From Spirochaeta thermophila DSM 6578 (lineage in GTDB: Bacteria > Spirochaetota > Spirochaetia > Winmispirales > Winmispiraceae): DNA of 64,000 bases. Positions 1 through 64,000 of this stretch are shown in pieces; the stretch's first letter is position 1; each line of letters begins with the position of its first letter. Position numbers and translations under genes: made by a program. The notes beneath the pieces were generated by a model that had not been told where the DNA came from, ran no database searches, and saw only the letters and a list, made by a program, of their open reading frames with translations. The DNA is taken from positions 1,178,001 through 1,242,000 of the forward strand of contig NC_017583.1 in NCBI RefSeq assembly GCF_000184345.1, in the 5' to 3' direction.

Positions 1-501
1 CAGGTGCACGGACGGCGGGTGGTGGATGCAGGGGAGGCGGGGGTGGAGGCGGACGGGCTCGTGGCGCAGGAGGTGGTGTGCGGAGTCACGGTGGCGGATT
101 GCGTGCCGGTGTGGGCGTGGCGGATGGATGGGGGGGTGTGGGGGGTGGCGCACTCGGGGTGGCGGGGGACGGGGATCGCGGGGGAGCTGGTGCGGCGGTT
201 GGGGGGTGAGGGGGTGGTGGCGGTGGTGGGGCCGTCCATACGGGCGTGCTGCTACCGGGTGGATGAGGAGCGGGCGAGGTGGTTCGAACGGGCGTGGGGC
301 GAGGGGGCGGTGGTGTGGAGGGAGGAGGGGCCTTATCTGGACCTGGCTGCGGTGAACCGGAGGCTCTGCAGGGAGGCGGGGGCGAGGGTGTTCGTCGTGG
401 ATGCATGTACCGCCTGTGATACGCGCTTCGGTTCGTTCAGGCGGGAGGGAACGCACTTTACGCACATGCTTGCCATAATCGGAAAAATCGCGCACCTTTA
501 G
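1..501 (+). CDS. YfiH/LACC1-family polyphenol oxidase (purine nucleoside phosphorylase-like), 5'-truncated by window edge
   Basis: The open frame runs in from the left edge, so only the C-terminal part is present (about 166 codons; the family is about 240-270 residues). Family motifs are visible in order: ADCVPV (Cys ligand region), HSGWRGT (metal-binding His), GPSIRACCYRV and CTACDTRF near the end. YfiH/LACC1 proteins are cytosolic enzymes described as multicopper oxidases and later as zinc-dependent purine nucleoside phosphorylase/adenosine deaminases. Substrate cannot be read from sequence. The GTG at position 4 is internal, not a start. The coding strand is exceptionally rich in G runs compared with the genes downstream. 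Stop TAG at 499-501. Confidence 0.85.
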   Translation, partial: QVHGRRVVDAGEAGVEADGLVAQEVVCGVTVADCVPVWAWRMDGGVWGVAHSGWRGTGIAGELVRRLGGEGVVAVVGPSIRACCYRVDEERARWFERAWGEGAVVWREEGPYLDLAAVNRRLCREAGARVFVVDACTACDTRFGSFRREGTHFTHMLAIIGKIAHL

Positions 502-565
502 ATGGCTCACGCATCGGGTGATCGACGTTTCCCATTACGTTCAGGTAAGGAGAGGAAGACGTACG

Positions 566-2329
566 ATGAGAGAATGGGCTCTGACGAAGTTGAAACGAGA
601 GTGGACCGAACGGATCCGAACCGTGCTCCTCGATCTGGCCCGGGAGAAGGGCCTCCTCCTCGACGAGGTCGGCCTCGTGGCCCAGCGTCCTCCTTCGTCG
701 CAGTTCGGCGATGTCGCCTTTCCCCTCTTCGGGTTCGCGAAGGTCTTCAGGACCGCACCCCAGAAGATCGCGGAGGAGGTCGTGGCGCGACTTCTTCCAG
801 AGGGAGCTGTGAGGAAGATTGAGGGAGCGGGGGGATATGTGAATCTCTTCCTCGACAGAGAGGCGTTCGCCCTTTCGGTGCTCTCCGATATCGCACATGC
901 CGGACCCGGGTACGGAGCCGGAACCCTTCACCAGGACAAGCGGATCATGGTGGAATTCTCCTGCCCGAACACCAACAAGCCCCTCCATCTGGGGCACATG
1001 CGTAACAACATCCTGGGAGAGAGTGTCTCCCGCATCCTCGCCTCCCAGGGTGCGGATGTCCTCAAGGTCAATCTCATCAACGACAGGGGGATCCACATCT
1101 GCAAGTCCATGCTCGCCTACAAGAAGTTCGGCGAGGGGAAGACACCCGAGGAGGTGGGGAAGAAGCCGGATCATTTCGTAGGCGACTTCTATGTGAAGTT
1201 CAACGAGTGGGCGAAGACGGACTCCACGGCCGAGGAACAGGCGCGAAGGATGCTCAGAGCCTGGGAGGATGGGGATGCCGAGGTGCGGGCCCTCTGGGAG
1301 AAGATGAACCGCTGGGCGATCGAAGGCATAGAACAGACCTACCGTCGCACCGGGATCTCGTTCGACAAGATCTACTATGAGAGTGACACCTATCTGCTCG
1401 GCAGAGACCTGGTGTTGAAGGGACTCGAGGATGGGGTCTTCTACCAGGAGGAGGACGGCTCGGTCTGGGTGGATCTCTCGGAGATCGGTCTGGACAAGAA
1501 GGTGCTGCTTCGGAGCGACGGGACATCCCTCTACCTCACCCAGGACCTGGGAACCGCGGTGGCCCGGTACCAGGACTGGGCCTTCGATCTCCTCATCTAT
1601 GTGGTGGCCTCCGAACAGAACTATCACTTCAGGGTGCTCTTCTACGTCCTCGAAAAGCTCGGTTTCTCCTGGGCGAAGAACCTCTACCATCTCTCGTACG
1701 GGATGGTGAATCTCCCCGAAGGGAAGATGAAGTCCCGTGAGGGGACGGTGGTGGATGCGGACGACCTCCTCGATCGGCTCGTGGAGATGGCCCGCGAGGA
1801 GATCAGGGAGAAGGGGCGTGTGGACGAGGTGGAGGACATCGATCGTACGGCGGAGGCCATCGCCCTGGGCGCCCTTCACTACTTCCTCCTCCAGGTCTCG
1901 CCCAACAAGGACATGATCTTCAACCCCAAGGAGTCGCTCTCCCTCACCGGCAACACCGGACCCTATCTGCAGTATATGGGCGCCCGCATCTGTAGTATGG
2001 AGCGGAAGGCCGATCCTTCCCTCGGGGTGCCGGTGGAGGAGGTGCCGACGGCCGAGCTTGTCGACGATGCCTCATGGGAGCTCATCGTGCTCCTCTCCCA
2101 GTTCCCCGAGGTCGTGGAATCGGCTGCCAGGGAGTACAACCCGTCTCTGGTCATAGGCTTCCTCTACGAGTTGGGAAAGACCTTCAGCAGCTTCTACCAC
2201 GACAACCCCATCATCACCCATCCGAATAAAGATACCGCCCGGGCAAGGCTCGCGCTCGCCCGAGGGATCCGACAAGTGTTGGAGAACGGATTCAGACTGG
2301 TGAACATCCCGTTCCTCGAGAAGATGTAA
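566..2329 (+). CDS. argS: Arginine--tRNA ligase (ArgRS)
   Basis: Class I aminoacyl-tRNA synthetase that charges tRNA-Arg with arginine using ATP; cytosolic. 587 residues, normal for the family. The N-terminal Add-1 domain is followed by the HIGH-type motif HLGHMRNN at about residue 146 and a KMSKS-equivalent KMKSREGT at about residue 389. The helical anticodon-binding DALR domain forms the last about 120 residues. ATG 566 is chosen because an AGGAGAGG Shine-Dalgarno sequence lies about 10 nt upstream. A GTG at 518 would add 16 residues without a ribosome site. Confidence 0.97.
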   Translation: MREWALTKLKREWTERIRTVLLDLAREKGLLLDEVGLVAQRPPSSQFGDVAFPLFGFAKVFRTAPQKIAEEVVARLLPEGAVRKIEGAGGYVNLFLDREAFALSVLSDIAHAGPGYGAGTLHQDKRIMVEFSCPNTNKPLHLGHMRNNILGESVSRILASQGADVLKVNLINDRGIHICKSMLAYKKFGEGKTPEEVGKKPDHFVGDFYVKFNEWAKTDSTAEEQARRMLRAWEDGDAEVRALWEKMNRWAIEGIEQTYRRTGISFDKIYYESDTYLLGRDLVLKGLEDGVFYQEEDGSVWVDLSEIGLDKKVLLRSDGTSLYLTQDLGTAVARYQDWAFDLLIYVVASEQNYHFRVLFYVLEKLGFSWAKNLYHLSYGMVNLPEGKMKSREGTVVDADDLLDRLVEMAREEIREKGRVDEVEDIDRTAEAIALGALHYFLLQVSPNKDMIFNPKESLSLTGNTGPYLQYMGARICSMERKADPSLGVPVEEVPTAELVDDASWELIVLLSQFPEVVESAAREYNPSLVIGFLYELGKTFSSFYHDNPIITHPNKDTARARLALARGIRQVLENGFRLVNIPFLEKM

Positions 2330-2535
2330 GAATCTACAAAAATGTAGAAAATTTCTCTCGAAAACCTACATTTTGGTGGATCATGAGGGTGAGAGGGGTG
2401 GAGGCGTGAATCGGTATCTCGGTAGTCCCTCCCACCCCGGTACTTATTCTACTCTCGGGTATTGTATAAATATTACAAATCTGGTACGTTCTTTGCATAA
2501 ATATTAGTCCCGAAATTTCTGCGATGGAGAGGTGT
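2330..2535 (+). promoter_or_regulatory. Intergenic control region upstream of gltBD with inverted and direct repeats
   Basis: This 200-bp AT-rich gap separates argS from gltB. Just after the argS stop, CTACA (2334-2338), TGTAG (2343-2347) and CTACA (2366-2370) can form two competing hairpins. Closer to gltB a 10-bp direct repeat ATAAATATTA occurs at 2466-2475 and 2497-2506, 31 bp apart, i.e. on the same helix face. The first copy lies in the 15-bp inverted repeat TGTATAAATATTACA. A plausible promoter is TTACAA (2473-2478), 17 nt, CATAAA (2496-2501). Function as an operator is inference; the spacing does not fit the classical GlnR/TnrA box. Confidence 0.5.
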
Positions 2536-5500
2536 ATGGCGTTCAAGAAGAGACCGGGTCCGCATGGCTTGTACCACCCCTGGTTCGAACACGACAGTTG
2601 CGGTGTGGGATTCGTCGCCAACATCAAGGGGCGACCGAGTCACACGATCGTGGAGCACGCGAAGGACATCCTCATCCATATGACGCACCGCGGTGCGGTG
2701 GGCAGTGAGAAGAACACAGGCGATGGCGCCGGCATCCTGGTGTCCCTCCCTCATCCCTTCCTCGCACGGGTCGCAAAGGAAGACCTGGGCATCGATCTCC
2801 CCCCCGAGGGGAGCTATGCCGCAGGGCTCGTCTTTTTCCCCCGGGAGGAAGAGAGACGGGAGGCCTGTCGTGTCGTCATGGAGGAAGTGACCGCTCGTTA
2901 CGGGCAGAAGGTGCTCGGCTGGAGGAGGGTGCCGGTGGTCGACGACATGATCGGCCCTACGGCGAAGGCCTCCGAGCCGGTCATCGAGATGTTGTTCGTA
3001 GGCGCGGAAGAAGGGATCGATATCGACACTTTCGAACGCAGGCTCTTCCTCATAAGGAAGAAGGCGACCCACATGCTCCGGGGAAAGGAGCACGATCCCG
3101 ACGACTTTTTCTATGTCTGCAGTCTTTCCCCCCGGGTGATCGTCTACAAGGGGATGCTCACCCCCGAACAGCTCTTCCGGTTCTATCCTGATATCATGTC
3201 CCCCGACTTTGCCTCGCACATCGCCATGGTGCATTCCCGGTTCTCCACCAACACCTTCCCGAGCTGGGACCGGGCCCAGCCGTGTCGCTACATGAGTCAT
3301 AACGGAGAGATCAACACCCTGAGAGGCAACATCAACAAGATGCGGTCGAGAGAGGGACTTCTCAAGAGCGATCTCTTGGGAGACGGGCTCAAGGAAGTCT
3401 TCCCCATCATCGAGCCGGATCTCTCCGACTCGGGAACCTTCGACAATGTGCTCGAGCTCCTCATGATGGGAGGGAGGAGCCTTCCCGAGGCCGTGATGAT
3501 GATGATTCCCGAGGCCTGGCAGAACTACAAGATGGAGGACGACAAGAGGGACTTCTACAAGTACATGAGCTGCCTCATGGAGCCGTGGGACGGCCCGGCC
3601 TCCATCGCCTTCACAGACGGACGCGTGATCGGTGCGGTACTCGACCGGAACGGTCTCAGGCCGAGCAGGTACTACGTGACCGAGGACGACCTCGTGATCA
3701 TGGCGAGTGAGGTGGGCGTCCTCCCCGTGGACCCGGCCAAGGTGGTGAAGAAGGGGCGCCTTCAACCGGGCCGGATGTTCTTCGTCGACTTCCAGGAAGG
3801 GCGTATCGTCGATGACGAGGAGATCAAGAAGAAGATCTCCAATGCCCGCCCGTATGGGGAGTGGCTCAAGGATCAGGTGATCGAGCTCGATGAGCTCAAG
3901 ACCGAAGTCGAACCTCATGGCTTCTACCCCGAGACGATCAAAGAGCGGCTCCGGATGTTCGGATACACGAGAGAGCATCTCTCTATGATCCTCAAGCCCA
4001 TGGTGCAGGATGCGAAGGAGCCTTTGGGGTCCATGGGGAACGATACACCGCTCGCGGTTCTCTCGAACAAGCCACGTCTCATGTACGACTATTTCAAGCA
4101 GTTGTTCGCGCAGGTGACCAATCCGGCCATCGACTCGATCCGGGAGTGGAAGGTCATGAGCCTGGAGACGTTCATCGGGCCGGAGCGGAATCTCCTCGAG
4201 ACCACGCCCGAGCACTGTCATAGGCTCCATCTCCCCTCGCCGTTTCTCACCAACGAGCAACTCGCGGCACTCAAGCATCTCGACTACCGGGGGTGGCGAT
4301 CGAAGGTGATCGATATCACCTTCCCAAGACGGGATGGGAGGGCAGGTCTCCTCGCATGCCTCGATCGTATCGAAAAGGAGGCGGAAGAGGCCATCAGGGA
4401 AGGGTGCTCCCTTGTCATCCTTTCCGATCGGAACGCGGGTCCGGACAGGGTACCGGTGAGCGCTCTCCTCGCCACGGGTACGGTTCACCATCATCTGGTG
4501 AGAAAGGCCCTGCGGACACAGATCGGCGTCGTAGTGGAGTCGGGCGAACCCCGCGAGGTGCACCACTTCTGCATGCTGGTCGGTTATGGAGCCGATGCGA
4601 TCAACCCTTATCTGGCCTATGAGGCCATCTGGCAGATGGGACGCGAGGGAGAACACGAGTACGATGATGAGACTGCTCTCAATCGCTATATCAAGGCCCT
4701 CGAGAAGGGAATGCTCAAGGTCTTCGGTAAGATGGGGATCTCCACCCTCGAGAGCTACAAGGGTGCCCAGATCTTCGAGGCCGTGGGACTCTCCCAGGAG
4801 GTGGTGGAGCGCTCCTTCGCCGGTACGGTGAGCAGACTCGGCGGGGTGGGATACGAGACCCTGGCGGACGAGGCCCTCCTCAGACACAGCCTGGGCTATC
4901 CCCGCCGTCCGAAACCCATAGGGGACGACCTCCCCAATCCCGGGGATTTCCACTACCGCTATGCCGGTGAGAAGCACATGTGGGATCCCGAGTCCATCGC
5001 GAACCTCCAGCACGCATGTTGGTACAACGATCCGGAGGCCTATCGGCGATTCTCCGAGCGGCAGAACCAACGTTCCAGGGAACAGGCCACGATCAGAGGA
5101 CTCCTCAGGTTCAAGAAGACCACGCCCATCCCTATCGAGGAGGTGGAACCTGCCTCGGAGATCGTGAAGCGCTTCGCTACCGGGGCGATGAGCTTCGGTT
5201 CCATCTCGCAGGAGGCACATGAGACACTCGCCATCGCGATGAACAGACTCGGCGGCAAGTCGAATACGGGTGAAGGTGGAGAACTGCCCGAGCGTTTCCT
5301 CCCTCTCCCCAACGGGGATTCCAAGCGCTCGGCCATCAAGCAGGTGGCATCGGGCCGTTTTGGAGTGACCATCAACTACCTCACCAATGCCGACGATATC
5401 CAGATCAAAATCGCCCAAGGGGCCAAGCCCGGGGAGGGGGGAGAGCTTCCCGGGCACAAGGTCTTCGAGATCATCGCCCGAACCCGGTATACCACACCCG

Positions 5501-7068
5501 GCGTCGGTCTCATCAGTCCTCCCCCTCACCACGACATCTACTCCATCGAGGACCTCGCCCAGCTCATCTTCGACCTCAAGAACTCGAATCCGGGCGCCCG
5601 CATCAGCGTGAAGCTCGTCTCCGAGGTGGGGGTGGGTACCATCGCCGCAGGAGTGGTCAAGGGCCATGCTGATCATGTCCTCATCTCTGGACACGACGGG
5701 GGCACCGGGGCGTCACCGCTCACCGGTATCAAGCACGCAGGCCTCCCGTGGGAGCTCGGTATCGCAGAGACGCACCAGACCTTGGTGATGAACGATCTGC
5801 GTTCCCGCACCGTGCTCCAGGCCGACGGTCAGATCAAGACGGGACGGGACGTGGTGATCGCCGCGCTCCTCGGTGCGGAGGAGTGCGGGTTCGCAACCGC
5901 CCCGCTCATCGTGATGGGCTGTATCATGATGAGGAAGTGCCACAAGAACACCTGCCCGGTGGGCGTGGCAACCCAGGACGAGCGGCTCAGGGCGAAGTTC
6001 AGGGGCAAACCCGAATACGTGGAACGCTACTTCTACTTCGTGGCCGAAGAAGTACGCGAGATCATGGCCCAACTCGGTGTCCGCACCTTCAACGAGCTGG
6101 TCGGACGCACCGACCTGCTGGAGGTGGACGAGGATGCCATCCCCGAGAAGGCGGCAGGTCTGGATCTCACCCCTGTGCTTGCTCAGCCCCTCAGGCCTCG
6201 TCCGGACGTGGGAGTCTACTGTATGCAGGCGCAGGACCATGGTATCGATACGGTGCTCGATCGGAGGCTCATCGAGGATATCGTCCCTGCGGCGAAACGT
6301 GGGGAGAAGAAGGAGCTCTTCTATCAGATCCGTAATACCGACCGGGCCACCGGCACCATGCTCAGTCATTCCCTCACCAAGGAACTGGGAGCCGATGCCC
6401 TGGAGGACGACAGCTTCATCGTCCGCTTCAAGGGCTCTGCGGGTCAGAGCTTCGGAGCGTGGCTCGCGAAGGGGCTTACCTTCATCCTCGAAGGTGATGC
6501 GAACGACTATGTGGGTAAGGGACTTTCCGGAGGGAAACTCGTCGTCGTCCCGCCTGCCGAGTCGGATTTCGTCCCGGAGGAGAACATCATCGTGGGGAAC
6601 GTGGTGCTTTACGGTGCCGTCTACGGTGAAGCCTATTTCCGCGGCATGGCGGCGGAACGTTTCTGTGTGAGGAACTCCGGCGTCCACGCCGTGGTGGAAG
6701 GCGTGGGCGATCACGCATGTGAGTACATGACCGGGGGGACCGCCGTGATCCTCGGGTCTACGGGTCGGAACTTCGGTGCGGGGATGAGTGGAGGTATCGC
6801 CTACGTGTGGGACAAGGATGGTGAGTTCAGGGAGAAGGTGAACTACGACATGGTGAACGTGAGGGATCTCCTCCCCGAGGATGAAGAGAACATCCTGAGG
6901 CTGGTGAGGAATCACCTCTCGTACACGGGTTCCACGGTGGCCGCTCATGTCCTCGAGACATGGGAGGAGCGCAGGAACGAGTTCGTCAAGGTGATCTCTC
7001 CAGAATACGAACGAGTCCTTGAGAGAAAGAAGAAGGGATTGCCGCTCGTGGAGGTGACACATGGGTAA
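2536..7068 (+). CDS. gltB: Glutamate synthase (NADPH) large (alpha) subunit
   Basis: Converts glutamine plus 2-oxoglutarate to two glutamates together with GltD; cytosolic iron-sulfur flavoprotein. 1510 residues, full length. Domains in order: N-terminal class II glutamine amidotransferase whose catalytic Cys sits in HDSCGVGF (about residue 21, so a short propeptide is removed); central domain; FMN-binding synthase domain with GEGGE and [14 protein letters not shown]; 3Fe-4S cysteines in [15 protein letters not shown] (about residues 1129-1140); and C-terminal GXGXG beta-helix. The start is placed at ATG 2536 because GGAGAGG (2526-2532) precedes it. The ATG at 2524 would overlap its own ribosome site. 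Overlaps gltD by 8 nt. Confidence 0.97.
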
Positions 7069-8536
7069 GCCGACTGGATTCATGGAATATGCCCGCAAGG
7101 GGATCGTCGATAGAGATCCTCTTGATCGGATAAGGGATTTCGAGGAGTTCCACATCCACCTTTCCGAGGAGGAGCGGAGACAGCAGGGGGCCCGTTGCAT
7201 GGACTGCGGTGTTCCCTTCTGTCACACCTCCTATGGATGTCCGATCCACAACCTCATCCCGGAGTGGAACGACCTCGTCTACAAGGGGAAATGGGAAGAG
7301 GCCTTCTATCGCCTCAAATACACCAACAACTTCCCCGAATTCACCGGACGGGTCTGTCCCGCCCCCTGTGAGACGGCCTGTGTGCTCGGGATCAACGAGC
7401 CCGCGGTGACCATCAAGGACAACGAGTGCACGATCATCGATCGGGCCTATGAGATGGGGCTGATGGTGCCCCGCCCGCCGAAGGTACGCACCGGGAAGCG
7501 GGTGGCCGTGGTGGGGAGCGGACCGGCGGGACTCGCCGCCGCAGACCAGCTCAATCAAGCGGGTCATCAGGTGACGGTATTCGAGCGTGATGACAGGCCC
7601 GGTGGGCTTCTCATGTACGGGATCCCCAACATGAAGCTGGACAAGGGGCTCGTGCAACGGCGGATCGACATCATGGTCCAGGAGGGGGTGGAGATCGTCA
7701 CGAACGCGTGGGTAGGAAGGGATGTGGATCCGGAGAAGCTCGTGGCCGAATACGACGCGGTGATCCTCGCCATAGGGTCGACCAGGCCGAGGGATCTCCC
7801 CGTGCCGGGACGTGATCTCAAGGGGATTCACTTCGCCATGGAGTTCCTCAAGGCCAACACCAAGAGCCTCCTCGATTCGAATCTCTCGGACGGCACCTAC
7901 ATTTCGGCCAAGGACAAGCACGTGATTGTCATAGGAGGCGGCGATACCGGGAACGATTGTATCGGCACCTCCATCCGCCACGGTTGTGCAGGAGTGACGA
8001 ACTTCGAGCTTCTCCCCAAGCCTCCGGAAGAGAGGGAGAAAGCGGCGCCGTGGCCCCTCTATCCGCGGATGTTCAAGGTGGACTACGGCCATGCCGAGGC
8101 CATCGCGAAATTCGGAAGGGATCCGCGGGAATACTGCATCCTCACCAAGGAGTTCATCGGGGATGGACGCGGACATGTGAAGGCCGTCCGCACGGTCAGG
8201 GTGGAGTGGGAGAAGGACGAACAGGGACGTCATGTGATGAAAGAGATCCCCGACACTGAGGAGATCTGGAAGGCCGATCTCGTCCTTCTCGCCCTGGGCT
8301 TCCTGGGGCCGGAAGAGGACGTGCCTGGAATCCTCGGCCTTGAGAGGGATCCGAGGAGCAACATAGCGGCACCTTACGGCTCCTTCCTCACCTCGCATCC
8401 TAAGGTGTTCGCTGCAGGTGACGCCAGGCGGGGTCAATCCCTCGTGGTATGGGCCATCCATGAAGGGCGTGAAGCTGCATACGAAGTGGACCGGTTCCTC
8501 ATGGGAGAGAGTGTTCTGCCCAGGATGAGACCTTGA
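7061..8536 (+). CDS. gltD: Glutamate synthase (NADPH) small (beta) subunit
   Basis: FAD-dependent NADPH oxidase subunit that feeds electrons through Fe-S clusters to GltB. 491 residues. The N-terminal domain carries cysteines for two 4Fe-4S clusters ([11 protein letters not shown] then [12 protein letters not shown]). These are followed by an FAD-binding [12 protein letters not shown] Rossmann motif (about residue 148), an NADPH-binding GGGDTGNDC (about residue 289) and a C-terminal [17 protein letters not shown] motif. Its ATG overlaps the end of gltB, with GGAGGTG immediately upstream, so translation is probably coupled. Confidence 0.97.
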
Positions 8537-8561
8537 CCATGCAGCGCCTATATGGTATACA
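8533..8561 (+). promoter_or_regulatory. Sigma-70-type promoter for the rplU operon
   Basis: TTGACC (8533-8538), a 17-nt spacer and TATACA (8556-8561) fit the vegetative consensus well. The -35 box contains the gltD stop codon, so the ribosomal operon has its own promoter and is not simply read through from gltBD. Confidence 0.75.
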
Positions 8562-8590
8562 CACCAGGACATTTCAGAGAGGGTAGGACT

Positions 8591-8902
8591 ATGTACGCAG
8601 TGGTAGAAATCGGTGGTAAGCAGTACAAGGCTGAAGAGGGGAAGTTCCTCAAGGTGGAACGGCTCCATGCAGATGAGGGGCAGCCGGTGGATATCGACAC
8701 CGTCCTCATGGTGCGGGACGATGCCGGGATAAAAGTGGGTGCGCCGTATGTGACAGGTGCAAAGGTGAAGGCCGTGGTCTCCGGGCACGGGAAAGATCGG
8801 AAGGTGATCGTCTTCAAGTATAAGAGGAGGAAGAACTACCGGAGGAAACAGGGCCACAGGCAGCAGTACACCCTCCTGAAGGTGGAACAGATACAGGCCT
8901 AG
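8591..8902 (+). CDS. rplU: 50S ribosomal protein L21
   Basis: Structural protein of the large ribosomal subunit binding 23S rRNA. 103 residues, beginning MYAVVEIGGKQYKAEEG, the family signature. The C-terminal KRRKNYRRKQGHRQQYT is also conserved. The ATG at 8591 is preceded by AGAGGGTAGG. A GTG-type start at 8552 would fall inside the -10 box of the promoter. First gene of the common rplU-prp-rpmA-obgE cluster. Confidence 0.97.
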   Translation: MYAVVEIGGKQYKAEEGKFLKVERLHADEGQPVDIDTVLMVRDDAGIKVGAPYVTGAKVKAVVSGHGKDRKVIVFKYKRRKNYRRKQGHRQQYTLLKVEQIQA

Positions 8903-8906
8903 CGGG

Positions 8907-9224
8907 ATGATCCGGGTCCTCCTTGAGGTGCAGGAAGGAGTTCTGCGGACGCTCGAGGTCGAGGGGCATGCGACACGGAGGGGGAGCCTGAGTATCCCCT
9001 GTGCGGGGGTGAGTATACTTGCGAGGACGGCGGCCCGACTCCTGGAAGAGCGGTTGGGTGGGCTTCTGGAAGGCGAGGCGAGCGAGGAGGGAAGCCTCTG
9101 GATCCGGATCCCTTTTGTGGCGACAGATCGCGAGTGGTTGGAGGGCGTGACCGCCTTCCTGAAAAAGGGTTTCGAGGATTTGGCTCGGGAGTATCCCGAA
9201 GACATCGACTACAGGGAGGAATGA
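8907..9224 (+). CDS. prp: Ribosomal-processing cysteine protease Prp (YsxB family)
   Basis: 105 residues. The catalytic dyad region is visible: GHA (His at about residue 22) and CAGVSIL (Cys at about residue 34). Family members remove a short N-terminal extension from ribosomal protein L27 in Firmicutes and relatives. It lies, as usual, between rplU and rpmA. Here the L27 encoded next to it lacks any such extension, so the substrate is uncertain. The start ATG 8907 lies 4 nt after the rplU stop. Confidence 0.85.
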   Translation: MIRVLLEVQEGVLRTLEVEGHATRRGSLSIPCAGVSILARTAARLLEERLGGLLEGEASEEGSLWIRIPFVATDREWLEGVTAFLKKGFEDLAREYPEDIDYREE

Positions 9225-9227
9225 CAT

Positions 9228-9485
9228 ATGGCACATAAGAAGGGTGGCGGAAGTTCGAAGAACGGAAGGGATTCTCAGTCGAAGCGCCTCGGGGTGAAAC
9301 GATTCGGTGGGCAGATCGTGAAACCCGGGGAGATCATCGTGAGACAGCGTGGTACCAAGTTCCACCCCGGACTCAATGTGGGGCTGGGCAAGGATTACAC
9401 CATCTATGCGAAGGTCGAGGGACGAGTCAATTTCAGGATCCGCAGGGGGAAGCAGCTCATCGATGTGCTTCCCGTCTCGGTATGA
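9228..9485 (+). CDS. rpmA: 50S ribosomal protein L27
   Basis: 85 residues starting [17 protein letters not shown], the mature-type N-terminus that reaches the peptidyl-transferase centre. The [20 protein letters not shown] core is conserved. The Shine-Dalgarno AGGGAGGA ends about 9 nt before ATG. The prp stop codon TGA (9222-9224) is in the same frame just one codon upstream, so no cleavable N-terminal extension can be encoded. Confidence 0.97.
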
Positions 9486-9500
9486 TCCTCTTTCAGCTTC

Positions 9501-10528
<1,028 letters not shown>

Positions 10529-10532
<4 letters not shown>

Positions 10533-11101
10533 GGGTCCTCCTCTTCGGAGGCACATTCAACCCCATTCACGTAGGACACCTTTTTGTCGCAGAGGAAGCC
10601 TGTGTAGAGCTTGGGTATGAGAAGGTGATCTTCGTGCCTGCCTACCGTCCTGCCCACAAGGTCCTTGCAGACCACGACGATCCCATGCACAGGTACGAGA
10701 TGGTCGAACGCGCGACTGCAGGCAACCCTCGATTCACGGTGGATGATTGCGAGATACGTCGGCAGGGGACTTCGTATACTCTCGACACGATCACATATCT
10801 CATGGAGACTCTGCCGTTGACGGGGAAACTTGGCCTCCTCATAGGAGACGACCTGGTCCCCGGCTTTTCCTCGTGGAAGCATGCCGATATCCTTCCGGAA
10901 CTCGTCGATATAGTGATCGCACGGAGGACTTCTTCCTCACCCTATGAGGTGCCATGGCGTCACACCTATATCACCAACACCATCATTCACATCTCCTCTT
11001 CGGAAATTCGTGAAAGGGTTGCCCAAGGAAAGGCCTTTCGATATCTTGTCCCTGAACCGGTGTATGAGTATATCGTGGAACACGGACTCTATAGATCATA
11101 G
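10529..11101 (+). CDS. nadD: Nicotinate-nucleotide adenylyltransferase
   Basis: Adenylates nicotinate mononucleotide to deamido-NAD, a late NAD biosynthesis step. 190 residues starting MRVLLFGGTFNPIHVGHL, the nucleotidyltransferase GGTFNPIHxGH signature. The C-terminal ISSSEIRER is the ISSTxIR motif. ATG 10529 overlaps the obgE stop by 4 nt. A longer in-frame reading from 10280 lies inside obgE and is not real. Followed closely by yqeK, a conserved pairing. Confidence 0.96.
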
Positions 11102-11108
11102 GCACCTC

Positions 11109-11666
11109 ATGAGAGAGGTCCACGGTGGCCTCAAGCGGCTTGTCGGCCCTGCTCGTTATCGACATTCCCTGCGGGTGGCGACCCTCTGCAGGGAGATCGC
11201 CCGGAGGGAGGGGGTCTCGATCGTTTCCGCCCACGTGGCAGGCCTTTCCCACGATCTCGCGAGGGACCTTCCCCGGGATGTGCTCGTCGCGTTCGTTCCG
11301 TGCCTCGAGGATGTAGGGAAACACGAGGTGGAACATCCTGTTCTCCTCCATGGAGCTGTGGCCGCCCACCTCCTTGCACATGTCTATGGCCTTCCGATCC
11401 CGGAGATCCTGGAGGCCGTTCGGCATCATACCCTCGGGGCTCCCGGTCTTGGTCCGCTCGGACAGATACTCTTCTGTGCCGATTACCTTGAACCCCAGCG
11501 TACGCACATATCCAGGGAAGAAGCCGGGAGGATCCTTTCTCTTCCCCTTCCCGACATGGTATGTGCGGTGGTCGAGCACATGGAGCGATCCGGGTTCCCG
11601 GTTCACCCGGTCACCATGGAGATGTATCGAGCGTTGAGGGAAGAGAGGGTCAATGCTCATGTATGA
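11109..11666 (+). CDS. yqeK: YqeK-type HD-domain hydrolase (symmetrical Ap4A hydrolase)
   Basis: 185 residues. HD-superfamily metal motif: RYRHSLRVA with His, AGLSHDLARD with the HD pair, VLLHGAVAA and VRHHTLG. YqeK proteins hydrolyse diadenosine tetraphosphate to ADP in vitro. The position between nadD and an LCP/rsfS block is the standard arrangement. Start ATG 11109 is 7 nt after the nadD stop; upstream in-frame codons lie inside nadD. Confidence 0.9.
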   Translation: MREVHGGLKRLVGPARYRHSLRVATLCREIARREGVSIVSAHVAGLSHDLARDLPRDVLVAFVPCLEDVGKHEVEHPVLLHGAVAAHLLAHVYGLPIPEILEAVRHHTLGAPGLGPLGQILFCADYLEPQRTHISREEAGRILSLPLPDMVCAVVEHMERSGFPVHPVTMEMYRALREERVNAHV

Positions 11667-12849
11667 CACACGTATGCGCTCCTCCCGACTGGTCGTAGGG
11701 CTCATACTGGGGGGAATCGTCCTCACGATCCTTGCTGTGGGGTTCCTCGTCTACTCCCATGTGAGGGTGGATGATTTCACGATGAAAGCCGGGCAGAAGG
11801 AGGTGATCTCTTTCCTCTGGGTGGTATACGATGAGGAAGGCGGTCTGATGACGGAAGTCCTCTTCTACGATCCTTCGCGTGGCAACCTCGCCTTTCTCGA
11901 CGTGCCGTTCAACACCGGGATGCTCTTCGCCGAATTGGAACGGATAGACTCTCTCGATTATGCATACAGGCAGAGGGGGATCTCCTATCTCAAGAAGTAC
12001 GTGGAATCTCTCCTGGGCGTGGAGATGGATTTCGTGTTTGAGATCTCACTTGAGAACCTGGGCAAGGTGGTGGATCTCCTGGAGGGTATCGAGGTCTTCA
12101 TTCCGGAGGAGATCTCCATCAAGGAACCGCACAGGGTGCTTCTCCCTTCAGGGAATGTGCGACTCGATGGAGCAAAGGCACGGCAGTTGGTTCTCTATGC
12201 TGCCCGGGGGAAAGGGTCACCCCCATCGGATCCTGAAGCGACTTCTCTGCGTCAGCAGTTCTTTCAATCCTTCATCTCTTCCTGTGCCCAGCATCCACTC
12301 CTCCACCATGACAAGGTGGTGAGATTGTTCCTCTCCCTCTTTTCGAGCAGCATGAACGCTTCTTCCTTCCGACACTTCAGGGACGTCCTGGGGAATGCGC
12401 ATCTCGCCGGGATCGTCACCCAGCGGGTGCTCGGGAAGATCTCGCGCGTGGAGGAACAGGATCTCCTCATTCCCCACTTCCAGGGGGATCTGCTTCGCCA
12501 GACCGTCCAACATCTTGTCGGGCTCTTGAAGGAGGATTCCGCTCTCTCTCCCATCGAGAGGAGGGTGACGCTGCAGATACTCAACGGTACCACGGTGCAG
12601 GGCTTGGCCCGTCGTACCGCAACCCTCTTTGAAGGGTTCGGGTATGAGGTGGTGAGTATCGGGAATGCAGAATCCGATCAGGAGGAATATACGAGGATCA
12701 TCGACAGGAGGGGGGATCCCGAAAGGGCTCAGAACGTAGCCCGTATTATTCACTGCACGAGAGTTGAGTCGCTCATGGATTCTGATCCACCAGCGGATAT
12801 CACTATCATCCTTGGGAGGGATTTCGATGGAAGGTACTGTAAAGAATGA
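11653..12849 (+). CDS. LytR-CpsA-Psr (LCP) family protein with C-terminal LytR_C domain
   Basis: 398 residues. A single N-terminal membrane segment (about residues 11-33) precedes an LCP-like domain (FLDVPFNTG, VDLLEGIEVFIPEE, LLPSGNVRLDGAKARQLV). The C-terminal LytR_C fold carries LQILNGTTVQGLARRTA. LCP enzymes transfer polymers onto cell-wall peptidoglycan. In spirochaetes the substrate is unknown. The canonical LCP arginines are not all obvious, so enzymatic activity is uncertain. Overlaps yqeK by 14 nt and rsfS by 23 nt. Confidence 0.75.
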   Translation: MLMYDTRMRSSRLVVGLILGGIVLTILAVGFLVYSHVRVDDFTMKAGQKEVISFLWVVYDEEGGLMTEVLFYDPSRGNLAFLDVPFNTGMLFAELERIDSLDYAYRQRGISYLKKYVESLLGVEMDFVFEISLENLGKVVDLLEGIEVFIPEEISIKEPHRVLLPSGNVRLDGAKARQLVLYAARGKGSPPSDPEATSLRQQFFQSFISSCAQHPLLHHDKVVRLFLSLFSSSMNASSFRHFRDVLGNAHLAGIVTQRVLGKISRVEEQDLLIPHFQGDLLRQTVQHLVGLLKEDSALSPIERRVTLQILNGTTVQGLARRTATLFEGFGYEVVSIGNAESDQEEYTRIIDRRGDPERAQNVARIIHCTRVESLMDSDPPADITIILGRDFDGRYCKE

Positions 12850-13198
12850 ACTGGATGTACGGGAGATCGCCGAATTCCTGGAAGACCACAAGGCACGTGA
12901 CGTCGTGGCCCTCGATCTCAGGGGGATATCCCCGATTGCGGATTTCTTCGTGATCGCCACGTTCCAGAGCGAGGGACATCTCAGAGGCTTGCTGGGGCAG
13001 CTCACGACCTTTTGCGAGGAGAAGGCCCTCTTCCCGTTGTCGGGAACGGGAAGGTTGTCCTACAGCGAGTGGGTCCTGCTCGACTATGGCGTGCTGGTGA
13101 TACATCTCATGAGCGAGCGACTGAGAGGATTCTACCAGCTCGAGAAGCTCTGGCACGAGGCTCCTGTGATCTACGGATCTTCCTCGAAATCGTCGTAG
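12827..13198 (+). CDS. rsfS: Ribosomal silencing factor RsfS (Iojap family)
   Basis: Binds L14 on the 50S subunit and blocks subunit joining under low nutrients. 123 residues with the family features ARDVVALDLRGISPIADFFVIAT and the LDYGVLVIHLMSERLRGFY block. ATG 12827 has GGGAGGG about 8 nt upstream and overlaps the preceding gene. The 3' end overlaps by 28 nt the tail of a convergent acidic ORF on the minus strand. Confidence 0.95.
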   Translation: MEGTVKNELDVREIAEFLEDHKARDVVALDLRGISPIADFFVIATFQSEGHLRGLLGQLTTFCEEKALFPLSGTGRLSYSEWVLLDYGVLVIHLMSERLRGFYQLEKLWHEAPVIYGSSSKSS

Positions 13199-13395
13199 TC
13201 CAGGTCATCTTCTTCCGCATCTTCTTCCCAGTCCTCCTCCCAGTCGTCCTCCTCCAGATCTTCGTCTTCGAAGTCCTCGTACTCATCCTCGAACAGATCC
13301 CCTTCGTCTTCCTCCTCTTCGAGGAAATCCTCTTCGTCGTCCTCCTCGTTGAGGAAGGTCTCGTAGTCGTCGTGGTATTCGTGTCTCCGGTCCAT
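13171..13395 (-). CDS. Small, extremely acidic protein of unknown function
   Basis: 74 residues. After a short mixed N-terminus (MDRRHEYHDDYETFLNEE) almost every residue is Asp or Glu, with scattered Phe, Trp and Tyr. I recognise no family. It lies 29 nt downstream of the broken cheX-like gene on the same strand and may once have been co-transcribed with it. The tail overlaps rsfS by 28 nt. The region could also be low-complexity coding by chance. Against that, the ATG, continuous frame and regular aromatic spacing favour a real gene. Confidence 0.5.
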   Translation of the reverse strand: MDRRHEYHDDYETFLNEEDDEEDFLEEEEDEGDLFEDEYEDFEDEDLEEDDWEEDWEEDAEEDDLDYDDFEEDP

Positions 13396-13824
13396 GGCGG
13401 CCCCCCGGGATGGGAATAGTGTCTTTATCTCAAAGGATGTTTCAGGATGAGAGACAGGAGAAAGGTCCCGAACGTCCCCTGTATGGAGAGATGGAGATGT
13501 GCGGCCTCGTGGAAGAAGAGAGGCGAGACCCCTTTCCCCAATAGCAGGGAGGGGGGGGTGATACGCACATCGATGCCCAAGCGTGAGAACTTGCCTGCGG
13601 TCCTTCCGAAGATCTGGTTGGTGAACTCGAGGAGAAACGATCTGTGGAGCTCCGTGAGCTCCTCCCCCTCTATCGCATACCCGAGCGCCCGTGAGACGGT
13701 GGAGGTGAAGAGGAGGGCGTTTCTCTGTGAGAAGAGGAGAAATCCGTATCCTTTCATGCCTCCGACCAGACCGAGCGAACTCACTATCTCCACCGACGGG
13801 GTTGAGGAGAGGGACTGTAACATC

Positions 13825-15140
13825 GAGTGTTGAAAAAGGCGGGGAAAAAAGATAAGGGGTATCTCCCACCACACTAATCCTTTTTTCAAGGAGGAGATAC
13901 CCCATGAAGCGTGGTAACACACGCACACTGATTGAGACACAGTATACCCTCTCTGATCTGATGAAACAAGTGGAAGACCAGCTACGGGAGGAGGTGCGCC
14001 ACACCTACAAGACGTACCTGGAACACCTCCTTGAGACGCTGAGAGAGGAGGCAGTAGGACGACCACGATATGCACGAGGGGAGCCTGAGAAAGGGCAGTA
14101 CTACCGGTACGGCTACAGAAAGTGGAAGAGCGTGCAGACCCCCTGGGGGCCGATCGAGGAGGTACGCGTGCCCCGCATTCGCACCGGCGGGGGGAAGGAG
14201 GTAAAGCTGGTGACCTACGAGCAGAGGCTCGTGGCCCTCGCCGAGCAGCTCCTTCTCGGGTATGTGGGAGGGATGAGCGCGCGGACGTGGGCCATCCTGT
14301 TACGGGAGCTGGGGATAGGCGAGGCTCACCCGCAGACACTCCTGCGGCTCATAAAGCGTCTTCGTGAGGAGAAGGAGCAGTGGCGGAGGAGGTCCCTTAG
14401 AGGAGTGAAGGCCCTTGTGCTGGATGGAGTGTGGGCAAAGAGGCGTGGGAGGGGTCAGAAGAAGCTGGTTGTCCTGAGTGCCGTGGGGGTGAAGGAGGAC
14501 GGATCTCATGAGCTCCTCGACTGGGTCGTTGCGGAGCAGGAGGACCAGGCGAGCTACGAGCGACTCCTTACCAGGCTCTATGAGCGAGGGCTTCATGAGG
14601 TGGAGCTGGTGGTGGCCGATGAGGCTGAGGGGATCCGGCAGGCCGTGGAGACGGTGTATCCTGAGGCGAAGAAGCAGGTATGCCTCTGGCACCTGCAGGG
14701 TACGCTTGAGCAGAAGCTCCTGCAGGACATGGGGGAACGGAAGGGGAAGAACGCAGACCTCCAGAAGGAGAGGCGAGCTTTTCGAGCGGAGTACTGGAAG
14801 CTCTTTGAGGCAGGAGGGAAGGAGGACGCAGCACGTGCGTTGGAGGCATTCGTGAAGAAGTGGGCGGCGAAGGCTCCCCGGATGACGGCCTCCCTCCTGT
14901 GGCGGAAGGACCGGCTTTTCTCCTATCTGGAGTTACCCTATGAGTGGAAGGAGAAGGTGAGGACGAGCAACCTTGCGGAGAACATGTTTCGGCACATGAG
15001 AAGCTTTCTACGGAGGTATCCTGGGTATATGAGCCATGCCCATGCAGATGAGGTGGTAGGCCTCTACGTGGTGGGCATGCAGGTGATACAAGAGGTGGGG
15101 AGACGCACCCCTTATCAGCTCCAGCTCAATTTCAACACTC
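13825..15140 (+). mobile_element. IS256-family insertion sequence
   Basis: About 1316 bp bounded by imperfect inverted repeats. The left end starts GAGTGTTGAAA at 13825 and its complement ends at 15140. After a 2-nt gap, GATAAGGGGT and TCTCCC also match, giving about 45 bp of related ends. It carries one transposase gene. No 8-9-bp target duplication is visible, although the two cheX halves lie directly outside. The element therefore has decayed flanks or a small deletion occurred. Confidence 0.85.
13856..13903 (+). promoter_or_regulatory. Hairpin sequestering the transposase ribosome site
   Basis: GGGGTATCTCC (13856-13866) and GGAGATACCCC (13893-13903) are perfect 11-bp inverted repeats. 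The right arm ends at the base before the transposase ATG and overlaps the Shine-Dalgarno AAGGAGG (13888-13894). A transcript entering from outside the element would fold and hide the site. This is the same logic as in IS10 and IS50 (established for those elements, inferred here). Confidence 0.6.
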
Positions 15141-15148
15141 CCCCTTGA
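13904..15148 (+). CDS. IS256-family (mutator-type) transposase
   Basis: 414 residues. DDE catalytic residues are recognisable: Asp in ALVLDGVWAK, Asp in VVADEAEGIRQAV and Glu in TSNLAENMFRHMR. The mutator-type CxxH motif is present as VCLWHLQ. No frameshift is seen, so it may be active. The reading frame runs through the right inverted repeat. The last two codons and TGA stop (15141-15148) come from the interrupted host gene. Confidence 0.93.
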   Translation: MKRGNTRTLIETQYTLSDLMKQVEDQLREEVRHTYKTYLEHLLETLREEAVGRPRYARGEPEKGQYYRYGYRKWKSVQTPWGPIEEVRVPRIRTGGGKEVKLVTYEQRLVALAEQLLLGYVGGMSARTWAILLRELGIGEAHPQTLLRLIKRLREEKEQWRRRSLRGVKALVLDGVWAKRRGRGQKKLVVLSAVGVKEDGSHELLDWVVAEQEDQASYERLLTRLYERGLHEVELVVADEAEGIRQAVETVYPEAKKQVCLWHLQGTLEQKLLQDMGERKGKNADLQKERRAFRAEYWKLFEAGGKEDAARALEAFVKKWAAKAPRMTASLLWRKDRLFSYLELPYEWKEKVRTSNLAENMFRHMRSFLRRYPGYMSHAHADEVVGLYVVGMQVIQEVGRRTPYQLQLNFNTPP

Positions 15149-15315
15149 CAATCCCTTGAGGAGACCGCGGCTATACTCGCGTGAAGGGGCCCTATCTCCT
15201 GGAACAACTCGCTGATCGCATCTTCAAGTGCGTAACGGATTTCTGTAAGATCCATGACAGGACATAGTGTGCAGGAGAGAGGGTGTGATAATCAAGTACC
15301 CCTTGAATGTCTTCC

Positions 15316-17093
15316 GAGCCTTTTGCGCTGTTTTCACGCAACGATAGGTAAAGACATTACAAGCGGGTGGGGATTTATTTTACCCCAAAAAAGCGGTCCA
15401 ACGGTGCGATAGTAAGGGGAAAACGAGGTCGGAGTTGAAAAATTGACCCCAAAAAAGAGGGCCCCCGGGTTTTTCCATGATAGAATCATGGTAGCAGAAA
15501 ACCGACGGAGGGGCCCATGGCAAGTATAGCACAGAAATCACTTTTTTGCTGGCACGATGTAGAAGCATTGGGGGATTTACATCGGCTTCGGCTGGTGTTG
15601 GAGAACCTGCCGGATGAGGAACTGATGCAGCAGCTGGAACAGAGGCGGGGGAGAGGCCGGAATGAATATCCGGTACGGGCGATGTGGAACTCGCTCGTTG
15701 CGGGGATAGTGTTTCAGCACCCGAGCATCGAGCAGCTACGCCGGGAGCTCTTGCGGAACGGGCAACTGAGGGACCTGTGTGGATGTGATCCTACCCGGGG
15801 AAGCGATGCGGTACCCAGTGCCAGCGCGTACAGCCGGTTTCTTTCCACCTTGAGGAAGCGGAGTATCCGGGAAGCACTGGTAAGGGTGTTTACCAGCCTG
15901 GTGGATCAGTGCTACCGGGAGCTGCCTGGATTTGGGCGGCGGCTGGGAGCCGATGGGAAGGGGATAGCAAGCGTTGCCCGTCGAAGGGGGAAGGGTGCCG
16001 GAGACCGGCGAGGGGAGCACGATGCGGACTGGGGGTGTCATGAGTATGTGTATCAGAATGAACGGGGGGAGGTACAGAAGTCGGTAAAGAAATGGTTCGG
16101 GTTTACGGTGCACCTCCTTGCGGATACAGAGTATGAACTGCCGGTGGCCTTTACGGTGAGTCGGGCCTCAAAGCACGAGGTGCCGGTGATGCGAAAGCTG
16201 ATTCGGTCCCTGGATCGCCATAGGCCGCATATACTCAAGGCGGCGGAAGTGTTCACGGCCGACCGGGGCTATGATGATGGCACGTTGATAGATCTGTTGT
16301 GGCACGAGCACCGGATCAAACCGGTCATCGATATTCGCAACCTGTGGAAAGATGGAGAGGAGACGAAGCTGGTGGCAGGGACACCGAACGTGGTGTATGA
16401 CTACCAGGGGACGGTGAGTTGTGTCTGTATGGCCACGGGGACGCAGCGGGAGATGGCCTACCGGGGATTTGAAGAGAAGCGGGGCACGTTGAAGTACGGC
16501 TGTCCTGCGGTGCACTATGGGTATGAGTGTGCAGGCAAAGCCTCCTGTCCCTTGGCCTCCTGTATTCGGATCCCCCTCTCCACGGACCGCAGAGTCTTCA
16601 CGCCTCTCGCCCGATCTTCGTATCGGTGGAAGCGGGAGTATGCCAAGCGAACGGCCTTGGAGCGGATCCACAGCCGGCTGGATCGAAGCTTTAGCCTGGA
16701 ACTCCACACGATCCGGGGGCAGGAGAAACTGTCGGTTCACCTCACGCTGGTGTTTTCTGTCATGAGTGCCCTTGCCCTGGGACGAGTGCGAGAGAACCAG
16801 CCGAACCAGATGCGCTCCCTGGTCAGGCCTGCGGCCTAACGAGCGGTCTTACCGAAACCGATCCCCCGTATCCACGTTCCCTTGAGGAATCCTGAGGGAA
16901 GGTGTGTCCAGTTCGGATACAGAACCGCCGTGGTGGAGTGAACGCGAGCAAACCATCGTGCATAGTGTACCGTTCTGAGTACTATTCCGGATGAGAATAC
17001 GGTAACGTTGACACCCTAAGCAGACATTACAGAGCGTTGTTGCCCAGGATTCCCGTTGGGTTACTAAAAAAAGCAGTACAGCGCAAAAGGCTC
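15316..17093 (+). mobile_element. IS4/IS1182-like insertion sequence
   Basis: About 1778 bp. Ends are the 16-bp perfect inverted repeats GAGCCTTTTGCGCTGT (15316-15331) and its complement (17078-17093). The element has one transposase gene. The 185-bp left arm holds two ACCCCAAAAAAG repeats (15382-15393, 15446-15457) and a CCATGAT/ATCATGG hairpin (15475-15491) just before the transposase ribosome site. The right arm (16840-17077) is non-coding as far as I can see. AGACATTACA with similar flanks appears near both ends (15352, 17024) and may be a subterminal transposase site. Confidence 0.8.
15517..16839 (+). CDS. DDE transposase (DUF772-type N-terminus, IS4/IS1182-like)
   Basis: 440 residues. 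The N-terminal region (LPDEELMQQLEQRRGRGRNE to LRDLCGC) resembles the DUF772 DNA-binding part of IS5/IS1182-type enzymes. Catalytic-core candidates are Asp in LGADGKGIAS, Asp in FTADRGYDDG and a Y-x2-R-x3-E signature in YAKRTALERIHSRLD. A CPLASC cysteine pair lies before the last block. The frame is intact, with ribosome site GGAGGGG before ATG 15517. Confidence 0.88.
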   Translation: MASIAQKSLFCWHDVEALGDLHRLRLVLENLPDEELMQQLEQRRGRGRNEYPVRAMWNSLVAGIVFQHPSIEQLRRELLRNGQLRDLCGCDPTRGSDAVPSASAYSRFLSTLRKRSIREALVRVFTSLVDQCYRELPGFGRRLGADGKGIASVARRRGKGAGDRRGEHDADWGCHEYVYQNERGEVQKSVKKWFGFTVHLLADTEYELPVAFTVSRASKHEVPVMRKLIRSLDRHRPHILKAAEVFTADRGYDDGTLIDLLWHEHRIKPVIDIRNLWKDGEETKLVAGTPNVVYDYQGTVSCVCMATGTQREMAYRGFEEKRGTLKYGCPAVHYGYECAGKASCPLASCIRIPLSTDRRVFTPLARSSYRWKREYAKRTALERIHSRLDRSFSLELHTIRGQEKLSVHLTLVFSVMSALALGRVRENQPNQMRSLVRPAA

Positions 17094-17107
17094 TTGAATG
17101 TCTTCTC

Positions 17108-17136
17108 TTGTCTTTTTGTATACATTGCGATAGCAT
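17108..17136 (+). promoter_or_regulatory. Promoter giving a probably leaderless nadC transcript
   Basis: TTGTCT (17108-17113), 17 nt, TAGCAT (17131-17136), then only 6 nt to ATG 17143. The insertion element upstream ends two bases before this -35 box (after its target repeat), so the core promoter survives the insertion. Confidence 0.6.
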
Positions 17137-17142
17137 AGCCTC

Positions 17143-18018
17143 ATGCGATCGAGGATGAAGTCCCTTCAGGAGATGTACCAAAGAGAGTTGGAGGATTTGA
17201 TTTCCCTCGCCCTGGAGGAGGACCTGGGAGAGGAAGGTGACGTCACCAGCAAGGCCATCTTTCCTCCCGAGGCGGAGGGTGCCGCCCGCGTGGTGAGTAA
17301 AGGGGAGGGGATACTGGCTGGTGATTTCGTGTTCGAGAGGGTCTTTCGGAAGATCAACGAGCGCATCTCGGTTTCGTTCCTCCGGCAGGACGGGGATGTG
17401 CTTTCCCGTGGAGATGTGGTCGCTGAGCTCTCCGGCCCGATGGCGGACCTCCTCACGGGGGAGCGGATCGCCCTCAACTTCCTGGCGTTTCTCTCCGGGA
17501 TCGCCACCTATACGTCGAAGTTCGTGAAGGAGGCGGGGAAGTCGGGACACACGGTGATCCTCGACACCCGGAAGACCCTCCCCGGATTCCGACGCCTCTC
17601 GAAGTACGCGGTGAGGATCGGGGGCGGGGAAAACCACAGGATGGGTCTCTATGACATGGTGCTCATCAAGGACAACCACATAGATGGGGCGGGATCCATC
17701 ACCAAGGCGGTGGAGCGGGTCAGAGAGAGATGGGGGGATCGCTTCAAGATAGAGGTGGAGTGTCGTACCGTGGAGGAGGTGGAAGAGGCCCTCGGTGCCG
17801 GTGTACACATCATCATGCTCGACAACATGTCACCGAGTGAGATGGAGGAATCGATACGCCGGGGGAGGGGAAAGGTCCTCTTCGAGTGTTCGGGGGATAT
17901 GGACCTTCCGAAAATCGCCGAAGTCTCGAAACTGGGAGTTGACTATATCTCGGTGGGGAGGATCACACATTCAGCCCCTGCGTTCGATTTCTCCATGAAA
18001 GTAGTCGCCGCAGGATAG
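17143..18018 (+). CDS. nadC: Nicotinate-nucleotide pyrophosphorylase (carboxylating) / quinolinate phosphoribosyltransferase
   Basis: Makes nicotinate mononucleotide and CO2 from quinolinate and PRPP. 291 residues. Motifs: GDVTS near the N-terminus, LTGERIALNFL, DTRKTLPGFR (substrate arginines), YAVRIGGGENHRMGL, IKDNH, IEVECRT and IMLDNM. Start ATG 17143 fits the leaderless promoter. ATG 17155 and 17173 have purine-rich stretches directly abutting, too close to act as ribosome sites. It forms an operon with nadB; nadA is not in the window. Confidence 0.95.
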   Translation: MRSRMKSLQEMYQRELEDLISLALEEDLGEEGDVTSKAIFPPEAEGAARVVSKGEGILAGDFVFERVFRKINERISVSFLRQDGDVLSRGDVVAELSGPMADLLTGERIALNFLAFLSGIATYTSKFVKEAGKSGHTVILDTRKTLPGFRRLSKYAVRIGGGENHRMGLYDMVLIKDNHIDGAGSITKAVERVRERWGDRFKIEVECRTVEEVEEALGAGVHIIMLDNMSPSEMEESIRRGRGKVLFECSGDMDLPKIAEVSKLGVDYISVGRITHSAPAFDFSMKVVAAG

Positions 18019-18026
18019 GAGTACGG

Positions 18027-19592
18027 ATGGGTGTCTGGAACAGGGAGTATGTGGATGTGGTGGTGCTGGGATCGGGGCTCGCAGGGCTCAGTGCCGCCGT
18101 GGCTGCCGCCGAGGAAGGTCTCGATGTCCTTGTGGTCACCAAGGAGGATAATCCTCTCGAATCGAACACATACCTGGCGCAGGGGGGGATCGTATACCGG
18201 GGGGAGAACGATTCTCCCGACCTTCTCATGAGGGATATCCTTGAAGCAGGGGCCTACTACAATCTCAAGGAGGCCGTCCGGTTGGTTGCTGAAGAAGGCC
18301 CCAAGATGGTGGAAGAGTATCTCATAAAACGGGCGGATGTTCCTTTCGACACCACAACGGACGGATTCGATTTCACCAAGGAAGGGGCCCATTCTCTGAG
18401 GCGTATTCTTCATGTGAAGGACGAGACGGGAAAGAGCATCCAGGAGCACTTCCTCGCCTATGTGGGTTCGAATCCGCACGTGAAATTCCTCTCCGGCTAC
18501 ACGGCAATCGATCTCGTGACGAACAGCCACAACTCTCTGGACCCCGAGGAACGGTATCGCAGATCCCGGGTGGTAGGAGTGTATCTTCTGAATCCGGAAG
18601 GTGGGGTCGATCTCGTCTTCACCGGGGCGGTGGTACTTGCCACCGGCGGGGTCGGTAATCTGTTTCTTCACACCTCGAATCCTCCGGGAGCCACGGGTGA
18701 TGGAGTGGCGATGGCCTCCCGTGCGGGAGTCCCGGTGATCAATGCCCATTTCATCCAGTTTCATCCCACTGTGCTGTATCATAGGGACTTCAAGCGAATG
18801 CTCATCACAGAGGCCTTTCGAGGGGAAGGTGCCCGCCTGATGAACCATTCGGGCGAGTACTTCATGGAGCGCATACATCCGCTCAAGGATCTGGCTCCCA
18901 GGGATGAAGTGGCCCGGGCCATCTACCGGGAGATGGAGAGGGAGGGGACGGAGTATGTGTTCCTCGATGCGAGAGACCTCTCCGTGGATGTGAGGACGCG
19001 ATTCCCTTACATCTATCAATCCTGTCTGCAGCTCGGACTGGACATCTCGAAGGACCCCATCCCGGTGGTCCCTGCAGCCCACTATTTCTGTGGAGGAGTG
19101 AAGGTGAATCTCGATGGGCGGACGGAACTTCCGGGACTCTATGCCGTGGGGGAGTGCGCCTGCACCGGGGTTCACGGAGCCAACAGGCTGGCCTCTGTTT
19201 CGCTCCTGGAGGCGCTCACCTTCGGCATCCGTGCCGGTAAGGACATCGCCCGTCGACATTCCCGCCCCTCTCGACGCCTTCAGAGGAGCATACCTGATTG
19301 GGTGTTCCCCCCTCAAGAGGAGGACGTGGATCCGGTGCTGGTGAAGAGCGATCTCAAGTACCTCAGGTCTCTGATGTGGCACTATGTGGGGATCATCCGG
19401 ACATCCAAGCGTCTCAACAGGGCGCTCGCCGATATCAACTACCTCCAGCATCGAGTCGAAAGCTTTTACAAGAAGGCGAAGGTGAGAAGGGATATCGTCG
19501 AACTGCGGAATGCGGTTCTCGTGGCTCGAATCATCGCCCAGTCGGCGGTGTCTCAGCAGGTATCGGTAGGGTGCCACTATGTGGAGCACTAG
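18027..19592 (+). CDS. nadB: L-aspartate oxidase
   Basis: FAD enzyme oxidising L-aspartate to iminoaspartate for quinolinate synthesis. 521 residues. N-terminal FAD motif VLGSGLAGLSAAVAA, then TYLAQGGI, the RRILHVKDETG segment and ATGGVGNLF. The HPTVLY block, REGAR-equivalent FRGEGARLMN and C-terminal GVHGANRLASVSLLEA complete the flavoprotein fold. Located 8 nt after nadC. The 3' end overlaps the ispE start by 14 nt. Confidence 0.95.
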   Translation: MGVWNREYVDVVVLGSGLAGLSAAVAAAEEGLDVLVVTKEDNPLESNTYLAQGGIVYRGENDSPDLLMRDILEAGAYYNLKEAVRLVAEEGPKMVEEYLIKRADVPFDTTTDGFDFTKEGAHSLRRILHVKDETGKSIQEHFLAYVGSNPHVKFLSGYTAIDLVTNSHNSLDPEERYRRSRVVGVYLLNPEGGVDLVFTGAVVLATGGVGNLFLHTSNPPGATGDGVAMASRAGVPVINAHFIQFHPTVLYHRDFKRMLITEAFRGEGARLMNHSGEYFMERIHPLKDLAPRDEVARAIYREMEREGTEYVFLDARDLSVDVRTRFPYIYQSCLQLGLDISKDPIPVVPAAHYFCGGVKVNLDGRTELPGLYAVGECACTGVHGANRLASVSLLEALTFGIRAGKDIARRHSRPSRRLQRSIPDWVFPPQEEDVDPVLVKSDLKYLRSLMWHYVGIIRTSKRLNRALADINYLQHRVESFYKKAKVRRDIVELRNAVLVARIIAQSAVSQQVSVGCHYVEH

Positions 19593-20487
19593 GACGAGAG
19601 GTGGAAAGCTCTGGGATGCCCTGGTACTCTCCCCTGCCAAAGTGAACTTCCACCTCGAAATACTTGACACGAGGGAGGATGGTTATCATAATATACGATC
19701 GATATTCCAGACGATATCCATATTCGACAGGATATGGATTCGTTCTTTGACAGACGCGGAAGAAGATGTAGTGGATGGTGTTCCGGCCACTCCTGAAGAG
19801 AGTACTGTTCACAGGGCAGTCCGGATCTTCAGAGAGGCGACGGGGTGGAGAGGATATGTTCATGTCAAGGTGGAAAAACGCATCCCTTCCGGGGCAGGTC
19901 TCGGCGGGGCTTCGAGCAATGCTGCTGCCGTGCTGAGGGTGCTCGATACCCTCACGGGAGTCGGTTTGGGAGAAGAGCGACTCGCTGAACTCGGACTGGA
20001 GGTGGGCAGCGATGTTCCCTTCTTTTGTCGTGCTCCGGCCGCCCTCGTGGAGGGAAGGGGGGAGGTGATCCGTCCGGTGAAACCCAGAGACGACTTCTGG
20101 CTCCTGTGTGTGGCACCTGGATTTCCCATATCCACCGTGCAGGCGTACGCACTTTACGATGAACGGAAAGAGGTCGTGATGCACGAGGGGTTGTCCCCGA
20201 GGCGGATCGTGAAGTCCTATGAGATGTACGCTCCAGAAAAATGGGGGTTTCGCAATGCGTTTTTCGACGTACTCGTTCCCCGATATCCTCTCCTCCAAGA
20301 TATCGTGCAGGGCTTGGGTGAGTTAGGGGCCCTCTACGCGAACGTCTCAGGTAGTGGGAGTGTGGTGTACGGGGTTTTCCCCTCCTTTGCCGATCTCGTG
20401 AGGGCGGATGCTGCGATGGTTCGACAGGGTTATGAAACCTATCGAGCTCACCCCCTGAAACGGTTGCCTCGTGTATGGTGCGCCTGA
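19579..20487 (+). CDS. ispE: 4-diphosphocytidyl-2-C-methyl-D-erythritol kinase
   Basis: GHMP kinase of the MEP isoprenoid pathway. 302 residues. SPAKVNFHLEI (N-terminal motif), REDGYHNIRSIFQ (substrate), the ATP-binding GAGLGGASSNAAAV (about residue 111), GSDVPFF and the C-terminal VSGSGSVVYG motif are all present. The chosen ATG overlaps the nadB end, with AGGGTG upstream. Shows that this organism uses the non-mevalonate route. Precedes spoVG, as in many Gram-positives. Confidence 0.95.
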   Translation: MWSTRTRGGKLWDALVLSPAKVNFHLEILDTREDGYHNIRSIFQTISIFDRIWIRSLTDAEEDVVDGVPATPEESTVHRAVRIFREATGWRGYVHVKVEKRIPSGAGLGGASSNAAAVLRVLDTLTGVGLGEERLAELGLEVGSDVPFFCRAPAALVEGRGEVIRPVKPRDDFWLLCVAPGFPISTVQAYALYDERKEVVMHEGLSPRRIVKSYEMYAPEKWGFRNAFFDVLVPRYPLLQDIVQGLGELGALYANVSGSGSVVYGVFPSFADLVRADAAMVRQGYETYRAHPLKRLPRVWCA

Positions 20488-20524
20488 TGTGATCGGGCGA
20501 TGATCCAGCATAAGGAGTGGCTCT

Positions 20525-20827
20525 ATGGAAGTTACTGACATCCGGATAAAGAGAGTGGAGGGGGGAGGGAAACTCAAGGCGTACGTCACGGTCACCTTTG
20601 ATGATTGCTTCGTGGTGCACAACATAAAGGTCATCGAGGGGAGGACTGCGACGTTTATCGCCATGCCGAGCAGGAGGACGCGGAACGGGGAGTATAAGGA
20701 TGTAGCTCATCCGATCAAGGCCGATTTCCGGGAGAAGCTTCAGGCCGATATCCTCTCCATGTACGAGCGGATGGGGGAGCGTGAGGAGATCTCGATGGCA
20801 GATGAAGCTCCCCAGGCGGGAGTATAG
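20525..20827 (+). CDS. spoVG: SpoVG family nucleic-acid-binding regulator
   Basis: 100 residues with family signature [11 protein letters not shown], then [17 protein letters not shown] and FIAMPSRRT. SpoVG proteins bind DNA and RNA site-specifically and regulate virulence or cell-surface genes in Borrelia, Staphylococcus and others. Ribosome site AAGGAG lies 8 nt before ATG. Targets here are unknown. Confidence 0.95.
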
Positions 20828-20854
20828 GACTATATTCCATACGTGTCTCATCTC

Positions 20855-20926
20855 TGGGACGTCGGCAAGTGGTAAGCCACCGGGTTTTGGTCCCGGCATT
20901 CGCAGGTTCGAATCCTGCCGTCCCAG
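20855..20926 (+). tRNA. tRNA-Gln (anticodon TTG)
   Basis: A 72-nt cloverleaf: acceptor TGGGACG/CGTCCCA, D arm with AGTGGTAAG, anticodon stem CCGGG/CCCGG around TTTTGGT with anticodon TTG, and T arm GCAGGTTCGAATCCTGC. Discriminator base G. CCA is not encoded, so the CCA-adding enzyme at 45080-46465 is needed. It sits between spoVG and rplY. Confidence 0.95.
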
Positions 20927-20991
20927 CTTTCTGCAGTAGTGTACATGTGAGTACTCAATCAATTATGTAATTTCGAAGAAGGGAGTGAGTC

Positions 20992-21621
20992 GTGAAAAAG
21001 ACCAAATTGACTGCGATCGTGCGAACGGCACAGAAGAAGACCGAGGCAAAAGCCCTTCGGCGGGAGGGTAAGATCCCTGCCGTGATCTATGGGGGAAAGG
21101 ATCAGGTGCCTGTAGCGCTCGATGCGAGGGAGTTCCATAGGACTTTTCACGGAACCGTTGCCGAGAATGTCATCGTGGACCTTTCCTTGGAAGGCAAAGA
21201 GACGCGGCAGGTCCTCATAAAGGATTATCAGTACGATCCGATCCGAGGGCAGTATATTCATCTCGATTTCATGGAGATCAATCCCGAGAAGAAACTCAAG
21301 ACACATGTTCCCATCCACCTCGAGGGCACCCCCGAAGGGGTGAAGAAGGGAGGACTCCTGGAATTCTTTGTGCAGGAACTGGAAGTCACCTGTCTTCCGA
21401 AGGATCTTCCCGAGGCGATTGTACTGGATATCTCGTCTCTCGAAGTCGGCGATTCCCTCCATGTACAGGATATCCAGGCCCCGGATGGCGTGGAGATCCT
21501 CAATCCTCCGGATCAGACGGTGGTGGCTGTCGGTCACGCGGTGAGCGAAGTCGTCGTCGAGACACCTGAAGCGGTCGAGGAAGAGGGCGGTGCCGCTGTC
21601 TCCGAGGAATCCGAGGACTGA
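20992..21621 (+). CDS. rplY: 50S ribosomal protein L25/general stress protein Ctc
   Basis: 209 residues, the long (Ctc/TL5) form with an N-terminal 5S rRNA-binding L25 domain (AKALRREGKIPAVIYGG) and a C-terminal beta domain (HVPIHLEGTPEGVKKGG). An acidic Glu-rich tail follows. Start codon is GTG, preceded by AAGGGAGTGAG. Followed by pth, a widespread pairing (ctc-pth). Confidence 0.95.
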   Translation: MKKTKLTAIVRTAQKKTEAKALRREGKIPAVIYGGKDQVPVALDAREFHRTFHGTVAENVIVDLSLEGKETRQVLIKDYQYDPIRGQYIHLDFMEINPEKKLKTHVPIHLEGTPEGVKKGGLLEFFVQELEVTCLPKDLPEAIVLDISSLEVGDSLHVQDIQAPDGVEILNPPDQTVVAVGHAVSEVVVETPEAVEEEGGAAVSEESED

Positions 21622-21638
21622 GTTGAGGAGCGAGCACC

Positions 21639-22217
21639 CTGGCTCCGCCGTACTATATCGTCGGTCTTGGTAATCCCGGTAGGCGTTATGCGCTCACACG
21701 GCACAATGTAGGGTGGTGGACCGTGGAGCGCATAGCGTCCACCCATCTGCATGCCCCTTTCAAGGAGAAAGCTCTGTGGGCTGAGGCCCGAGGGACGATC
21801 AAGGGGCGGGAGGTGGTCCTCATAAAACCCCTCACCTACATGAACAGATCCGGTGCGATCTTCTCACATCTGCTCGTTGATCGAACGTGGCTTCCGTGGC
21901 ATCTCGTCGTGGTGTGCGATCAAGTCGATCTCACGCCGGGAAACGGCAGGTTAAGGATCGGAGGGGGACACGCAGGACACAACGGTCTCAAATCGATCAT
22001 TCAGCACCTCGGTTCTCCTGACTTCGTCCGGTACTATGTGGGGGTGGGACGTCCTCCAGAAGGGGAGGACCTCGCGGACTATGTGCTCTCTGTGCCTCCG
22101 CGGGAAGAAAGGGAGAGGATCGAGGAAACGGTACTCCGTTTTGTGGAGCATCTTCCCCGTCTCATCGAGGAAGAGGTGGAGAGTGTCATGGAGGTCCTCA
22201 ACCGGCGGTACTACTGA
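21639..22217 (+). CDS. pth: Peptidyl-tRNA hydrolase, apparently with a CTG start codon
   Basis: Recycles peptidyl-tRNA by cleaving the ester bond. 192 residues. The conserved N-terminus YYIVGLGNPGRRYALTRHNV, with the catalytic His in RHNVG, is encoded from 21651. The only in-frame stop upstream is TGA 21624-21626, and no ATG, GTG or TTG lies between it and this motif. CTG at 21639 has GAGGAG (21625-21630) 8 nt upstream and is the best start. The GTG at 21723 would delete the active site. Later motifs PLTYMN and GGHAGHNGL are normal. Stop overlaps tilS by one base. Confidence 0.9.
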   Translation: MAPPYYIVGLGNPGRRYALTRHNVGWWTVERIASTHLHAPFKEKALWAEARGTIKGREVVLIKPLTYMNRSGAIFSHLLVDRTWLPWHLVVVCDQVDLTPGNGRLRIGGGHAGHNGLKSIIQHLGSPDFVRYYVGVGRPPEGEDLADYVLSVPPREERERIEETVLRFVEHLPRLIEEEVESVMEVLNRRYY

Positions 22218-23635
22218 TGCTCGAAAAAGTGTACACCTTTTTCAAGGGATTCGATCACGTGGAAGGAGCGGTGGTCCTCGTCGCTTGTTCGGGAGGGCCT
22301 GATAGTACCGCGCTCCTCCACTCCCTCTTCCTCCTTCGCCAACGATTGAACCTGACTCTCAAGGTGGTGTATCTCGATCACGGGATACGCCCTCGGTCGG
22401 AGCGGGATCAGGAGTATCGGTTCGTGATGTCTCTGGCGGAGACCCGTGACCTCCCCTCGCATATCAAGCGGCTCCCCGAAGGATGGATCCTCCATCGTGC
22501 GAAGGCTTCGAAGAAGAGTGTGGAAGAGGTGGCCAGGGAGGAGCGCTATGCCTTCTTCGAGGAACTCCTCTCGAAAGGCGAAGGAGACTACGTGGCCCTC
22601 GGTCACACGCGGGATGATCAGGTGGAGACCGTCGTCTTTCGCTTCCTTCGGGGATCGGATCCTCTCGCCTTGAGGGGGATGTCACCCGTACGCGACCGCT
22701 ATCTCCGTCCTCTTCTCTCCTGTTCGAGGAGTGAGGTTCTTTCCTTCCTGCAGGAGCAGGGGCTCTCTTATCTCGAGGATTCCTCAAACGAGAAGGATTC
22801 CTACGATCGCAATTTCTTGAGGATCCATGTCCTCCCGCTCCTCGAGAAGCGATTCCCCGGATGGACGAAGGCCGTCGTGGCGTTGAGCGAGAAGGCCGAG
22901 TTGTATCATCGTTATCTGGAGAGAAGAGTTCCTGTCGGGGAAATCCCCATCGAGGAGATCCCTTCCGGACTCAGGGTTCCCTTCCACCTCGTGTCGATGG
23001 CCGATCCCCTCGAGCGTTACCTCCTCTTCTACAGGTTGTACCAGGTGTTCATGAGTCGAGAGGGGTCATCCGAGGGTGAGGAATTGCCTTTCTGGCACAT
23101 ACGTCCGTATGTATGGCATCCGGAATCCCTGTGGGACGGGATAGTGGTGGGGAGAGGGGTCATGATGCGGCGGGAGGGTGAGTATCTCGTGGTGCGGTCC
23201 CATGTTGTCCTTCATGGAGAAAATGGGTATTTTGTAGTGATAGAAAAAGAAGGTGAGTTTCGACTTACCGACGAGTTGAGGATGGAGGTCCGATGTGGTC
23301 GACACATTCCCTTCGAGAAGGGAAGGCCTGGAGCGAATGAGATGGTTCTGCCTGTGGGAACGTATGTGTGCCGATCCAGAAAGGCGGGAGATGCGGTGGC
23401 GAGGGGGTCTCTCAGAAGGAGTGTGCATAAGGTTTTCCAGATGTGGAACCTTCCTCCTCACTTGAGATGTAGTATTCCCGTATTGGAAGCTCCAGGAAAG
23501 GGTATCGTAGCGATACTCGGGGGATGGGCGGGATATGAGGATATCTTTGCCGATCCGAACCCTGTCCCTTTCAAAGGAGACGAGGATGTACTGTATATCC
23601 GATTACACCATGTGGGAAGGAGCATTGAGCGGTGA
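22217..23635 (+). CDS. tilS: tRNA(Ile)-lysidine synthase
   Basis: Converts C34 of the CAU-anticodon tRNA-Ile to lysidine using ATP. 472 residues. PP-loop ATP site ACSGGPDSTALLH (about residue 24), then DHGIRP and ALGHTRDDQVET. The C-terminal TilS domain includes RKAGDAVARGSLRRSVHKVF. Overlaps pth at the start and ftsH at the end; the tilS-ftsH order is common. Confidence 0.95.
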   Translation: MLEKVYTFFKGFDHVEGAVVLVACSGGPDSTALLHSLFLLRQRLNLTLKVVYLDHGIRPRSERDQEYRFVMSLAETRDLPSHIKRLPEGWILHRAKASKKSVEEVAREERYAFFEELLSKGEGDYVALGHTRDDQVETVVFRFLRGSDPLALRGMSPVRDRYLRPLLSCSRSEVLSFLQEQGLSYLEDSSNEKDSYDRNFLRIHVLPLLEKRFPGWTKAVVALSEKAELYHRYLERRVPVGEIPIEEIPSGLRVPFHLVSMADPLERYLLFYRLYQVFMSREGSSEGEELPFWHIRPYVWHPESLWDGIVVGRGVMMRREGEYLVVRSHVVLHGENGYFVVIEKEGEFRLTDELRMEVRCGRHIPFEKGRPGANEMVLPVGTYVCRSRKAGDAVARGSLRRSVHKVFQMWNLPPHLRCSIPVLEAPGKGIVAILGGWAGYEDIFADPNPVPFKGDEDVLYIRLHHVGRSIER

Positions 23636-25491
23636 ATCAAGAACGCGATCCTAAACAGCCACAGTTCCAGTTCAATCCCAATAGCAATCGTTTTGCTCTC
23701 ATCTTTCTTTTTGCCCTCATTACCCTCTTTATCATCAGCTTTTTCTTTTCGAGCCAGAACACGGGCCTTGAGATCCCGTATTCCACCTTCCTCTCCTACT
23801 TGGAAGAGGGGCGGGTCGATTCGGTCACCATTCTCGACCAGTTCGAGATACGTGGTACACTCCAGAGCAGGGATGGTGAGAGGACCTTGTTCACCACCAA
23901 GATTCCCTACTATGACGATATGCTCATGCGCGAGCTCCGGGAGAAAGGGGTCCGAGTCTCTGGGGACGTGAAGGGGGTCTCTCCACTCCGTATCGTTCTC
24001 GAACTCATCCCATGGATCATCGGGTTTCTGTTCATATGGTTCATGTTCCGACAGATGCAGGTGGGAGGAAACAAGGCCTTTTCCTTCGGGAAGAGCAGGG
24101 CGCGCCAGTATCAGGACGGCAAGAAGGTGATGTTCGCCGACGTCGCCGGCCAGGAGGAGGCGAAGAACGAGCTCCAGGAAGTGGTGGAGTTCCTCAAGAA
24201 TCCTCACAAGTTTACCCGTATGGGCGCCCGTATCCCCAAGGGAGTGCTGCTCGTGGGGATGCCCGGGACGGGGAAGACCCTGCTTGCCCGTGCGGTGGCC
24301 GGAGAAGCCGGAGTGCCGTTCTTCCATATGTCCGGTTCGGATTTCGTGGAGATGTTCGTGGGAGTGGGTGCCGCACGCGTGAGGGACCTCTTCGATCAAG
24401 GACGGAAGCATGCCCCTTGCATCATATTCATCGATGAGTTGGATGCCGTGGGAAGGGTGCGGGGGGCAGGATATGGGGGGGGACATGATGAACGCGAACA
24501 GACCCTCAACCAGCTTCTCGTCGAGATGGATGGATTCGAGAGCAAGGAAGGGGTGATCGTGCTCGCGGCGACCAACCGCCCCGATGTCCTCGATCCGGCC
24601 CTTCTCAGGCCGGGACGCTTCGACCGTCAGGTTGTGGTGGACATGCCCGATGTGAAGGAGCGGGAGGCGATATTGCGCATTCATGCCCGTAAGGTTCCGC
24701 TCGGAGAGGATGTGGACTTCGAGCGGATCGCTCGCGGGACGGCGGGGACATCCGGGGCCGATCTCGAGAACCTGGTCAATGAGGCAGCCCTCCTCGCCGC
24801 TCGTAAGAACAAAGGTGTGGTGGAAATGGAAGACTTCGAGGAAGCGCGGGACAAGATCCTCATGGGAGTCGCCAGGAAGTCTCGAGTATTGAGCAGGGAA
24901 GAAAAGGAGAAGACGGCCTATCACGAGTCCGGTCACGCGCTCCTCCATTTCCTTCTCGAGCACGTGGATCCCCTCCACAAAGTGACCATCGTCCCGAGGG
25001 GGAGGGCGCTGGGAATGGCGGTCTCCCTTCCGGAAAAGGACGAGTACTCCAAGAGTAAGAGTTGGCTGATGGATCGCATAAAAGTCGCCTTCGGGGGTTA
25101 TGCGGCCGAGAAGATCGTGTATAATGAGACGACCACGGGGGCGAAAGAGGATATCAGACAGGCCACCGAGATCGCCAGAAGGATGGTGTGCGAGTGGGGG
25201 ATGAGTGAAACCCTTGGGCCCGTAGCCCTTGGACAGGAGGAGGAGCCCATCTTCATCGGCAAGGAGATCGCTCGGCATAAGGACTATTCGGAGGAGACCG
25301 CCCGCAAGATAGACGAGGAGATAAGGAACATCCTCACCTCTGCCTTGAACGAGGTGATGAATCTCCTGGGGGAACACAAGGAAAAACTCGACGTGCTCGC
25401 GAGAACTCTCATCGAGAGAGAGACCCTCACTGAAGAGGATATATGCGAGCTCCTGAATATGAGGCCCCGGCGGGTTCCGGGAGAAGCTTGA
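23632..25491 (+). CDS. ftsH: ATP-dependent zinc metalloprotease FtsH
   Basis: Membrane-anchored AAA+ protease for quality control. 619 residues. Two membrane segments (about residues 22-42 and 121-141) flank a periplasmic loop. The AAA domain carries Walker A GMPGTGKT (about residue 208), Walker [11 protein letters not shown] and the second region of homology [20 protein letters not shown]. Zinc motif HESGH is at about residue 430. Start is GTG 23632, overlapping the tilS stop, with AAGGAG upstream. Confidence 0.97.
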
Positions 25492-25513
25492 GCGAAGGAG
25501 GCCGTGGACGGGG

Positions 25514-27157
25514 GTGAAATCCAGATCGTTGCTCCTCTTCCTGCTCTGGGGAGGGTTGTGTGGTTCCCTTTTCTCGGAGGAAGAGCCCCTCTTTTCGAAG
25601 GTGGCGAAGATATATGCCCGGACCGCGGTCGATCTCTACGATGAGGGACATCTGGAGAGTGCACTTCAGATCGCGTTGAGGGGCCTGGACTTCTCCCAGG
25701 ATCTCCCCGATCTCTGGTTCGTCAAGGCAGCCGTTCTTTTCGACCGGGCGGGGAGGGGATGGGAGGTGCGGGATGCACTGGTGAAAGCCCTGAGTGCCCC
25801 TCTCGCGCCTGTATACGTGGAACCCCAACGGATAGAGACCCTCTATTTCAATGTGCTCTGGATGCAGAAGGAGTACCACCTGCTCGCTCGTCTTCTCCGG
25901 GATGAAGTCGCCTCCCGGGAGAGGGTTCCTTCCGAATGGTACAGGCTCCTGCTCATGGCCATGAAACGGACGGATGACCCCGACCTGGAAGCATGGTTCA
26001 CGCGAGCGCTGCACCTGTACCCTTCGGAGGAATGGTTCATCATAGGTTCCGCACTCCTGGGTGTGGGATCCCCTTCGCGGATGGTCTTCTCTGAAGGTGG
26101 GGATATCGCTCACCTGGAGAGTCTCGTACGGTTGTTCTTTGAAGAGGAGCGTGTCGAGCTTCTTCGTCCTTTGGTCACACGGTGGCGGAGGAACGGGGAG
26201 GCATCCTCCCTCCTCTCGGCCTTCGAGCTGGCACGACAACGTCCTCGGGATCCTCTCCTGTGGCAAGGTTTCCTCCATGAAGGGGGCTATAGGCAGAGGG
26301 AACTCCTCCTGTCCTGCACCCGTGGGGCCTCCCTCACGGAAGAGGAACGTGTCTCCCTGCGTGCATTCATAGAGGGAAGTCCCTGGTATTTCTGGGATAC
26401 CAACATGGACGGCATGCCGGAATATTCGATTCAGATGGAGAGGGGCAGTCCTGTGCGGCTCTCGTACGACGAGAATCAGGACGGTGCACCGGAACTGGAA
26501 GTGGTCTATCTCAATGGGAATCCTTCCTTCCTCGCTGTATATCCTGTGAGGGAACGGTTCTTTTCCGTGGAGTTCGCTCCGTACCCGTACATCTCACGAT
26601 GCTCCTGGAACACCGACACTGGGAAGTATATCCTCTCGCTCTCCAGCCTCTCTCAGGAATTGCCCATCAGGGGAATCCCTCACGGCGGTGCCGACTGGTA
26701 TCTCGCCGATTGGGGTGGGAGCCGTCCTTCCTTTTCTTTCTCCCTCGATGAGCTCTGGCGCCATGCCGTCTCGTTTGAGGAAATCAGGATCTCCGATGAG
26801 TTGCCCTGGCGGAAGTTTACCTTGGAGGGCCGGAAGATACTCAAACAGGAGCTTCGCCTCTACGGGGAAGAGGGATGGGATGTTCGTATATGGTATCGTG
26901 GGGGCGTTCCGTTCAAGGGCGAGCGCGATCCCGATGGGGATGGGATCTTCGAGATCGAGGACCTTTTCGATGCCGAAGGGAATCTCGTGGAAAGCACGGT
27001 GTCGGAAGAAAATCTCGGTTATCGCTACGAAGAGGCGGAATATCGCTGGTTCATGGAGAATGGGGGACCCACCCCCACTCTGCGGACGCCCTCACTGTTG
27101 GGTGACTCGTTCGATTTCATCAGCATGTGTGAGGAGCTGTATGATCATGGGAAATGA
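25514..27157 (+). CDS. Exported protein with TPR-like N-terminus and three acidic Ca-binding-like loops, function unknown
   Basis: 547 residues. A signal peptide (about 1-21, LLLFLLWGGLCGSLF) leads into a helical region resembling TPRs. Three Asp-rich loops follow: DTNMDGMPEYS, DENQDGAPELE and DPDGDGIFEIE. They look like EF-hand, dockerin or thrombospondin-3 calcium loops, each followed by a beta-hairpin-like segment with repeated GYR/YRG-type phrases. I do not recognise the family. Start is GTG 25514, with AAGGAGG about 11 nt upstream. The 3' end overlaps the next gene by 17 nt, suggesting a shared envelope function. Confidence 0.7.
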   Translation: MKSRSLLLFLLWGGLCGSLFSEEEPLFSKVAKIYARTAVDLYDEGHLESALQIALRGLDFSQDLPDLWFVKAAVLFDRAGRGWEVRDALVKALSAPLAPVYVEPQRIETLYFNVLWMQKEYHLLARLLRDEVASRERVPSEWYRLLLMAMKRTDDPDLEAWFTRALHLYPSEEWFIIGSALLGVGSPSRMVFSEGGDIAHLESLVRLFFEEERVELLRPLVTRWRRNGEASSLLSAFELARQRPRDPLLWQGFLHEGGYRQRELLLSCTRGASLTEEERVSLRAFIEGSPWYFWDTNMDGMPEYSIQMERGSPVRLSYDENQDGAPELEVVYLNGNPSFLAVYPVRERFFSVEFAPYPYISRCSWNTDTGKYILSLSSLSQELPIRGIPHGGADWYLADWGGSRPSFSFSLDELWRHAVSFEEIRISDELPWRKFTLEGRKILKQELRLYGEEGWDVRIWYRGGVPFKGERDPDGDGIFEIEDLFDAEGNLVESTVSEENLGYRYEEAEYRWFMENGGPTPTLRTPSLLGDSFDFISMCEELYDHGK

Positions 27158-28919
27158 ACATCTCAAGGGGATCCTCCTGTGGATTTCTCTCTCGGTTTTC
27201 GTGTTTTCGTCCTGCGTCACCGAATCCGGAAGGGCGCAGGAGACCATTCCCCCTGTGGAAGAGGTGACGATCTCCATGCTCGAATCCCTCCTCGATGACG
27301 GAAAACCGGAGCGTGTGCTTACGCTTCTCTCCCTCATGGAGGCAGGAGGAGGCGCCGCCCTTTCGGACGATGATCGTGTTCATTTGAGGGAGCGGGCCCT
27401 CCAGATGATGAAGGCGGGATTTTCGGAGGCCATCGAGGAAAAAGAGTTCGGGAAAGCCCGCGAGCTCTTCGTGAGTCTCACGACGCTTGGGGTCGAACTG
27501 CCCGAGTGGAGCAGAGGACGCCTTTTCTTCGAGGAGGCGGAAGTCCTGCGGGAGGAGCATTGCTGGGTTCCCGCCTTGATGATGCTCTATCGAGCGGTGG
27601 AGGAGGGATACTCCCCTCCTCGTGAGGCCCTTGAACCATATATCTCACAGGCGAAAAAGTGGAAGTACTCCTATTGGCTTTCAAAGGTTTCGCCCGATGG
27701 GGGTGAGAGCCTTTCCCCATCCTCCGATCTTCTGACCCGATATGTAGGAGGGGTGGTGACCATCTGGGTGGACAGAGGAATCTCCATCCGCCAAGGGGTT
27801 GGAGTGCCCGACCGGGCCATAGGAAGCGGTTTTTTCATCGATGACCGGGGCCACCTGCTCACCAACTATCATGTGATCCACTCGGAGGTCGATCCCTCCT
27901 ACGAGGGCTATTCGAGGGTCTTCGTCCGTCTCCCTTCACGACCGGAGGAGAAGATACCCGCAAAGGTCCTCGCGTATGATACTGTCTTCGATCTCGCCCT
28001 TCTCAAGACGGAGGTCGACGTCCCTGTGGTGCTTCCTCTTTCCTTGAGAGAAGGGTTCTCCCCGGGAGAGAAGCTCTTTGCAGTGGGTTCTCCCGGAGGT
28101 CTTCAGAGCACCCTCACCTCGGGGATCATCTCGGCCCTCCACCGGCCCTTCCTCGAACTGGGGGACGTCCTTCAGGTGGATGTACCAGTGAATCCCGGAA
28201 ACAGCGGAGGTCCGCTCCTGGACGAGAGAGGGGAGGTGGTAGGGGTGATATTCGCCGGGGTGGAGGATTTCGAAGGTATCAACTTCGCCATTCCGGGGTA
28301 CTGGTTTCCTCTCATCATCCCTCGCCTGTATGGGGGAGGGAGGGTGATGTACCCGTGGCTGGGACTCTCACTGTACGAAGGGGAGAGTGGGATCGAGGTC
28401 GTGGAGGTGATCCCCGGTGGACCCCTCGATGGATTTCCCCTGAGCCCAGGCGACGTCATCACATCGATAGATGGACGGAGGGTGCACACACTCAGGGAGG
28501 CCCAGCGGGTGCTTCTCGACCTCGGTCCGGGAACGCTTGTCTCTCTCGACTACCTGCATGAGGATAAACCGGGACGTATCATCACGGCACTTGGGGAACG
28601 GCCGGAGAGAGTGGCGGAATGGATCCTCAACCGGGCCCCGCGTCCCGTGGTGTTTTCGGTCCTTTTTGGAATGAGAGTGGAAAAGGTGGGTGGAGGCCTG
28701 CCGTGGGAGGAGAATTACAGAGTTGTTCGGGTATACCCGGGGAGCATCGCAGATGAGGCGAGTATCTCCGTGAACGATCCCTTTACGCTCAAGAAATGGG
28801 TGGTGAATCGAGAGGACGAATATCTGGCCGTTCAACTCTATATAAAGAAGCGCACATCAGGATTCCTCGATGCCTATCTTCAGCTCGCAGCCTCCTTCTC
28901 TCTCTCCAATATATTGTAG
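27141..28919 (+). CDS. Lipoprotein HtrA-like serine protease with two PDZ-like domains
   Basis: 592 residues. An N-terminal hydrophobic segment ends in a lipobox-like FVFSSC (Cys about residue 23), so it is probably a lipidated envelope protein. A helical repeat region (about 35-190) precedes a trypsin-like domain. The catalytic triad is His in LLTNYHVI, Asp in DTVFDLALL and Ser in NPGNSGGPLL. A PDZ domain (about 415-490) and a second, degenerate PDZ-like domain complete it. Start ATG 27141 follows GAGGAG. The N-terminal repeat domain is unusual for DegP/HtrA. Confidence 0.82.
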   Translation: MIMGNEHLKGILLWISLSVFVFSSCVTESGRAQETIPPVEEVTISMLESLLDDGKPERVLTLLSLMEAGGGAALSDDDRVHLRERALQMMKAGFSEAIEEKEFGKARELFVSLTTLGVELPEWSRGRLFFEEAEVLREEHCWVPALMMLYRAVEEGYSPPREALEPYISQAKKWKYSYWLSKVSPDGGESLSPSSDLLTRYVGGVVTIWVDRGISIRQGVGVPDRAIGSGFFIDDRGHLLTNYHVIHSEVDPSYEGYSRVFVRLPSRPEEKIPAKVLAYDTVFDLALLKTEVDVPVVLPLSLREGFSPGEKLFAVGSPGGLQSTLTSGIISALHRPFLELGDVLQVDVPVNPGNSGGPLLDERGEVVGVIFAGVEDFEGINFAIPGYWFPLIIPRLYGGGRVMYPWLGLSLYEGESGIEVVEVIPGGPLDGFPLSPGDVITSIDGRRVHTLREAQRVLLDLGPGTLVSLDYLHEDKPGRIITALGERPERVAEWILNRAPRPVVFSVLFGMRVEKVGGGLPWEENYRVVRVYPGSIADEASISVNDPFTLKKWVVNREDEYLAVQLYIKKRTSGFLDAYLQLAASFSLSNIL

Positions 28920-29007
28920 TCCCCACAGGAGCTTCCGGAGGCTGGATTTTTCCTGGAGGAAGGAGTAGGATGAGAAGAGGAGCACATAACGCTTCCCAGG
29001 GGGAGGG

Positions 29008-29472
29008 ATGATCGAGGCTCCACGAAGGAAACGGCTCAGGACCCTCGTTGGAACGTTTCATGCCCTTACCGAGTTTGCCCCTTCGACGACGAGCATGGAT
29101 GCGGTGCTCGTCAGGATCCAGAAGATCGTCCGAGAGCTCTGCCTGTGTTTCCTTGAGTGTGGGTGTGCAGAAATCGCCGATGTCCTTCTGTTCGTCGATG
29201 CATGTCTCCTCCATGCCCTCAGATCCGGTCGCATGTCGGATGTACTGCTCTACAGTCTCGTCCATCTCTCCGACTATCTCGCTCATGCCCTCGAGGCGGC
29301 GACACTCGGCGAATGTTTCTTGGAAGGAGAAACAATCAAGAAGGAGTTCTCTTTTTCTATCAATGGAAACGCAATCAAGAGCGCCAGCCAGGAAAGGGTG
29401 TCGCACTCTCATCTGGAAATTCCTGCTCGAGGAGAAATATCCACTTGCACGATGAGAGATTTTGAGGTATAA
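29008..29472 (+). CDS. Hypothetical protein, unknown
   Basis: 154 residues, no recognised family. The middle is Leu/Ala-rich and probably helical (residues about 35-110). It contains a CLCFLECGCAE cysteine cluster and several isolated cysteines. The C-terminal third is polar and its base composition is less GC-rich than its neighbours. AGGGGGAGGG abuts the ATG, closer than ideal. The bpuR promoter overlaps its last codons. Existence is moderately supported by frame length only. Confidence 0.5.
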   Translation: MIEAPRRKRLRTLVGTFHALTEFAPSTTSMDAVLVRIQKIVRELCLCFLECGCAEIADVLLFVDACLLHALRSGRMSDVLLYSLVHLSDYLAHALEAATLGECFLEGETIKKEFSFSINGNAIKSASQERVSHSHLEIPARGEISTCTMRDFEV

Positions 29473-29477
29473 CCTCA
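29445..29477 (+). promoter_or_regulatory. bpuR promoter with palindrome over the -10 box
   Basis: TTGCAC (29445-29450), 17 nt, TATAAC (29468-29473). The perfect 15-bp palindrome TGAGGTATAACCTCA (29463-29477) covers the -10 box and could be an operator or simply chance; its role is inference. Confidence 0.6.
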
Positions 29478-29504
29478 TCAATGATACGTAGAGAAGGAGT
29501 GAGT

Positions 29505-29777
29505 ATGGGGACAAGAGGAGAACTCTTTTCATCAAAGGTATTCGCAGGCAAGAGGACCTACTTCTTCAATGTGAAAGAGAACCGGTATGGAGAACTCTTC
29601 CTCGCAATCGTGGAGAGCAGAAAGGATGAGCTGGGGGAAGGGTTTGAGAGGGATCAGGTGGTGGTCTACAGGGAAGATCTCTACCGTTTCCTCAACGGCC
29701 TAAGGGAAGCGCTCAAGGAGATCGAGCGGCTCGAACAAGAAAGGTCCGACGATGAATTGGGCAGCTTCCGATTGTGA
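29505..29777 (+). CDS. PUR-domain nucleic-acid-binding protein (BpuR-like, DUF3276)
   Basis: 90 residues: MGTRGELFSSKVFAGKRTYF, NRYGELFLAIVESRK and DQVVVYREDLYRFLNGL match the bacterial PUR-alpha fold. In Borrelia burgdorferi BpuR binds DNA and RNA and regulates several transcripts including its own (established there). ATG 29505 has AAGGAG 7 nt upstream. Its last 65 nt overlap the convergent rnhB gene, so the two mRNAs have complementary 3' ends. Confidence 0.88.
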   Translation: MGTRGELFSSKVFAGKRTYFFNVKENRYGELFLAIVESRKDELGEGFERDQVVVYREDLYRFLNGLREALKEIERLEQERSDDELGSFRL

Positions 29778-30294
29778 GAATCCGTTCCCTGTGAAGCCGG
29801 GTGGGGTAACCTTTGTGCTGTGAAAAGGTGTATTCTGGCAGAAACCTATGATAGATCTTCATCCATTCATCCCGGAAGACTTTAGCCACGATGGATGCAG
29901 CCATGACTTCAGGTACGAACGTGTCTGCTTTTACTACCGCCCGTGCATGAGTGATGGACGGGGGGGCGTGCCTCCCGTCTATCACTACTTCGGTGGGAAC
30001 GAGGGACGGCGATAGCTTCTGTATCAACATTTCGTAGGCCCGTTCCATCGCCTTGAGCGTGGCGTTGTGGATGTTGAGACGATCGACTTCGTGCGGCCAC
30101 GCCCATCCCACCCCGACGGCTGCTGCCGCTTCCTGTATGAGAGGAAAGAGACGCTCCCTCTCTTCAGGGGAGAGTTTTTTTGAGTCCTTGAGCCCGGGCA
30201 GGGAGGTTCCAGGCGTGAGAACCACCGCTGCAGCCACCACCGGGCCGGCGAGAGGGCCTCTGCCTACCTCGTCGATGCCGCATACCGTATCCAT
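29713..30294 (-). CDS. rnhB: Ribonuclease HII
   Basis: Removes RNA from RNA-DNA hybrids and single ribonucleotides in DNA. 193 residues. CGIDEVGRGPLAGPVV (catalytic Asp-Glu), LKDSKKL, the VVIDG Asp and VKADTFVPEVMAASIVAKV are the conserved blocks. A promoter TTGCAA (30336-30331), 18 nt, TAAGAT (30312-30307) lies just upstream on this strand, leaving a leader of only a few bases and no ribosome site. Divergent from smc. Confidence 0.96.
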   Translation of the reverse strand: MDTVCGIDEVGRGPLAGPVVAAAVVLTPGTSLPGLKDSKKLSPEERERLFPLIQEAAAAVGVGWAWPHEVDRLNIHNATLKAMERAYEMLIQKLSPSLVPTEVVIDGRHAPPSITHARAVVKADTFVPEVMAASIVAKVFRDEWMKIYHRFLPEYTFSQHKGYPTRLHRERILTIGSCPIHRRTFLVRAARSP

Positions 30295-30345
30295 GGGGTG
30301 AGTCCCATCTTACCAGGGGTTCCTATCCCCTTGCAAGGCTTTCCC

Positions 30346-30374
30346 TTTACAGCCCACCTTTCTCCTGCTATGAT
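30346..30374 (+). promoter_or_regulatory. smc promoter
   Basis: TTTACA (30346-30351), 17 nt, TATGAT (30369-30374), about 32 nt before ATG 30407. It lies within the 112-bp divergent intergenic region shared with rnhB. Confidence 0.65.
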
Positions 30375-30406
30375 TCCCCATCATTACTATCTGATCAGGA
30401 CGGTGC

Positions 30407-33190
30407 ATGATACTCAAGGCGGTTGAGCTTTTCGGTTTCAAATCCTTCGGCGAGAAGACGAGAATAGAGTTCCGGGAAGGAGTGACGGCCATCGTTGGCC
30501 CAAATGGTTGTGGGAAGAGTAATATCGTGGATGCGATCAAATGGGTGTTGGGCGAACAGAGCACCAAGACTCTTCGTACCTCTTCCATGGAGGAGGTCAT
30601 CTTCAATGGAACCGAGGACAGAAAACCTCTCAATGTGGCGGAAGTGACGCTCATCCTGAGCAACAACGAGGGGCATCTTCCTCTCGACTTCGATGAGATC
30701 GCCATAAGGAGGAGGGTGTATCGCTCGGGGGAGAGCGAGTATGCGATCAACAATGCTCCTGTGCGCCTCAGGGACGTGAAGGAGCTCTTTTTCGATACGG
30801 GGATAGGTAAATCCGCGTATTCCATCATGGAGCAGGGGAAGATCGACCAGATCCTCTCCTCACGTCCAGAGGATCGAAGACAGATATTCGAAGAGGCCGC
30901 GGGGATCACCAGATACCGCCAGCGGGAAGTCGAAGCGAACCAGAAACTCCTCCGGACGGAAGAGAACATGGTTCACGTGGAATCCGTACTTCGTGAAGTG
31001 GAAAAGAGATATCATGCCCTCAAGGCGCAGGCCGAAAAGGTGGAACGGTATCGTGCACTCTCGGAGGAGATCTTCCAAATCGAGATAAAACAGTCTCTTC
31101 TCAAGTATCGGCGCATAGAGAAGGCCCTCGTGCGTCACCGGGAGAGGCTCCGGGAGCGACAGGAGGAGAGAAGCAGGCTGAAAGAGCAGATACATCGCTT
31201 GAACGATTCGGTGGAGGACAGCCTTGATACCATGGGCTCGTTGGAACACGATCTCGCACGTTATCAAAGGGAGGTATATGGACTAGAGGTGAAGCGACAC
31301 AGCCTTTCCTCCCAGATGACCCTCCTCTCTGAACAGATCAGTGAGATCGAAGGAAAGATCTCCACCGACCGGGTGAGGGAGCAACACCTTCGTGATCGTC
31401 TCCTCCGTATCGAATCGAGTATTGTGGAGAAAGAGAAGGAATACGAACGCATTCTCGAGGAGCGGCGACATATCCAGAGCCAGATACAGGAATGGGAAGA
31501 GAGCATCGCTGTTTCCGAGCGTCAGATCATCGCCTTCGAGCAGGAAATCGCTGATTCTGAAGGCATGATCGGCGAGTTGGAACGGGAACGAGAACACCTC
31601 CATGGAGAGCTCGCGAATCTCACGGAAGAGATTGTGAAGGAGCTCGATGAAGGCTTGAAGAGGAGCAATTTCTCCGCAAAGGAACGAGTCTCACTCTCGC
31701 ACGCGCTCCGTGAGTCCCTCGATCACCTCCTTGCCAGGATCCGTCACAGACGGGAGATCCTGCAGGACTTCAAGCGGCTCGGGAATCCCGACCCCCCCTT
31801 TGAGGAATGGCTGGAAGAGATGGCCCGGGCGGTGGAGCAGGCGAGAGACCTCTATGCCGCGTATCTGGCCACGGAACCTTCATTTCTCGAGGCCTTCACC
31901 GCTCCCGAGGGGATCATCACCAAGAAACGGGCTATTGATAATTTACTTGAAGATGTAACAAAAAAAATACAGTCTTCTCGGGAAAGGATAGCCGAGCTCC
32001 AGACCCGCATCCGTGAGGTCCGTACCAGAAACGAACAGCGGCGGAAATCCCTCGAGGACCTGCGATTGACGAGTACCAGGATCGCGACTCAGGCGGAAGC
32101 CCTCCGTGAGACCGTGAATGCCCTCCTGAGGGACAAGGAGGAGACGCTCTCCTTGATCAACCAGATCCAGAAGGAGGTGGATCTTTCGAACCGACGACTC
32201 GATACCGTGAAGGCTTCCCTCCATGCCCTCGAACGGGAGCAGAAGGCCCTCCTCCAGGAGGAGGCTTCCTGTAGAGAAAAGATCGTCCAGATAGAGCGTA
32301 ACATCAAGGAGAAGAATTCTGCTATCTCTTCTCATGAAAATGAAATAAAACAAAAGATGGGGGAGCTTTCCCGGCTCCAGGAGGATGTGGAGCGGCTCCA
32401 GGTGGAAGTCGCGCGGTATGAAGAGGAGATCAAGGGACTGGAGACGTATTTCGAGGACCAGCACGGGAGGAGCCTGAGGGAATTCCTTCAGATGGAAGTG
32501 CAGGAGAATCCAGGGGATCTCGCCCGTGTGTTGGCGGAGAAGAGAGAGGAACGGAGGCGACTGGGTAACGTGAACTTCATGGCTGCGGAGGAATTCAAGG
32601 ACGTGAAGGACCGCTATGAATTCCTCGTGTCCCAACTCAGCGATCTGAACAAGGCAAAGGAAAACCTCACCACTGTGCTCCAGGAGATCCGTAGGGAATC
32701 GAGGGAACTCTTTCTCGCCACCTATGAGAAGATCAAGGTGAACTTTCATCAGGTGTTCCGACGTCTGTTCGGTGGCGGGAGGGCAGAGCTCAAACTGCTT
32801 GATCCCTCCGATCCTCTCGAGTCGGGTATCGAAATCTTCGCACAGCCTCCCGGTAAAAAGCTCGAGCACATCGGGTTGCTTTCAGGGGGGGAACGATCGC
32901 TCACCGCGGTGGCGTTATTGTTCGCCATCTATATGGTGAAACCATCTCCCTTCTGTATCCTGGATGAGATAGATGCCCCTCTTGATGAGAACAATATCGG
33001 AAGGTTCGTGGAGCTCCTCAGGGAGTTCAGCGAGCGTTCCCAGTTCATCGTGATCACCCACAACAAGAAGACCATCACAGGAGCCGACAACCTTCTCGGG
33101 GTCACCATGGAAGAGTCCGGGATCTCCAAGATAGTGACCATACGACTTCTGGGGAAGGAAGAGCCCTCATATGCGGAGGATATCGTTTAA
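30407..33190 (+). CDS. smc: Chromosome segregation protein SMC, short form with reduced hinge
   Basis: ATPase that compacts and segregates the chromosome. 927 residues, against about 1170-1190 in most bacteria. N-terminal Walker A VGPNGCGKSNIVDAIKWVLG (about residue 32), then long coiled coils (about 165-450 and 505-775). C-terminal signature LLSGGERSLTAVALLFA (about 825) and Walker B FCILDEIDAPLDENN. Between the coils only about 50 non-coil residues (about 457-503) replace the usual about 150-residue glycine-motif hinge. No scpA or scpB in the window. The last 20 nt overlap the next gene. Confidence 0.95.
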   Translation: MILKAVELFGFKSFGEKTRIEFREGVTAIVGPNGCGKSNIVDAIKWVLGEQSTKTLRTSSMEEVIFNGTEDRKPLNVAEVTLILSNNEGHLPLDFDEIAIRRRVYRSGESEYAINNAPVRLRDVKELFFDTGIGKSAYSIMEQGKIDQILSSRPEDRRQIFEEAAGITRYRQREVEANQKLLRTEENMVHVESVLREVEKRYHALKAQAEKVERYRALSEEIFQIEIKQSLLKYRRIEKALVRHRERLRERQEERSRLKEQIHRLNDSVEDSLDTMGSLEHDLARYQREVYGLEVKRHSLSSQMTLLSEQISEIEGKISTDRVREQHLRDRLLRIESSIVEKEKEYERILEERRHIQSQIQEWEESIAVSERQIIAFEQEIADSEGMIGELEREREHLHGELANLTEEIVKELDEGLKRSNFSAKERVSLSHALRESLDHLLARIRHRREILQDFKRLGNPDPPFEEWLEEMARAVEQARDLYAAYLATEPSFLEAFTAPEGIITKKRAIDNLLEDVTKKIQSSRERIAELQTRIREVRTRNEQRRKSLEDLRLTSTRIATQAEALRETVNALLRDKEETLSLINQIQKEVDLSNRRLDTVKASLHALEREQKALLQEEASCREKIVQIERNIKEKNSAISSHENEIKQKMGELSRLQEDVERLQVEVARYEEEIKGLETYFEDQHGRSLREFLQMEVQENPGDLARVLAEKREERRRLGNVNFMAAEEFKDVKDRYEFLVSQLSDLNKAKENLTTVLQEIRRESRELFLATYEKIKVNFHQVFRRLFGGGRAELKLLDPSDPLESGIEIFAQPPGKKLEHIGLLSGGERSLTAVALLFAIYMVKPSPFCILDEIDAPLDENNIGRFVELLREFSERSQFIVITHNKKTITGADNLLGVTMEESGISKIVTIRLLGKEEPSYAEDIV

Positions 33191-33536
33191 AAGACTCCCT
33201 CTCCACGTACTACTCTCACTCCTTGCCGGTGGACTCCTGGGCATAGGTATCGCAGTGTGGGTCTGGAGCGGTATTCCCTCAGGTCCAGACGAGGCACCGG
33301 AGTCTCCTGCCCCCGTCTCTTCTTCTCCCATCGCTTCATTCTATAGCGTTGATGATCTCCTGATACCCGATCTCTTCCGGAGGATCACTGAGTTCCGGCT
33401 TTTCCCCCTTCGGAATGCAGCGGACGCCTGGACATCCGATGAATTGGAAGAGTGGTGGATGATGGTCGAAGGAAGCGAGGATTATCGGGCACGTGTCCGT
33501 CGTGAAATTCGTACGATTCTGGAGCATATCCCATGA
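33171..33536 (+). CDS. Small membrane-anchored protein, unknown
   Basis: 121 residues. One N-terminal membrane segment (about 11-32, LLSLLAGGLLGIGIAVWVW), a Pro/Ser linker (PDEAPESPAPVSSSP), then a soluble helical tail with EEWWMMVEGSEDYRARVR. No family recognised. The start overlaps the smc stop and the stop overlaps the following envelope gene (ATGA), indicating one transcript. Confidence 0.65.
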   Translation: MRRISFKRLPLHVLLSLLAGGLLGIGIAVWVWSGIPSGPDEAPESPAPVSSSPIASFYSVDDLLIPDLFRRITEFRLFPLRNAADAWTSDELEEWWMMVEGSEDYRARVRREIRTILEHIP

Positions 33537-34723
33537 TGCTGAATCGGTTCTGGAGGACGATCGTCGCCGCTTTTTCCCTCTGCCTGGCCCCTCTCCCAGG
33601 TCTTCAGCTCGCATTCGATCTCCCCTTTGATCTGCTGGCCGATCCGTCGGATGAACCGGAGCAGGGCTGGATGAAGCTCGAAGAACTCCTCCTTCTCGAC
33701 CCCCTCCCGGATCTCATGGAGGGGGAGGAGAGGAGTGCAGAGCGGATGACATCTTCTCCGGAGACCGGTCATTCTCCGACTCCCATGATCGCTCCCTCCC
33801 CGAGCCCTTCGCCGGTCCCCACACCCACACCCACCCCCACTCCCACTCCCACCCCCACCCCCACCGCCCCCCTCCTCCCCACCACCCTCCAGCCCGACGA
33901 AACCGACCACCAGACCATCCCCTACCAGGAGATCATCCCTGTCGTGCTCGAAGGCCCGGGCTGGATATTCGCCGGCGCCCGTGAAGGCGGCACCGTGACC
34001 CTCGAGGATCGCCTCTCCACCGGAAGCACCACCATCTTCCAGTTCGCCCTCCCGGCCCCCGGCACCTACACCCTCTTCTTCCAGCAACAGAACCCCTACG
34101 ACGGCACCATGCGCATCAAAGAACTCATCCTCGAGATCACCCCACCTTCCACCCCCCGCGGCCTCACCACCCCCCTCGCGTCCCCCGGCCCCACCCCCGT
34201 CTCCACCCCTGCCCCTCTCTCCACCCCGGCATCCCCTCTCCCTTCCCCCACCCTCCGGGAAGCCCTCGCTCTCATCGATCGAGGCGCCTACGACCAGGCC
34301 CTCGACACCCTCCAGACCCTCCTCTCCGCCTCTCCCGACGACACCCTCCCCATACGCGCCCAGCTCTTCCGCCTCGGGACCCTCACCCGCACCCCCGACC
34401 TCATCGCCCGCCACGTCGAAGCCGCCTCCCTCCTTTCCCCCCCCGTCCTCCTCGACGCCCTCACCCTCCTCCTCGACACCCACACCTACCCCCCCATCCC
34501 CTCCATTCTCGAGACCCTCGACCAGGCCCCCCTCACTCCCGCCCAGCGCGAAGACCTCCTCTACTACCGCGCCCGCTACTACGAGGAAGCCCCTCCCCAT
34601 CGGATCGAGGATGCCTATGACCTCTATCGACGCATCCTCGAGACCTATCCCCTTACCCAGAGGAGAAAAGAGATACTCTCCCGGATGCGCCATCTCGAGC
34701 GACATTATCTCTATGTGAGATAA
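33533..34723 (+). CDS. Exported Pro/Thr-rich protein with C-terminal TPR-like region
   Basis: 396 residues. Signal peptide (about 1-25), a spacer with eight Pro-Thr dipeptides (about residues 96-111), a beta-rich middle (EGPGWIFAGAREGGTVTLED and TYTLFFQQQN), a second Pro/Ser/Thr linker, and helical repeats with ALIDRGAYDQALDTLQTLL. Probably a cell-wall-spanning periplasmic or surface protein (inference). From about 33780 codons end almost only in C and the coding strand is extremely C-rich, unlike the first 80 codons and the smc gene before it. Confidence 0.75.
   Translation: MMLNRFWRTIVAAFSLCLAPLPGLQLAFDLPFDLLADPSDEPEQGWMKLEELLLLDPLPDLMEGEERSAERMTSSPETGHSPTPMIAPSPSPSPVPTPTPTPTPTPTPTPTAPLLPTTLQPDETDHQTIPYQEIIPVVLEGPGWIFAGAREGGTVTLEDRLSTGSTTIFQFALPAPGTYTLFFQQQNPYDGTMRIKELILEITPPSTPRGLTTPLASPGPTPVSTPAPLSTPASPLPSPTLREALALIDRGAYDQALDTLQTLLSASPDDTLPIRAQLFRLGTLTRTPDLIARHVEAASLLSPPVLLDALTLLLDTHTYPPIPSILETLDQAPLTPAQREDLLYYRARYYEEAPPHRIEDAYDLYRRILETYPLTQRRKEILSRMRHLERHYLYVR
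33818..33865. repeat. CCCACN hexamer microsatellite encoding (Pro-Thr)8
   Basis: Eight tandem hexamers of the form CCCAC(A/C/T). The complementary strand carries many runs of three or more G separated by 1-3 bases, a pattern able to form a G-quadruplex. Length changes by whole hexamers would keep the frame. Confidence 0.85.
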
Positions 34724-34732
34724 ACAGTTTGC

Positions 34733-34761
34733 TTGACTTTTCCCGGGGATTTCGTTATACA
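34733..34761 (+). promoter_or_regulatory. Strong promoter of the ffh-rpsP-trmD-rplS operon
   Basis: TTGACT (34733-34738), 17 nt, TATACA (34756-34761), about 31 nt before the ffh ATG. Confidence 0.8.
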
Positions 34762-34792
34762 TAGAGCTTGCCTTTGGCAGAAGGGGAGATGC

Positions 34793-36124
34793 ATGTTTGA
34801 TCGCATAAGCGCAACCTTTCAGGACATCGTCCGTAGCATCACCGGCAAGGCCACCATAAGCCCGAAAAACATCGAGGAAGCGGTGGAACAGATAAAGTAC
34901 GCCCTCCTCGAGGCCGACGTCCATGTCCGCGTCGTACGACGATTCGTCAACCAGACCATCCAGGAAGCCACCGGAGAACGCGTCCTCAAGTCCGTCACCC
35001 CGGGCCAGCAATTCGTGAAGATCCTCTACGACAAGCTCGTCTCCTTCCTCGGCGACGAACGGCAGGACCTCACACTCAAAGGTCCCGACACCCTGAGCAT
35101 CATCCTCCTCGCAGGCCTCCAAGGGTCGGGAAAGACCACCACCGCGGCGAAACTCGCGCTCCATCTCAAGAAGAAGGGGAGGCGCCCCCTTCTGGTGGCA
35201 GCCGACCTCGCCAGGCCGGCCGCCATAGACCAGCTCGAGACCCTGGGCGCCTCCATCGACGTACCCGTCTATACCGACCGGTCCCAGAAGGACCCGCGCG
35301 CGGTGGTGAAGCGCGCCCTCTCGCACGCGAAGCGGCAGGCCGTCGACACCCTCATCGTGGACACCGCGGGTCGCCATCAGGTCGACCGGGAGCTCATGGA
35401 TGAACTCTCCCGCCTCGTCCGAGACCTTTCCCCCGACGAGGCCCTCCTCGTGGCCGACGCCATGACCGGTCAGACGGCCGTGGACGTGGCCAAAGCCTTC
35501 AACGAGGCCGTGGGCATCACCGGTGTCGTACTCACCAAGTTCGACTCCGACACCAGGGGCGGCGCAGCCCTCTCCATACGAACCATCACCGGCGCGCCCA
35601 TCAAGTTCATAGGCGTCGGCGAGAAGGTCGACGACCTCGAACCCTTCTATCCCGACCGCATCGCTTCCCGTATCCTTGGCATGGGTGACGTGGTCACCCT
35701 CGTGGAGAAGGCTCGGGAGCTCACCGAGGCGGAGGAGGCCGAGAAGCTTCAGGAGAAGATCAAGAAGGCCACCTTCACGCTCGAGGACTATCTTGAACAA
35801 TTCCAGAAAATCAAGAAAATGGGGAGTCTACAGAAGCTCGCCGAACTCGTCCCCGGGATGGAGGCAGCCCTCGGGGGGCAGGAGATCGACGAGAAGGCCA
35901 TACGAAGGGAGGAAGCTATCATCCTTTCCATGACGCCTGCGGAGCGACGCAACCCCCGGATCATAGGCCCCTCCCGTAAGAAGCGTATCGCCCGAGGGAG
36001 CGGCACCTCGGTCTACGAGGTCAACCGCCTCTTGAAAAATTTTGAAAAAACGCGTCTTATGATGAAGAAGATGCTGAAACAGAAAGGAATGCAGCAGTCC
36101 ATGCCTACGTCGTGGATGAGCTAG
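34793..36124 (+). CDS. ffh: Signal recognition particle protein Ffh
   Basis: GTPase that targets nascent membrane proteins with 4.5S RNA. 443 residues. N domain with ISPKNIEEAVEQIKYALLEADV; G domain with GLQGSGKTTTAAKLA (about residue 105), VDTAGR and TKFDSDTRGG. The methionine-containing M domain ends MMKKMLKQKGMQQSM and holds the RNA-binding SGTS..V..LL motif. ATG 34793 follows AAGGGGAG. First gene of an operon reaching at least to rplS. Confidence 0.97.
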   Translation: MFDRISATFQDIVRSITGKATISPKNIEEAVEQIKYALLEADVHVRVVRRFVNQTIQEATGERVLKSVTPGQQFVKILYDKLVSFLGDERQDLTLKGPDTLSIILLAGLQGSGKTTTAAKLALHLKKKGRRPLLVAADLARPAAIDQLETLGASIDVPVYTDRSQKDPRAVVKRALSHAKRQAVDTLIVDTAGRHQVDRELMDELSRLVRDLSPDEALLVADAMTGQTAVDVAKAFNEAVGITGVVLTKFDSDTRGGAALSIRTITGAPIKFIGVGEKVDDLEPFYPDRIASRILGMGDVVTLVEKARELTEAEEAEKLQEKIKKATFTLEDYLEQFQKIKKMGSLQKLAELVPGMEAALGGQEIDEKAIRREEAIILSMTPAERRNPRIIGPSRKKRIARGSGTSVYEVNRLLKNFEKTRLMMKKMLKQKGMQQSMPTSWMS

Positions 36125-36142
36125 CACAGGAGGAGGATAGCG

Positions 36143-36394
36143 GTGGTCAAGATCAGACTCAAGCGATTCGGTACCAAGAAGCGGCCGTACTACCGGATTG
36201 TGGTCGCCGAATCTCGGAACCCGCGCGATGGACGGGTACTCGATGAGGTGGGACTCTATCACCCCATCGAAAAGGACCCGGAGAAGCAGATCGTGGTGAA
36301 AGAAGAGCAGGTCCGGGAGTGGCTGAAGAAGGGTGCACAGCCGAGCGAAACGGTGAAGCGCCTTCTCAACAAAAAGAACATCACCGTGAAATGA
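36143..36394 (+). CDS. rpsP: 30S ribosomal protein S16
   Basis: 83 residues: [20 protein letters not shown], family N-terminus, and [10 protein letters not shown]. Start is GTG 36143, with AGGAGGA 8 nt upstream. Second gene of the ffh operon. Confidence 0.97.
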
Positions 36395-36404
36395 GAGGTG
36401 GGTA

Positions 36405-36638
36405 ATGGAAAAGGAACTCGTCGCCTACATCGCGAAGGCCCTGGTCGATAATCCGGACAGCGTCGAGGTGAACCTCATCGAAGGCGAGAAGTCCACCATC
36501 CTCGAACTCAGGGTGGATCCCAACGACGTGGGGAAGGTGATCGGCAAACACGGCCGCATCGCCAAGGCGATCCGTACCATACTGGGCGCGGCTGCGACCA
36601 AGACGGGCAAGCGGGTGATCCTCGAGATCCTCGACTGA
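36405..36638 (+). CDS. khpA: KhpA/YlqC-type KH-domain RNA-binding protein
   Basis: 77 residues with a single KH domain whose GxxG loop is [13 protein letters not shown]. Family members bind RNA and act with KhpB/Jag in cell-elongation control and sRNA biology in Gram-positives. The fixed place between rpsP and rimM supports the assignment. Confidence 0.9.
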
Positions 36639-36642
36639 GTCG

Positions 36643-37158
36643 ATGAAGGATCGGCTTGCCATAGGGTACATCCGGTCCGCCCATGGCACCAACGGTGCCC
36701 TCAGAGTACACAGCTTTTCGGGGGAGAGTGAGCACTTCAGAAAGCTGGAGCGGCTCACTCTCCGTTATCGCGGTATCGAACGCGAGTACGAGGTGGAAGG
36801 CGTCTTCGGCACACATCCCACCCTTCTCCTGAAGCTCAAGGGAGTGGATACCCGGGAAGCCGCCCAGCGTCTCCAGGGGTGGGAGATCTGGGTGTCGCGT
36901 GAGAAGGCCGCCCCCTGCAGGGAAGGGGAGTACTACATCGCCGATCTCGAAGGGTGCGAGGTGTACAGCAGGGGAGAAGCGGGTTCGGTGTTCCATGGGA
37001 CGATCGTCGCCGTGATCGAAGCGCCGCACGCCTTCCTTCTCGAGGTGGCCCTCTCGGGCGGAGGGCGGGCCATGATTCCCTTTCAGGATCACTTCGTCGG
37101 CGAAGTCGACATCCTGAGGCGAAGAATCGAGCTCAAGACTCCATGGATCCTCGAATGA
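36643..37158 (+). CDS. rimM: Ribosome maturation factor RimM
   Basis: Assists 30S head assembly by binding S19. 171 residues. N-terminal RimM domain (AIGYIRSAHGTNGALRV) and C-terminal PRC-barrel domain (EYYIADLEGCEVYS, AMIPFQDHFVGEVD). The stop overlaps the trmD start (ATGA). Confidence 0.95.
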   Translation: MKDRLAIGYIRSAHGTNGALRVHSFSGESEHFRKLERLTLRYRGIEREYEVEGVFGTHPTLLLKLKGVDTREAAQRLQGWEIWVSREKAAPCREGEYYIADLEGCEVYSRGEAGSVFHGTIVAVIEAPHAFLLEVALSGGGRAMIPFQDHFVGEVDILRRRIELKTPWILE

Positions 37159-37901
37159 ACATCGTGGTACTCACCCTCTTTCCGGAGCTGGTGGAGCCCT
37201 ATTTCACCACCTCCATTCCCGCCAAGGCGGTGGAACGAGGACTCATCTCCTATACCCTCGTGAACTTCCGGGACTTCGCCCACGATCGTCATCGGACATG
37301 TGACGATGCACCCTACGGCGGGGGAGCGGGAATGGTGATCAAACCCGAACCTCTCGCCGAGGCACTCGACAGCGTGGACGCCCTTTCACACACCGTGGTA
37401 TATCCCAGTGCCGCGGGATACCGGTTCACCCAGCAGGTCGCTCGGGACCTCTCCCGCGAGGAGACCCTCATCTTCATCTGCGGCCGTTACGAAGGGGTGG
37501 ACCAACGGGTGCTCGACTTCTATCGAGCGCGGGAGTACTCCATCGGCGACTACGTGCTCTCCAGCGGGGAACTCGCCGCGCTCGTGATGATCGACGCCGT
37601 CATCCGCCTCCGGGAAGGGGTCATCACCCGGGAATCCCTGGAGGAGGAGAGCTATGCCTCCGGTCTCCTGGAGTATCCGCATTACACGAGGCCCGTGGAG
37701 TTCCGAGGGATGTCCGTTCCCGAGGTGCTTCTCTCGGGACATCACGCGGAGATCCGCAGGTGGAGGCTCAGGAAAAGCCTCGAGAGGACTCTGGACAGGC
37801 GTCCCGATTTACTGCATAATAAAGCGCTCACAGAAGAGGAAAAAGGCATTCTCAAGATCATCTTAGAGGAGAGAGGAGATGAACGAGCTACAGGCGATTG
37901 A
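37155..37901 (+). CDS. trmD: tRNA (guanine-N1)-methyltransferase TrmD
   Basis: Methylates G37 next to the anticodon, preventing frameshifts. 248 residues. [29 protein letters not shown], the trefoil-knot SAM site [12 protein letters not shown] and [12 protein letters not shown] are conserved. ATG 37155 overlaps rimM; ATG 37143 is in frame but less likely. The last 23 nt overlap rplS. Confidence 0.96.
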
Positions 37902-38235
37902 AGCGAGGCAGATGGTGGACGAGCGGGACAACTTCAACGTGGGGGATACGGTACGTGTCCACTTCCGCATCGTCGAGGGCCAGAATGAACGGATTCAGGT
38001 CTTCGAAGGTATCGTCATCGCGAAAAAGCACGGCGGCCTCAGGGAGACGTTCATCGTGCGTAAGATTTCCTATGGGGTGGGAGTGGAGCGCATCTTTCCC
38101 CTCCATTCGCCCCGCATTCAGAAGATCGAAGTGGTGAGGAGAGGAAAGGTCCGACGTGCGAAGCTCTACTTCCTGCGCGATCGCATCGGAAAGCGCGCCA
38201 CCCGGGTGAAAGAGAAACTTCCCACGAAGAAGTAG
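37879..38235 (+). CDS. rplS: 50S ribosomal protein L19
   Basis: 118 residues, with [26 protein letters not shown] and [13 protein letters not shown] as family signatures. It begins inside trmD with GAGGAGA just upstream, so translation is coupled. Confidence 0.97.
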
Positions 38236-38238
38236 ACG

Positions 38239-39150
38239 ATGTTCGTCTGGGACGTCCAACGACAGCATCCACTTGCGAGGGTAGAGGGGATACGACAGGG
38301 TTCGGTCGTATCCCTTTTTGTTTTGAGAAAGGCTGGCTCCGGGCTCTGGGAAGCCCGTGTGGGAGCACACCACTACGTGGTGAAGAGCAGCCTCCCCCTC
38401 GAAGAGGGGGCTCGCTACACCGCGAGAGTCGAGCGACGCCACGGGGTGATCTATCTCAGGATCCTCTCCCCCCCCTTTCGGGACCCGTTTTCTCCTCTCT
38501 CCCGGTTCCTGCTGACGAAGTACGCATACCTCATCCCCCCCCGTTTCCTTCGGTTCCTTGAGACAAAGGCGGACGAAGGCGCCTTGGGTGCCCGCGAACT
38601 CGGCCTCATCGTGAGGGCGCTCCTCAAAGGCCTCGCACCCGAACCCGAGCTCCTCGAACGACTCCTCTCCGAACTTTCCCTCCCTTTCCCGGCTCCGAAA
38701 GAGATGGAGACCCCCTGTGTCTATTTCCCCTCACTCGGGGGGCACGAGGAACAGAGACCGGGGGTGCTGCCCTTCTTCAACTCCCTCCAAGGCCCCGATC
38801 ACACGGCCTGGATCGTCCCGTTCCGCTTTTTCCTCGCACAGGACCGCTCGATCGAGGGGTGTCTCTCCTATGAGAGACGGGAGGCGGCTTCCCCCATCGA
38901 GCGTTATACGCTTCACCTAAAGGGACACGCCGAATACGTCTTCATTCTCTGGAGGGCTCCCTCCCGGAGGATCGATGTCTTCCTCTCACCGGAAGTCTTC
39001 GAGCCCCATGGAGACCTCATCGCCGGCCTGAAGCGCCGGCTCGAGGGACAGGGGTTTCCCTGTCACGTCAACCCTCTCCCCAGGGACGTCTTCGACGGCT
39101 TCGAGATCCATGTTCCCGGCAGGGGGATGCAGGTGGATCTCTCGGTATGA
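38239..39150 (+). CDS. Conserved hypothetical protein, possible FliK-like C-terminus
   Basis: 303 residues, no confident family. The N-terminal half contains beta-type segments (ARYTARVERRHGVIYLRI). The last about 100 residues (AEYVFILWRAPSRRIDVFL, then DLIAGLKRRLEGQGFPCHV) resemble the hook-length control FliK C-terminal fold weakly. It is directly followed by an FlhB-tail protein, and FliK and FlhB interact in flagellar export, which supports this (inference). It occupies the place of YlqG next to YlqH in Bacillus. Confidence 0.6.
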   Translation: MFVWDVQRQHPLARVEGIRQGSVVSLFVLRKAGSGLWEARVGAHHYVVKSSLPLEEGARYTARVERRHGVIYLRILSPPFRDPFSPLSRFLLTKYAYLIPPRFLRFLETKADEGALGARELGLIVRALLKGLAPEPELLERLLSELSLPFPAPKEMETPCVYFPSLGGHEEQRPGVLPFFNSLQGPDHTAWIVPFRFFLAQDRSIEGCLSYERREAASPIERYTLHLKGHAEYVFILWRAPSRRIDVFLSPEVFEPHGDLIAGLKRRLEGQGFPCHVNPLPRDVFDGFEIHVPGRGMQVDLSV

Positions 39151-39461
39151 GACAGGAGAAGGATCAGGACAGGAGGCGGAGCGCGTCCGCCGCCGTCGCC
39201 ATGAAGTACACTCCCGAGCTCCCGGCTCCTTTCGTGATCGCGAAGGGAAGAGGGAAGACCGCCGATCTCATACTGGAGCTTGCCCGGGAACATCGCATCC
39301 CGATAGTGGAGCATCGTATCGCGCGCGAAGGGTATGACCTCTTCCTCCCGGGGACGTATATTCCAGAGGATCTCTATGAAGTGGTAGCGACGATTTTCGC
39401 GTTTGTGTATAGTATAGAAAAACGGAGTGTACGAAAAGATGAAAGTGATAGCGATCAATGA
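39147..39461 (+). CDS. Stand-alone FlhB C-terminal-domain protein (YlqH/FhlX type)
   Basis: 104 residues matching only the cytoplasmic tail of FlhB/YscU: AVAMKYTPELPAPFVIAKG, ILELAREHRIPIVEH, and IPEDLYEVVATIFAFVY. The membrane part is absent, and the autocleavage NPTH motif is missing where AMKYTPE begins. Homologues occur as extra copies in many flagellated bacteria and can partly replace the FlhB tail. Overlaps its neighbours on both sides. Confidence 0.85.
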   Translation: MRQEKDQDRRRSASAAVAMKYTPELPAPFVIAKGRGKTADLILELAREHRIPIVEHRIAREGYDLFLPGTYIPEDLYEVVATIFAFVYSIEKRSVRKDESDSDQ

Positions 39462-40587
39462 GTTGAAACCGGGGATCCGCTTCACCTCGCCGGTCTACCT
39501 CGACAAGGAGAAAAAGAGCCTCTTCCTTCCCGCCGACGTGCCCCTCAAGGGAAAGGACCTCCAGAAACTCATCAAATGGAACATAGAGGAGGTCTACTCC
39601 GAAGGGGAAGCCATCGATCCCGACAACACGAGGGATCTCATGCTCTTTCTCTCCTCGTTCCACACCCCGCATCAGAAGGAGCTCTACGAGCGGTTGAAGG
39701 GGGTCATAGGAGAGACAAAGGAGGTCTTCGACCGTATAGCGGAGATGTCATCGGTCCAGCGAGACCACATCGACCGTATCGTGGATGGTCTCGTTTCCAT
39801 CGTGGAGCGGTTTGGACAGGAGGTGCTCCACTTCGTACTCTACAGCGGTGTCGATGTCTATGACCTGCCGGCGAACGGGGTGTGCATCACCCTCCTCTCC
39901 CTCCTCCTCGCGGAGACGCTCCAGGTGCCTCGGCATCGGCGTCTCTCTCTCGGAACCGGCGCGCTTCTCCACGATGTGGGCATGTTGCGCATCCCCGAAC
40001 ACATCCTCCACAAGGACTCTTCCCTCACGGAGACCGAACTTCATCTGATGAGGACGCATCCGGTGCACGCCTACCGCATCATCCACAACGAGTTGGGCTA
40101 TCCCGAGGAAGTGGCCCTCGTGGCCCTCCAGCACCACGAGCGCTGGGACGGCCGTGGGTATCCGAAGAGTCTGGTAGGGGACGAGATCTCCCCCTTCGCG
40201 AGGATCGTTTCGGTCGCCGATGCCTTCCAGGCCATGGTGAGCGACAGACCCTATCGGAGCCCTCTCACCGGGTACACGGCCATGCGATCGATTCTCAGCG
40301 AGAACGGAAAGCGCTTCGACCCGGAGATCCTGAAGGCCTTCATCCGTACGGTGGGGATCTACCCCTTGGGGAGTCTGGTGGTCCTCAATAACGGGGCGGT
40401 GGGGGTGGTGGTGGAGACCAACCCCCGGGCACCTCTCAGACCGCGACTCCGCCTCCTCGTGTCGGCGGAGGGCCGCGAACTTGGAGGGAGGGACGAGGCA
40501 GCGTGTGATCTCGAGAAGAACCGTTCCCTCTTCATCGTGAAGGCCGTGGAGCCCCAGGAGATCAAGTCACGGCTCGTGTCGCGATGA
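39439..40587 (+). CDS. HD-GYP domain protein (probable cyclic-di-GMP phosphodiesterase)
   Basis: 382 residues. The N-terminal about 110 residues are of unknown type. The HD-GYP domain follows, with LLHDVGMLRIP (HD), MRTHPVHAY and HHERWDGRGYPKSL, where the GYP triad is intact, then RIVSVADAFQAM. Family members hydrolyse c-di-GMP and control motility. ATG 39439 is preceded by GGAG; GTG 39427 lacks one. Neighbours are flagellar-type proteins, which fits a motility role. Confidence 0.88.
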   Translation: MKVIAINELKPGIRFTSPVYLDKEKKSLFLPADVPLKGKDLQKLIKWNIEEVYSEGEAIDPDNTRDLMLFLSSFHTPHQKELYERLKGVIGETKEVFDRIAEMSSVQRDHIDRIVDGLVSIVERFGQEVLHFVLYSGVDVYDLPANGVCITLLSLLLAETLQVPRHRRLSLGTGALLHDVGMLRIPEHILHKDSSLTETELHLMRTHPVHAYRIIHNELGYPEEVALVALQHHERWDGRGYPKSLVGDEISPFARIVSVADAFQAMVSDRPYRSPLTGYTAMRSILSENGKRFDPEILKAFIRTVGIYPLGSLVVLNNGAVGVVVETNPRAPLRPRLRLLVSAEGRELGGRDEAACDLEKNRSLFIVKAVEPQEIKSRLVSR

Positions 40588-40967
40588 ACCGACGGGCCCA
40601 AGGCGCGCGTGGGGAGGAACAGGCAGTCTCCTATCTCCTCGCCGAAGGCTACCGGATTCTGGAAAGAAATTTTACAGGATCGGCGGGAGAGGTCGATATT
40701 ATAGCTGTAAGGGGACGAACGCTCGTCTTCGTCGAAGTGAAATCCTGGAAGGGGTTCGGGATGTCCGATCTTGAATACGCACTCTCCCCCAGGAAGAAGG
40801 AACGCATCGTGCGTACCGCTCGTGAGTTCCTCCTGCGTGGAGGATTCGATGAGGAGAGGTTCGACATCCGATTCGATGTAGTCTTCATAGGACGCTCGGG
40901 AGAGGTCCGTCATATACCAGCAGCGTTTGACGGGACGGAAGATGGTACGGATTGCTCGGGAGATTGA
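40584..40967 (+). CDS. YraN/UPF0102 family nuclease-like protein
   Basis: 127 residues with the family's restriction-endonuclease-like core: GARGEEQAVSYL, ILERNFTGSAGEVDIIAV (Asp) and TLVFVEVKSW (Glu-x-Lys). Biological role is unproven. ATG overlaps the HD-GYP gene stop by 4 nt. Confidence 0.9.
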   Translation: MNRRAQGARGEEQAVSYLLAEGYRILERNFTGSAGEVDIIAVRGRTLVFVEVKSWKGFGMSDLEYALSPRKKERIVRTAREFLLRGGFDEERFDIRFDVVFIGRSGEVRHIPAAFDGTEDGTDCSGD

Positions 40968-41127
40968 TCCACGCAGGATAGAGGATCTCAAGAAGAAGAT
41001 CCAGGATGAGCACTATCTGGAGGAGGCTATTGACCGAATCGCCACGATCATTACCATAGAGCTCATCCAGAGAGGAAAGGCGGTCCATGAGCAGGAAGAG
41101 ACGGAGAAGAGGCAACCGCAGGCCTGA
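40942..41127 (+). CDS. FlgM-like small protein (candidate anti-sigma-28)
   Basis: 61 residues: a basic start, then DPRRIEDLKKKIQDEHYLEE and AIDRIATIITIELIQRG. This resembles the FlgM C-terminal pattern of a helix with regularly spaced Leu/Ile, a Tyr, and an IA..L block. FlgM binds and inhibits FliA. Length is short for FlgM (about 90). Flagellar neighbours and a sigma-28-like flaB promoter in the window support the idea. Assignment is tentative. It starts inside yraN and overlaps the next gene. Confidence 0.45.
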   Translation: MVRIAREIDPRRIEDLKKKIQDEHYLEEAIDRIATIITIELIQRGKAVHEQEETEKRQPQA

Positions 41128-41476
41128 CGACAGCGGGAATCGTTCCCGGACATCACCCCCTCAGGAGAAGACGTCCCAACACGCGTTACCTGTGTTCACG
41201 TGCTCCCATTGCGGTGAGGCCATCGCCGACGTGCTCCAGGCCATCTCCCACCCCGATACGGGAGACCCCATCCATTTCGAATGCGCCGTATCGCTCATAA
41301 AGGAAAAGGAACAGCTTCGGGAAGGAGAGGAAATCTGCTACCTCGGCGGAGGGAGCTTCGGGATCGTATTACGCAAGAGTCCACCGAGTCCCGTACGGTT
41401 CTTCGTGAGAAAGCGCATCGAGTTCGAACCTCAGGAGAGGAAGGACTGGCGCAAACAGCTCCACCTCTCACCCTGA
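41087..41476 (+). CDS. Hypothetical protein with a putative zinc finger
   Basis: 129 residues. A very basic N-terminus (SRKRRRRGNRRP) precedes FTCSHCGEAI and, about 30 residues later, HFECAV, together a possible zinc-binding set. The rest is mixed, with a KRIEFEPQERKDW tail. Not recognised beyond this. It overlaps the preceding small gene by 41 nt in another frame, and ends the + strand run before a convergent gene. Confidence 0.6.
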   Translation: MSRKRRRRGNRRPDDSGNRSRTSPPQEKTSQHALPVFTCSHCGEAIADVLQAISHPDTGDPIHFECAVSLIKEKEQLREGEEICYLGGGSFGIVLRKSPPSPVRFFVRKRIEFEPQERKDWRKQLHLSP

Positions 41477-41495
41477 GCCGTGATCCTCAGCATTG

Positions 41496-42161
41496 TCACT
41501 CTTCCCATCCGTAGAGGATCCCCTCGAGGAGGGCGTACACCCTCTCGGTCGTTCCTCGAGGGAACGGGCCTTCGAGGGAGAGCATGAGGGGCGAGAGAAA
41601 GGATTCATCCTGGAAGAGGAGAGGGGTCCTTCGGGCGTGTACCTCTGCACAGGCCAGGACGAGGGAGAAGAGTGAGAGATCGGGTTCGATCACCCCATAG
41701 TATTCGAGCAGGTTCCCCAGTACCGAGACCCCTTGCGGAGTGAGTGGGGAACCCTCGTCTGCAATCAGGGGCAGGAGATAACGGGGGAGCACGGAGCGCC
41801 TTTCTCCTTCTTCGGAGAGTATACGGAGGATGACAGGGGTCCGCTCATGAGGGTCGATCCTGGAGAGCAGGTTCGTCACCTTCTGGAGAGTCAGGTGATC
41901 CCTTCTTCCCTCACCTCGCATGAGGACCCCTTCAAGCAGGTAGAGGATCTCTTGGGTGTTCAAGTGGGGTGAGGTTTCCTCCATCTCCTTCTCGAGGCTG
42001 GAGAGGAGATGAGAGGTGAGTATGGGATCCCCAGAACGCATCTCCTGTTCGAAGAGTAGGAAATCCGGCTTCCTGCGGGTCTCGAGTATCCAGTCGGGCT
42101 CGGTCTGAGCCGTCAGCGTGGAGACGAACAGACACCAGAGCAGGAAACCTTCCCGTTTCAT
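41496..42161 (-). CDS. Exported protein, unknown
   Basis: 221 residues with a short signal peptide (FLLWCLFVSTLTAQT) and an otherwise helical, Leu- and Glu-rich body without recognised domain. ATG 42161 has AGTAGGG upstream. Its promoter TTGACA (42200-42195), 16 nt, TAGAGT (42178-42173) shares the -35 region with the divergent coaD promoter. Convergent with the previous gene, with a 19-nt gap. Confidence 0.65.
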   Translation of the reverse strand: MKREGFLLWCLFVSTLTAQTEPDWILETRRKPDFLLFEQEMRSGDPILTSHLLSSLEKEMEETSPHLNTQEILYLLEGVLMRGEGRRDHLTLQKVTNLLSRIDPHERTPVILRILSEEGERRSVLPRYLLPLIADEGSPLTPQGVSVLGNLLEYYGVIEPDLSLFSLVLACAEVHARRTPLLFQDESFLSPLMLSLEGPFPRGTTERVYALLEGILYGWEE

Positions 42162-42193
42162 CCCTACTGTACACTCTACACCATTTTTCTCGG

Positions 42194-42222
42194 TTGTCAA
42201 ACGGAGGAGGGGGGGATATACT
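42194..42222 (+). promoter_or_regulatory. coaD promoter, leaderless, with a shared divergent -35 region
   Basis: TTGTCA (42194-42199), 17 nt, TATACT (42217-42222), then 6 nt to ATG 42229. The 7-bp TTGTCAA supplies the -35 boxes of both this promoter and the minus-strand one. The GGAGGAGG in the spacer would not be transcribed. Confidence 0.75.
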
Positions 42223-42228
42223 CGCCCT

Positions 42229-42720
42229 ATGCCCAAAGTGATATATCCGGGTTCGTTTGATCCTCCCACGTACGGGCATCTCAATATCATCGAGCGAGCG
42301 GCCCGTATCTTCGAGTCCGTGGAAGTGGTGATCTCGGTGAATCCGCGGAAGAAGTCTACTTTCTCCCCTGACGAACGGAAGGCCCTTCTCGACGACCTCG
42401 TGCGCGGTATGGCCAACGTGAGCATAGTGGTGTGGGATGGGCTGGTGGTGGACTATGCCAAGGCCACGGGTGCACAGGTGATCATACGAGGGGTCCGTGC
42501 CCTCGGTGATTTCGCACATGAGTTCGAACTCGCCATGCTCAACAAAGGGCTCGATCCCGAAGTCGAGACCATATTCATACCCACCGACCCGCAATACTTC
42601 GTCCTTCGATCGTCCGCCATCAAGGAGATCGTCTCGTTCGGAGGGGATGTCTCCTCCCTGGTTCCCTCCTCCGTGGAAAGAGCACTCCGCGAGAGATTGG
42701 GGGAGGAGGGGAGGCGATGA
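42229..42720 (+). CDS. coaD: Phosphopantetheine adenylyltransferase
   Basis: Makes dephospho-CoA from 4'-phosphopantetheine and ATP. 163 residues: MPKVIYPGSFDPPTYGHLNI (T/HxGH site), NPRKKSTFSPDER, IIRGVRALGDFAHEFELA and SSAIKEI. ATG 42229 agrees with the leaderless promoter and the family N-terminus. Overlaps the exchanger gene by 4 nt. Confidence 0.97.
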   Translation: MPKVIYPGSFDPPTYGHLNIIERAARIFESVEVVISVNPRKKSTFSPDERKALLDDLVRGMANVSIVVWDGLVVDYAKATGAQVIIRGVRALGDFAHEFELAMLNKGLDPEVETIFIPTDPQYFVLRSSAIKEIVSFGGDVSSLVPSSVERALRERLGEEGRR

Positions 42721-43721
42721 CCTTCCACCTCCTGTTCGCCCTCCTCGGAGTGGTGGGAGGGGTGTGGGCCCTCTATTACGGGGGGAACGAATTCGTACGG
42801 GGCGCCTCGCTCCTCGCGACCCGTCTGCGGGTCTCGCCTCTCGCGGTGGGGCTCACCGTGGTGGCGATGGGCACCTCTGCTCCCGAGTTCTTCGTGAGTT
42901 TTCTCGCAGCCCTCCAGGGTCATCCCAGTATCGCCGTGGGAAACGTGGTGGGGAGCAATGTGGCGAACGTCCTGCTCATCCTCGGGGTGGCTTCCCTCCT
43001 GGCTCCCGTCATGAAGGAGGCACAGCTCTTCACCTTCGACTTCCCATGGCTCTTCTTCTCGTACTTGCTCGTCTTCATTGGGGTGATCGTGTATTACCCC
43101 TCGTCTTATGGCGCCTTTGCACGGTGGGCGGGTGGGCTCCTCCTCCTCTCCCTTGCGGCCTACCTCACCTTGCTCTACAGGAAGAGCAAGAAGGAACAGC
43201 GACTCCAGGAGGAGCTTCTCAAGGCCGAAGGTCTCGTGGAAGACGTGCACGAGAGAACCGTCTCCCTTTCCCGCATCGTCGTCCGCCTCTTTCTCGGTCT
43301 TTCCTTCCTCCTCCTCGGTTCCGAAGCCCTCATCCGTGGAAGCACATGGCTCGCCCGGGAGGTGCTGCATGTCTCGGAACGTTTCATCTCCCTCACGGTG
43401 ATCGCGATAGGCACGAGTCTTCCCGAGCTCGTCACCTCGATCGTGGCAAGTACGAAGGACGAGAACGAGATCTCACTCGGGAACATCGTGGGGAGCAATA
43501 TCTTCAATGTGATGGGTGTGCTCGGGGTGAGTGCCGTGCTGTCGCCCCTGCATGTCTCCCTCCCGGAGTTCTGGTACGACTATGGAATGATGTGTCTCTC
43601 CTCGGCTCTCCTCGTGGTTCTCCTCAAGCGGAGGGGGCGTGTGGGGAGACCAGCGGGGGCAGGGTTTCTCCTGCTCTATACGGGATACATCGTCCTGCTC
43701 TATTTCACCAGGTTCCAGTAG
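42717..43721 (+). CDS. CaCA-family sodium/calcium exchanger-like membrane protein
   Basis: 334 residues, about ten membrane segments in two homologous halves. Each half carries the alpha-repeat motif: GTSAPEFFVSFLAALQG with GNVVGSNVANVL, and GTSLPELVTSIVAS with GNIVGSNIFNVM. A charged cytoplasmic loop (KSKKEQRLQEELLKAEG) joins them. YrbG-type proteins exchange Na+ and Ca2+; the actual ion is not deducible. Confidence 0.93.
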   Translation: MTFHLLFALLGVVGGVWALYYGGNEFVRGASLLATRLRVSPLAVGLTVVAMGTSAPEFFVSFLAALQGHPSIAVGNVVGSNVANVLLILGVASLLAPVMKEAQLFTFDFPWLFFSYLLVFIGVIVYYPSSYGAFARWAGGLLLLSLAAYLTLLYRKSKKEQRLQEELLKAEGLVEDVHERTVSLSRIVVRLFLGLSFLLLGSEALIRGSTWLAREVLHVSERFISLTVIAIGTSLPELVTSIVASTKDENEISLGNIVGSNIFNVMGVLGVSAVLSPLHVSLPEFWYDYGMMCLSSALLVVLLKRRGRVGRPAGAGFLLLYTGYIVLLYFTRFQ

Positions 43722-43723
43722 TA

Positions 43724-43745
43724 TTCGGCTCTCAGCCGATTTCTA
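43724..43745 (+). terminator. Possible weak intrinsic terminator
   Basis: TCGGCT (43725-43730), loop CTC, AGCCGA (43734-43739), followed by TTTCT just after the exchanger stop. The stem is short and the U tract poor. Confidence 0.45.
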
Positions 43746-43787
43746 ACTCACTTTTAGTGAAGAGGATATGAGAAAATCACAAGAGGG

Positions 43788-43816
43788 TTGACTTTTTTTC
43801 ATTCTTACGATAGTGT
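43788..43816 (+). promoter_or_regulatory. rpmF-acpP-rnc promoter
   Basis: TTGACT (43788-43793), 17 nt, TAGTGT (43811-43816); the rpmF ATG lies 33 nt downstream with an AGGAGATAGGAG ribosome site. Confidence 0.7.
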
Positions 43817-43849
43817 TGAAGCATTCGAGTACAGGAGATAGGAGCACAG

Positions 43850-44038
43850 ATGGCGGTACCAAAGTATAAGACTTCCAAAGCCCGTTCGAGGCGGCGTCGG
43901 TCGATCAACATGAAGCTCTCGCCAGTGGGGCTGAGCGTGTGTCCCAACTGTGGGAGCAAGGTGCGGCCGCACAGGGTGTGTCCGAAGTGCGGACACTACA
44001 AGGATCAGCAGGTCCTAGAGCCAGAGGAGATGGCCTGA
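43850..44038 (+). CDS. rpmF: 50S ribosomal protein L32
   Basis: 62 residues: MAVPKYKTSKARSRRRRS followed by a four-cysteine zinc site, CPNCGSK and CPKCGHY. This is the zinc-containing form. It precedes acpP, a frequent link of ribosome and lipid genes. Confidence 0.97.
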   Translation: MAVPKYKTSKARSRRRRSINMKLSPVGLSVCPNCGSKVRPHRVCPKCGHYKDQQVLEPEEMA

Positions 44039-44068
44039 TCAATCCTAAAGGAGAAGGGAGATCGCATC

Positions 44069-44311
44069 ATGGACGAACTCTTTGAAAAGATGAAGAAACT
44101 TATCGCCGAAAAGCTCGAGATCGAGGAAGACAAGATCACCCTGGATTCCTCTTTCCGTCAGGATCTTGGGGCGGATAGCCTCGATACGTACGAGCTCGTA
44201 TATGCCATCGAAGAGGAACTGGGGATCACCATCCCTGACGAAAAGGCCAATGAGTTTGAGACGGTGCGCGATGCGCTTGAATTCATAAAGGCAGAATTGG
44301 AGAAGAAATAA
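44069..44311 (+). CDS. acpP: Acyl carrier protein
   Basis: 80 residues, acidic. The phosphopantetheine attachment site is Ser in GADSLDTYELVYAIEEELGI. Thr replaces the more common Val/Ile after DSLD. CoaD product (CoA) encoded nearby is the donor of the prosthetic group. AAGGAGAAGGGAG precedes the ATG. Confidence 0.97.
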   Translation: MDELFEKMKKLIAEKLEIEEDKITLDSSFRQDLGADSLDTYELVYAIEEELGITIPDEKANEFETVRDALEFIKAELEKK

Positions 44312-44317
44312 GCACCT

Positions 44318-45073
44318 GTGTGGTTTCTTAAGACATCTGGAAGAAATGAACGGGCTGATTCTCCCCTTTCTGACGATCGAAAGAAAGAGCTTCGACTCTT
44401 CGAAAAACAGGTAGGGATCAGGTTCAGAAGCCTCGAGCTTCTGAACCTGGCGTTTTCCCATCGTTCCTATGCAAACGAGCGTGTTTCGATGGGGGACAAC
44501 GAGCGCCTCGAATTCCTTGGTGACGCGGTGCTCGGACTGGCGGTCGCCGATTACCTGTACAGGACGTTTCCCGAGAAACAGGAAGGGGAACTCGCCCGCA
44601 TAAAGTCGTTCGTGGTGAGCGAGGACACCCTCTACGAGATCGCCCGAAGGATAAAGGTGGACAACTTCATCCTCATCAGCAAGGGTGAAGAGTATGCCGG
44701 GGGGAGGACGAAGAAGGCCCTCCTCGCCGACGCGATGGAGGCAATCATAGGGGCGTATTTCCTCGATGCAGGGTTCGAGGCGGCGAGGGACTTCGTCCTC
44801 CGGCTGGTGGTGCCGGAGATCGAGAAAGTCGTCGAGAACCGCCACAAGAAAGACTACAAGACCCTCCTTCAGGAATACGTGCAGAAGAATTTCAAGACCT
44901 ACCCTCGCTACAGGGTGGTGGAGAAACTCGGCCCTGAACACAACCGTACCTTCAGGATCGAGGTGCAGATCCGTGACAAGAAGTACGGCCCTGGGGAGGG
45001 GAAGAACAAAAAGGAAGCCGAGCAGAGTGCCGCCTCCATCGCCTACAGGGCCATCGTCGGTGACGAGGATTGA
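44318..45073 (+). CDS. rnc: Ribonuclease III
   Basis: Cleaves double-stranded RNA in rRNA and mRNA processing. 251 residues. The catalytic signature NERLEFLGDAVLGL and the second acidic cluster (LLADAMEAIIGA) are intact. The C-terminal dsRNA-binding domain runs from DYKTLLQEYVQ to KKEAEQSAA. The start GTG 44318 gives an N-terminal extension of about 25 residues and has no clear ribosome site, so the true start may differ slightly. It follows acpP after 6 nt. Confidence 0.95.
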   Translation: MWFLKTSGRNERADSPLSDDRKKELRLFEKQVGIRFRSLELLNLAFSHRSYANERVSMGDNERLEFLGDAVLGLAVADYLYRTFPEKQEGELARIKSFVVSEDTLYEIARRIKVDNFILISKGEEYAGGRTKKALLADAMEAIIGAYFLDAGFEAARDFVLRLVVPEIEKVVENRHKKDYKTLLQEYVQKNFKTYPRYRVVEKLGPEHNRTFRIEVQIRDKKYGPGEGKNKKEAEQSAASIAYRAIVGDED

Positions 45074-45079
45074 ATCCGT

Positions 45080-46465
45080 TCAGACGTGTTGTTTCCCCCT
45101 CTGGGTATAGAAATTCCGTGCGAGCTCTGTGAGGCGCGCGCGGGTGTTCTGAGAGGGGTCTTCGAGTACCGCGTCCAGGAGAAATCTGAGGGTTTTCCCC
45201 ATCCAGGGACCGGGAGGGATACCGGCGTCTTCCTGGAGGATGTGTCCGTCCACCGCAAGGTCCTTTATGCTGAGGGGGGTGTTTTCGGCAAGGAGGCGCT
45301 CCGCCCTTGCTTTGAGTCCCGCAAGATCGTGGGAAGGAGCCGTCTCCCCCGTCATCCCTATCCGGTCCGCGATCCTGAGCTTGATGAGTCGTTCCAAATA
45401 CTCCGGACCCGTACGGTGGAGGAAACGGCGTACTGCTGCGTCCGTCCAGTCGGGTGTGTAGTCGAACATGTGGTGTCTGATCAGGTGGCTCACATCCTGG
45501 ATGACGGCGTTGGGGAACTTCAGCCTCTTCAGTATGCGTTGAGCCAGATGAGACGATACGTGTTCGTGACGATGGAAGTGGATGCCACCGAGATCGTCCT
45601 CACTGAGGGTCTCGGGCTTCCCGATGTCGTGAAGGAGCCCCGCCCACCTGAGTGGCGGATCGGAGGGGGGGAGTGCGTCACAGGTGTGAAGGAGATGATC
45701 GAGGACGTCGAACCTGTGGGGAGGAGACTGAAGCACACCTCTGCACTTCTCGAGCTCCGGGAGTACGATGGAGAGTATCCCGGTCTCTTCCATCTGCAGA
45801 AATCCTCGGGAAGGACGGACTGCTTCCATGATCTTGGAGAGCTCGTCCCGTATCCGTTCCCAGGAGATACGTCTCAGGTGCTCCACATGCCTCCCTATGG
45901 CTGTATAGGTCTCCTGTTCTATCGAAAATGAGAGCTGGGTGGCGAAGCGTATGGCCCTGAGAATCCGCAGTGCATCCTCCTCGAACCTCTCCTCAGGGTT
46001 TCCGATGGCCTTTATGAGTCTCCTCTTGATATCGCTGTACCCATCGAACGGGTCGAAGAATTCTCCGGTGAGAGGATCGAGTGCCATGGCGTTGATGGTG
46101 AAGTCTCTCCGTGAGAGATCCTCCTCGAGGGATGTGGTGAACCGCACTTCGTCGGGGTGCCGGCCGTCTGAATAGGATGTTTCCACCCGGAAGGTGGTGA
46201 CCTCGTAGCAGTGATCCCTGAACACGATCGTGACGGTGCCGTGTTGGATCCCCGTGGGAATGACCCTCCTGAAGAGCTTCATCACCTCTCGAGGGGGGGC
46301 ATCCGTGGCAAGATCGTAGTCTTCGGGGGGAGTACCCAGAGCCAAGTTCCTGAGGGCGCCCCCGACGATATAGCAGGAGAATCCGTGTTTCCTCAGTGTC
46401 CTGCAGACGAGCAGGAGCGTTCCGGGGAAACGGGGGAGAGGAAACGGTGCTCTGCGCGCTTCCAT
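45080..46465 (-). CDS. cca: CCA-adding enzyme / poly(A) polymerase family nucleotidyltransferase with HD domain
   Basis: 461 residues. Class II nucleotidyltransferase motifs: VGGALRNLALG, the metal-binding DYDLATDA, RRDFTINAMAL and EDALRILRAIRFA. A C-terminal HD domain shows LLHDIGKP and HRHEHVSSH. CCA addition is required because the tRNA gene here lacks CCA; poly(A) polymerase activity cannot be excluded. ATG 46465 is set by the leaderless promoter. An upstream in-frame ATG would lie in the flaB terminator region. Confidence 0.92.
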   Translation of the reverse strand: MEARRAPFPLPRFPGTLLLVCRTLRKHGFSCYIVGGALRNLALGTPPEDYDLATDAPPREVMKLFRRVIPTGIQHGTVTIVFRDHCYEVTTFRVETSYSDGRHPDEVRFTTSLEEDLSRRDFTINAMALDPLTGEFFDPFDGYSDIKRRLIKAIGNPEERFEEDALRILRAIRFATQLSFSIEQETYTAIGRHVEHLRRISWERIRDELSKIMEAVRPSRGFLQMEETGILSIVLPELEKCRGVLQSPPHRFDVLDHLLHTCDALPPSDPPLRWAGLLHDIGKPETLSEDDLGGIHFHRHEHVSSHLAQRILKRLKFPNAVIQDVSHLIRHHMFDYTPDWTDAAVRRFLHRTGPEYLERLIKLRIADRIGMTGETAPSHDLAGLKARAERLLAENTPLSIKDLAVDGHILQEDAGIPPGPWMGKTLRFLLDAVLEDPSQNTRARLTELARNFYTQRGKQHV

Positions 46466-46472
46466 GGAGCCA

Positions 46473-46500
46473 AGTATATGGATGGGGGGAGTTCTGTCAA
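46473..46500 (-). promoter_or_regulatory. cca promoter, leaderless
   Basis: On the minus strand TTGACA (46500-46495), 16 nt, TATACT (46478-46473), then 7 nt to ATG 46465. The -35 box lies directly after the T tract of the flaB terminator. Confidence 0.75.
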
Positions 46501-46501
46501 T

Positions 46502-46528
46502 AAAAAGGCCCCGAGGATCGGGGCCTTT
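46502..46528 (-). terminator. Intrinsic terminator of flaB
   Basis: An 11-bp perfect stem AAAGGCCCCGA/TCGGGGCCTTT (46504-46514 with 46518-46528) and a 3-nt loop lie 20 nt after the flaB stop. They are followed on the minus strand by TTTAT. Confidence 0.9.
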
Positions 46529-46547
46529 CGATACAGGTGTCACGGGA

Positions 46548-47420
46548 CTACCTGAGCAGCTCGAGTACCGACTGAGGCTTCTGGTTGGCCTGGGCGAGCA
46601 TGGCGGTGGAGGTCTGAATCAGGATCTGCTTCTTCACGTACTCCACCATCTCTGCAGCCATATCCGCGTCCCTGATCCTCGACTCTGCGGCCTGGAGGTT
46701 CTCGGCGCCTATGGAGAGGCTCTTTCGGGAGTACTCCAGCCTGTTCTGATACGCACCGAGATCGGCCCTCTGCTTGTTCACCTTGAGGAGGGCCTTGTCG
46801 ATGAGACCGATGGCCCTGTTGGCATCCTCCGGGGTGCCGAGGGTGAAGAAACTGGCGGTATGGGGGAGTCCGTTGGTGCTCTGGATACCGAGGCCCTGCG
46901 CAGTCATGGTCCCGATATAGACTCGCTCGCGCTGATCCATGTTGGCTCCGATGTGGAACCACATGCTGGCGGTGACCACGTTCTCTCCGGTCTCCCGCGC
47001 GAATCTTCCGGTGAGGAGGTTCATGCCGTTGAACTGGGCGTGGGATGCGATCCTGTTGATCTCGTCCACCAGCTGGGAGACTTCGACCTGGATCTGCATC
47101 CTGTCCTCGTCCGAGTAGATGCCGTTGGCGGCCTGAACTGCCAGTTCCCTCAGCCGCTGGAGGATGTCCTGGATATCCTGGAGATATCCCTCGGCGGTCT
47201 GGATGAACGAGATGCCGTCGGCGGCGTTTCTCTCGGCCTGCCTGAGTCCCCGGATCTGGGAACGCATCTTCTCGGAGACGGCAAGGCCTGATGCATCGTC
47301 AGAGGCCCTGTTGATACGGAGACCGGACGAGAGCTTTTCCATGCTCTTGTCCATGTCAATCCCGTTGAACTTGTTCTGACGATGAGCGAAGAGGGCACTG
47401 ATGTTGTGATTGATAATCAT
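46548..47420 (-). CDS. flaB: Flagellin FlaB (periplasmic flagellar core protein)
   Basis: 290 residues, typical of spirochaete FlaB. N-terminal coiled domain [35 protein letters not shown] and C-terminal [17 protein letters not shown] with the terminal LLR. No signal peptide, as expected for export through the flagellar type III system. It has its own sigma-28-like promoter, a structured leader, a strong GGAGG ribosome site 7 nt upstream and a strong terminator. Confidence 0.97.
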
Positions 47421-47478
47421 GTGCTATCCTCCGTGATAGATTGTGGGAACCTCCCTGTTCCCTGGTCTCGACGAGACC
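47421..47478 (-). promoter_or_regulatory. flaB mRNA leader with two hairpins and two CsrA-type sites
   Basis: On the minus strand the leader folds GGTCTCG/CGAGACC (47478-47464) and then GGGAAC-AGGGAG-GTTCCC (47462-47445). The second loop shows an AGGGA (ANGGA) motif inside ACAGGGAGGT. Another ANGGA, ACGGA (47434-47430), overlaps the GGAGG ribosome site (47432-47428). This two-site layout is known for CsrA control of hag in Bacillus; its role here is inference. Confidence 0.6.
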
Positions 47479-47487
47479 TCTCTTCAA

Positions 47488-47514
47488 TTGTCGGATGCCT
47501 CTGCAGGCGCTTTA
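47488..47514 (-). promoter_or_regulatory. Sigma-28 (FliA)-like promoter of flaB
   Basis: Minus strand TAAA (47514-47511), exactly 15 nt, TCCGACAA (47495-47488). The consensus is TAAA-N15-GCCGATAA, so ten of twelve positions match. Confidence 0.75.
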
Positions 47515-47529
47515 TCATTTTTCCCGTAG

Positions 47530-47559
47530 TTGACAGATGCCTCTGGTTTTTCGTTACAT
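47530..47559 (+). promoter_or_regulatory. thiN promoter, leaderless
   Basis: TTGACA (47530-47535), 18 nt, TTACAT (47554-47559), then 6 nt to ATG 47566. It lies back to back with the flaB promoter. Confidence 0.7.
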
Positions 47560-47565
47560 AGACCC

Positions 47566-48216
47566 ATGGACGTGGGGGTCGTCTGTACGGGAGGGCTCGG
47601 ACCGGAAAAGGAGCTCGTCGCATCTCTCCTGTCGCGGACGGAGGATCCGGATCGGATCTTCGTGGTGGCCGCTGACTCCGGTCTCCTCCTGTGCAGAGAG
47701 TATGGGCTGACCCCCCACCTCTTCGTGGGAGACCTCGATTCCCTCCCGGACAGAAGCGTGCTCCACGCCTTTCCTCGTACCGAGGTGAGGATATTCCCCA
47801 GGGACAAGGACTATACCGATACGGAACTCGCGATAGAGGCTCTCAGGGAGAGAGGGGTGCATCGCTGGTTTCTCCTTGGAGGGGGAGGGGGACGTGCCGA
47901 TCAGTTCCTCGGCATTGTCTCCCTGTGCATCCGCGACTTTCATCCTGAGGTGTGGCTCACCCACCGCGAGGAGATCCGGGTGCTCCGGGAAGGATGCAGA
48001 TACAGGATCGACGTGCAGAGGGGTGACATCATTTCCCTCTTTCCTCTCTCCTGCAGGAGGTGCCGTGCCGTCACGAGAGGATTGCGGTGGCCGCTGGACT
48101 CCCTCGAGTGGCGGCCGGGGGATATGGGTATCAGCAACGAGGCGGTGGAGGATGTCGTGGAGGTCATGGTGGTGGAGGGACGGTACCTCTGGGTGAGGAA
48201 CCTCGCCCCCGTGTGA
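47566..48216 (+). CDS. thiN: Thiamine pyrophosphokinase
   Basis: Transfers pyrophosphate from ATP to thiamine, giving thiamine diphosphate. 216 residues. VVAADSGLLLCREYGLTPHL, the acidic substrate motif VGDLDSL, the DYTDTELAIEAL motif and LLGGGGGRADQFL are family hallmarks. The C-terminal substrate domain ends with GISNEAV. ATG 47566 fits the leaderless promoter; the GTG-type start at 47530 would lie in the -35 box. Confidence 0.93.
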   Translation: MDVGVVCTGGLGPEKELVASLLSRTEDPDRIFVVAADSGLLLCREYGLTPHLFVGDLDSLPDRSVLHAFPRTEVRIFPRDKDYTDTELAIEALRERGVHRWFLLGGGGGRADQFLGIVSLCIRDFHPEVWLTHREEIRVLREGCRYRIDVQRGDIISLFPLSCRRCRAVTRGLRWPLDSLEWRPGDMGISNEAVEDVVEVMVVEGRYLWVRNLAPV

Positions 48217-48230
48217 AGGATGGCCGAAGG

Positions 48231-48734
48231 TCAGGAGGGTGGAGGAAAGAGTCCTTTCTCTCTCGCCGTCTCCTTGAGCCGATCGAGGGTCCTCCGCGGG
48301 TCTTCCACGAGTATACGGTTGCCTCCGAGCAGCTCTCCTATTCCGATTTCGTTCGGAAAGCGGGGGATGATGTGCTGGTGGAGGTGGGGGATCGACGCTC
48401 CTGCACACAGCCCCATGTTGAATCCCACATTGTAGCCGGAGGGATGATAGGTGTGGTCCAGGAGTGTCAGGCACGCCCTTGTGAGATCGATGAGACGGAC
48501 CTGCTGTTCCCCCGTGAGGTCTCGTATGTCCTCCGTGTGGTGGCGAGGGAAGAGGAGGAGGTGTCCGGGATTGTAGGGGTAGAGATTGACCGACACCATG
48601 AACGTCTCGTCCTCCCAGAGAACGAGTTCAGGTACCGTACCGTCGTGTTGGGCTATGTGACAGAGGATGCATCCCTTGTCCGTCGTCCGTGATTGTACGT
48701 AACCGAGTTTGTTGAAGACGAAGAAGTAGGCCAT
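48231..48734 (-). CDS. HIT family nucleotide hydrolase/phosphorylase
   Basis: 167 residues. The histidine triad is HLHQHIIPR at about residue 117. CILCHI near the N-terminus is a zinc-type pair seen in Ap4A phosphorylase-like HIT proteins. Also NLYPYNPGHLLLFPRHH. Probably acts on dinucleoside polyphosphates. It is last in a minus-strand HAD-SPFH-HIT operon, 10 nt after its neighbour. Confidence 0.9.
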   Translation of the reverse strand: MAYFFVFNKLGYVQSRTTDKGCILCHIAQHDGTVPELVLWEDETFMVSVNLYPYNPGHLLLFPRHHTEDIRDLTGEQQVRLIDLTRACLTLLDHTYHPSGYNVGFNMGLCAGASIPHLHQHIIPRFPNEIGIGELLGGNRILVEDPRRTLDRLKETAREKGLFPPPS

Positions 48735-48744
48735 GGCAACGCCA

Positions 48745-49557
48745 CTATTCGAGGCCTTCCAGAATCCCCAAAGGGTCGGGATTCGAAGGGTCGAGTTTGA
48801 AGTACTCTATGAGGATGGGATACTCCTGAAGCACCTTTCCGTACCGTTCCATCCGTTCGAGGAGGATCTTCTCCCGTTCCTCTCTGAATGCCCGCTCCCT
48901 TACCGCAGCCCTTCGTGCCTCTGCCTGGGCCTTGAGGATCTCCTCGTAGAGCTGTCGGGCCTGACGGTAGATCTCGAGGTCCGGAAGGCGTTCGAGATCG
49001 ACGGAAAGGGTGAGTAGTTCGAAGGCCGGCATCTCTTCCCGGAAACGTTCCGAGAGCTTCGGTCCGAAAGCATCCATGTCGAGCGATGTATCCGAGATCA
49101 CCCGGGAGAATGTCTGTTCCGTGAGGTCCCGGATTCGAACCTCTTGGTTCTCATACCAGTCCTCCAGATCATCCGGGAGGATCCCCTCTCGGGCGAGGGA
49201 GGGCAGGTACGAGGGGCGGAGGCGATAGGAGAGGTGGACGACCAGCCGGTAGGAGAACTCGGCTGAGGTAGGAAGGATTTCCGAGAAGAGATCGGCCGAG
49301 GGAAGCCCTCCTTCGACCACGATGTCCGTGGCCCGCGTGGTCACGGGATATGCGTGGAGCGTGAGATTGGTGGGGATGAGTCGTTCCCACCGCCACACGA
49401 ATTCACCAGGGGCGACTACCCGTGAGGCCCATCCGGATGTCTTGGTGAAGATCACGCCGTATTCATGTTCGTCCAGTGAGAATTGGATCCATCCCGCATA
49501 GAAAATCGCCCCTCCGATCAGTAAGAGAATGACGAGCACGATGATGAACTTCTTCAT
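48745..49557 (-). CDS. SPFH/Band 7-like membrane-anchored protein
   Basis: 270 residues. An N-terminal membrane segment (about 4-22, IIVLVILLLIGGAIFYAGW) precedes a Band 7-like domain (EHEYGVIFTKTSG, VVAPGEFVWRWERLIPTN). A C-terminal helical and coiled part follows (EILKAQAEARRAAVRER). Resembles HflK/HflC/prohibitin proteins that scaffold membrane proteases, but divergent. A GGAGG site precedes ATG 49557. The first codons overlap the HAD gene by 4 nt. Confidence 0.72.
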   Translation of the reverse strand: MKKFIIVLVILLLIGGAIFYAGWIQFSLDEHEYGVIFTKTSGWASRVVAPGEFVWRWERLIPTNLTLHAYPVTTRATDIVVEGGLPSADLFSEILPTSAEFSYRLVVHLSYRLRPSYLPSLAREGILPDDLEDWYENQEVRIRDLTEQTFSRVISDTSLDMDAFGPKLSERFREEMPAFELLTLSVDLERLPDLEIYRQARQLYEEILKAQAEARRAAVRERAFREEREKILLERMERYGKVLQEYPILIEYFKLDPSNPDPLGILEGLE

Positions 49558-50498
49558 CGCGGCACCTCCTTCGTGGCGGTTATCGGAGAGAGGAGTTCCC
49601 TGAGATCCGTGATCACGCAATCCGGAACCACTCCCCGGCACGACGGATCCTCCTCCCGCGTTCTCAGTGATCGGGAATCCCCGGCGAAGAGCGCAGTCCG
49701 GAACCCGACCTCGGCGGCAGGGGCGATGTCGTTCCTCATATCGTTTCCGACATAGAGCACCTGATCGGGATCGACACCTTCGGTTTCGAGCAGACTCCTC
49801 GCTTTCTCGAAGAGCGAGCGAGAAGGTTTCGCCTCACCACAGAGGAACGAGTAGATGCAGAGGTCGCTCCTGAATCCCAGAGAGGGGGGGAAGTGATTCC
49901 AGAAGTGCCTGAAGAGGAGGGGTGTGTAGAACTGTGCGTTGGAGATGATACCCAAGGTGAAGCCTGCTTCCCGGAGGAAAGACAGGAGCTCCTCCGCCCC
50001 GGGCATGGGGAAGACCGGATTCGAGATGAGCTCGTACCGGATGGCCAGGAGGGGGAGATCCTCTTCGGAGGGGCTTTCGCCCTCGAAGCGTCCTTCTTCG
50101 ATCAAAGCTTCGATGAACTCCTTCCAGATCTCCAGGATATCCACCTCGGGAAAGAGGATGCCTTCCCTCCTGCGTGCCTCGTGATGTTTCTCGATGAGCG
50201 AGAAGAAGATCGAGGTATACGAGGCATCTTCCTCCATGAGAGGGAACCCGGCTTCCCTCATGGCCCGCCGCATGGCATGCTCGGGGTTCTGTGTCTGCAC
50301 CACCCCGATATCGCCGCTTCCCGAGATGAAGAGGGTGCCGTATACGTCGAACAGCAGCGCCTTTATCGGGAGGGACTCGGGGAGAATCGGATCCCTGTCC
50401 GTCGGATGTGGCTCGAGCGGGGTCAGATACCTGTGGAAGACCAGTTCCGCCCGTCGGTACAATCCTTCGGAGTAGAGACTACCCTCCACACGATCCAT
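49554..50498 (-). CDS. HAD-superfamily hydrolase
   Basis: 314 residues. Motif I is ALLFDVYGTLF, motif II GIISNA and motif III/IV around CGEAKPSRSLF and VLYVGNDMRNDIAPA. The second catalytic Asp position is Tyr (DVYGT), as in many HAD phosphatases and dehalogenases. A 45-residue N-terminal extension precedes the domain and has no recognised match. Substrate unknown. The start is supported by the promoter ending 6 nt upstream. Confidence 0.85.
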   Translation of the reverse strand: MDRVEGSLYSEGLYRRAELVFHRYLTPLEPHPTDRDPILPESLPIKALLFDVYGTLFISGSGDIGVVQTQNPEHAMRRAMREAGFPLMEEDASYTSIFFSLIEKHHEARRREGILFPEVDILEIWKEFIEALIEEGRFEGESPSEEDLPLLAIRYELISNPVFPMPGAEELLSFLREAGFTLGIISNAQFYTPLLFRHFWNHFPPSLGFRSDLCIYSFLCGEAKPSRSLFEKARSLLETEGVDPDQVLYVGNDMRNDIAPAAEVGFRTALFAGDSRSLRTREEDPSCRGVVPDCVITDLRELLSPITATKEVPR

Positions 50499-50504
50499 GT
50501 GATA

Positions 50505-50533
50505 GTGATACTATAGAGGCGCCGATAATGCAA
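50505..50533 (-). promoter_or_regulatory. Promoter of the HAD-SPFH-HIT operon, leaderless
   Basis: Minus strand TTGCAT (50533-50528), 17 nt, TATCAC (50510-50505), 6 nt, ATG 50498. TATCAC is repeated immediately before the ATG. Confidence 0.55.
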
Positions 50534-50538
50534 GAGAT

Positions 50539-50859
50539 ATGAAGATACGCCGACTGTTCGAACAGAGTCTTCTGCTGCTTCTCCTCCTCGATCTCGTGCT
50601 TCTGTTCTATACGGGGATCTTTTTCCTCTCAGGGGGAATCCAGGGGCTCGCGGAGGAGACACAGAACTTGCTTCTCGCACTCATGCAGGTGCTTTTCGGC
50701 GGGGTGGTTGCGGCGAGTCTTCTCCTGCTCGTCTTCTCTTTTCATCCCAGGGCCCACCACTCGATCGGCCTGCGTGTGTGGGCCTTCCTTGGCTTCACTC
50801 TGGGGCTCGTGATGCTGGGAGGGCTCTTCCTCCTCGATCTCCTTTTCAGAGGAGTATGA
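50539..50859 (+). CDS. Small integral membrane protein, unknown
   Basis: 106 residues with three predicted membrane segments (about 10-30, 42-64 and 79-102) separated by short loops, e.g. GGIQGLAEETQN and HPRAHHSIG. No family recognised. GATAAT (50524-50529) upstream may be a -10 box. Its stop overlaps the map start (ATGA). Confidence 0.65.
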   Translation: MKIRRLFEQSLLLLLLLDLVLLFYTGIFFLSGGIQGLAEETQNLLLALMQVLFGGVVAASLLLLVFSFHPRAHHSIGLRVWAFLGFTLGLVMLGGLFLLDLLFRGV

Positions 50860-51668
50860 GGAAGATGCGGCATCTCTCGTATGGCCCGCTCAAGACCCCG
50901 GTGGAGGTCACCTGTATACGTAGGTCCTGCCGTTTCATCGAGGTCCTTTTCAGGCATATCAAGCCGATGGTGCGTCCCGGTGTGAACATGAAAGAGCTCT
51001 TGCGTATCTGCGAGTTGGCCATGGCGAGGAAGAAGGTGCGCCCGTCGTTGGAACTCGATGCGGGATTCCCCTATCCCGTCTCATTTTGCCTCAATGATGT
51101 GGCGGCCCACGGCATGCCTGCAGATTATGTACTTCGTGATAACGATCTGCTCACGATCGACATCACGGTGGCCCTGGAGGGGTGGCATGGTGACGGGGCC
51201 TGGACATACCTATCGGGGAAGGTGGACGAGGAGGGGAGGGCCCTCGTCCGTGCCGCCTGGAGGTGTACCATGGCGGGGATCCGTGCTGCGGTGGCTGGCG
51301 GCTTCGTCCGTGACATAGGGGCGACGATAGAGGAGGAGGCGTCCAGGGTGGGGTGTTCGGTGATCCCCGATTTCGCGGGCCACGGTATAGGAAGGGCCTA
51401 CCACGAAGAGCCTCTCATCTATCATCACGGTATCCCCGGTACCGGCCTCAAAATCGTGCCTGGGATGGTCTTCACCATAGAGCCCATTGTAACCTTTGGA
51501 CGCCCGGAGGTGTTTAAAGACGGAACAGGCGGTTTCCGCATGCGGGATGGATCCAAAACGGCGCAGTTCGAACACACCGTGGCGGTCTTTCCTCATCATA
51601 CCGAGATCCTCACCCTGGGGAGGCGCCAGTATGGGGATGATCTCCTGAGGGAGGATCTCTTCCTCTAG
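50856..51668 (+). CDS. map: Methionine aminopeptidase, type I
   Basis: Removes initiator methionine. 270 residues. The five metal ligands are recognisable: Asp in LLTIDITVAL, Asp in HGDGAW, His in AGHGIGRAYHE, Glu in FTIEPIV and Glu in QFEHTV. The N-terminus HLSYGPLKTPVEVTCI lacks a zinc-finger extension. ATG 50856 or 50865 are both possible starts. Confidence 0.94.
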   Translation: MRKMRHLSYGPLKTPVEVTCIRRSCRFIEVLFRHIKPMVRPGVNMKELLRICELAMARKKVRPSLELDAGFPYPVSFCLNDVAAHGMPADYVLRDNDLLTIDITVALEGWHGDGAWTYLSGKVDEEGRALVRAAWRCTMAGIRAAVAGGFVRDIGATIEEEASRVGCSVIPDFAGHGIGRAYHEEPLIYHHGIPGTGLKIVPGMVFTIEPIVTFGRPEVFKDGTGGFRMRDGSKTAQFEHTVAVFPHHTEILTLGRRQYGDDLLREDLFL

Positions 51669-51723
51669 GCTGTCCATGGGGTGATACTTTCCCATTCTTC
51701 GATTCCGTAGTAGGGTAGTACGC

Positions 51724-52161
51724 ATGGAGACGGAGTTCTACAGAAACGGCCTGAGATTCTCCTGTGTTCGTTGTTCGAGATGCTGTCGACATGAGCCTGG
51801 ATATGTCTTCCTCTCGATGGATGATCTCAAGGAGATCGCGCGTTTCCTGGGTCTCGATATTTCGGAAACGGTGGATCGATACTGCAGGGATGTCCACATA
51901 AATGGGTTCAGACGGCTTTCCCTCAAGGAGAAACCCAATTTCGACTGCATCTTCTGGGAGAATGGAGGATGCAGCATCTACCGGGCACGCCCCATCCAGT
52001 GTCGAACCTACCCCTTTTGGGAAGAATACCTCGGAGATGAGGAGACGTGGAGATCGCTCGAGCTCTCCTGCCCGGGGGTGAACAAAGGAAGGCTGTACAC
52101 CTTCGAGGAAATAGAGGAGCTGAGAAGAATACGCCGTGAGCACCCTCCGATCGTCCTGTGA
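51724..52161 (+). CDS. YkgJ-family cysteine-cluster protein
   Basis: 145 residues. FSCVRCSRCCRHEPGYVFLS, then CIFWENGGCSIYRARPIQCR and a final SCPG are the pattern of this Fe-S or zinc-binding family (CxRCxxCC and CxxY..RP..CR). Function is unknown. The 55 bp upstream contain a poor TTTCCC-17-TAGGGT promoter candidate 7 nt before the ATG. Confidence 0.88.
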   Translation: METEFYRNGLRFSCVRCSRCCRHEPGYVFLSMDDLKEIARFLGLDISETVDRYCRDVHINGFRRLSLKEKPNFDCIFWENGGCSIYRARPIQCRTYPFWEEYLGDEETWRSLELSCPGVNKGRLYTFEEIEELRRIRREHPPIVL

Positions 52162-52165
52162 TTTC

Positions 52166-53110
52166 ATGGTGAGATGCTGGGGGGTGAGGGGATCTCTTCC
52201 CACCCCTCTCGCCCCTGAAACCGTCAGGGAGAAGATAGCCGCCGTGATCTCTCGTGCCTCCTCCGAAGACATGCGCTCGATGGAGGCGAAGGAACGTTTC
52301 CTCGCCTCCCTTCCTCAGTGGCTTTTCGGTACATGGGGGGGGAATACCGCATGTGTGGAGGTGAGATCCGGTGCCGATATCCTCCTCTTCGATGCCGGTT
52401 CGGGGATCCGGGATTTCGCCACCGAGATCATGAGGAGGCCCCGGAAGCAGCGGGAGTATCATCTGTTCTTTTCTCATTTCCACTGGGATCACATCATCGG
52501 TCTCCCGTTCTTCACCCCTCTCTACGATCCCGGGGTGCGGGTGTGTCTCTATTCTCCTGTACGTCGTTTCCGGGAGTATCTGGAGGTTCTCATGAGCCCG
52601 CCATTCTTCCCGGTGACCATGGAGGCGATGAGGGCGGACAAGGAGTTCATCGTGCTGGAGGAGGACGTGCCGTATCGGGTGGGTCGCGGGTTCGTGACCC
52701 CCATTCCCATGACGCATCCCGGAGGCAGCTATGCCTACAGGATCGAGAAAGGGGGAAAGGCGGTACTCTACGCCACGGATGTGGAACTGGCGGATGAGGA
52801 CTTCCTCCCGACCCCGGAGAACCGGAGGAGATTCTCCGGGGTGGATCTCCTCATCATCGACAGTCAGTATACCCTTGGTGAGGCGATAGAGAAGATCAAC
52901 TGGGGGCATTCCTCGTTCACCCTTGTGGTGGATTTTGCGGTTCGTTGGAAGATCCCGCGCGTACTCCTCTTCCATCATGAGCCCCTCTACGACGACAAGT
53001 TCCTCTTCCACAACTGTGAAGCCGCCAGGGAGTATGCGGCCCATCAGGGGGGCGATCTGGATATTCGGCTTGCCCAGGAGGGGGAAATCCATTATGTTTC
53101 TGTTGAATGA
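52166..53110 (+). CDS. Metallo-beta-lactamase-fold hydrolase
   Basis: 314 residues. RCWGVRGSLPTP is the start typical of the phosphodiesterase-like subgroup. WGGNTACVEV and the metal motif FFSHFHWDHIIG (HxHxDH) follow, with the Asp of YATDVE and a late FHHEP. A second, helical insertion (about 26-55) is unusual. Substrate unknown; ring-opening or cyclic-nucleotide phosphodiesterases are related. ATG 52166 suits the family; GTG 52136 would overlap the previous gene. Confidence 0.85.
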   Translation: MVRCWGVRGSLPTPLAPETVREKIAAVISRASSEDMRSMEAKERFLASLPQWLFGTWGGNTACVEVRSGADILLFDAGSGIRDFATEIMRRPRKQREYHLFFSHFHWDHIIGLPFFTPLYDPGVRVCLYSPVRRFREYLEVLMSPPFFPVTMEAMRADKEFIVLEEDVPYRVGRGFVTPIPMTHPGGSYAYRIEKGGKAVLYATDVELADEDFLPTPENRRRFSGVDLLIIDSQYTLGEAIEKINWGHSSFTLVVDFAVRWKIPRVLLFHHEPLYDDKFLFHNCEAAREYAAHQGGDLDIRLAQEGEIHYVSVE

Positions 53111-53285
53111 TAAAGAACGTCTCGCACTGTATATTTTATTGAGGAGACATGAAGAGGAACTGGATCCCGTGCTCTCCCGTGTGAAGCACAGGATGGAGAA
53201 GTGGCTCTTCGAGCGGTTATCCATCGAAGAGATGAGCGATGTCGAAAGAGTCTACCTTGCACTGAAAGAGGGGGAACAATTATGA
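53094..53285 (+). CDS. Small helical protein, unknown
   Basis: 63 residues: MFLLNDKERLALYILLRRHE, then KHRMEKWLFERLSIEEMSDV and ERVYLALKEGEQL. Predicted all-helical and charged. A clear AGGAGGGGG ribosome site lies 9 nt before ATG 53094. It overlaps the preceding gene by 17 nt and the next by 4 nt, so it is embedded in the operon. No family recognised. Confidence 0.65.
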   Translation: MFLLNDKERLALYILLRRHEEELDPVLSRVKHRMEKWLFERLSIEEMSDVERVYLALKEGEQL

Positions 53286-56200
53286 AACAGTATGTCAGGA
53301 CCGTCACGCTCCTCATCCTCTGCAGCGGTCTTGCGCTGGTGGGCCAATATGTGCCCTCTCCTCTTGGAGAGTCGTTCTCCGTGTTCTCCTCTCCCGTCCT
53401 GGTGGGAACGGATGCGCTCCTCCTCTCGGGGGACCTCCCCTCAACCGGCATGGTGAACCCGGCCGCGGGGGCGGGAGAACAGCGCACCACCCTGGAGCTT
53501 GGCTATACCGGGGGGATCTCTTCCGAGAACGGCTATGCGCTTCATGGTTTCTCTCTGGGGATGGCCTTTCCTACACGATATGGTGTCTTCTCGCCGGCCC
53601 TCATGTACGTGGGCTCCGGTATGGATGAGATACCGGTGGGATCGACGTTCGGCGTGTCCCTCACCGCGGCAAAGGACGTGTTCGAGGATGTGTGGGTGGG
53701 GATGGGACTCAGAGTCCTCTTCGGCAATGCGGACCGTTACGACGTGGGAGCAGGGGGCGATCTCGGGGCGCTTTTCCTCCTCCAACAGGTGGGGCTCTTC
53801 AAGGATGCGAGGCTCGGAGTCACCTTGGCCGGACTCGGCAAGGGGTATTCGCCTTCTACTGATATCGCAGCGTTTCCCCCTCTCTTTACGCCGGGGATCA
53901 CCTTCGACGGGCTCCTCTTCGATGGATCGATGGCTTCTCTGCGGGTGGGCGCAGGACTCTCTTTCCCCTCCTTTCAGAATGCGATTCTCAAGACCGGCTT
54001 CCGACTTGGTCTCGGCGAGGTGGTGGAGATCTACACGGGATACGTGGTGAATGCCCGGGAATGGCTCGACGAGGATGTCCCTCTTCAGCATGTGTACCCC
54101 TCGATCTCGGTGGGGGCGAGCTTCCCTGTCGAGCTCCAGCAGTCGAAGGGACTCCTGGCGGAACAGGGGTGGACGAAGAGCGAGCTCAGGCCGCGGTTCG
54201 CCCTCGCCCCGCTCAACCGGGGACTCTGGCTTTTCTCCGGAGGGGTGAACGTACCGCTCGGGGTGATCGACAGGAATCCCCCGAAGGTCGAGATCTCGTA
54301 TCCTGAGAACCCCTACATCTCTCCGAACAACGACGGAGTCCAGGACGAGCTCCTCCTCCCGCTCTCCATCACGGATGAGCGTTTCGTGATGGGGTATACG
54401 CTCGTGGTCGAGGATGAACAGGGATCCGAAGTCCGCAGAATAGAGAACAAGGAAGTACGCCCCACCGAACGAGACGTGAAGACCTTTTTCAAGGAACTCG
54501 TGAGGCCCAAATCGGGCATCCCGGTTCCGGAGAGTCTGAGATGGGACGGGTTCGGCGAGAGCGGAGGGGTGGTCCCCGATGGGACGTACTTCGTGCACCT
54601 CGAGGCATGGGACGACAACGGGAACACCATCTCCACCGAGCCCTACAGAGTGGTGGTGGACGCCACGCCGCCCCGTGTGGACGTGAAGGTAGCGAGTGAG
54701 GATGCGAAGATCTTCTCCCCGAACGGCGACGGGTTCAAGGACGAGGTGGAGATCGTCCAGGAAGGCTCTGTCGAGGAACGCTGGGAAGGCCGTATCCTCA
54801 CCCAGAAAGGGGAGGTGGTGCGACGCTTCGAGTGGAAGGATGCAGCCCCCCAGACCATCGTGTGGGATGGAAAGGACGACGAGGGGACCCTGTGTCCGGA
54901 TGGTGTCTACTCCTATGAGATCGCTGCGAAGGACAGGGCCGGAAATGCCGTGAAGGCCACCATCACGAACCTCGTGATAAGTACCGAGCCGACTCCCGTG
55001 GCCCTCAAAGTGGACGCTGCCTATTTCTCTCCGAACGGGGACGGGGTGAAGGATGTGATCCGTTTCGAGCTCGATGTTCCTGTGAAGCGAGGTATCGTGA
55101 GGTGGTCGCTCCAGATCGTGGAGATTCCATCCAGGAACACGGTGTACAGACGGGAAGGCACCGATGTTCCTCCTGCCTCGTTTGTCTTCGATGGCAAGAC
55201 CGCCGACGGAAGGGTGCTCCCCGAAGGCGAATACCAGGCCCTCCTCATGGTCGAATATCAGAACGGCAACCGCCCCGAGGCGGGAACGCCCACGTTCGTA
55301 CTCGATGTCACGCCTCCCTCTGTGATGGTGGAAATCCCCGACCCCATCTTCTCTCCAAACGGTGACGGGAGAAAGGACACGCTCCCCATCATCCACAAGA
55401 ATGCCACGAAGGATCCTGTCTGGGAGGCCTCGATCCATAGGGAGGATGGTGTTCTCGTGCGTACCTTCTCCTGGCAGAACGGTCTGCCCGAGCGGTTCGA
55501 GTGGGACGGTCGTACCGAGGGCACGGGTCTTGCGCTCGATGGACGTTACTACTATCTCGTTGAAGCCACCGACCAGGCCGGCAACTCCTTCACCTCCGAG
55601 CGGGTCTTTTTCACGCTCTCCACGGAGCAGACACCGGTCCTCCTCTCGGTGAACTATGACATCTTCTCTCCCAACGGCGACGGCCGACGGGACAGCCTCA
55701 TCTTCTATCCTCAGATAAAGGAGACCTCCCTCCTCAGGAGCTATACGCTGAAGGTGCTCTCAGAGAAGGGGGAGGTGGTTCGGAGTTTCACCGGGGGAAA
55801 CAGAATACCCGAACAGATCGTCTGGAACGGCAGGAATGAAAAGGGAGAGACGGTTCCCGATGGAGGGTACACTGCGGAACTGACCGCTGAGTTTACCAAT
55901 GGGAACATTGCATCGGCCAAGGTCTCTCGCTTCGTGGTGGACACGAAGGCGCCCGCGCTCACCTTCACGGTGGAGAATCGCATCTTCTCACCCAACGGGG
56001 ACGGCAAGAAGGATGCGTGTATCTTCAGACAGAGCTCCCCTGACAGTGCGGTGTGGGTGGCCCACATCCGTGATACACAGGGGAAGATACTCAGAGAGTT
56101 CCGATGGGAGGGGACTGTCACCGACCTCCTCTGGGATGGCACCGATAGCGCGGGGAACAAGGTGAAGGACGGGACCTACACGTACCTCCTCACAGGAAGG

Positions 56201-57295
56201 GATGCTGCGGAGAACGAGGTGGTGCGGAAGGTGGACGAGATCGTTCTCGACACCCGACCGGTGAGGGTCTTCCTCACGGTGACCCACCCGGCCTTCTCCC
56301 CCAACGGTGACGGCAACCTGGACGTCCAGCCGATCAAGGTCTATACCTCACCCTCGGATGGGATCGAGGAGTGGACCCTGGAATTCGTGAGAGACGGAAA
56401 GGTGGAGAAGCGACTGTCCGGGAAGGAGATCGCCTCGGAGTACTCCCTCAACTGGGACGGCAGGAGCGATGCGGGTGACTACCGGGAAGGCACCTATGTG
56501 GTTCGTTATACGGTGAAATACCTCCGGGGTGATGAGATGACGGTGGAATCGTCGCCCTTCGTGCTCGATGTGCAGCCTCCGGAACTGTCGATATCCCTCT
56601 CCCCGACGCCCTTCTCCCCCGACAATGACGGTGTGGACGATGAGCTCGCCATCTCCATCCGAGCCCGTGACCTGACCGGGATTCAGACGTGGGAGATCGT
56701 GATCACGGATCCGTATGGGAATCCCTTCACCCGGTTCGGAGGGCAGGGCTCTCCCGCTCCACAGATCATCTGGGACGGCCGATCCCTCTCCGGGGAACTC
56801 GTCTCCTCGGCAGAAGACTATCCCCTCATCTTTACCGCGACCGATAGGGTCGGAAATACCGCCCGGTTCGAAACCAAGGTGAGCGTGGATGTCCTTGTGA
56901 TACGGGAAGGTGACAAACTCAAGATCAAGATCTCGAGCATCCACTTCCCACCGAACAAGGCGGACCTCATCTTGGATGAGAGCGAGGAAGGTCGGAAGAA
57001 CCGCGCGATCATCGAGCGGCTCGTTCAGATCTTCACCAAGTACCGGCGGTACAAGATCAGGATCGAGGGACATGCCGTGAACCTCTCCGGTACCGAGCGT
57101 GAGGAACGGGAAGAGCTCGTTCCCCTCTCCCTCGCCCGTGCCGAGGCTGTCAAGCAGGCCCTGGTGGCCATGGGGCTCGACCCGGGGAGGATTACCACCG
57201 CCGGCATGGGGGGAAGGTTCCCCATCGTACCCCATACGGACGAAAAGAACAGATGGAAGAACAGAAGGGTGGAGTTCATCCTTCTCAAGGAATAG
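53282..57295 (+). CDS. Large outer-membrane protein: barrel-like N-terminus, Ig/FlgD-like repeats, C-terminal OmpA domain
   Basis: 1337 residues. A signal peptide (LLILCSGLALVGQ) leads a beta-rich region (about 40-330; GMVNPAAGAGEQRTTLELGY) like PorV/UPF0164-type outer-membrane barrels. Eight copies of a motif F/ISPNGDG..D follow, spaced about 104-132 residues (nucleotides near 54318, 54715, 55027, 55350, 55668, 55987, 56297, 56615). Each starts an Ig-like (FlgD-type) unit with W(D/N)G(R/K). The C-terminus (IKISSIHFPPNKADLIL to NRRVEFILL) is an OmpA peptidoglycan-binding domain with IEGHA. It would link outer membrane and cell wall (inference). Confidence 0.85.
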   Translation: MKQYVRTVTLLILCSGLALVGQYVPSPLGESFSVFSSPVLVGTDALLLSGDLPSTGMVNPAAGAGEQRTTLELGYTGGISSENGYALHGFSLGMAFPTRYGVFSPALMYVGSGMDEIPVGSTFGVSLTAAKDVFEDVWVGMGLRVLFGNADRYDVGAGGDLGALFLLQQVGLFKDARLGVTLAGLGKGYSPSTDIAAFPPLFTPGITFDGLLFDGSMASLRVGAGLSFPSFQNAILKTGFRLGLGEVVEIYTGYVVNAREWLDEDVPLQHVYPSISVGASFPVELQQSKGLLAEQGWTKSELRPRFALAPLNRGLWLFSGGVNVPLGVIDRNPPKVEISYPENPYISPNNDGVQDELLLPLSITDERFVMGYTLVVEDEQGSEVRRIENKEVRPTERDVKTFFKELVRPKSGIPVPESLRWDGFGESGGVVPDGTYFVHLEAWDDNGNTISTEPYRVVVDATPPRVDVKVASEDAKIFSPNGDGFKDEVEIVQEGSVEERWEGRILTQKGEVVRRFEWKDAAPQTIVWDGKDDEGTLCPDGVYSYEIAAKDRAGNAVKATITNLVISTEPTPVALKVDAAYFSPNGDGVKDVIRFELDVPVKRGIVRWSLQIVEIPSRNTVYRREGTDVPPASFVFDGKTADGRVLPEGEYQALLMVEYQNGNRPEAGTPTFVLDVTPPSVMVEIPDPIFSPNGDGRKDTLPIIHKNATKDPVWEASIHREDGVLVRTFSWQNGLPERFEWDGRTEGTGLALDGRYYYLVEATDQAGNSFTSERVFFTLSTEQTPVLLSVNYDIFSPNGDGRRDSLIFYPQIKETSLLRSYTLKVLSEKGEVVRSFTGGNRIPEQIVWNGRNEKGETVPDGGYTAELTAEFTNGNIASAKVSRFVVDTKAPALTFTVENRIFSPNGDGKKDACIFRQSSPDSAVWVAHIRDTQGKILREFRWEGTVTDLLWDGTDSAGNKVKDGTYTYLLTGRDAAENEVVRKVDEIVLDTRPVRVFLTVTHPAFSPNGDGNLDVQPIKVYTSPSDGIEEWTLEFVRDGKVEKRLSGKEIASEYSLNWDGRSDAGDYREGTYVVRYTVKYLRGDEMTVESSPFVLDVQPPELSISLSPTPFSPDNDGVDDELAISIRARDLTGIQTWEIVITDPYGNPFTRFGGQGSPAPQIIWDGRSLSGELVSSAEDYPLIFTATDRVGNTARFETKVSVDVLVIREGDKLKIKISSIHFPPNKADLILDESEEGRKNRAIIERLVQIFTKYRRYKIRIEGHAVNLSGTEREEREELVPLSLARAEAVKQALVAMGLDPGRITTAGMGGRFPIVPHTDEKNRWKNRRVEFILLKE

Positions 57296-57331
57296 CGTGG
57301 TGAGGCACCGAAGGGATGAAATGAGGGATGC

Positions 57332-58375
57332 ATGAAGAGAACCGTGAGAAGTTTCCTCCGCTCGGTAGGTCTGATGCTCCTTTTCGTGATGATCCTGCTT
57401 CTCGTGGTGGGGGGAGGGGCGATATACCTCTCCCTCCCCACCACTCGGGATGATACCTCCTCTTCACTCTTCATCGTGTATCGAGGCGATACGGGCAAGA
57501 GTGTATCGACGCGCCTGGCGGATCAGGGCTACATACGCAGCGCGCTGGCGTTCGAACTCCTTCTCTATCTCACGAATACCGCCCATCGGATCAGGGCCGG
57601 GGGCTACCTTCTCTCTCCCTCCATGTCGCTCTTCCAGGTCCACGAGAAGCTGACATCTGGTGGGGAAACGTATGCACGCATCACGATCCCCGAGGGATGG
57701 ACGGCCTCGCGGATAGGGAGACTTTTGGAAAGAGAGGGGTTCGGTACAGAGGAGGCGTTCCTCCGTTTCATCGAGGATCCTGGCCTCATTGCGGAGCTGG
57801 GTGTGGATGCGACCACGCTGGAGGGATACCTTTTCCCTGAAACCTATTTTTTCTCGTATGGCACCTCGCAGAGAGAGATCGTGAAGGCTCTGGTGACAAC
57901 GTTCAAGAGACGTGTCACCCCGCTTTTGCCTGAAGGAGAGAGCATCTCTTCGTCCTGGTTCTATCGGCGTCTCATCCTCGCTTCGATCGTGGAACGGGAG
58001 TACAGGGACCCCGAGGAGGCCCCTCTCATCGCCTCGGTGTTCCTCAATCGTCTCGAGAGGTACATTCCTCTTGAGTCGTGCGCCACGGTGGAATACGTCC
58101 TCACGGAGGAACTTGGACAGCCGCCACGGAGCGTGCTCACCTATGACGATCTCCAGGTTGACTCCCCCTTCAATACGTACCGGCGGATGGGACTCCCTCC
58201 GCACCCCATCTCCAACCCCGGCCTTGTCGCCATCCGGGCGGCGCTCGAGCCGGCCAAGACCGACTATCTGTATTTCGTGTTGAAGGATCCGCAGAACGGC
58301 AGACATTATTTCTCCCGGTCGTTCGAAGAACACGTCGAGGCGAAGTACCTCTATCTCAAGCCCGTTTCACCCTAG
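57332..58375 (+). CDS. mltG: Endolytic transglycosylase MltG
   Basis: Cleaves nascent glycan strands near the inner membrane. 347 residues. A transmembrane anchor (about 11-34) and LysM-like region (VYRGDTGKSVSTRLADQG) precede the YceG catalytic domain: LEGYLFPETYFF, LASIVEREYRD with the catalytic Glu, and YDDLQVDSPFNTYRRMGLPP. Start ATG 57332 overlaps no gene. Upstream of dnaG by 17 nt. Confidence 0.94.
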   Translation: MKRTVRSFLRSVGLMLLFVMILLLVVGGGAIYLSLPTTRDDTSSSLFIVYRGDTGKSVSTRLADQGYIRSALAFELLLYLTNTAHRIRAGGYLLSPSMSLFQVHEKLTSGGETYARITIPEGWTASRIGRLLEREGFGTEEAFLRFIEDPGLIAELGVDATTLEGYLFPETYFFSYGTSQREIVKALVTTFKRRVTPLLPEGESISSSWFYRRLILASIVEREYRDPEEAPLIASVFLNRLERYIPLESCATVEYVLTEELGQPPRSVLTYDDLQVDSPFNTYRRMGLPPHPISNPGLVAIRAALEPAKTDYLYFVLKDPQNGRHYFSRSFEEHVEAKYLYLKPVSP

Positions 58376-58392
58376 GGTGATATCGAGAGACC

Positions 58393-60189
58393 ATGGCGAG
58401 AATACCGCAAGAGATCATCGAAGAAATCCAGAGAAGGGTGGATGTGCTCTCTCTGGTGGGGGAATACACTTCTCTTCGAAGAGCCGGCAACTCCTACATG
58501 GGGCTCTGTCCCTTCCATGCGGATTCCGATCCTTCCTTTTCCGTGGATCCCGAGAAAGGACTCTTCTATTGCTTCGGATGTCACAAAGGAGGCAATATCT
58601 TTCAGTTCGTGATGGAGGTGGAGCACTGTACGTTCTACGAGGCGGTGGAGCGACTTGCGGAGAGAGCCGGTGTCTCGATCACAGCGAAGGTCACACCTGA
58701 GGAAGAGGCCTCCTTCAAGAAGGAACGGGCGCTTCAGGATCTCAATCTCCGTCTCGTGGGCCTGTTCGAACATTTTCTCCATTCGAGGGAGGAGGGGAGA
58801 GCCGCGAGGGAGTATTGTGTTTCCCGAGGGATCGACCTCTCGTGGGCACGAGATACCTTTCACCTGGGGTACGCACCACACGACCCGTACTGGCTCTATC
58901 GCTTCCTCCGCAGGAAGGGATATTCGGAGGAGCTCCTCCATGTCTCCGGGCTCTTTTCAGCCAAGAGAGAGGGGTACGCCATATTCTCTCATAGACTCAT
59001 CTTCCCCATCTACGATGTGAGCGGGAAGGTCGTGGGATTCGGGGGAAGAGCGCTTCGTGAGGATCAGCAGCCCAAGTATCTGAATTCCCCGGAAACCTCT
59101 CTTTTCAAGAAGAAGAGACTCCTCTACGGGCTCCATCGGGCACTTCCGGAACTCAAAAAGACGAAGAAGGTGATCCTCGTGGAAGGGTATATCGATGTCC
59201 TCCTTCTCCACCAGCATGGTATCATGAACGTGGTCGCTCCCCTGGGAACGGCCTTTTCCCGAGAACAGGCGATTCAGTTGAAACGTTACGCCGATAGTAT
59301 TATCTTTTTCTTTGATGGTGACGCTGCCGGGGAACGAGCTGCCCAGCGTGCCGGGATGATATGTGAAGCAGTGGACTTCCCATGTAGGATGGTGGTACCA
59401 CCGCAGGGAGAGGATCCTGCATCCTTTCTCCAGAAAAAGGGAGCGGAAGAAGTACGGCAGATCCTTATGGAAGAGAAAGACGTGTTTCAGTGCCTCTTGG
59501 AAAGAAGAGTGAAAGAAGGTATACTGACGTCTTCCGAAACCGATATGCGTGAGTTCGTCACGTCCATGTTTTCATACATTCGTTCCGTTCAGAGCACCAT
59601 GAGGCGGGAACGGCTTCTGGAGGAAATGGCAGAATCGATGGGTGTCTCGTTGGGGGCCATAAAAGAGGATTTCGACCGCTTTCAATCGTCGGAGAGGAAC
59701 TCCGCTCCCTTGTCCACTACTATGGGTATGGGGAGGGATCGCAGGAGGACCACCGAGGTCTTCCTCTTCCAGGCTCTCTGCGCCCATCCGGAGTACTATA
59801 CCGTGGTGAGACCTCTCATCCAGGAGGACGCCCTGGAGGATGCCTCTGCAAAGGAGCTTTTTTTTGCGCTTGAGGAATGTCTGAGGGCGGGGACCATGGA
59901 TCGGCCGGATGCGGTGCTCGAACACGTGACCGACGAGAAGGCCCGGGAGCTCGCCTTGGAGGCCGTGTTCTCCGGGGAATTCGAGGTGCCTCTCGAGGCG
60001 GTGAGAGAGGCGGTGTTCAGATGGAGGGAACAGTGGCTCCACAGACGAAGAAGGGAGATAGAGCGAAAGATAGCCTTGTACGAGCGAGAGGGAGGGGATA
60101 TCCAGGAACTCCTTCTTGAAAAGATGTACCTCGACAAGGAACTCGAGAAATTGAGAGGGTATGAGCGATATGGAAAAACATCAGAATAA
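58393..60189 (+). CDS. dnaG: DNA primase
   Basis: 598 residues. N-terminal zinc finger [11 protein letters not shown] and [10 protein letters not shown]. The TOPRIM core has [10 protein letters not shown] and [13 protein letters not shown]. The C-terminal DnaB-binding domain is helical. Synthesises primers for replication. It forms the classical macromolecular-synthesis pair with rpoD, overlapping it by 29 nt. Confidence 0.97.
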
Positions 60190-61912
60190 TACTCCATCCA
60201 CGACCATGCACCCTTCGGTTCAGAAACTCATAGAATATGGGAAGAGGAAGGGGATCCTCACATACGACGATCTTTCCGATTTCCTCCCGGAGGAGATCTC
60301 TGATTCCGAAGAGAAGATTCAGGAGGTGCTCGCTGTTCTGGAAGAGGCGCACATCCAGGTGGTGGAGGAGGATGATTCGGAAGGAGGAGAATCGAAGGCG
60401 AAGAACCGGCGAAGGGTGGTGATCACCGAACGAGAAGGGAGTACGGATGACCCCATACGGCTCTACCTCAGGGAAATAGGACGGGAGAACCTGCTCACCG
60501 CCGAAGAAGAGGTGTCCCTGTCCAAACAGATGGAGGAAGGGGAGAATATCATCAAAGAGGTGCTCAAGCACTCAGGTGTCCTCCTCTCCCTCTTCTACCA
60601 GGTCGCTCAGAAGATCTTTTCGAAAAAGAATCCCGAGGATCTGGGACTCACGAAGGAAGAACTTACCGAATATCTAGCTGAGAAAAAGCGTCTTCAGCAG
60701 GCGTACAGGGATTTCCTCAAGAAGATCGCCGTCTCCCTCAAACAATACCATGAGGAGAAGCGACGGCTCCTGCAGCGGGGAGTAAATATCCTTGAGCACG
60801 AGGAGTTCCTGAAGACAAGGGATAACCTTCTTCTGAAAGCCGCTGAGATCCCTCTCCAGCAAGAGGAGATACAGCAACTTCAGCAGAAGTTTCTCGATAC
60901 CGCGCGCAAGATAGAGGAATACCGACGGGAGCAGGAATCCATCGAACGCCGTCTCGGGGTGAAGGATGTCCGGGAACTGCGTCTGCTTGGCAGGGGGCTC
61001 GCCTCTGCCGATGAACGAAAGAGGATCGAAGAACGGCTCAATATGAGTGCTGAAGACATAAAAGAGACGATCCGCCAATTCCAACTCACTGAAAAGAAGC
61101 TCAAGGCCTTTGAGATCGAGTTTGAGGCCACCATCCCCCAGATCCTGGAGATGAGCAAAGAGATCGCGCGGGGACATCATCTGATGAAGACCGCGAAGGA
61201 CAAACTCATCCAGGCGAATCTCAGGTTGGTGGTGAGTATCGCAAAGAAATATACGAACAGGGGACTTCACTTCTTCGATCTGGTCCAAGAGGGAAACATC
61301 GGACTCATCAAGGCTGTGGAGAAGTTCGAATACAGAAAAGGCTACAAATTCTCCACCTATGCGACATGGTGGATCCGTCAGGCGATCACACGTTCGATTT
61401 CCGATCAGGCGAGAACCATCAGGGTACCGGTACACATGATCGAACAGATCAACAAGGTGCAGAGGGAGGCGCGACAGCTCATGCAAGTACTCGGTCGAGA
61501 ACCCACCGATGAGGAGATCGCCGACCGTCTGGGATGGCCTCTCAGCAGGGTGAAGTCGGTGAAGAACGTGGCTCGTGAGCCCATCTCCCTCGAGAGTCCC
61601 ATAGGGGAAGAGGAGGATTCGAGCGTGGGGGACTTCATCGAGGACAAGACGGCGGTCAATCCTTCCCATCAGACAGCCTATGCGCTCCTCCAGCAACAGA
61701 TCAAGGATGTCCTCGCAACTCTTCCTCCACGGGAACAGGAGGTGTTGAAGATGCGGTTCGGTCTGGAAGATGGTTACTCCCTCACCCTGGAAGAGGTGGG
61801 TCTGTACTTCAACGTCACCAGGGAGAGGATCAGACAGATAGAAGCGAAAGCCCTCCGGCGTCTCCGCCATCCAAAGAGGAGCCGCCGTCTCAAAGACTAT
61901 CTCGAAGAATAA
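60161..61912 (+). CDS. rpoD: Primary RNA polymerase sigma factor RpoD (sigma-70)
   Basis: 583 residues. Region 1.2 [16 protein letters not shown], a long non-conserved helical insert (about 140-330), region 2 [17 protein letters not shown] and [15 protein letters not shown], region 3, and region 4 [20 protein letters not shown]. Region 2.4/4.2 residues fit TTGACA/TATAAT recognition, consistent with the promoters in this window. Start ATG 60161 follows GAGAGGGT; ATG 60170 is an alternative. Confidence 0.97.
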
Positions 61913-61933
61913 CCTTTGTATGGAGAGGTGGAC

Positions 61934-62989
61934 ATGAACATCACGGAAATCCTGAGCACACTCCAAGAGCTACAGACAGTTCTCAGTAAAAAGTTCAAGT
62001 TGCAAAAGGAAATGAAAGAACTTCCCCATACCCTTACCGCGAAGAAAGAGATGCTGGTTCGACTCAAGGAAGATTTCCTTCAGAAGAACCAGCGGTACGA
62101 ACAGGTGAAATCGAAAGTCAAGGAGCTCCGGGAACAGCTCGCCGAAGCCGAACAGAAACGGGCGGAGCTGGAGGCCCGGATGGAGTTCCTGCAAACCCAG
62201 CGGGAGTTCGAGGCGCAGGACAAAGAGATAAGGATGGCGGCGGAGAAGGAACAGCAGATCCGCAGGGATCTGCAACGCGAGGAGTCGAGGATGGAGGAGA
62301 TAAAGCAGGAACTCGAGCGGGAGAGATTGCTCATCGAGGAACAGGAGAAGGAGATCTCGAAGGAAGAAGAAGCAATCCAGTCCTCCCTACAGGAGAAGAT
62401 GAAAGTCCTGGAGGAACTCAAGAGAGAGGAAGAGAAGATCGGTCCCCTTCTGGATCCCGATATGGTGTTCAAATTCTCTCGAATCATCCAGAGCAAAGAG
62501 GGGGTCGGGATCGTTCCGGTGATCAAAGACGTGTGTCAAGGATGTTTCATGCTGCTTCCCCGGGAGTTCGTCAACAGGATACGTCGGGGAGAGGAGATCA
62601 TCTTCTGTCCCCATTGTTCCAGGATTCTCTTTTTCCAGGAGGTTCCGGAAGAGGTGCCCCAAGTGGAAGAGGAGGAGGAGGAGTCCTTCGGTGAGCTTTC
62701 GGATCTTGTGGACGAGGATGAGCTTTTTGAAGATGATCTGATCGACGACGAGGACTCCATCGACTTTCTCGGAGAGGAGGAGGAAGAAGGAGAAACCATC
62801 GCGCCTTCGACCCTCCTCAAGCACAAGGAAGCACCCGAGGAAGAGATTGAAGAAGATCTGGACGAGGAAGATCTGGATCATCCACTCGAGGAGGAAGATA
62901 TCGATATCGAGGATGAGGTGGACGAGTTGGAAGAAGAGGAGGAAGAGGAGGAGATCGACGAAGATATTGACGAATATGACGAAGACTGA
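61934..62989 (+). CDS. Coiled-coil zinc-ribbon protein with a very acidic tail
   Basis: 351 residues. Residues about 10-165 form a long coiled coil (KEMKELPHTLTAKKEMLVRL). A C4 zinc ribbon follows (CQGCFML and CPHCSR). The last about 120 residues are dominated by Glu/Asp (EEEDIDIEDEVDELEEE). The N-terminal part matches the C4-type zinc-ribbon/coiled-coil family (CdsZ-like). The tail is much longer than usual. ATG 61934 has a GGAGAGGT site; it may be co-transcribed with rpoD and precedes rnpB. Confidence 0.85.
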   Translation: MNITEILSTLQELQTVLSKKFKLQKEMKELPHTLTAKKEMLVRLKEDFLQKNQRYEQVKSKVKELREQLAEAEQKRAELEARMEFLQTQREFEAQDKEIRMAAEKEQQIRRDLQREESRMEEIKQELERERLLIEEQEKEISKEEEAIQSSLQEKMKVLEELKREEEKIGPLLDPDMVFKFSRIIQSKEGVGIVPVIKDVCQGCFMLLPREFVNRIRRGEEIIFCPHCSRILFFQEVPEEVPQVEEEEEESFGELSDLVDEDELFEDDLIDDEDSIDFLGEEEEEGETIAPSTLLKHKEAPEEEIEEDLDEEDLDHPLEEEDIDIEDEVDELEEEEEEEEIDEDIDEYDED

Positions 62990-63002
62990 GCACATTGTAT
63001 AG

Positions 63003-63346
63003 TGCCGGCAGGTCGGGCCATCGCCTCCTGATCTCATGGAGGAGGAAAGTCCGGGCTCCATAGAGCAGGGTACCAGATAACATCTGGGCGGAGATGCGAT
63101 ACCATCTCCGACAGAAAGTGCCACAGAAAGGATACCGCCTGCCCCTCTGGCAGGTAAGGGTGAAATGGTGGGGTAAGAGCCCACCGGCACGCTGGTAACA
63201 GTGGGCGCAGGGCAAACCTTACCCGGAGCAAGGTCAAGCAGCGGGGGCTTGCTCGGCCGTACAACCCGCGGGTGGACCGCTCCAGCCTCAAGGCGACCAG
63301 ATAAATGATGGCCTAGAACAGAACCCGGCTTACGGGCCTGCCGGCT
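63003..63346 (+). ncRNA. rnpB: RNase P RNA, bacterial type A
   Basis: The catalytic RNA that matures tRNA 5' ends. P1 is GCCGGCAGG paired with CCTGCCGGC (63337-63345). The universal segments GAGGAAAGTCCGGGCTCC near the 5' end and AGAACAGAACCCGGCTTAC (63315-63333) near the 3' end are present. The GGGCGCAGGGCAAACC region is also recognisable. The P1 stem plus the following T run acts as a terminator. TATAGT (62998-63003) may be its -10 box. Confidence 0.96.
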
Positions 63347-63392
63347 TTTTCATTGACTTTTTTCTGCTTTTGTAATTAAATGAGCGCACCCG

Positions 63393-64000
63393 ATGAGTGC
63401 GCTGTATGTATCTGGATCCTCTGGACGACGACGCGGGCGGAGATCGTTCTTCTTTATAGGGATAGGGGTTTTCCTCAGCCTCATCCTGGCAGGGGGGGCT
63501 TTCTTTTTCTGGAAAAATGAAGAAACGATGTCTCAATCCTTGAGGAGTCTCCTCGAGGCAGGCGATTATATCGCCCTGAAAGACGAGACCGAGGAAATCC
63601 TCGAGGAGAATCCGATAGATCAACATGCACTTCTCCTCAATGCATATGCGAACTTCATGCTTGGAATGGGTGAGATAGAGGAAGAGCAGCGTCAGGAGTT
63701 TTTTGACGCCTCGATTGTAGCCTTTCGGAAACTCCTCATCCTGAGGCCCCTCACCCCTGAAATAGCCTATATGCTCGGCAAGGCCTATTTCCATAAAGGG
63801 GAGTTCTATGCCGACCTTTCCTCATACTACCTGGATTATGCCCTTGCCAAGGGATACGAGGCTGCAGACCTTCTGGAATATCTGGGACTTTCCGCTGCAC
63901 GAGAAGGGGATTATTCGAAAAGTAGTGAGTTCTTCCTTCGCGCGAAGGATCAGGGTAAGGATTCCCCACTCCTCGACCTCGCACTCGCTCGATCGCTCAT
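63393..64000 (+). CDS. Membrane-anchored TPR protein, 3'-truncated by window edge
   Basis: The frame from ATG 63393 stays open to the right edge (about 202 codons). A basic N-terminus (SGRRRGRRSFF) and one membrane segment (FIGIGVFLSLILAGGAFFF) are followed by helical repeats: SLLEAGDYIALKDETEEILE, LAYMLGKAYFHKGEF-like phrases and GLSAAREGDYSKSSEFFLRA. These are TPR-type. A promoter TTGACT (63353-63358), 17 nt, TTAAAT (63376-63381) lies between the rnpB terminator and this start. Function unknown. Confidence 0.75.
   Translation, partial: MSALYVSGSSGRRRGRRSFFFIGIGVFLSLILAGGAFFFWKNEETMSQSLRSLLEAGDYIALKDETEEILEENPIDQHALLLNAYANFMLGMGEIEEEQRQEFFDASIVAFRKLLILRPLTPEIAYMLGKAYFHKGEFYADLSSYYLDYALAKGYEAADLLEYLGLSAAREGDYSKSSEFFLRAKDQGKDSPLLDLALARSL

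Follow-up and report, generated by a model that had tools for sequence, protein, structure and literature searches.

In Bacillus subtilis, CsrA blocks the Shine-Dalgarno (SD) sequence of hag and FliW relieves this block, with fliW and csrA being translationally coupled (PMC6529632); flagellin export frees FliW, which removes CsrA (PMC7652899). Repression of Campylobacter jejuni flaA is mediated by two ANGGA hexaloops in its leader; they are separated by 21 nt, the second one lies over the ribosome-binding site, and CsrA binding occurs at about 50 nM (PMC4894983). A CsrA dimer can span two GGA sites that lie 10 to 63 nt from each other; on the Escherichia coli glgC leader, the dimer is tethered at a hairpin-loop site and from there bridges to the SD (PMC7652899).

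Within the spirochaetes, CsrA(Bb) of Borrelia burgdorferi represses flaB (Sze 2011, as cited in PMC3757020, PMC8668096, and PMC4066749). For Leptospira, the flaB sections of PMC8668096 report that recombinant CsrA bound the flaB3 and flaB4 leaders in gel shifts and that a GGA mutation abolished binding to the flaB3 leader. For Treponema denticola, SD-proximal sites in flaB1 and flaB2 have been mentioned without data (PMC9481697). CsrA control of flaB in Borrelia and Leptospira, to the extent covered by these accounts, and the two-hexaloop layout of C. jejuni flaA are therefore already known. Here we describe the leader of a flaB gene in a 64-kb stretch of the Spirochaeta thermophila DSM 6578 genome (the window), for which an earlier note had proposed a two-site CsrA switch.

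The flaB leader contains two ANGGA hexaloop hairpins

The flaB leader, as read from the sequence, consists of a sigma-28-like promoter followed by three hairpins. Its features are as follows (all on the minus strand).

46548..47420: flaB, the regulated gene, encoding a periplasmic-flagellar flagellin of 290 aa; ATG at 47420; identified from the ORF and FlaB homologues
47427..47432: SD sequence GGAGGA, just 5' of the ATG at 47420; GGAGG invariant in 44 aligned leaders
47434-47430: second ANGGA (ACGGA), overlapping the SD GGAGGA
47424..47439: hairpin 2, putative CsrA site 2, CTATC[ACGGAG]GATAG; 5-bp stem, loop 47434-47429 holding the start of the SD
47445..47462: hairpin 1, putative CsrA site 1, GGGAAC[AGGGAG]GTTCCC; perfect 6-bp stem (arms 47462-47457 and 47450-47445) and 6-nt loop (47456-47451)
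47464..47478: upstream hairpin GGTCTC-GTC-GAGACC; stable, at the predicted mRNA 5' end, loop without GGA
47488..47514: sigma-28-like promoter TAAA-N15-TCCGACAA, read from the sequence; the transcription start is predicted to lie near 47480

FlaB homologues showed 71-100% identity within the same order and 71-83% in other spirochaetes. The sigma-28 promoter consensus is TAAA-N15-GCCGATAA, and the genome encodes a FliA-type sigma factor (E 2.7e-88). The leader ends in TAAAGCGCCTGCAGAGGCATCCGACAATTGAAGAGAGGTCTCGTCGAGACCAGGGAACAGGGAGGTTCCCACAATCTATCACGGAGGATAGCAC-ATG. As the earlier note had claimed, one ANGGA lies in a 6-nt loop on a perfect 6-bp stem (hairpin 1), and another overlaps the SD, ACGGA at 47434-47430 sharing bases with GGAGGA at 47432-47427. 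That note did not include the hexaloop of hairpin 2, a further AGGGA in the 5' arm of hairpin 1, the upstream hairpin, or the sigma-28-like promoter. In hairpins 1 and 2, ANGGA fills the first five positions of each six-nucleotide loop, and the loop of hairpin 2 is the SD region. The offset between the two ANGGA motifs is 22 nt, which falls within the 10-63 nt range that a CsrA dimer can bridge (PMC7652899).

The CsrA consensus obtained by SELEX is RUACARGGAUGU (PMC7652899). The suggestion that hairpin 1 is close to this consensus was borne out, as ACAGGGAGGT at site 1 agrees with 9 of the 10 letters of the ACARGGAUGU core. Because most hairpins from the published SELEX had four or fewer pairs (PMC7652899), a stem of 6 bp departs from the in vitro optimum. 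Relatives also show hairpins similar to GGTCTC-GTC-GAGACC, for example GCCC-TGTAC-GGGC in leader L008.

Comparison with described CsrA-regulated leaders

By this comparison, the closest documented precedent is C. jejuni flaA, which is nearer than B. subtilis hag. Both the flaA and the S. thermophila leaders have two adjacent ANGGA hexaloop hairpins about 21 nt apart, the second over the ribosome-binding site, together with compensatory changes among species, genomic csrA and fliW, and sigma-28 transcription (predicted here). They differ in phylum, in that fliW and csrA are adjacent here and not in Epsilonproteobacteria, and in that S. thermophila has three paralogous flagellin genes, each with a version of the layout. 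Binding, footprint, and mRNA localisation are C. jejuni data, whereas the S. thermophila leader is known from sequence.

The hag layout, which the earlier note had offered as the precedent, holds in that CsrA blocks the SD there, but the two ANGGA hexaloops of C. jejuni flaA make a nearer match. The likeness to hag consists of an SD block by CsrA and its relief by FliW, both proposed here, and of the fliW–csrA coupling suggested here; in structure, the Campylobacter leader is the nearer documented one. With E. coli glgC, the leader would share a hairpin-loop tether and a bridge to the SD, although glgC is a metabolic gene with four sites and no FliW.

In B. burgdorferi, the gene and phylum are the same, and a CsrA site over the SD and a translational block (proposed here) are shared; in the accounts that cite the original work, flaB is listed among CsrA targets with multiple sites. 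The earlier statement that CsrA affects FlaB in Borrelia agrees with the repression of flaB as cited in PMC3757020. In contrast to the S. thermophila leader, the two Borrelia-like leaders (L149 and L150) inspected by eye enclose the upstream ANGGA only in weak stems rich in A/U. Leptospira flaB likewise has a GGA hexaloop at the SD, but the description in the flaB sections of PMC8668096 covers this SD-proximal hexaloop only, with no second upstream hairpin.

The genome encodes adjacent fliW and csrA genes

The earlier note had proposed looking for csrA and fliW, with a missing csrA counting against the switch; both genes were found. The genome (2.56 Mb, one contig) encodes one csrA (PF02599, 93 bits, E 3.2e-26, C1:1571428-1571586) and one adjoining fliW (PF02623, 142 bits, E 1.4e-41). 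csrA lies directly behind fliW with a one-base stop/start overlap (TAATG, C1:1571586), suggesting that the two genes are translationally coupled as in Bacillus. Among solved structures, the CsrA protein matched B. subtilis CsrA (1t3o, E 5e-18), and both proteins matched their counterparts in the FliW–CsrA complex 5dmb (E 4e-21 for the FliW chain). The pair adjoins a flagellin-like gene, which we took to be flgL.

The two-hairpin structure is conserved by compensatory changes

In the -90..-20 region, 48 of 86 flaB leaders had an ANGGAN hexaloop carried by a stem of 6 bp or more, compared with 0.04 expected from dinucleotide shuffles; since the identical hairpin search was applied to the shuffled sequences, this comparison is free of site-picking bias. 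In the other leaders, the stem enclosing this motif was shorter or imperfect. On both strands of the whole window, only three such strict hairpins occurred, and of these only that of flaB leads into an SD and a start codon. On the basis of the shuffles and the window-wide count, a chance origin of the hairpin was rejected.

We also examined flaB loci from a scan of named genomes (80 loci on Spirochaeta-, Alkalispirochaeta-, Marispirochaeta-, Treponema-, and Gracilinema-type contigs). ANGGA lay within 22 nt of the start codon in all 81 leaders first examined, and 80 of 81 distinct leaders from the named spirochaete contigs and close relatives had both an upstream ANGGA hairpin site and an SD ANGGA. 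The distance between the two motifs was 21-31 nt in 75 of 80 leaders, with a median of 24 over the 80. The commonest loop 1 was AAGGAT (36/80) and the commonest closing pairs were AC/GT (41/80); read together as AC[AAGGAU]GU, these letters give the ACARGGAUGU core known from CsrA SELEX.

When the arms of hairpin 1 were swapped between species, pairing fell from 469 of 560 pairs (native) to 335 ± 8, with a slight bias toward pairing because, among the upstream ANGGA motifs, the one whose flanks paired best was taken as site 1. The corresponding values for hairpin 2 were 321 of 400 and 248 ± 7, and its outer pairs beyond the SD core dropped from 169 of 240 to 105 ± 7 after the 3' arm swap. Across 44 aligned leaders, pairing was seen in 90.7% of cells, against 67.8% with shuffled partners and 54% or less when the partner was slid by one base. 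Two-sided changes were seen in 127 cells (47.5 when shuffled), affecting all six pairs of hairpin 1 and three of the five pairs of hairpin 2, and the covariation score was 0.617, against 0.199 for shuffled and at most 0.175 for slid partners. A.GGA in loop 1 was invariant while the stem sequence drifted. Judged from these alignments, compensatory stem changes preserve the two-hairpin structure. Together with the presence of the layout in all three flaB leaders of this genome and in nearly all spirochaete flaB leaders, they support the proposed two-site CsrA switch at the sequence level.

A covariance model finds the element at flaB start codons across the phylum

In the S. thermophila genome, a covariance model of the element (R1) gave two significant matches, both in flaB leaders (5e-7 and 1e-6), and no match to the third flaB. 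Matches outside flaB were weak (E 0.014 or worse); the third-best (C1:316304, E 0.014) falls inside an apparent LacI-type regulator coding region and was taken as chance. Matches to R1 were obtained in 145 of the 295 spirochaete genomes searched and in 84 of the 122 genera. All 29 phylum matches that were fetched abut a FlaB start codon, some of them belonging to sequences used to build the model. R1 has limited sensitivity: Borrelia-like genomes go unmatched, as do many genomes of the Treponema type and, in S. thermophila itself, the third flaB. In a 1.1-Mb Treponema-type genome (L158), the leader was recognized by eye as TGCAGGGC[ACGGAC]GTCTTGCA. A search of 4227 Rfam families gave no match at gathering score, the best reaching 15.8 bits against a required 50 and lying on the opposite strand.

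Across genomes, 139 had both csrA and the R1 element, 6 the element only, 118 csrA only, and 32 neither, a table that is no strong evidence because the sensitivity of the model is limited and flagella confound the comparison. csrA gave no match in six element-bearing draft genomes (G022, G063, G135, G279, G289, and G292), and fliW was also not found in the five of these that were searched for it (G022, G063, G279, G289, and G292). The simplest reading is an assembly gap over the adjacent pair, and real loss fits as well. In another draft, G159, a hairpin was seen by eye and neither csrA nor fliW was found.

Predicted folding depends on temperature and on the coding sequence

The predicted pair probabilities of hairpin 1 were 0.99-1.0 at 37 C and 0.86-0.94 at 65 C, and the upstream hairpin (47464-47478) was kept in the minimum free energy (MFE) fold at both temperatures. 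Those of hairpin 2 were 0.92-0.95 at 37 C and about 0.1 at 65 C. When 30 nt of coding sequence were included, the MFE fold lost hairpin 2 and the SD region paired with the coding region; hairpin 2 formed when the coding sequence was left out. The fold of one sequence is not enough to decide on hairpin 2, since the outcome depends on the coding sequence included. Hairpin 2 is supported by covariation across the leaders, though it is weak here at high temperature, and according to the model it should be largely open at about 65 C. Site 2 may therefore act single-stranded at growth temperature; in this thermophile, CsrA might then need to capture a single-stranded site 2 while being tethered by the stable hairpin 1.

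Alternative explanations

The melting of hairpin 2, which holds the SD, between 37 and 65 C in silico would also be expected of an RNA thermometer in which the hairpins alone cover the SD structurally or thermally, without CsrA. We consider this very unlikely: the SD core is mostly in the loop rather than in the paired arms; loop 1, despite its large distance from the SD, keeps A.GGA invariant amid a drifting stem; and Treponema-type and many other non-thermophile spirochaete genomes have the same layout. If hairpin 1 were a generic 5' stabiliser of the mRNA with an incidental loop GGA, there would likewise be no need for an invariant A.GGA in a six-nucleotide loop, for closing pairs of AC/GT, or for the nearly fixed spacing to the SD. 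This possibility, which would suit the position of hairpin 1 near the predicted 5' end and the extra hairpin preceding it, appears extremely improbable.

Another RNA-binding protein, or FliW itself, might read the leader. In vitro, FliW by itself shifts the hag leader of B. subtilis, although 500-fold more weakly than it binds CsrA (PMC6529632), and the six csrA-negative drafts would also fit such a reader. However, the consensus of the loop coincides with that of CsrA from SELEX, and fliW matches were lacking too in five of those six drafts, so that we give this explanation hardly any weight. We therefore favor, with a probability of about 0.9, the view that the flaB leader is a two-site CsrA operator with a FliW-relieved block of translation.

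Proposed mechanism and significance

The flaB leader contains every sequence part of the CsrA–FliW flagellin scheme, and very probably it is a real on/off switch of this known type. We infer that, in S. thermophila, CsrA binds the leader and represses flaB and that FliW relieves the repression. A CsrA dimer would dock on hairpin 1 with high affinity and then bridge to hairpin 2; since the loop of hairpin 2 is the SD region, the CsrA-bound leader would bar the ribosome from starting flaB translation. While cytoplasmic flagellin is kept low by export, free FliW would bind CsrA and the block would be lifted; when flagellin backs up, it would capture FliW, and CsrA would shut flaB off.

The flagellin feedback switch described in Bacillus and Campylobacter, and partly in Borrelia and Leptospira, would thereby be extended to a free-living spirochaete and, judging by covariation, to much of the phylum, including the leader in the 1.1-Mb Treponema-type genome. 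A limited literature search found no description of a phylum-wide, covarying two-hexaloop element, and such an RNA element may be new. It is a defined element of about 50 nt, absent from Rfam, whose exact bases can be tested, and it raises the question of whether the flagellins of the spirochaete filament are balanced at translation.

Other flaB leaders and the surroundings of flaB

Two further flaB genes lie in tandem at C1:1563654 and C1:1564681. The leader of the second flaB has TCCGGGC-[ATGGAC]-GCCCGGA and ATGGAGG at the SD, and that of the third has GGAAAGGC-[AGGGATC]-GCCTTTCC and AGGGAGGG at the SD. All three flaB leaders of the genome thus combine an ANGGA hairpin loop with an SD ANGGA; because their stems are unrelated in sequence, the common layout is not mere sequence inheritance. 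The third leader differs in its 7-nt loop and in that AGGGAGGG of the SD region can pair with an upstream CUCUCU (CTCTCT in DNA), and this gene may be controlled differently from the other two.

A broader scenario, which we regard as speculative and rather unlikely, is that of an ancient, phylum-wide flagellin-mRNA element in which CsrA affinity differs from one paralogous flaB leader to the next. CsrA and FliW would then set the order or ratio of flagellins in a heteropolymeric periplasmic filament, and abundant flaB mRNA would also titrate CsrA, like C. jejuni flaA.

As a separate observation, the flaB2 leader (L004) contains a perfect 12-nt direct repeat, ATGGAGGAAGGT, at 1379-1390 and 1489-1500. 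One copy is the flaB2 SD region, and the other, 110 nt upstream, adds an extra ANGGA site near the predicted mRNA 5' end. The flaB gene at 47420 lies outside the flagellar cluster in which the other two flaB genes and fliW–csrA are found, and its divergent neighbor (47566-48216, plus strand) appears from its sequence, which includes a GDLDS motif, to be thiamine pyrophosphokinase-like.
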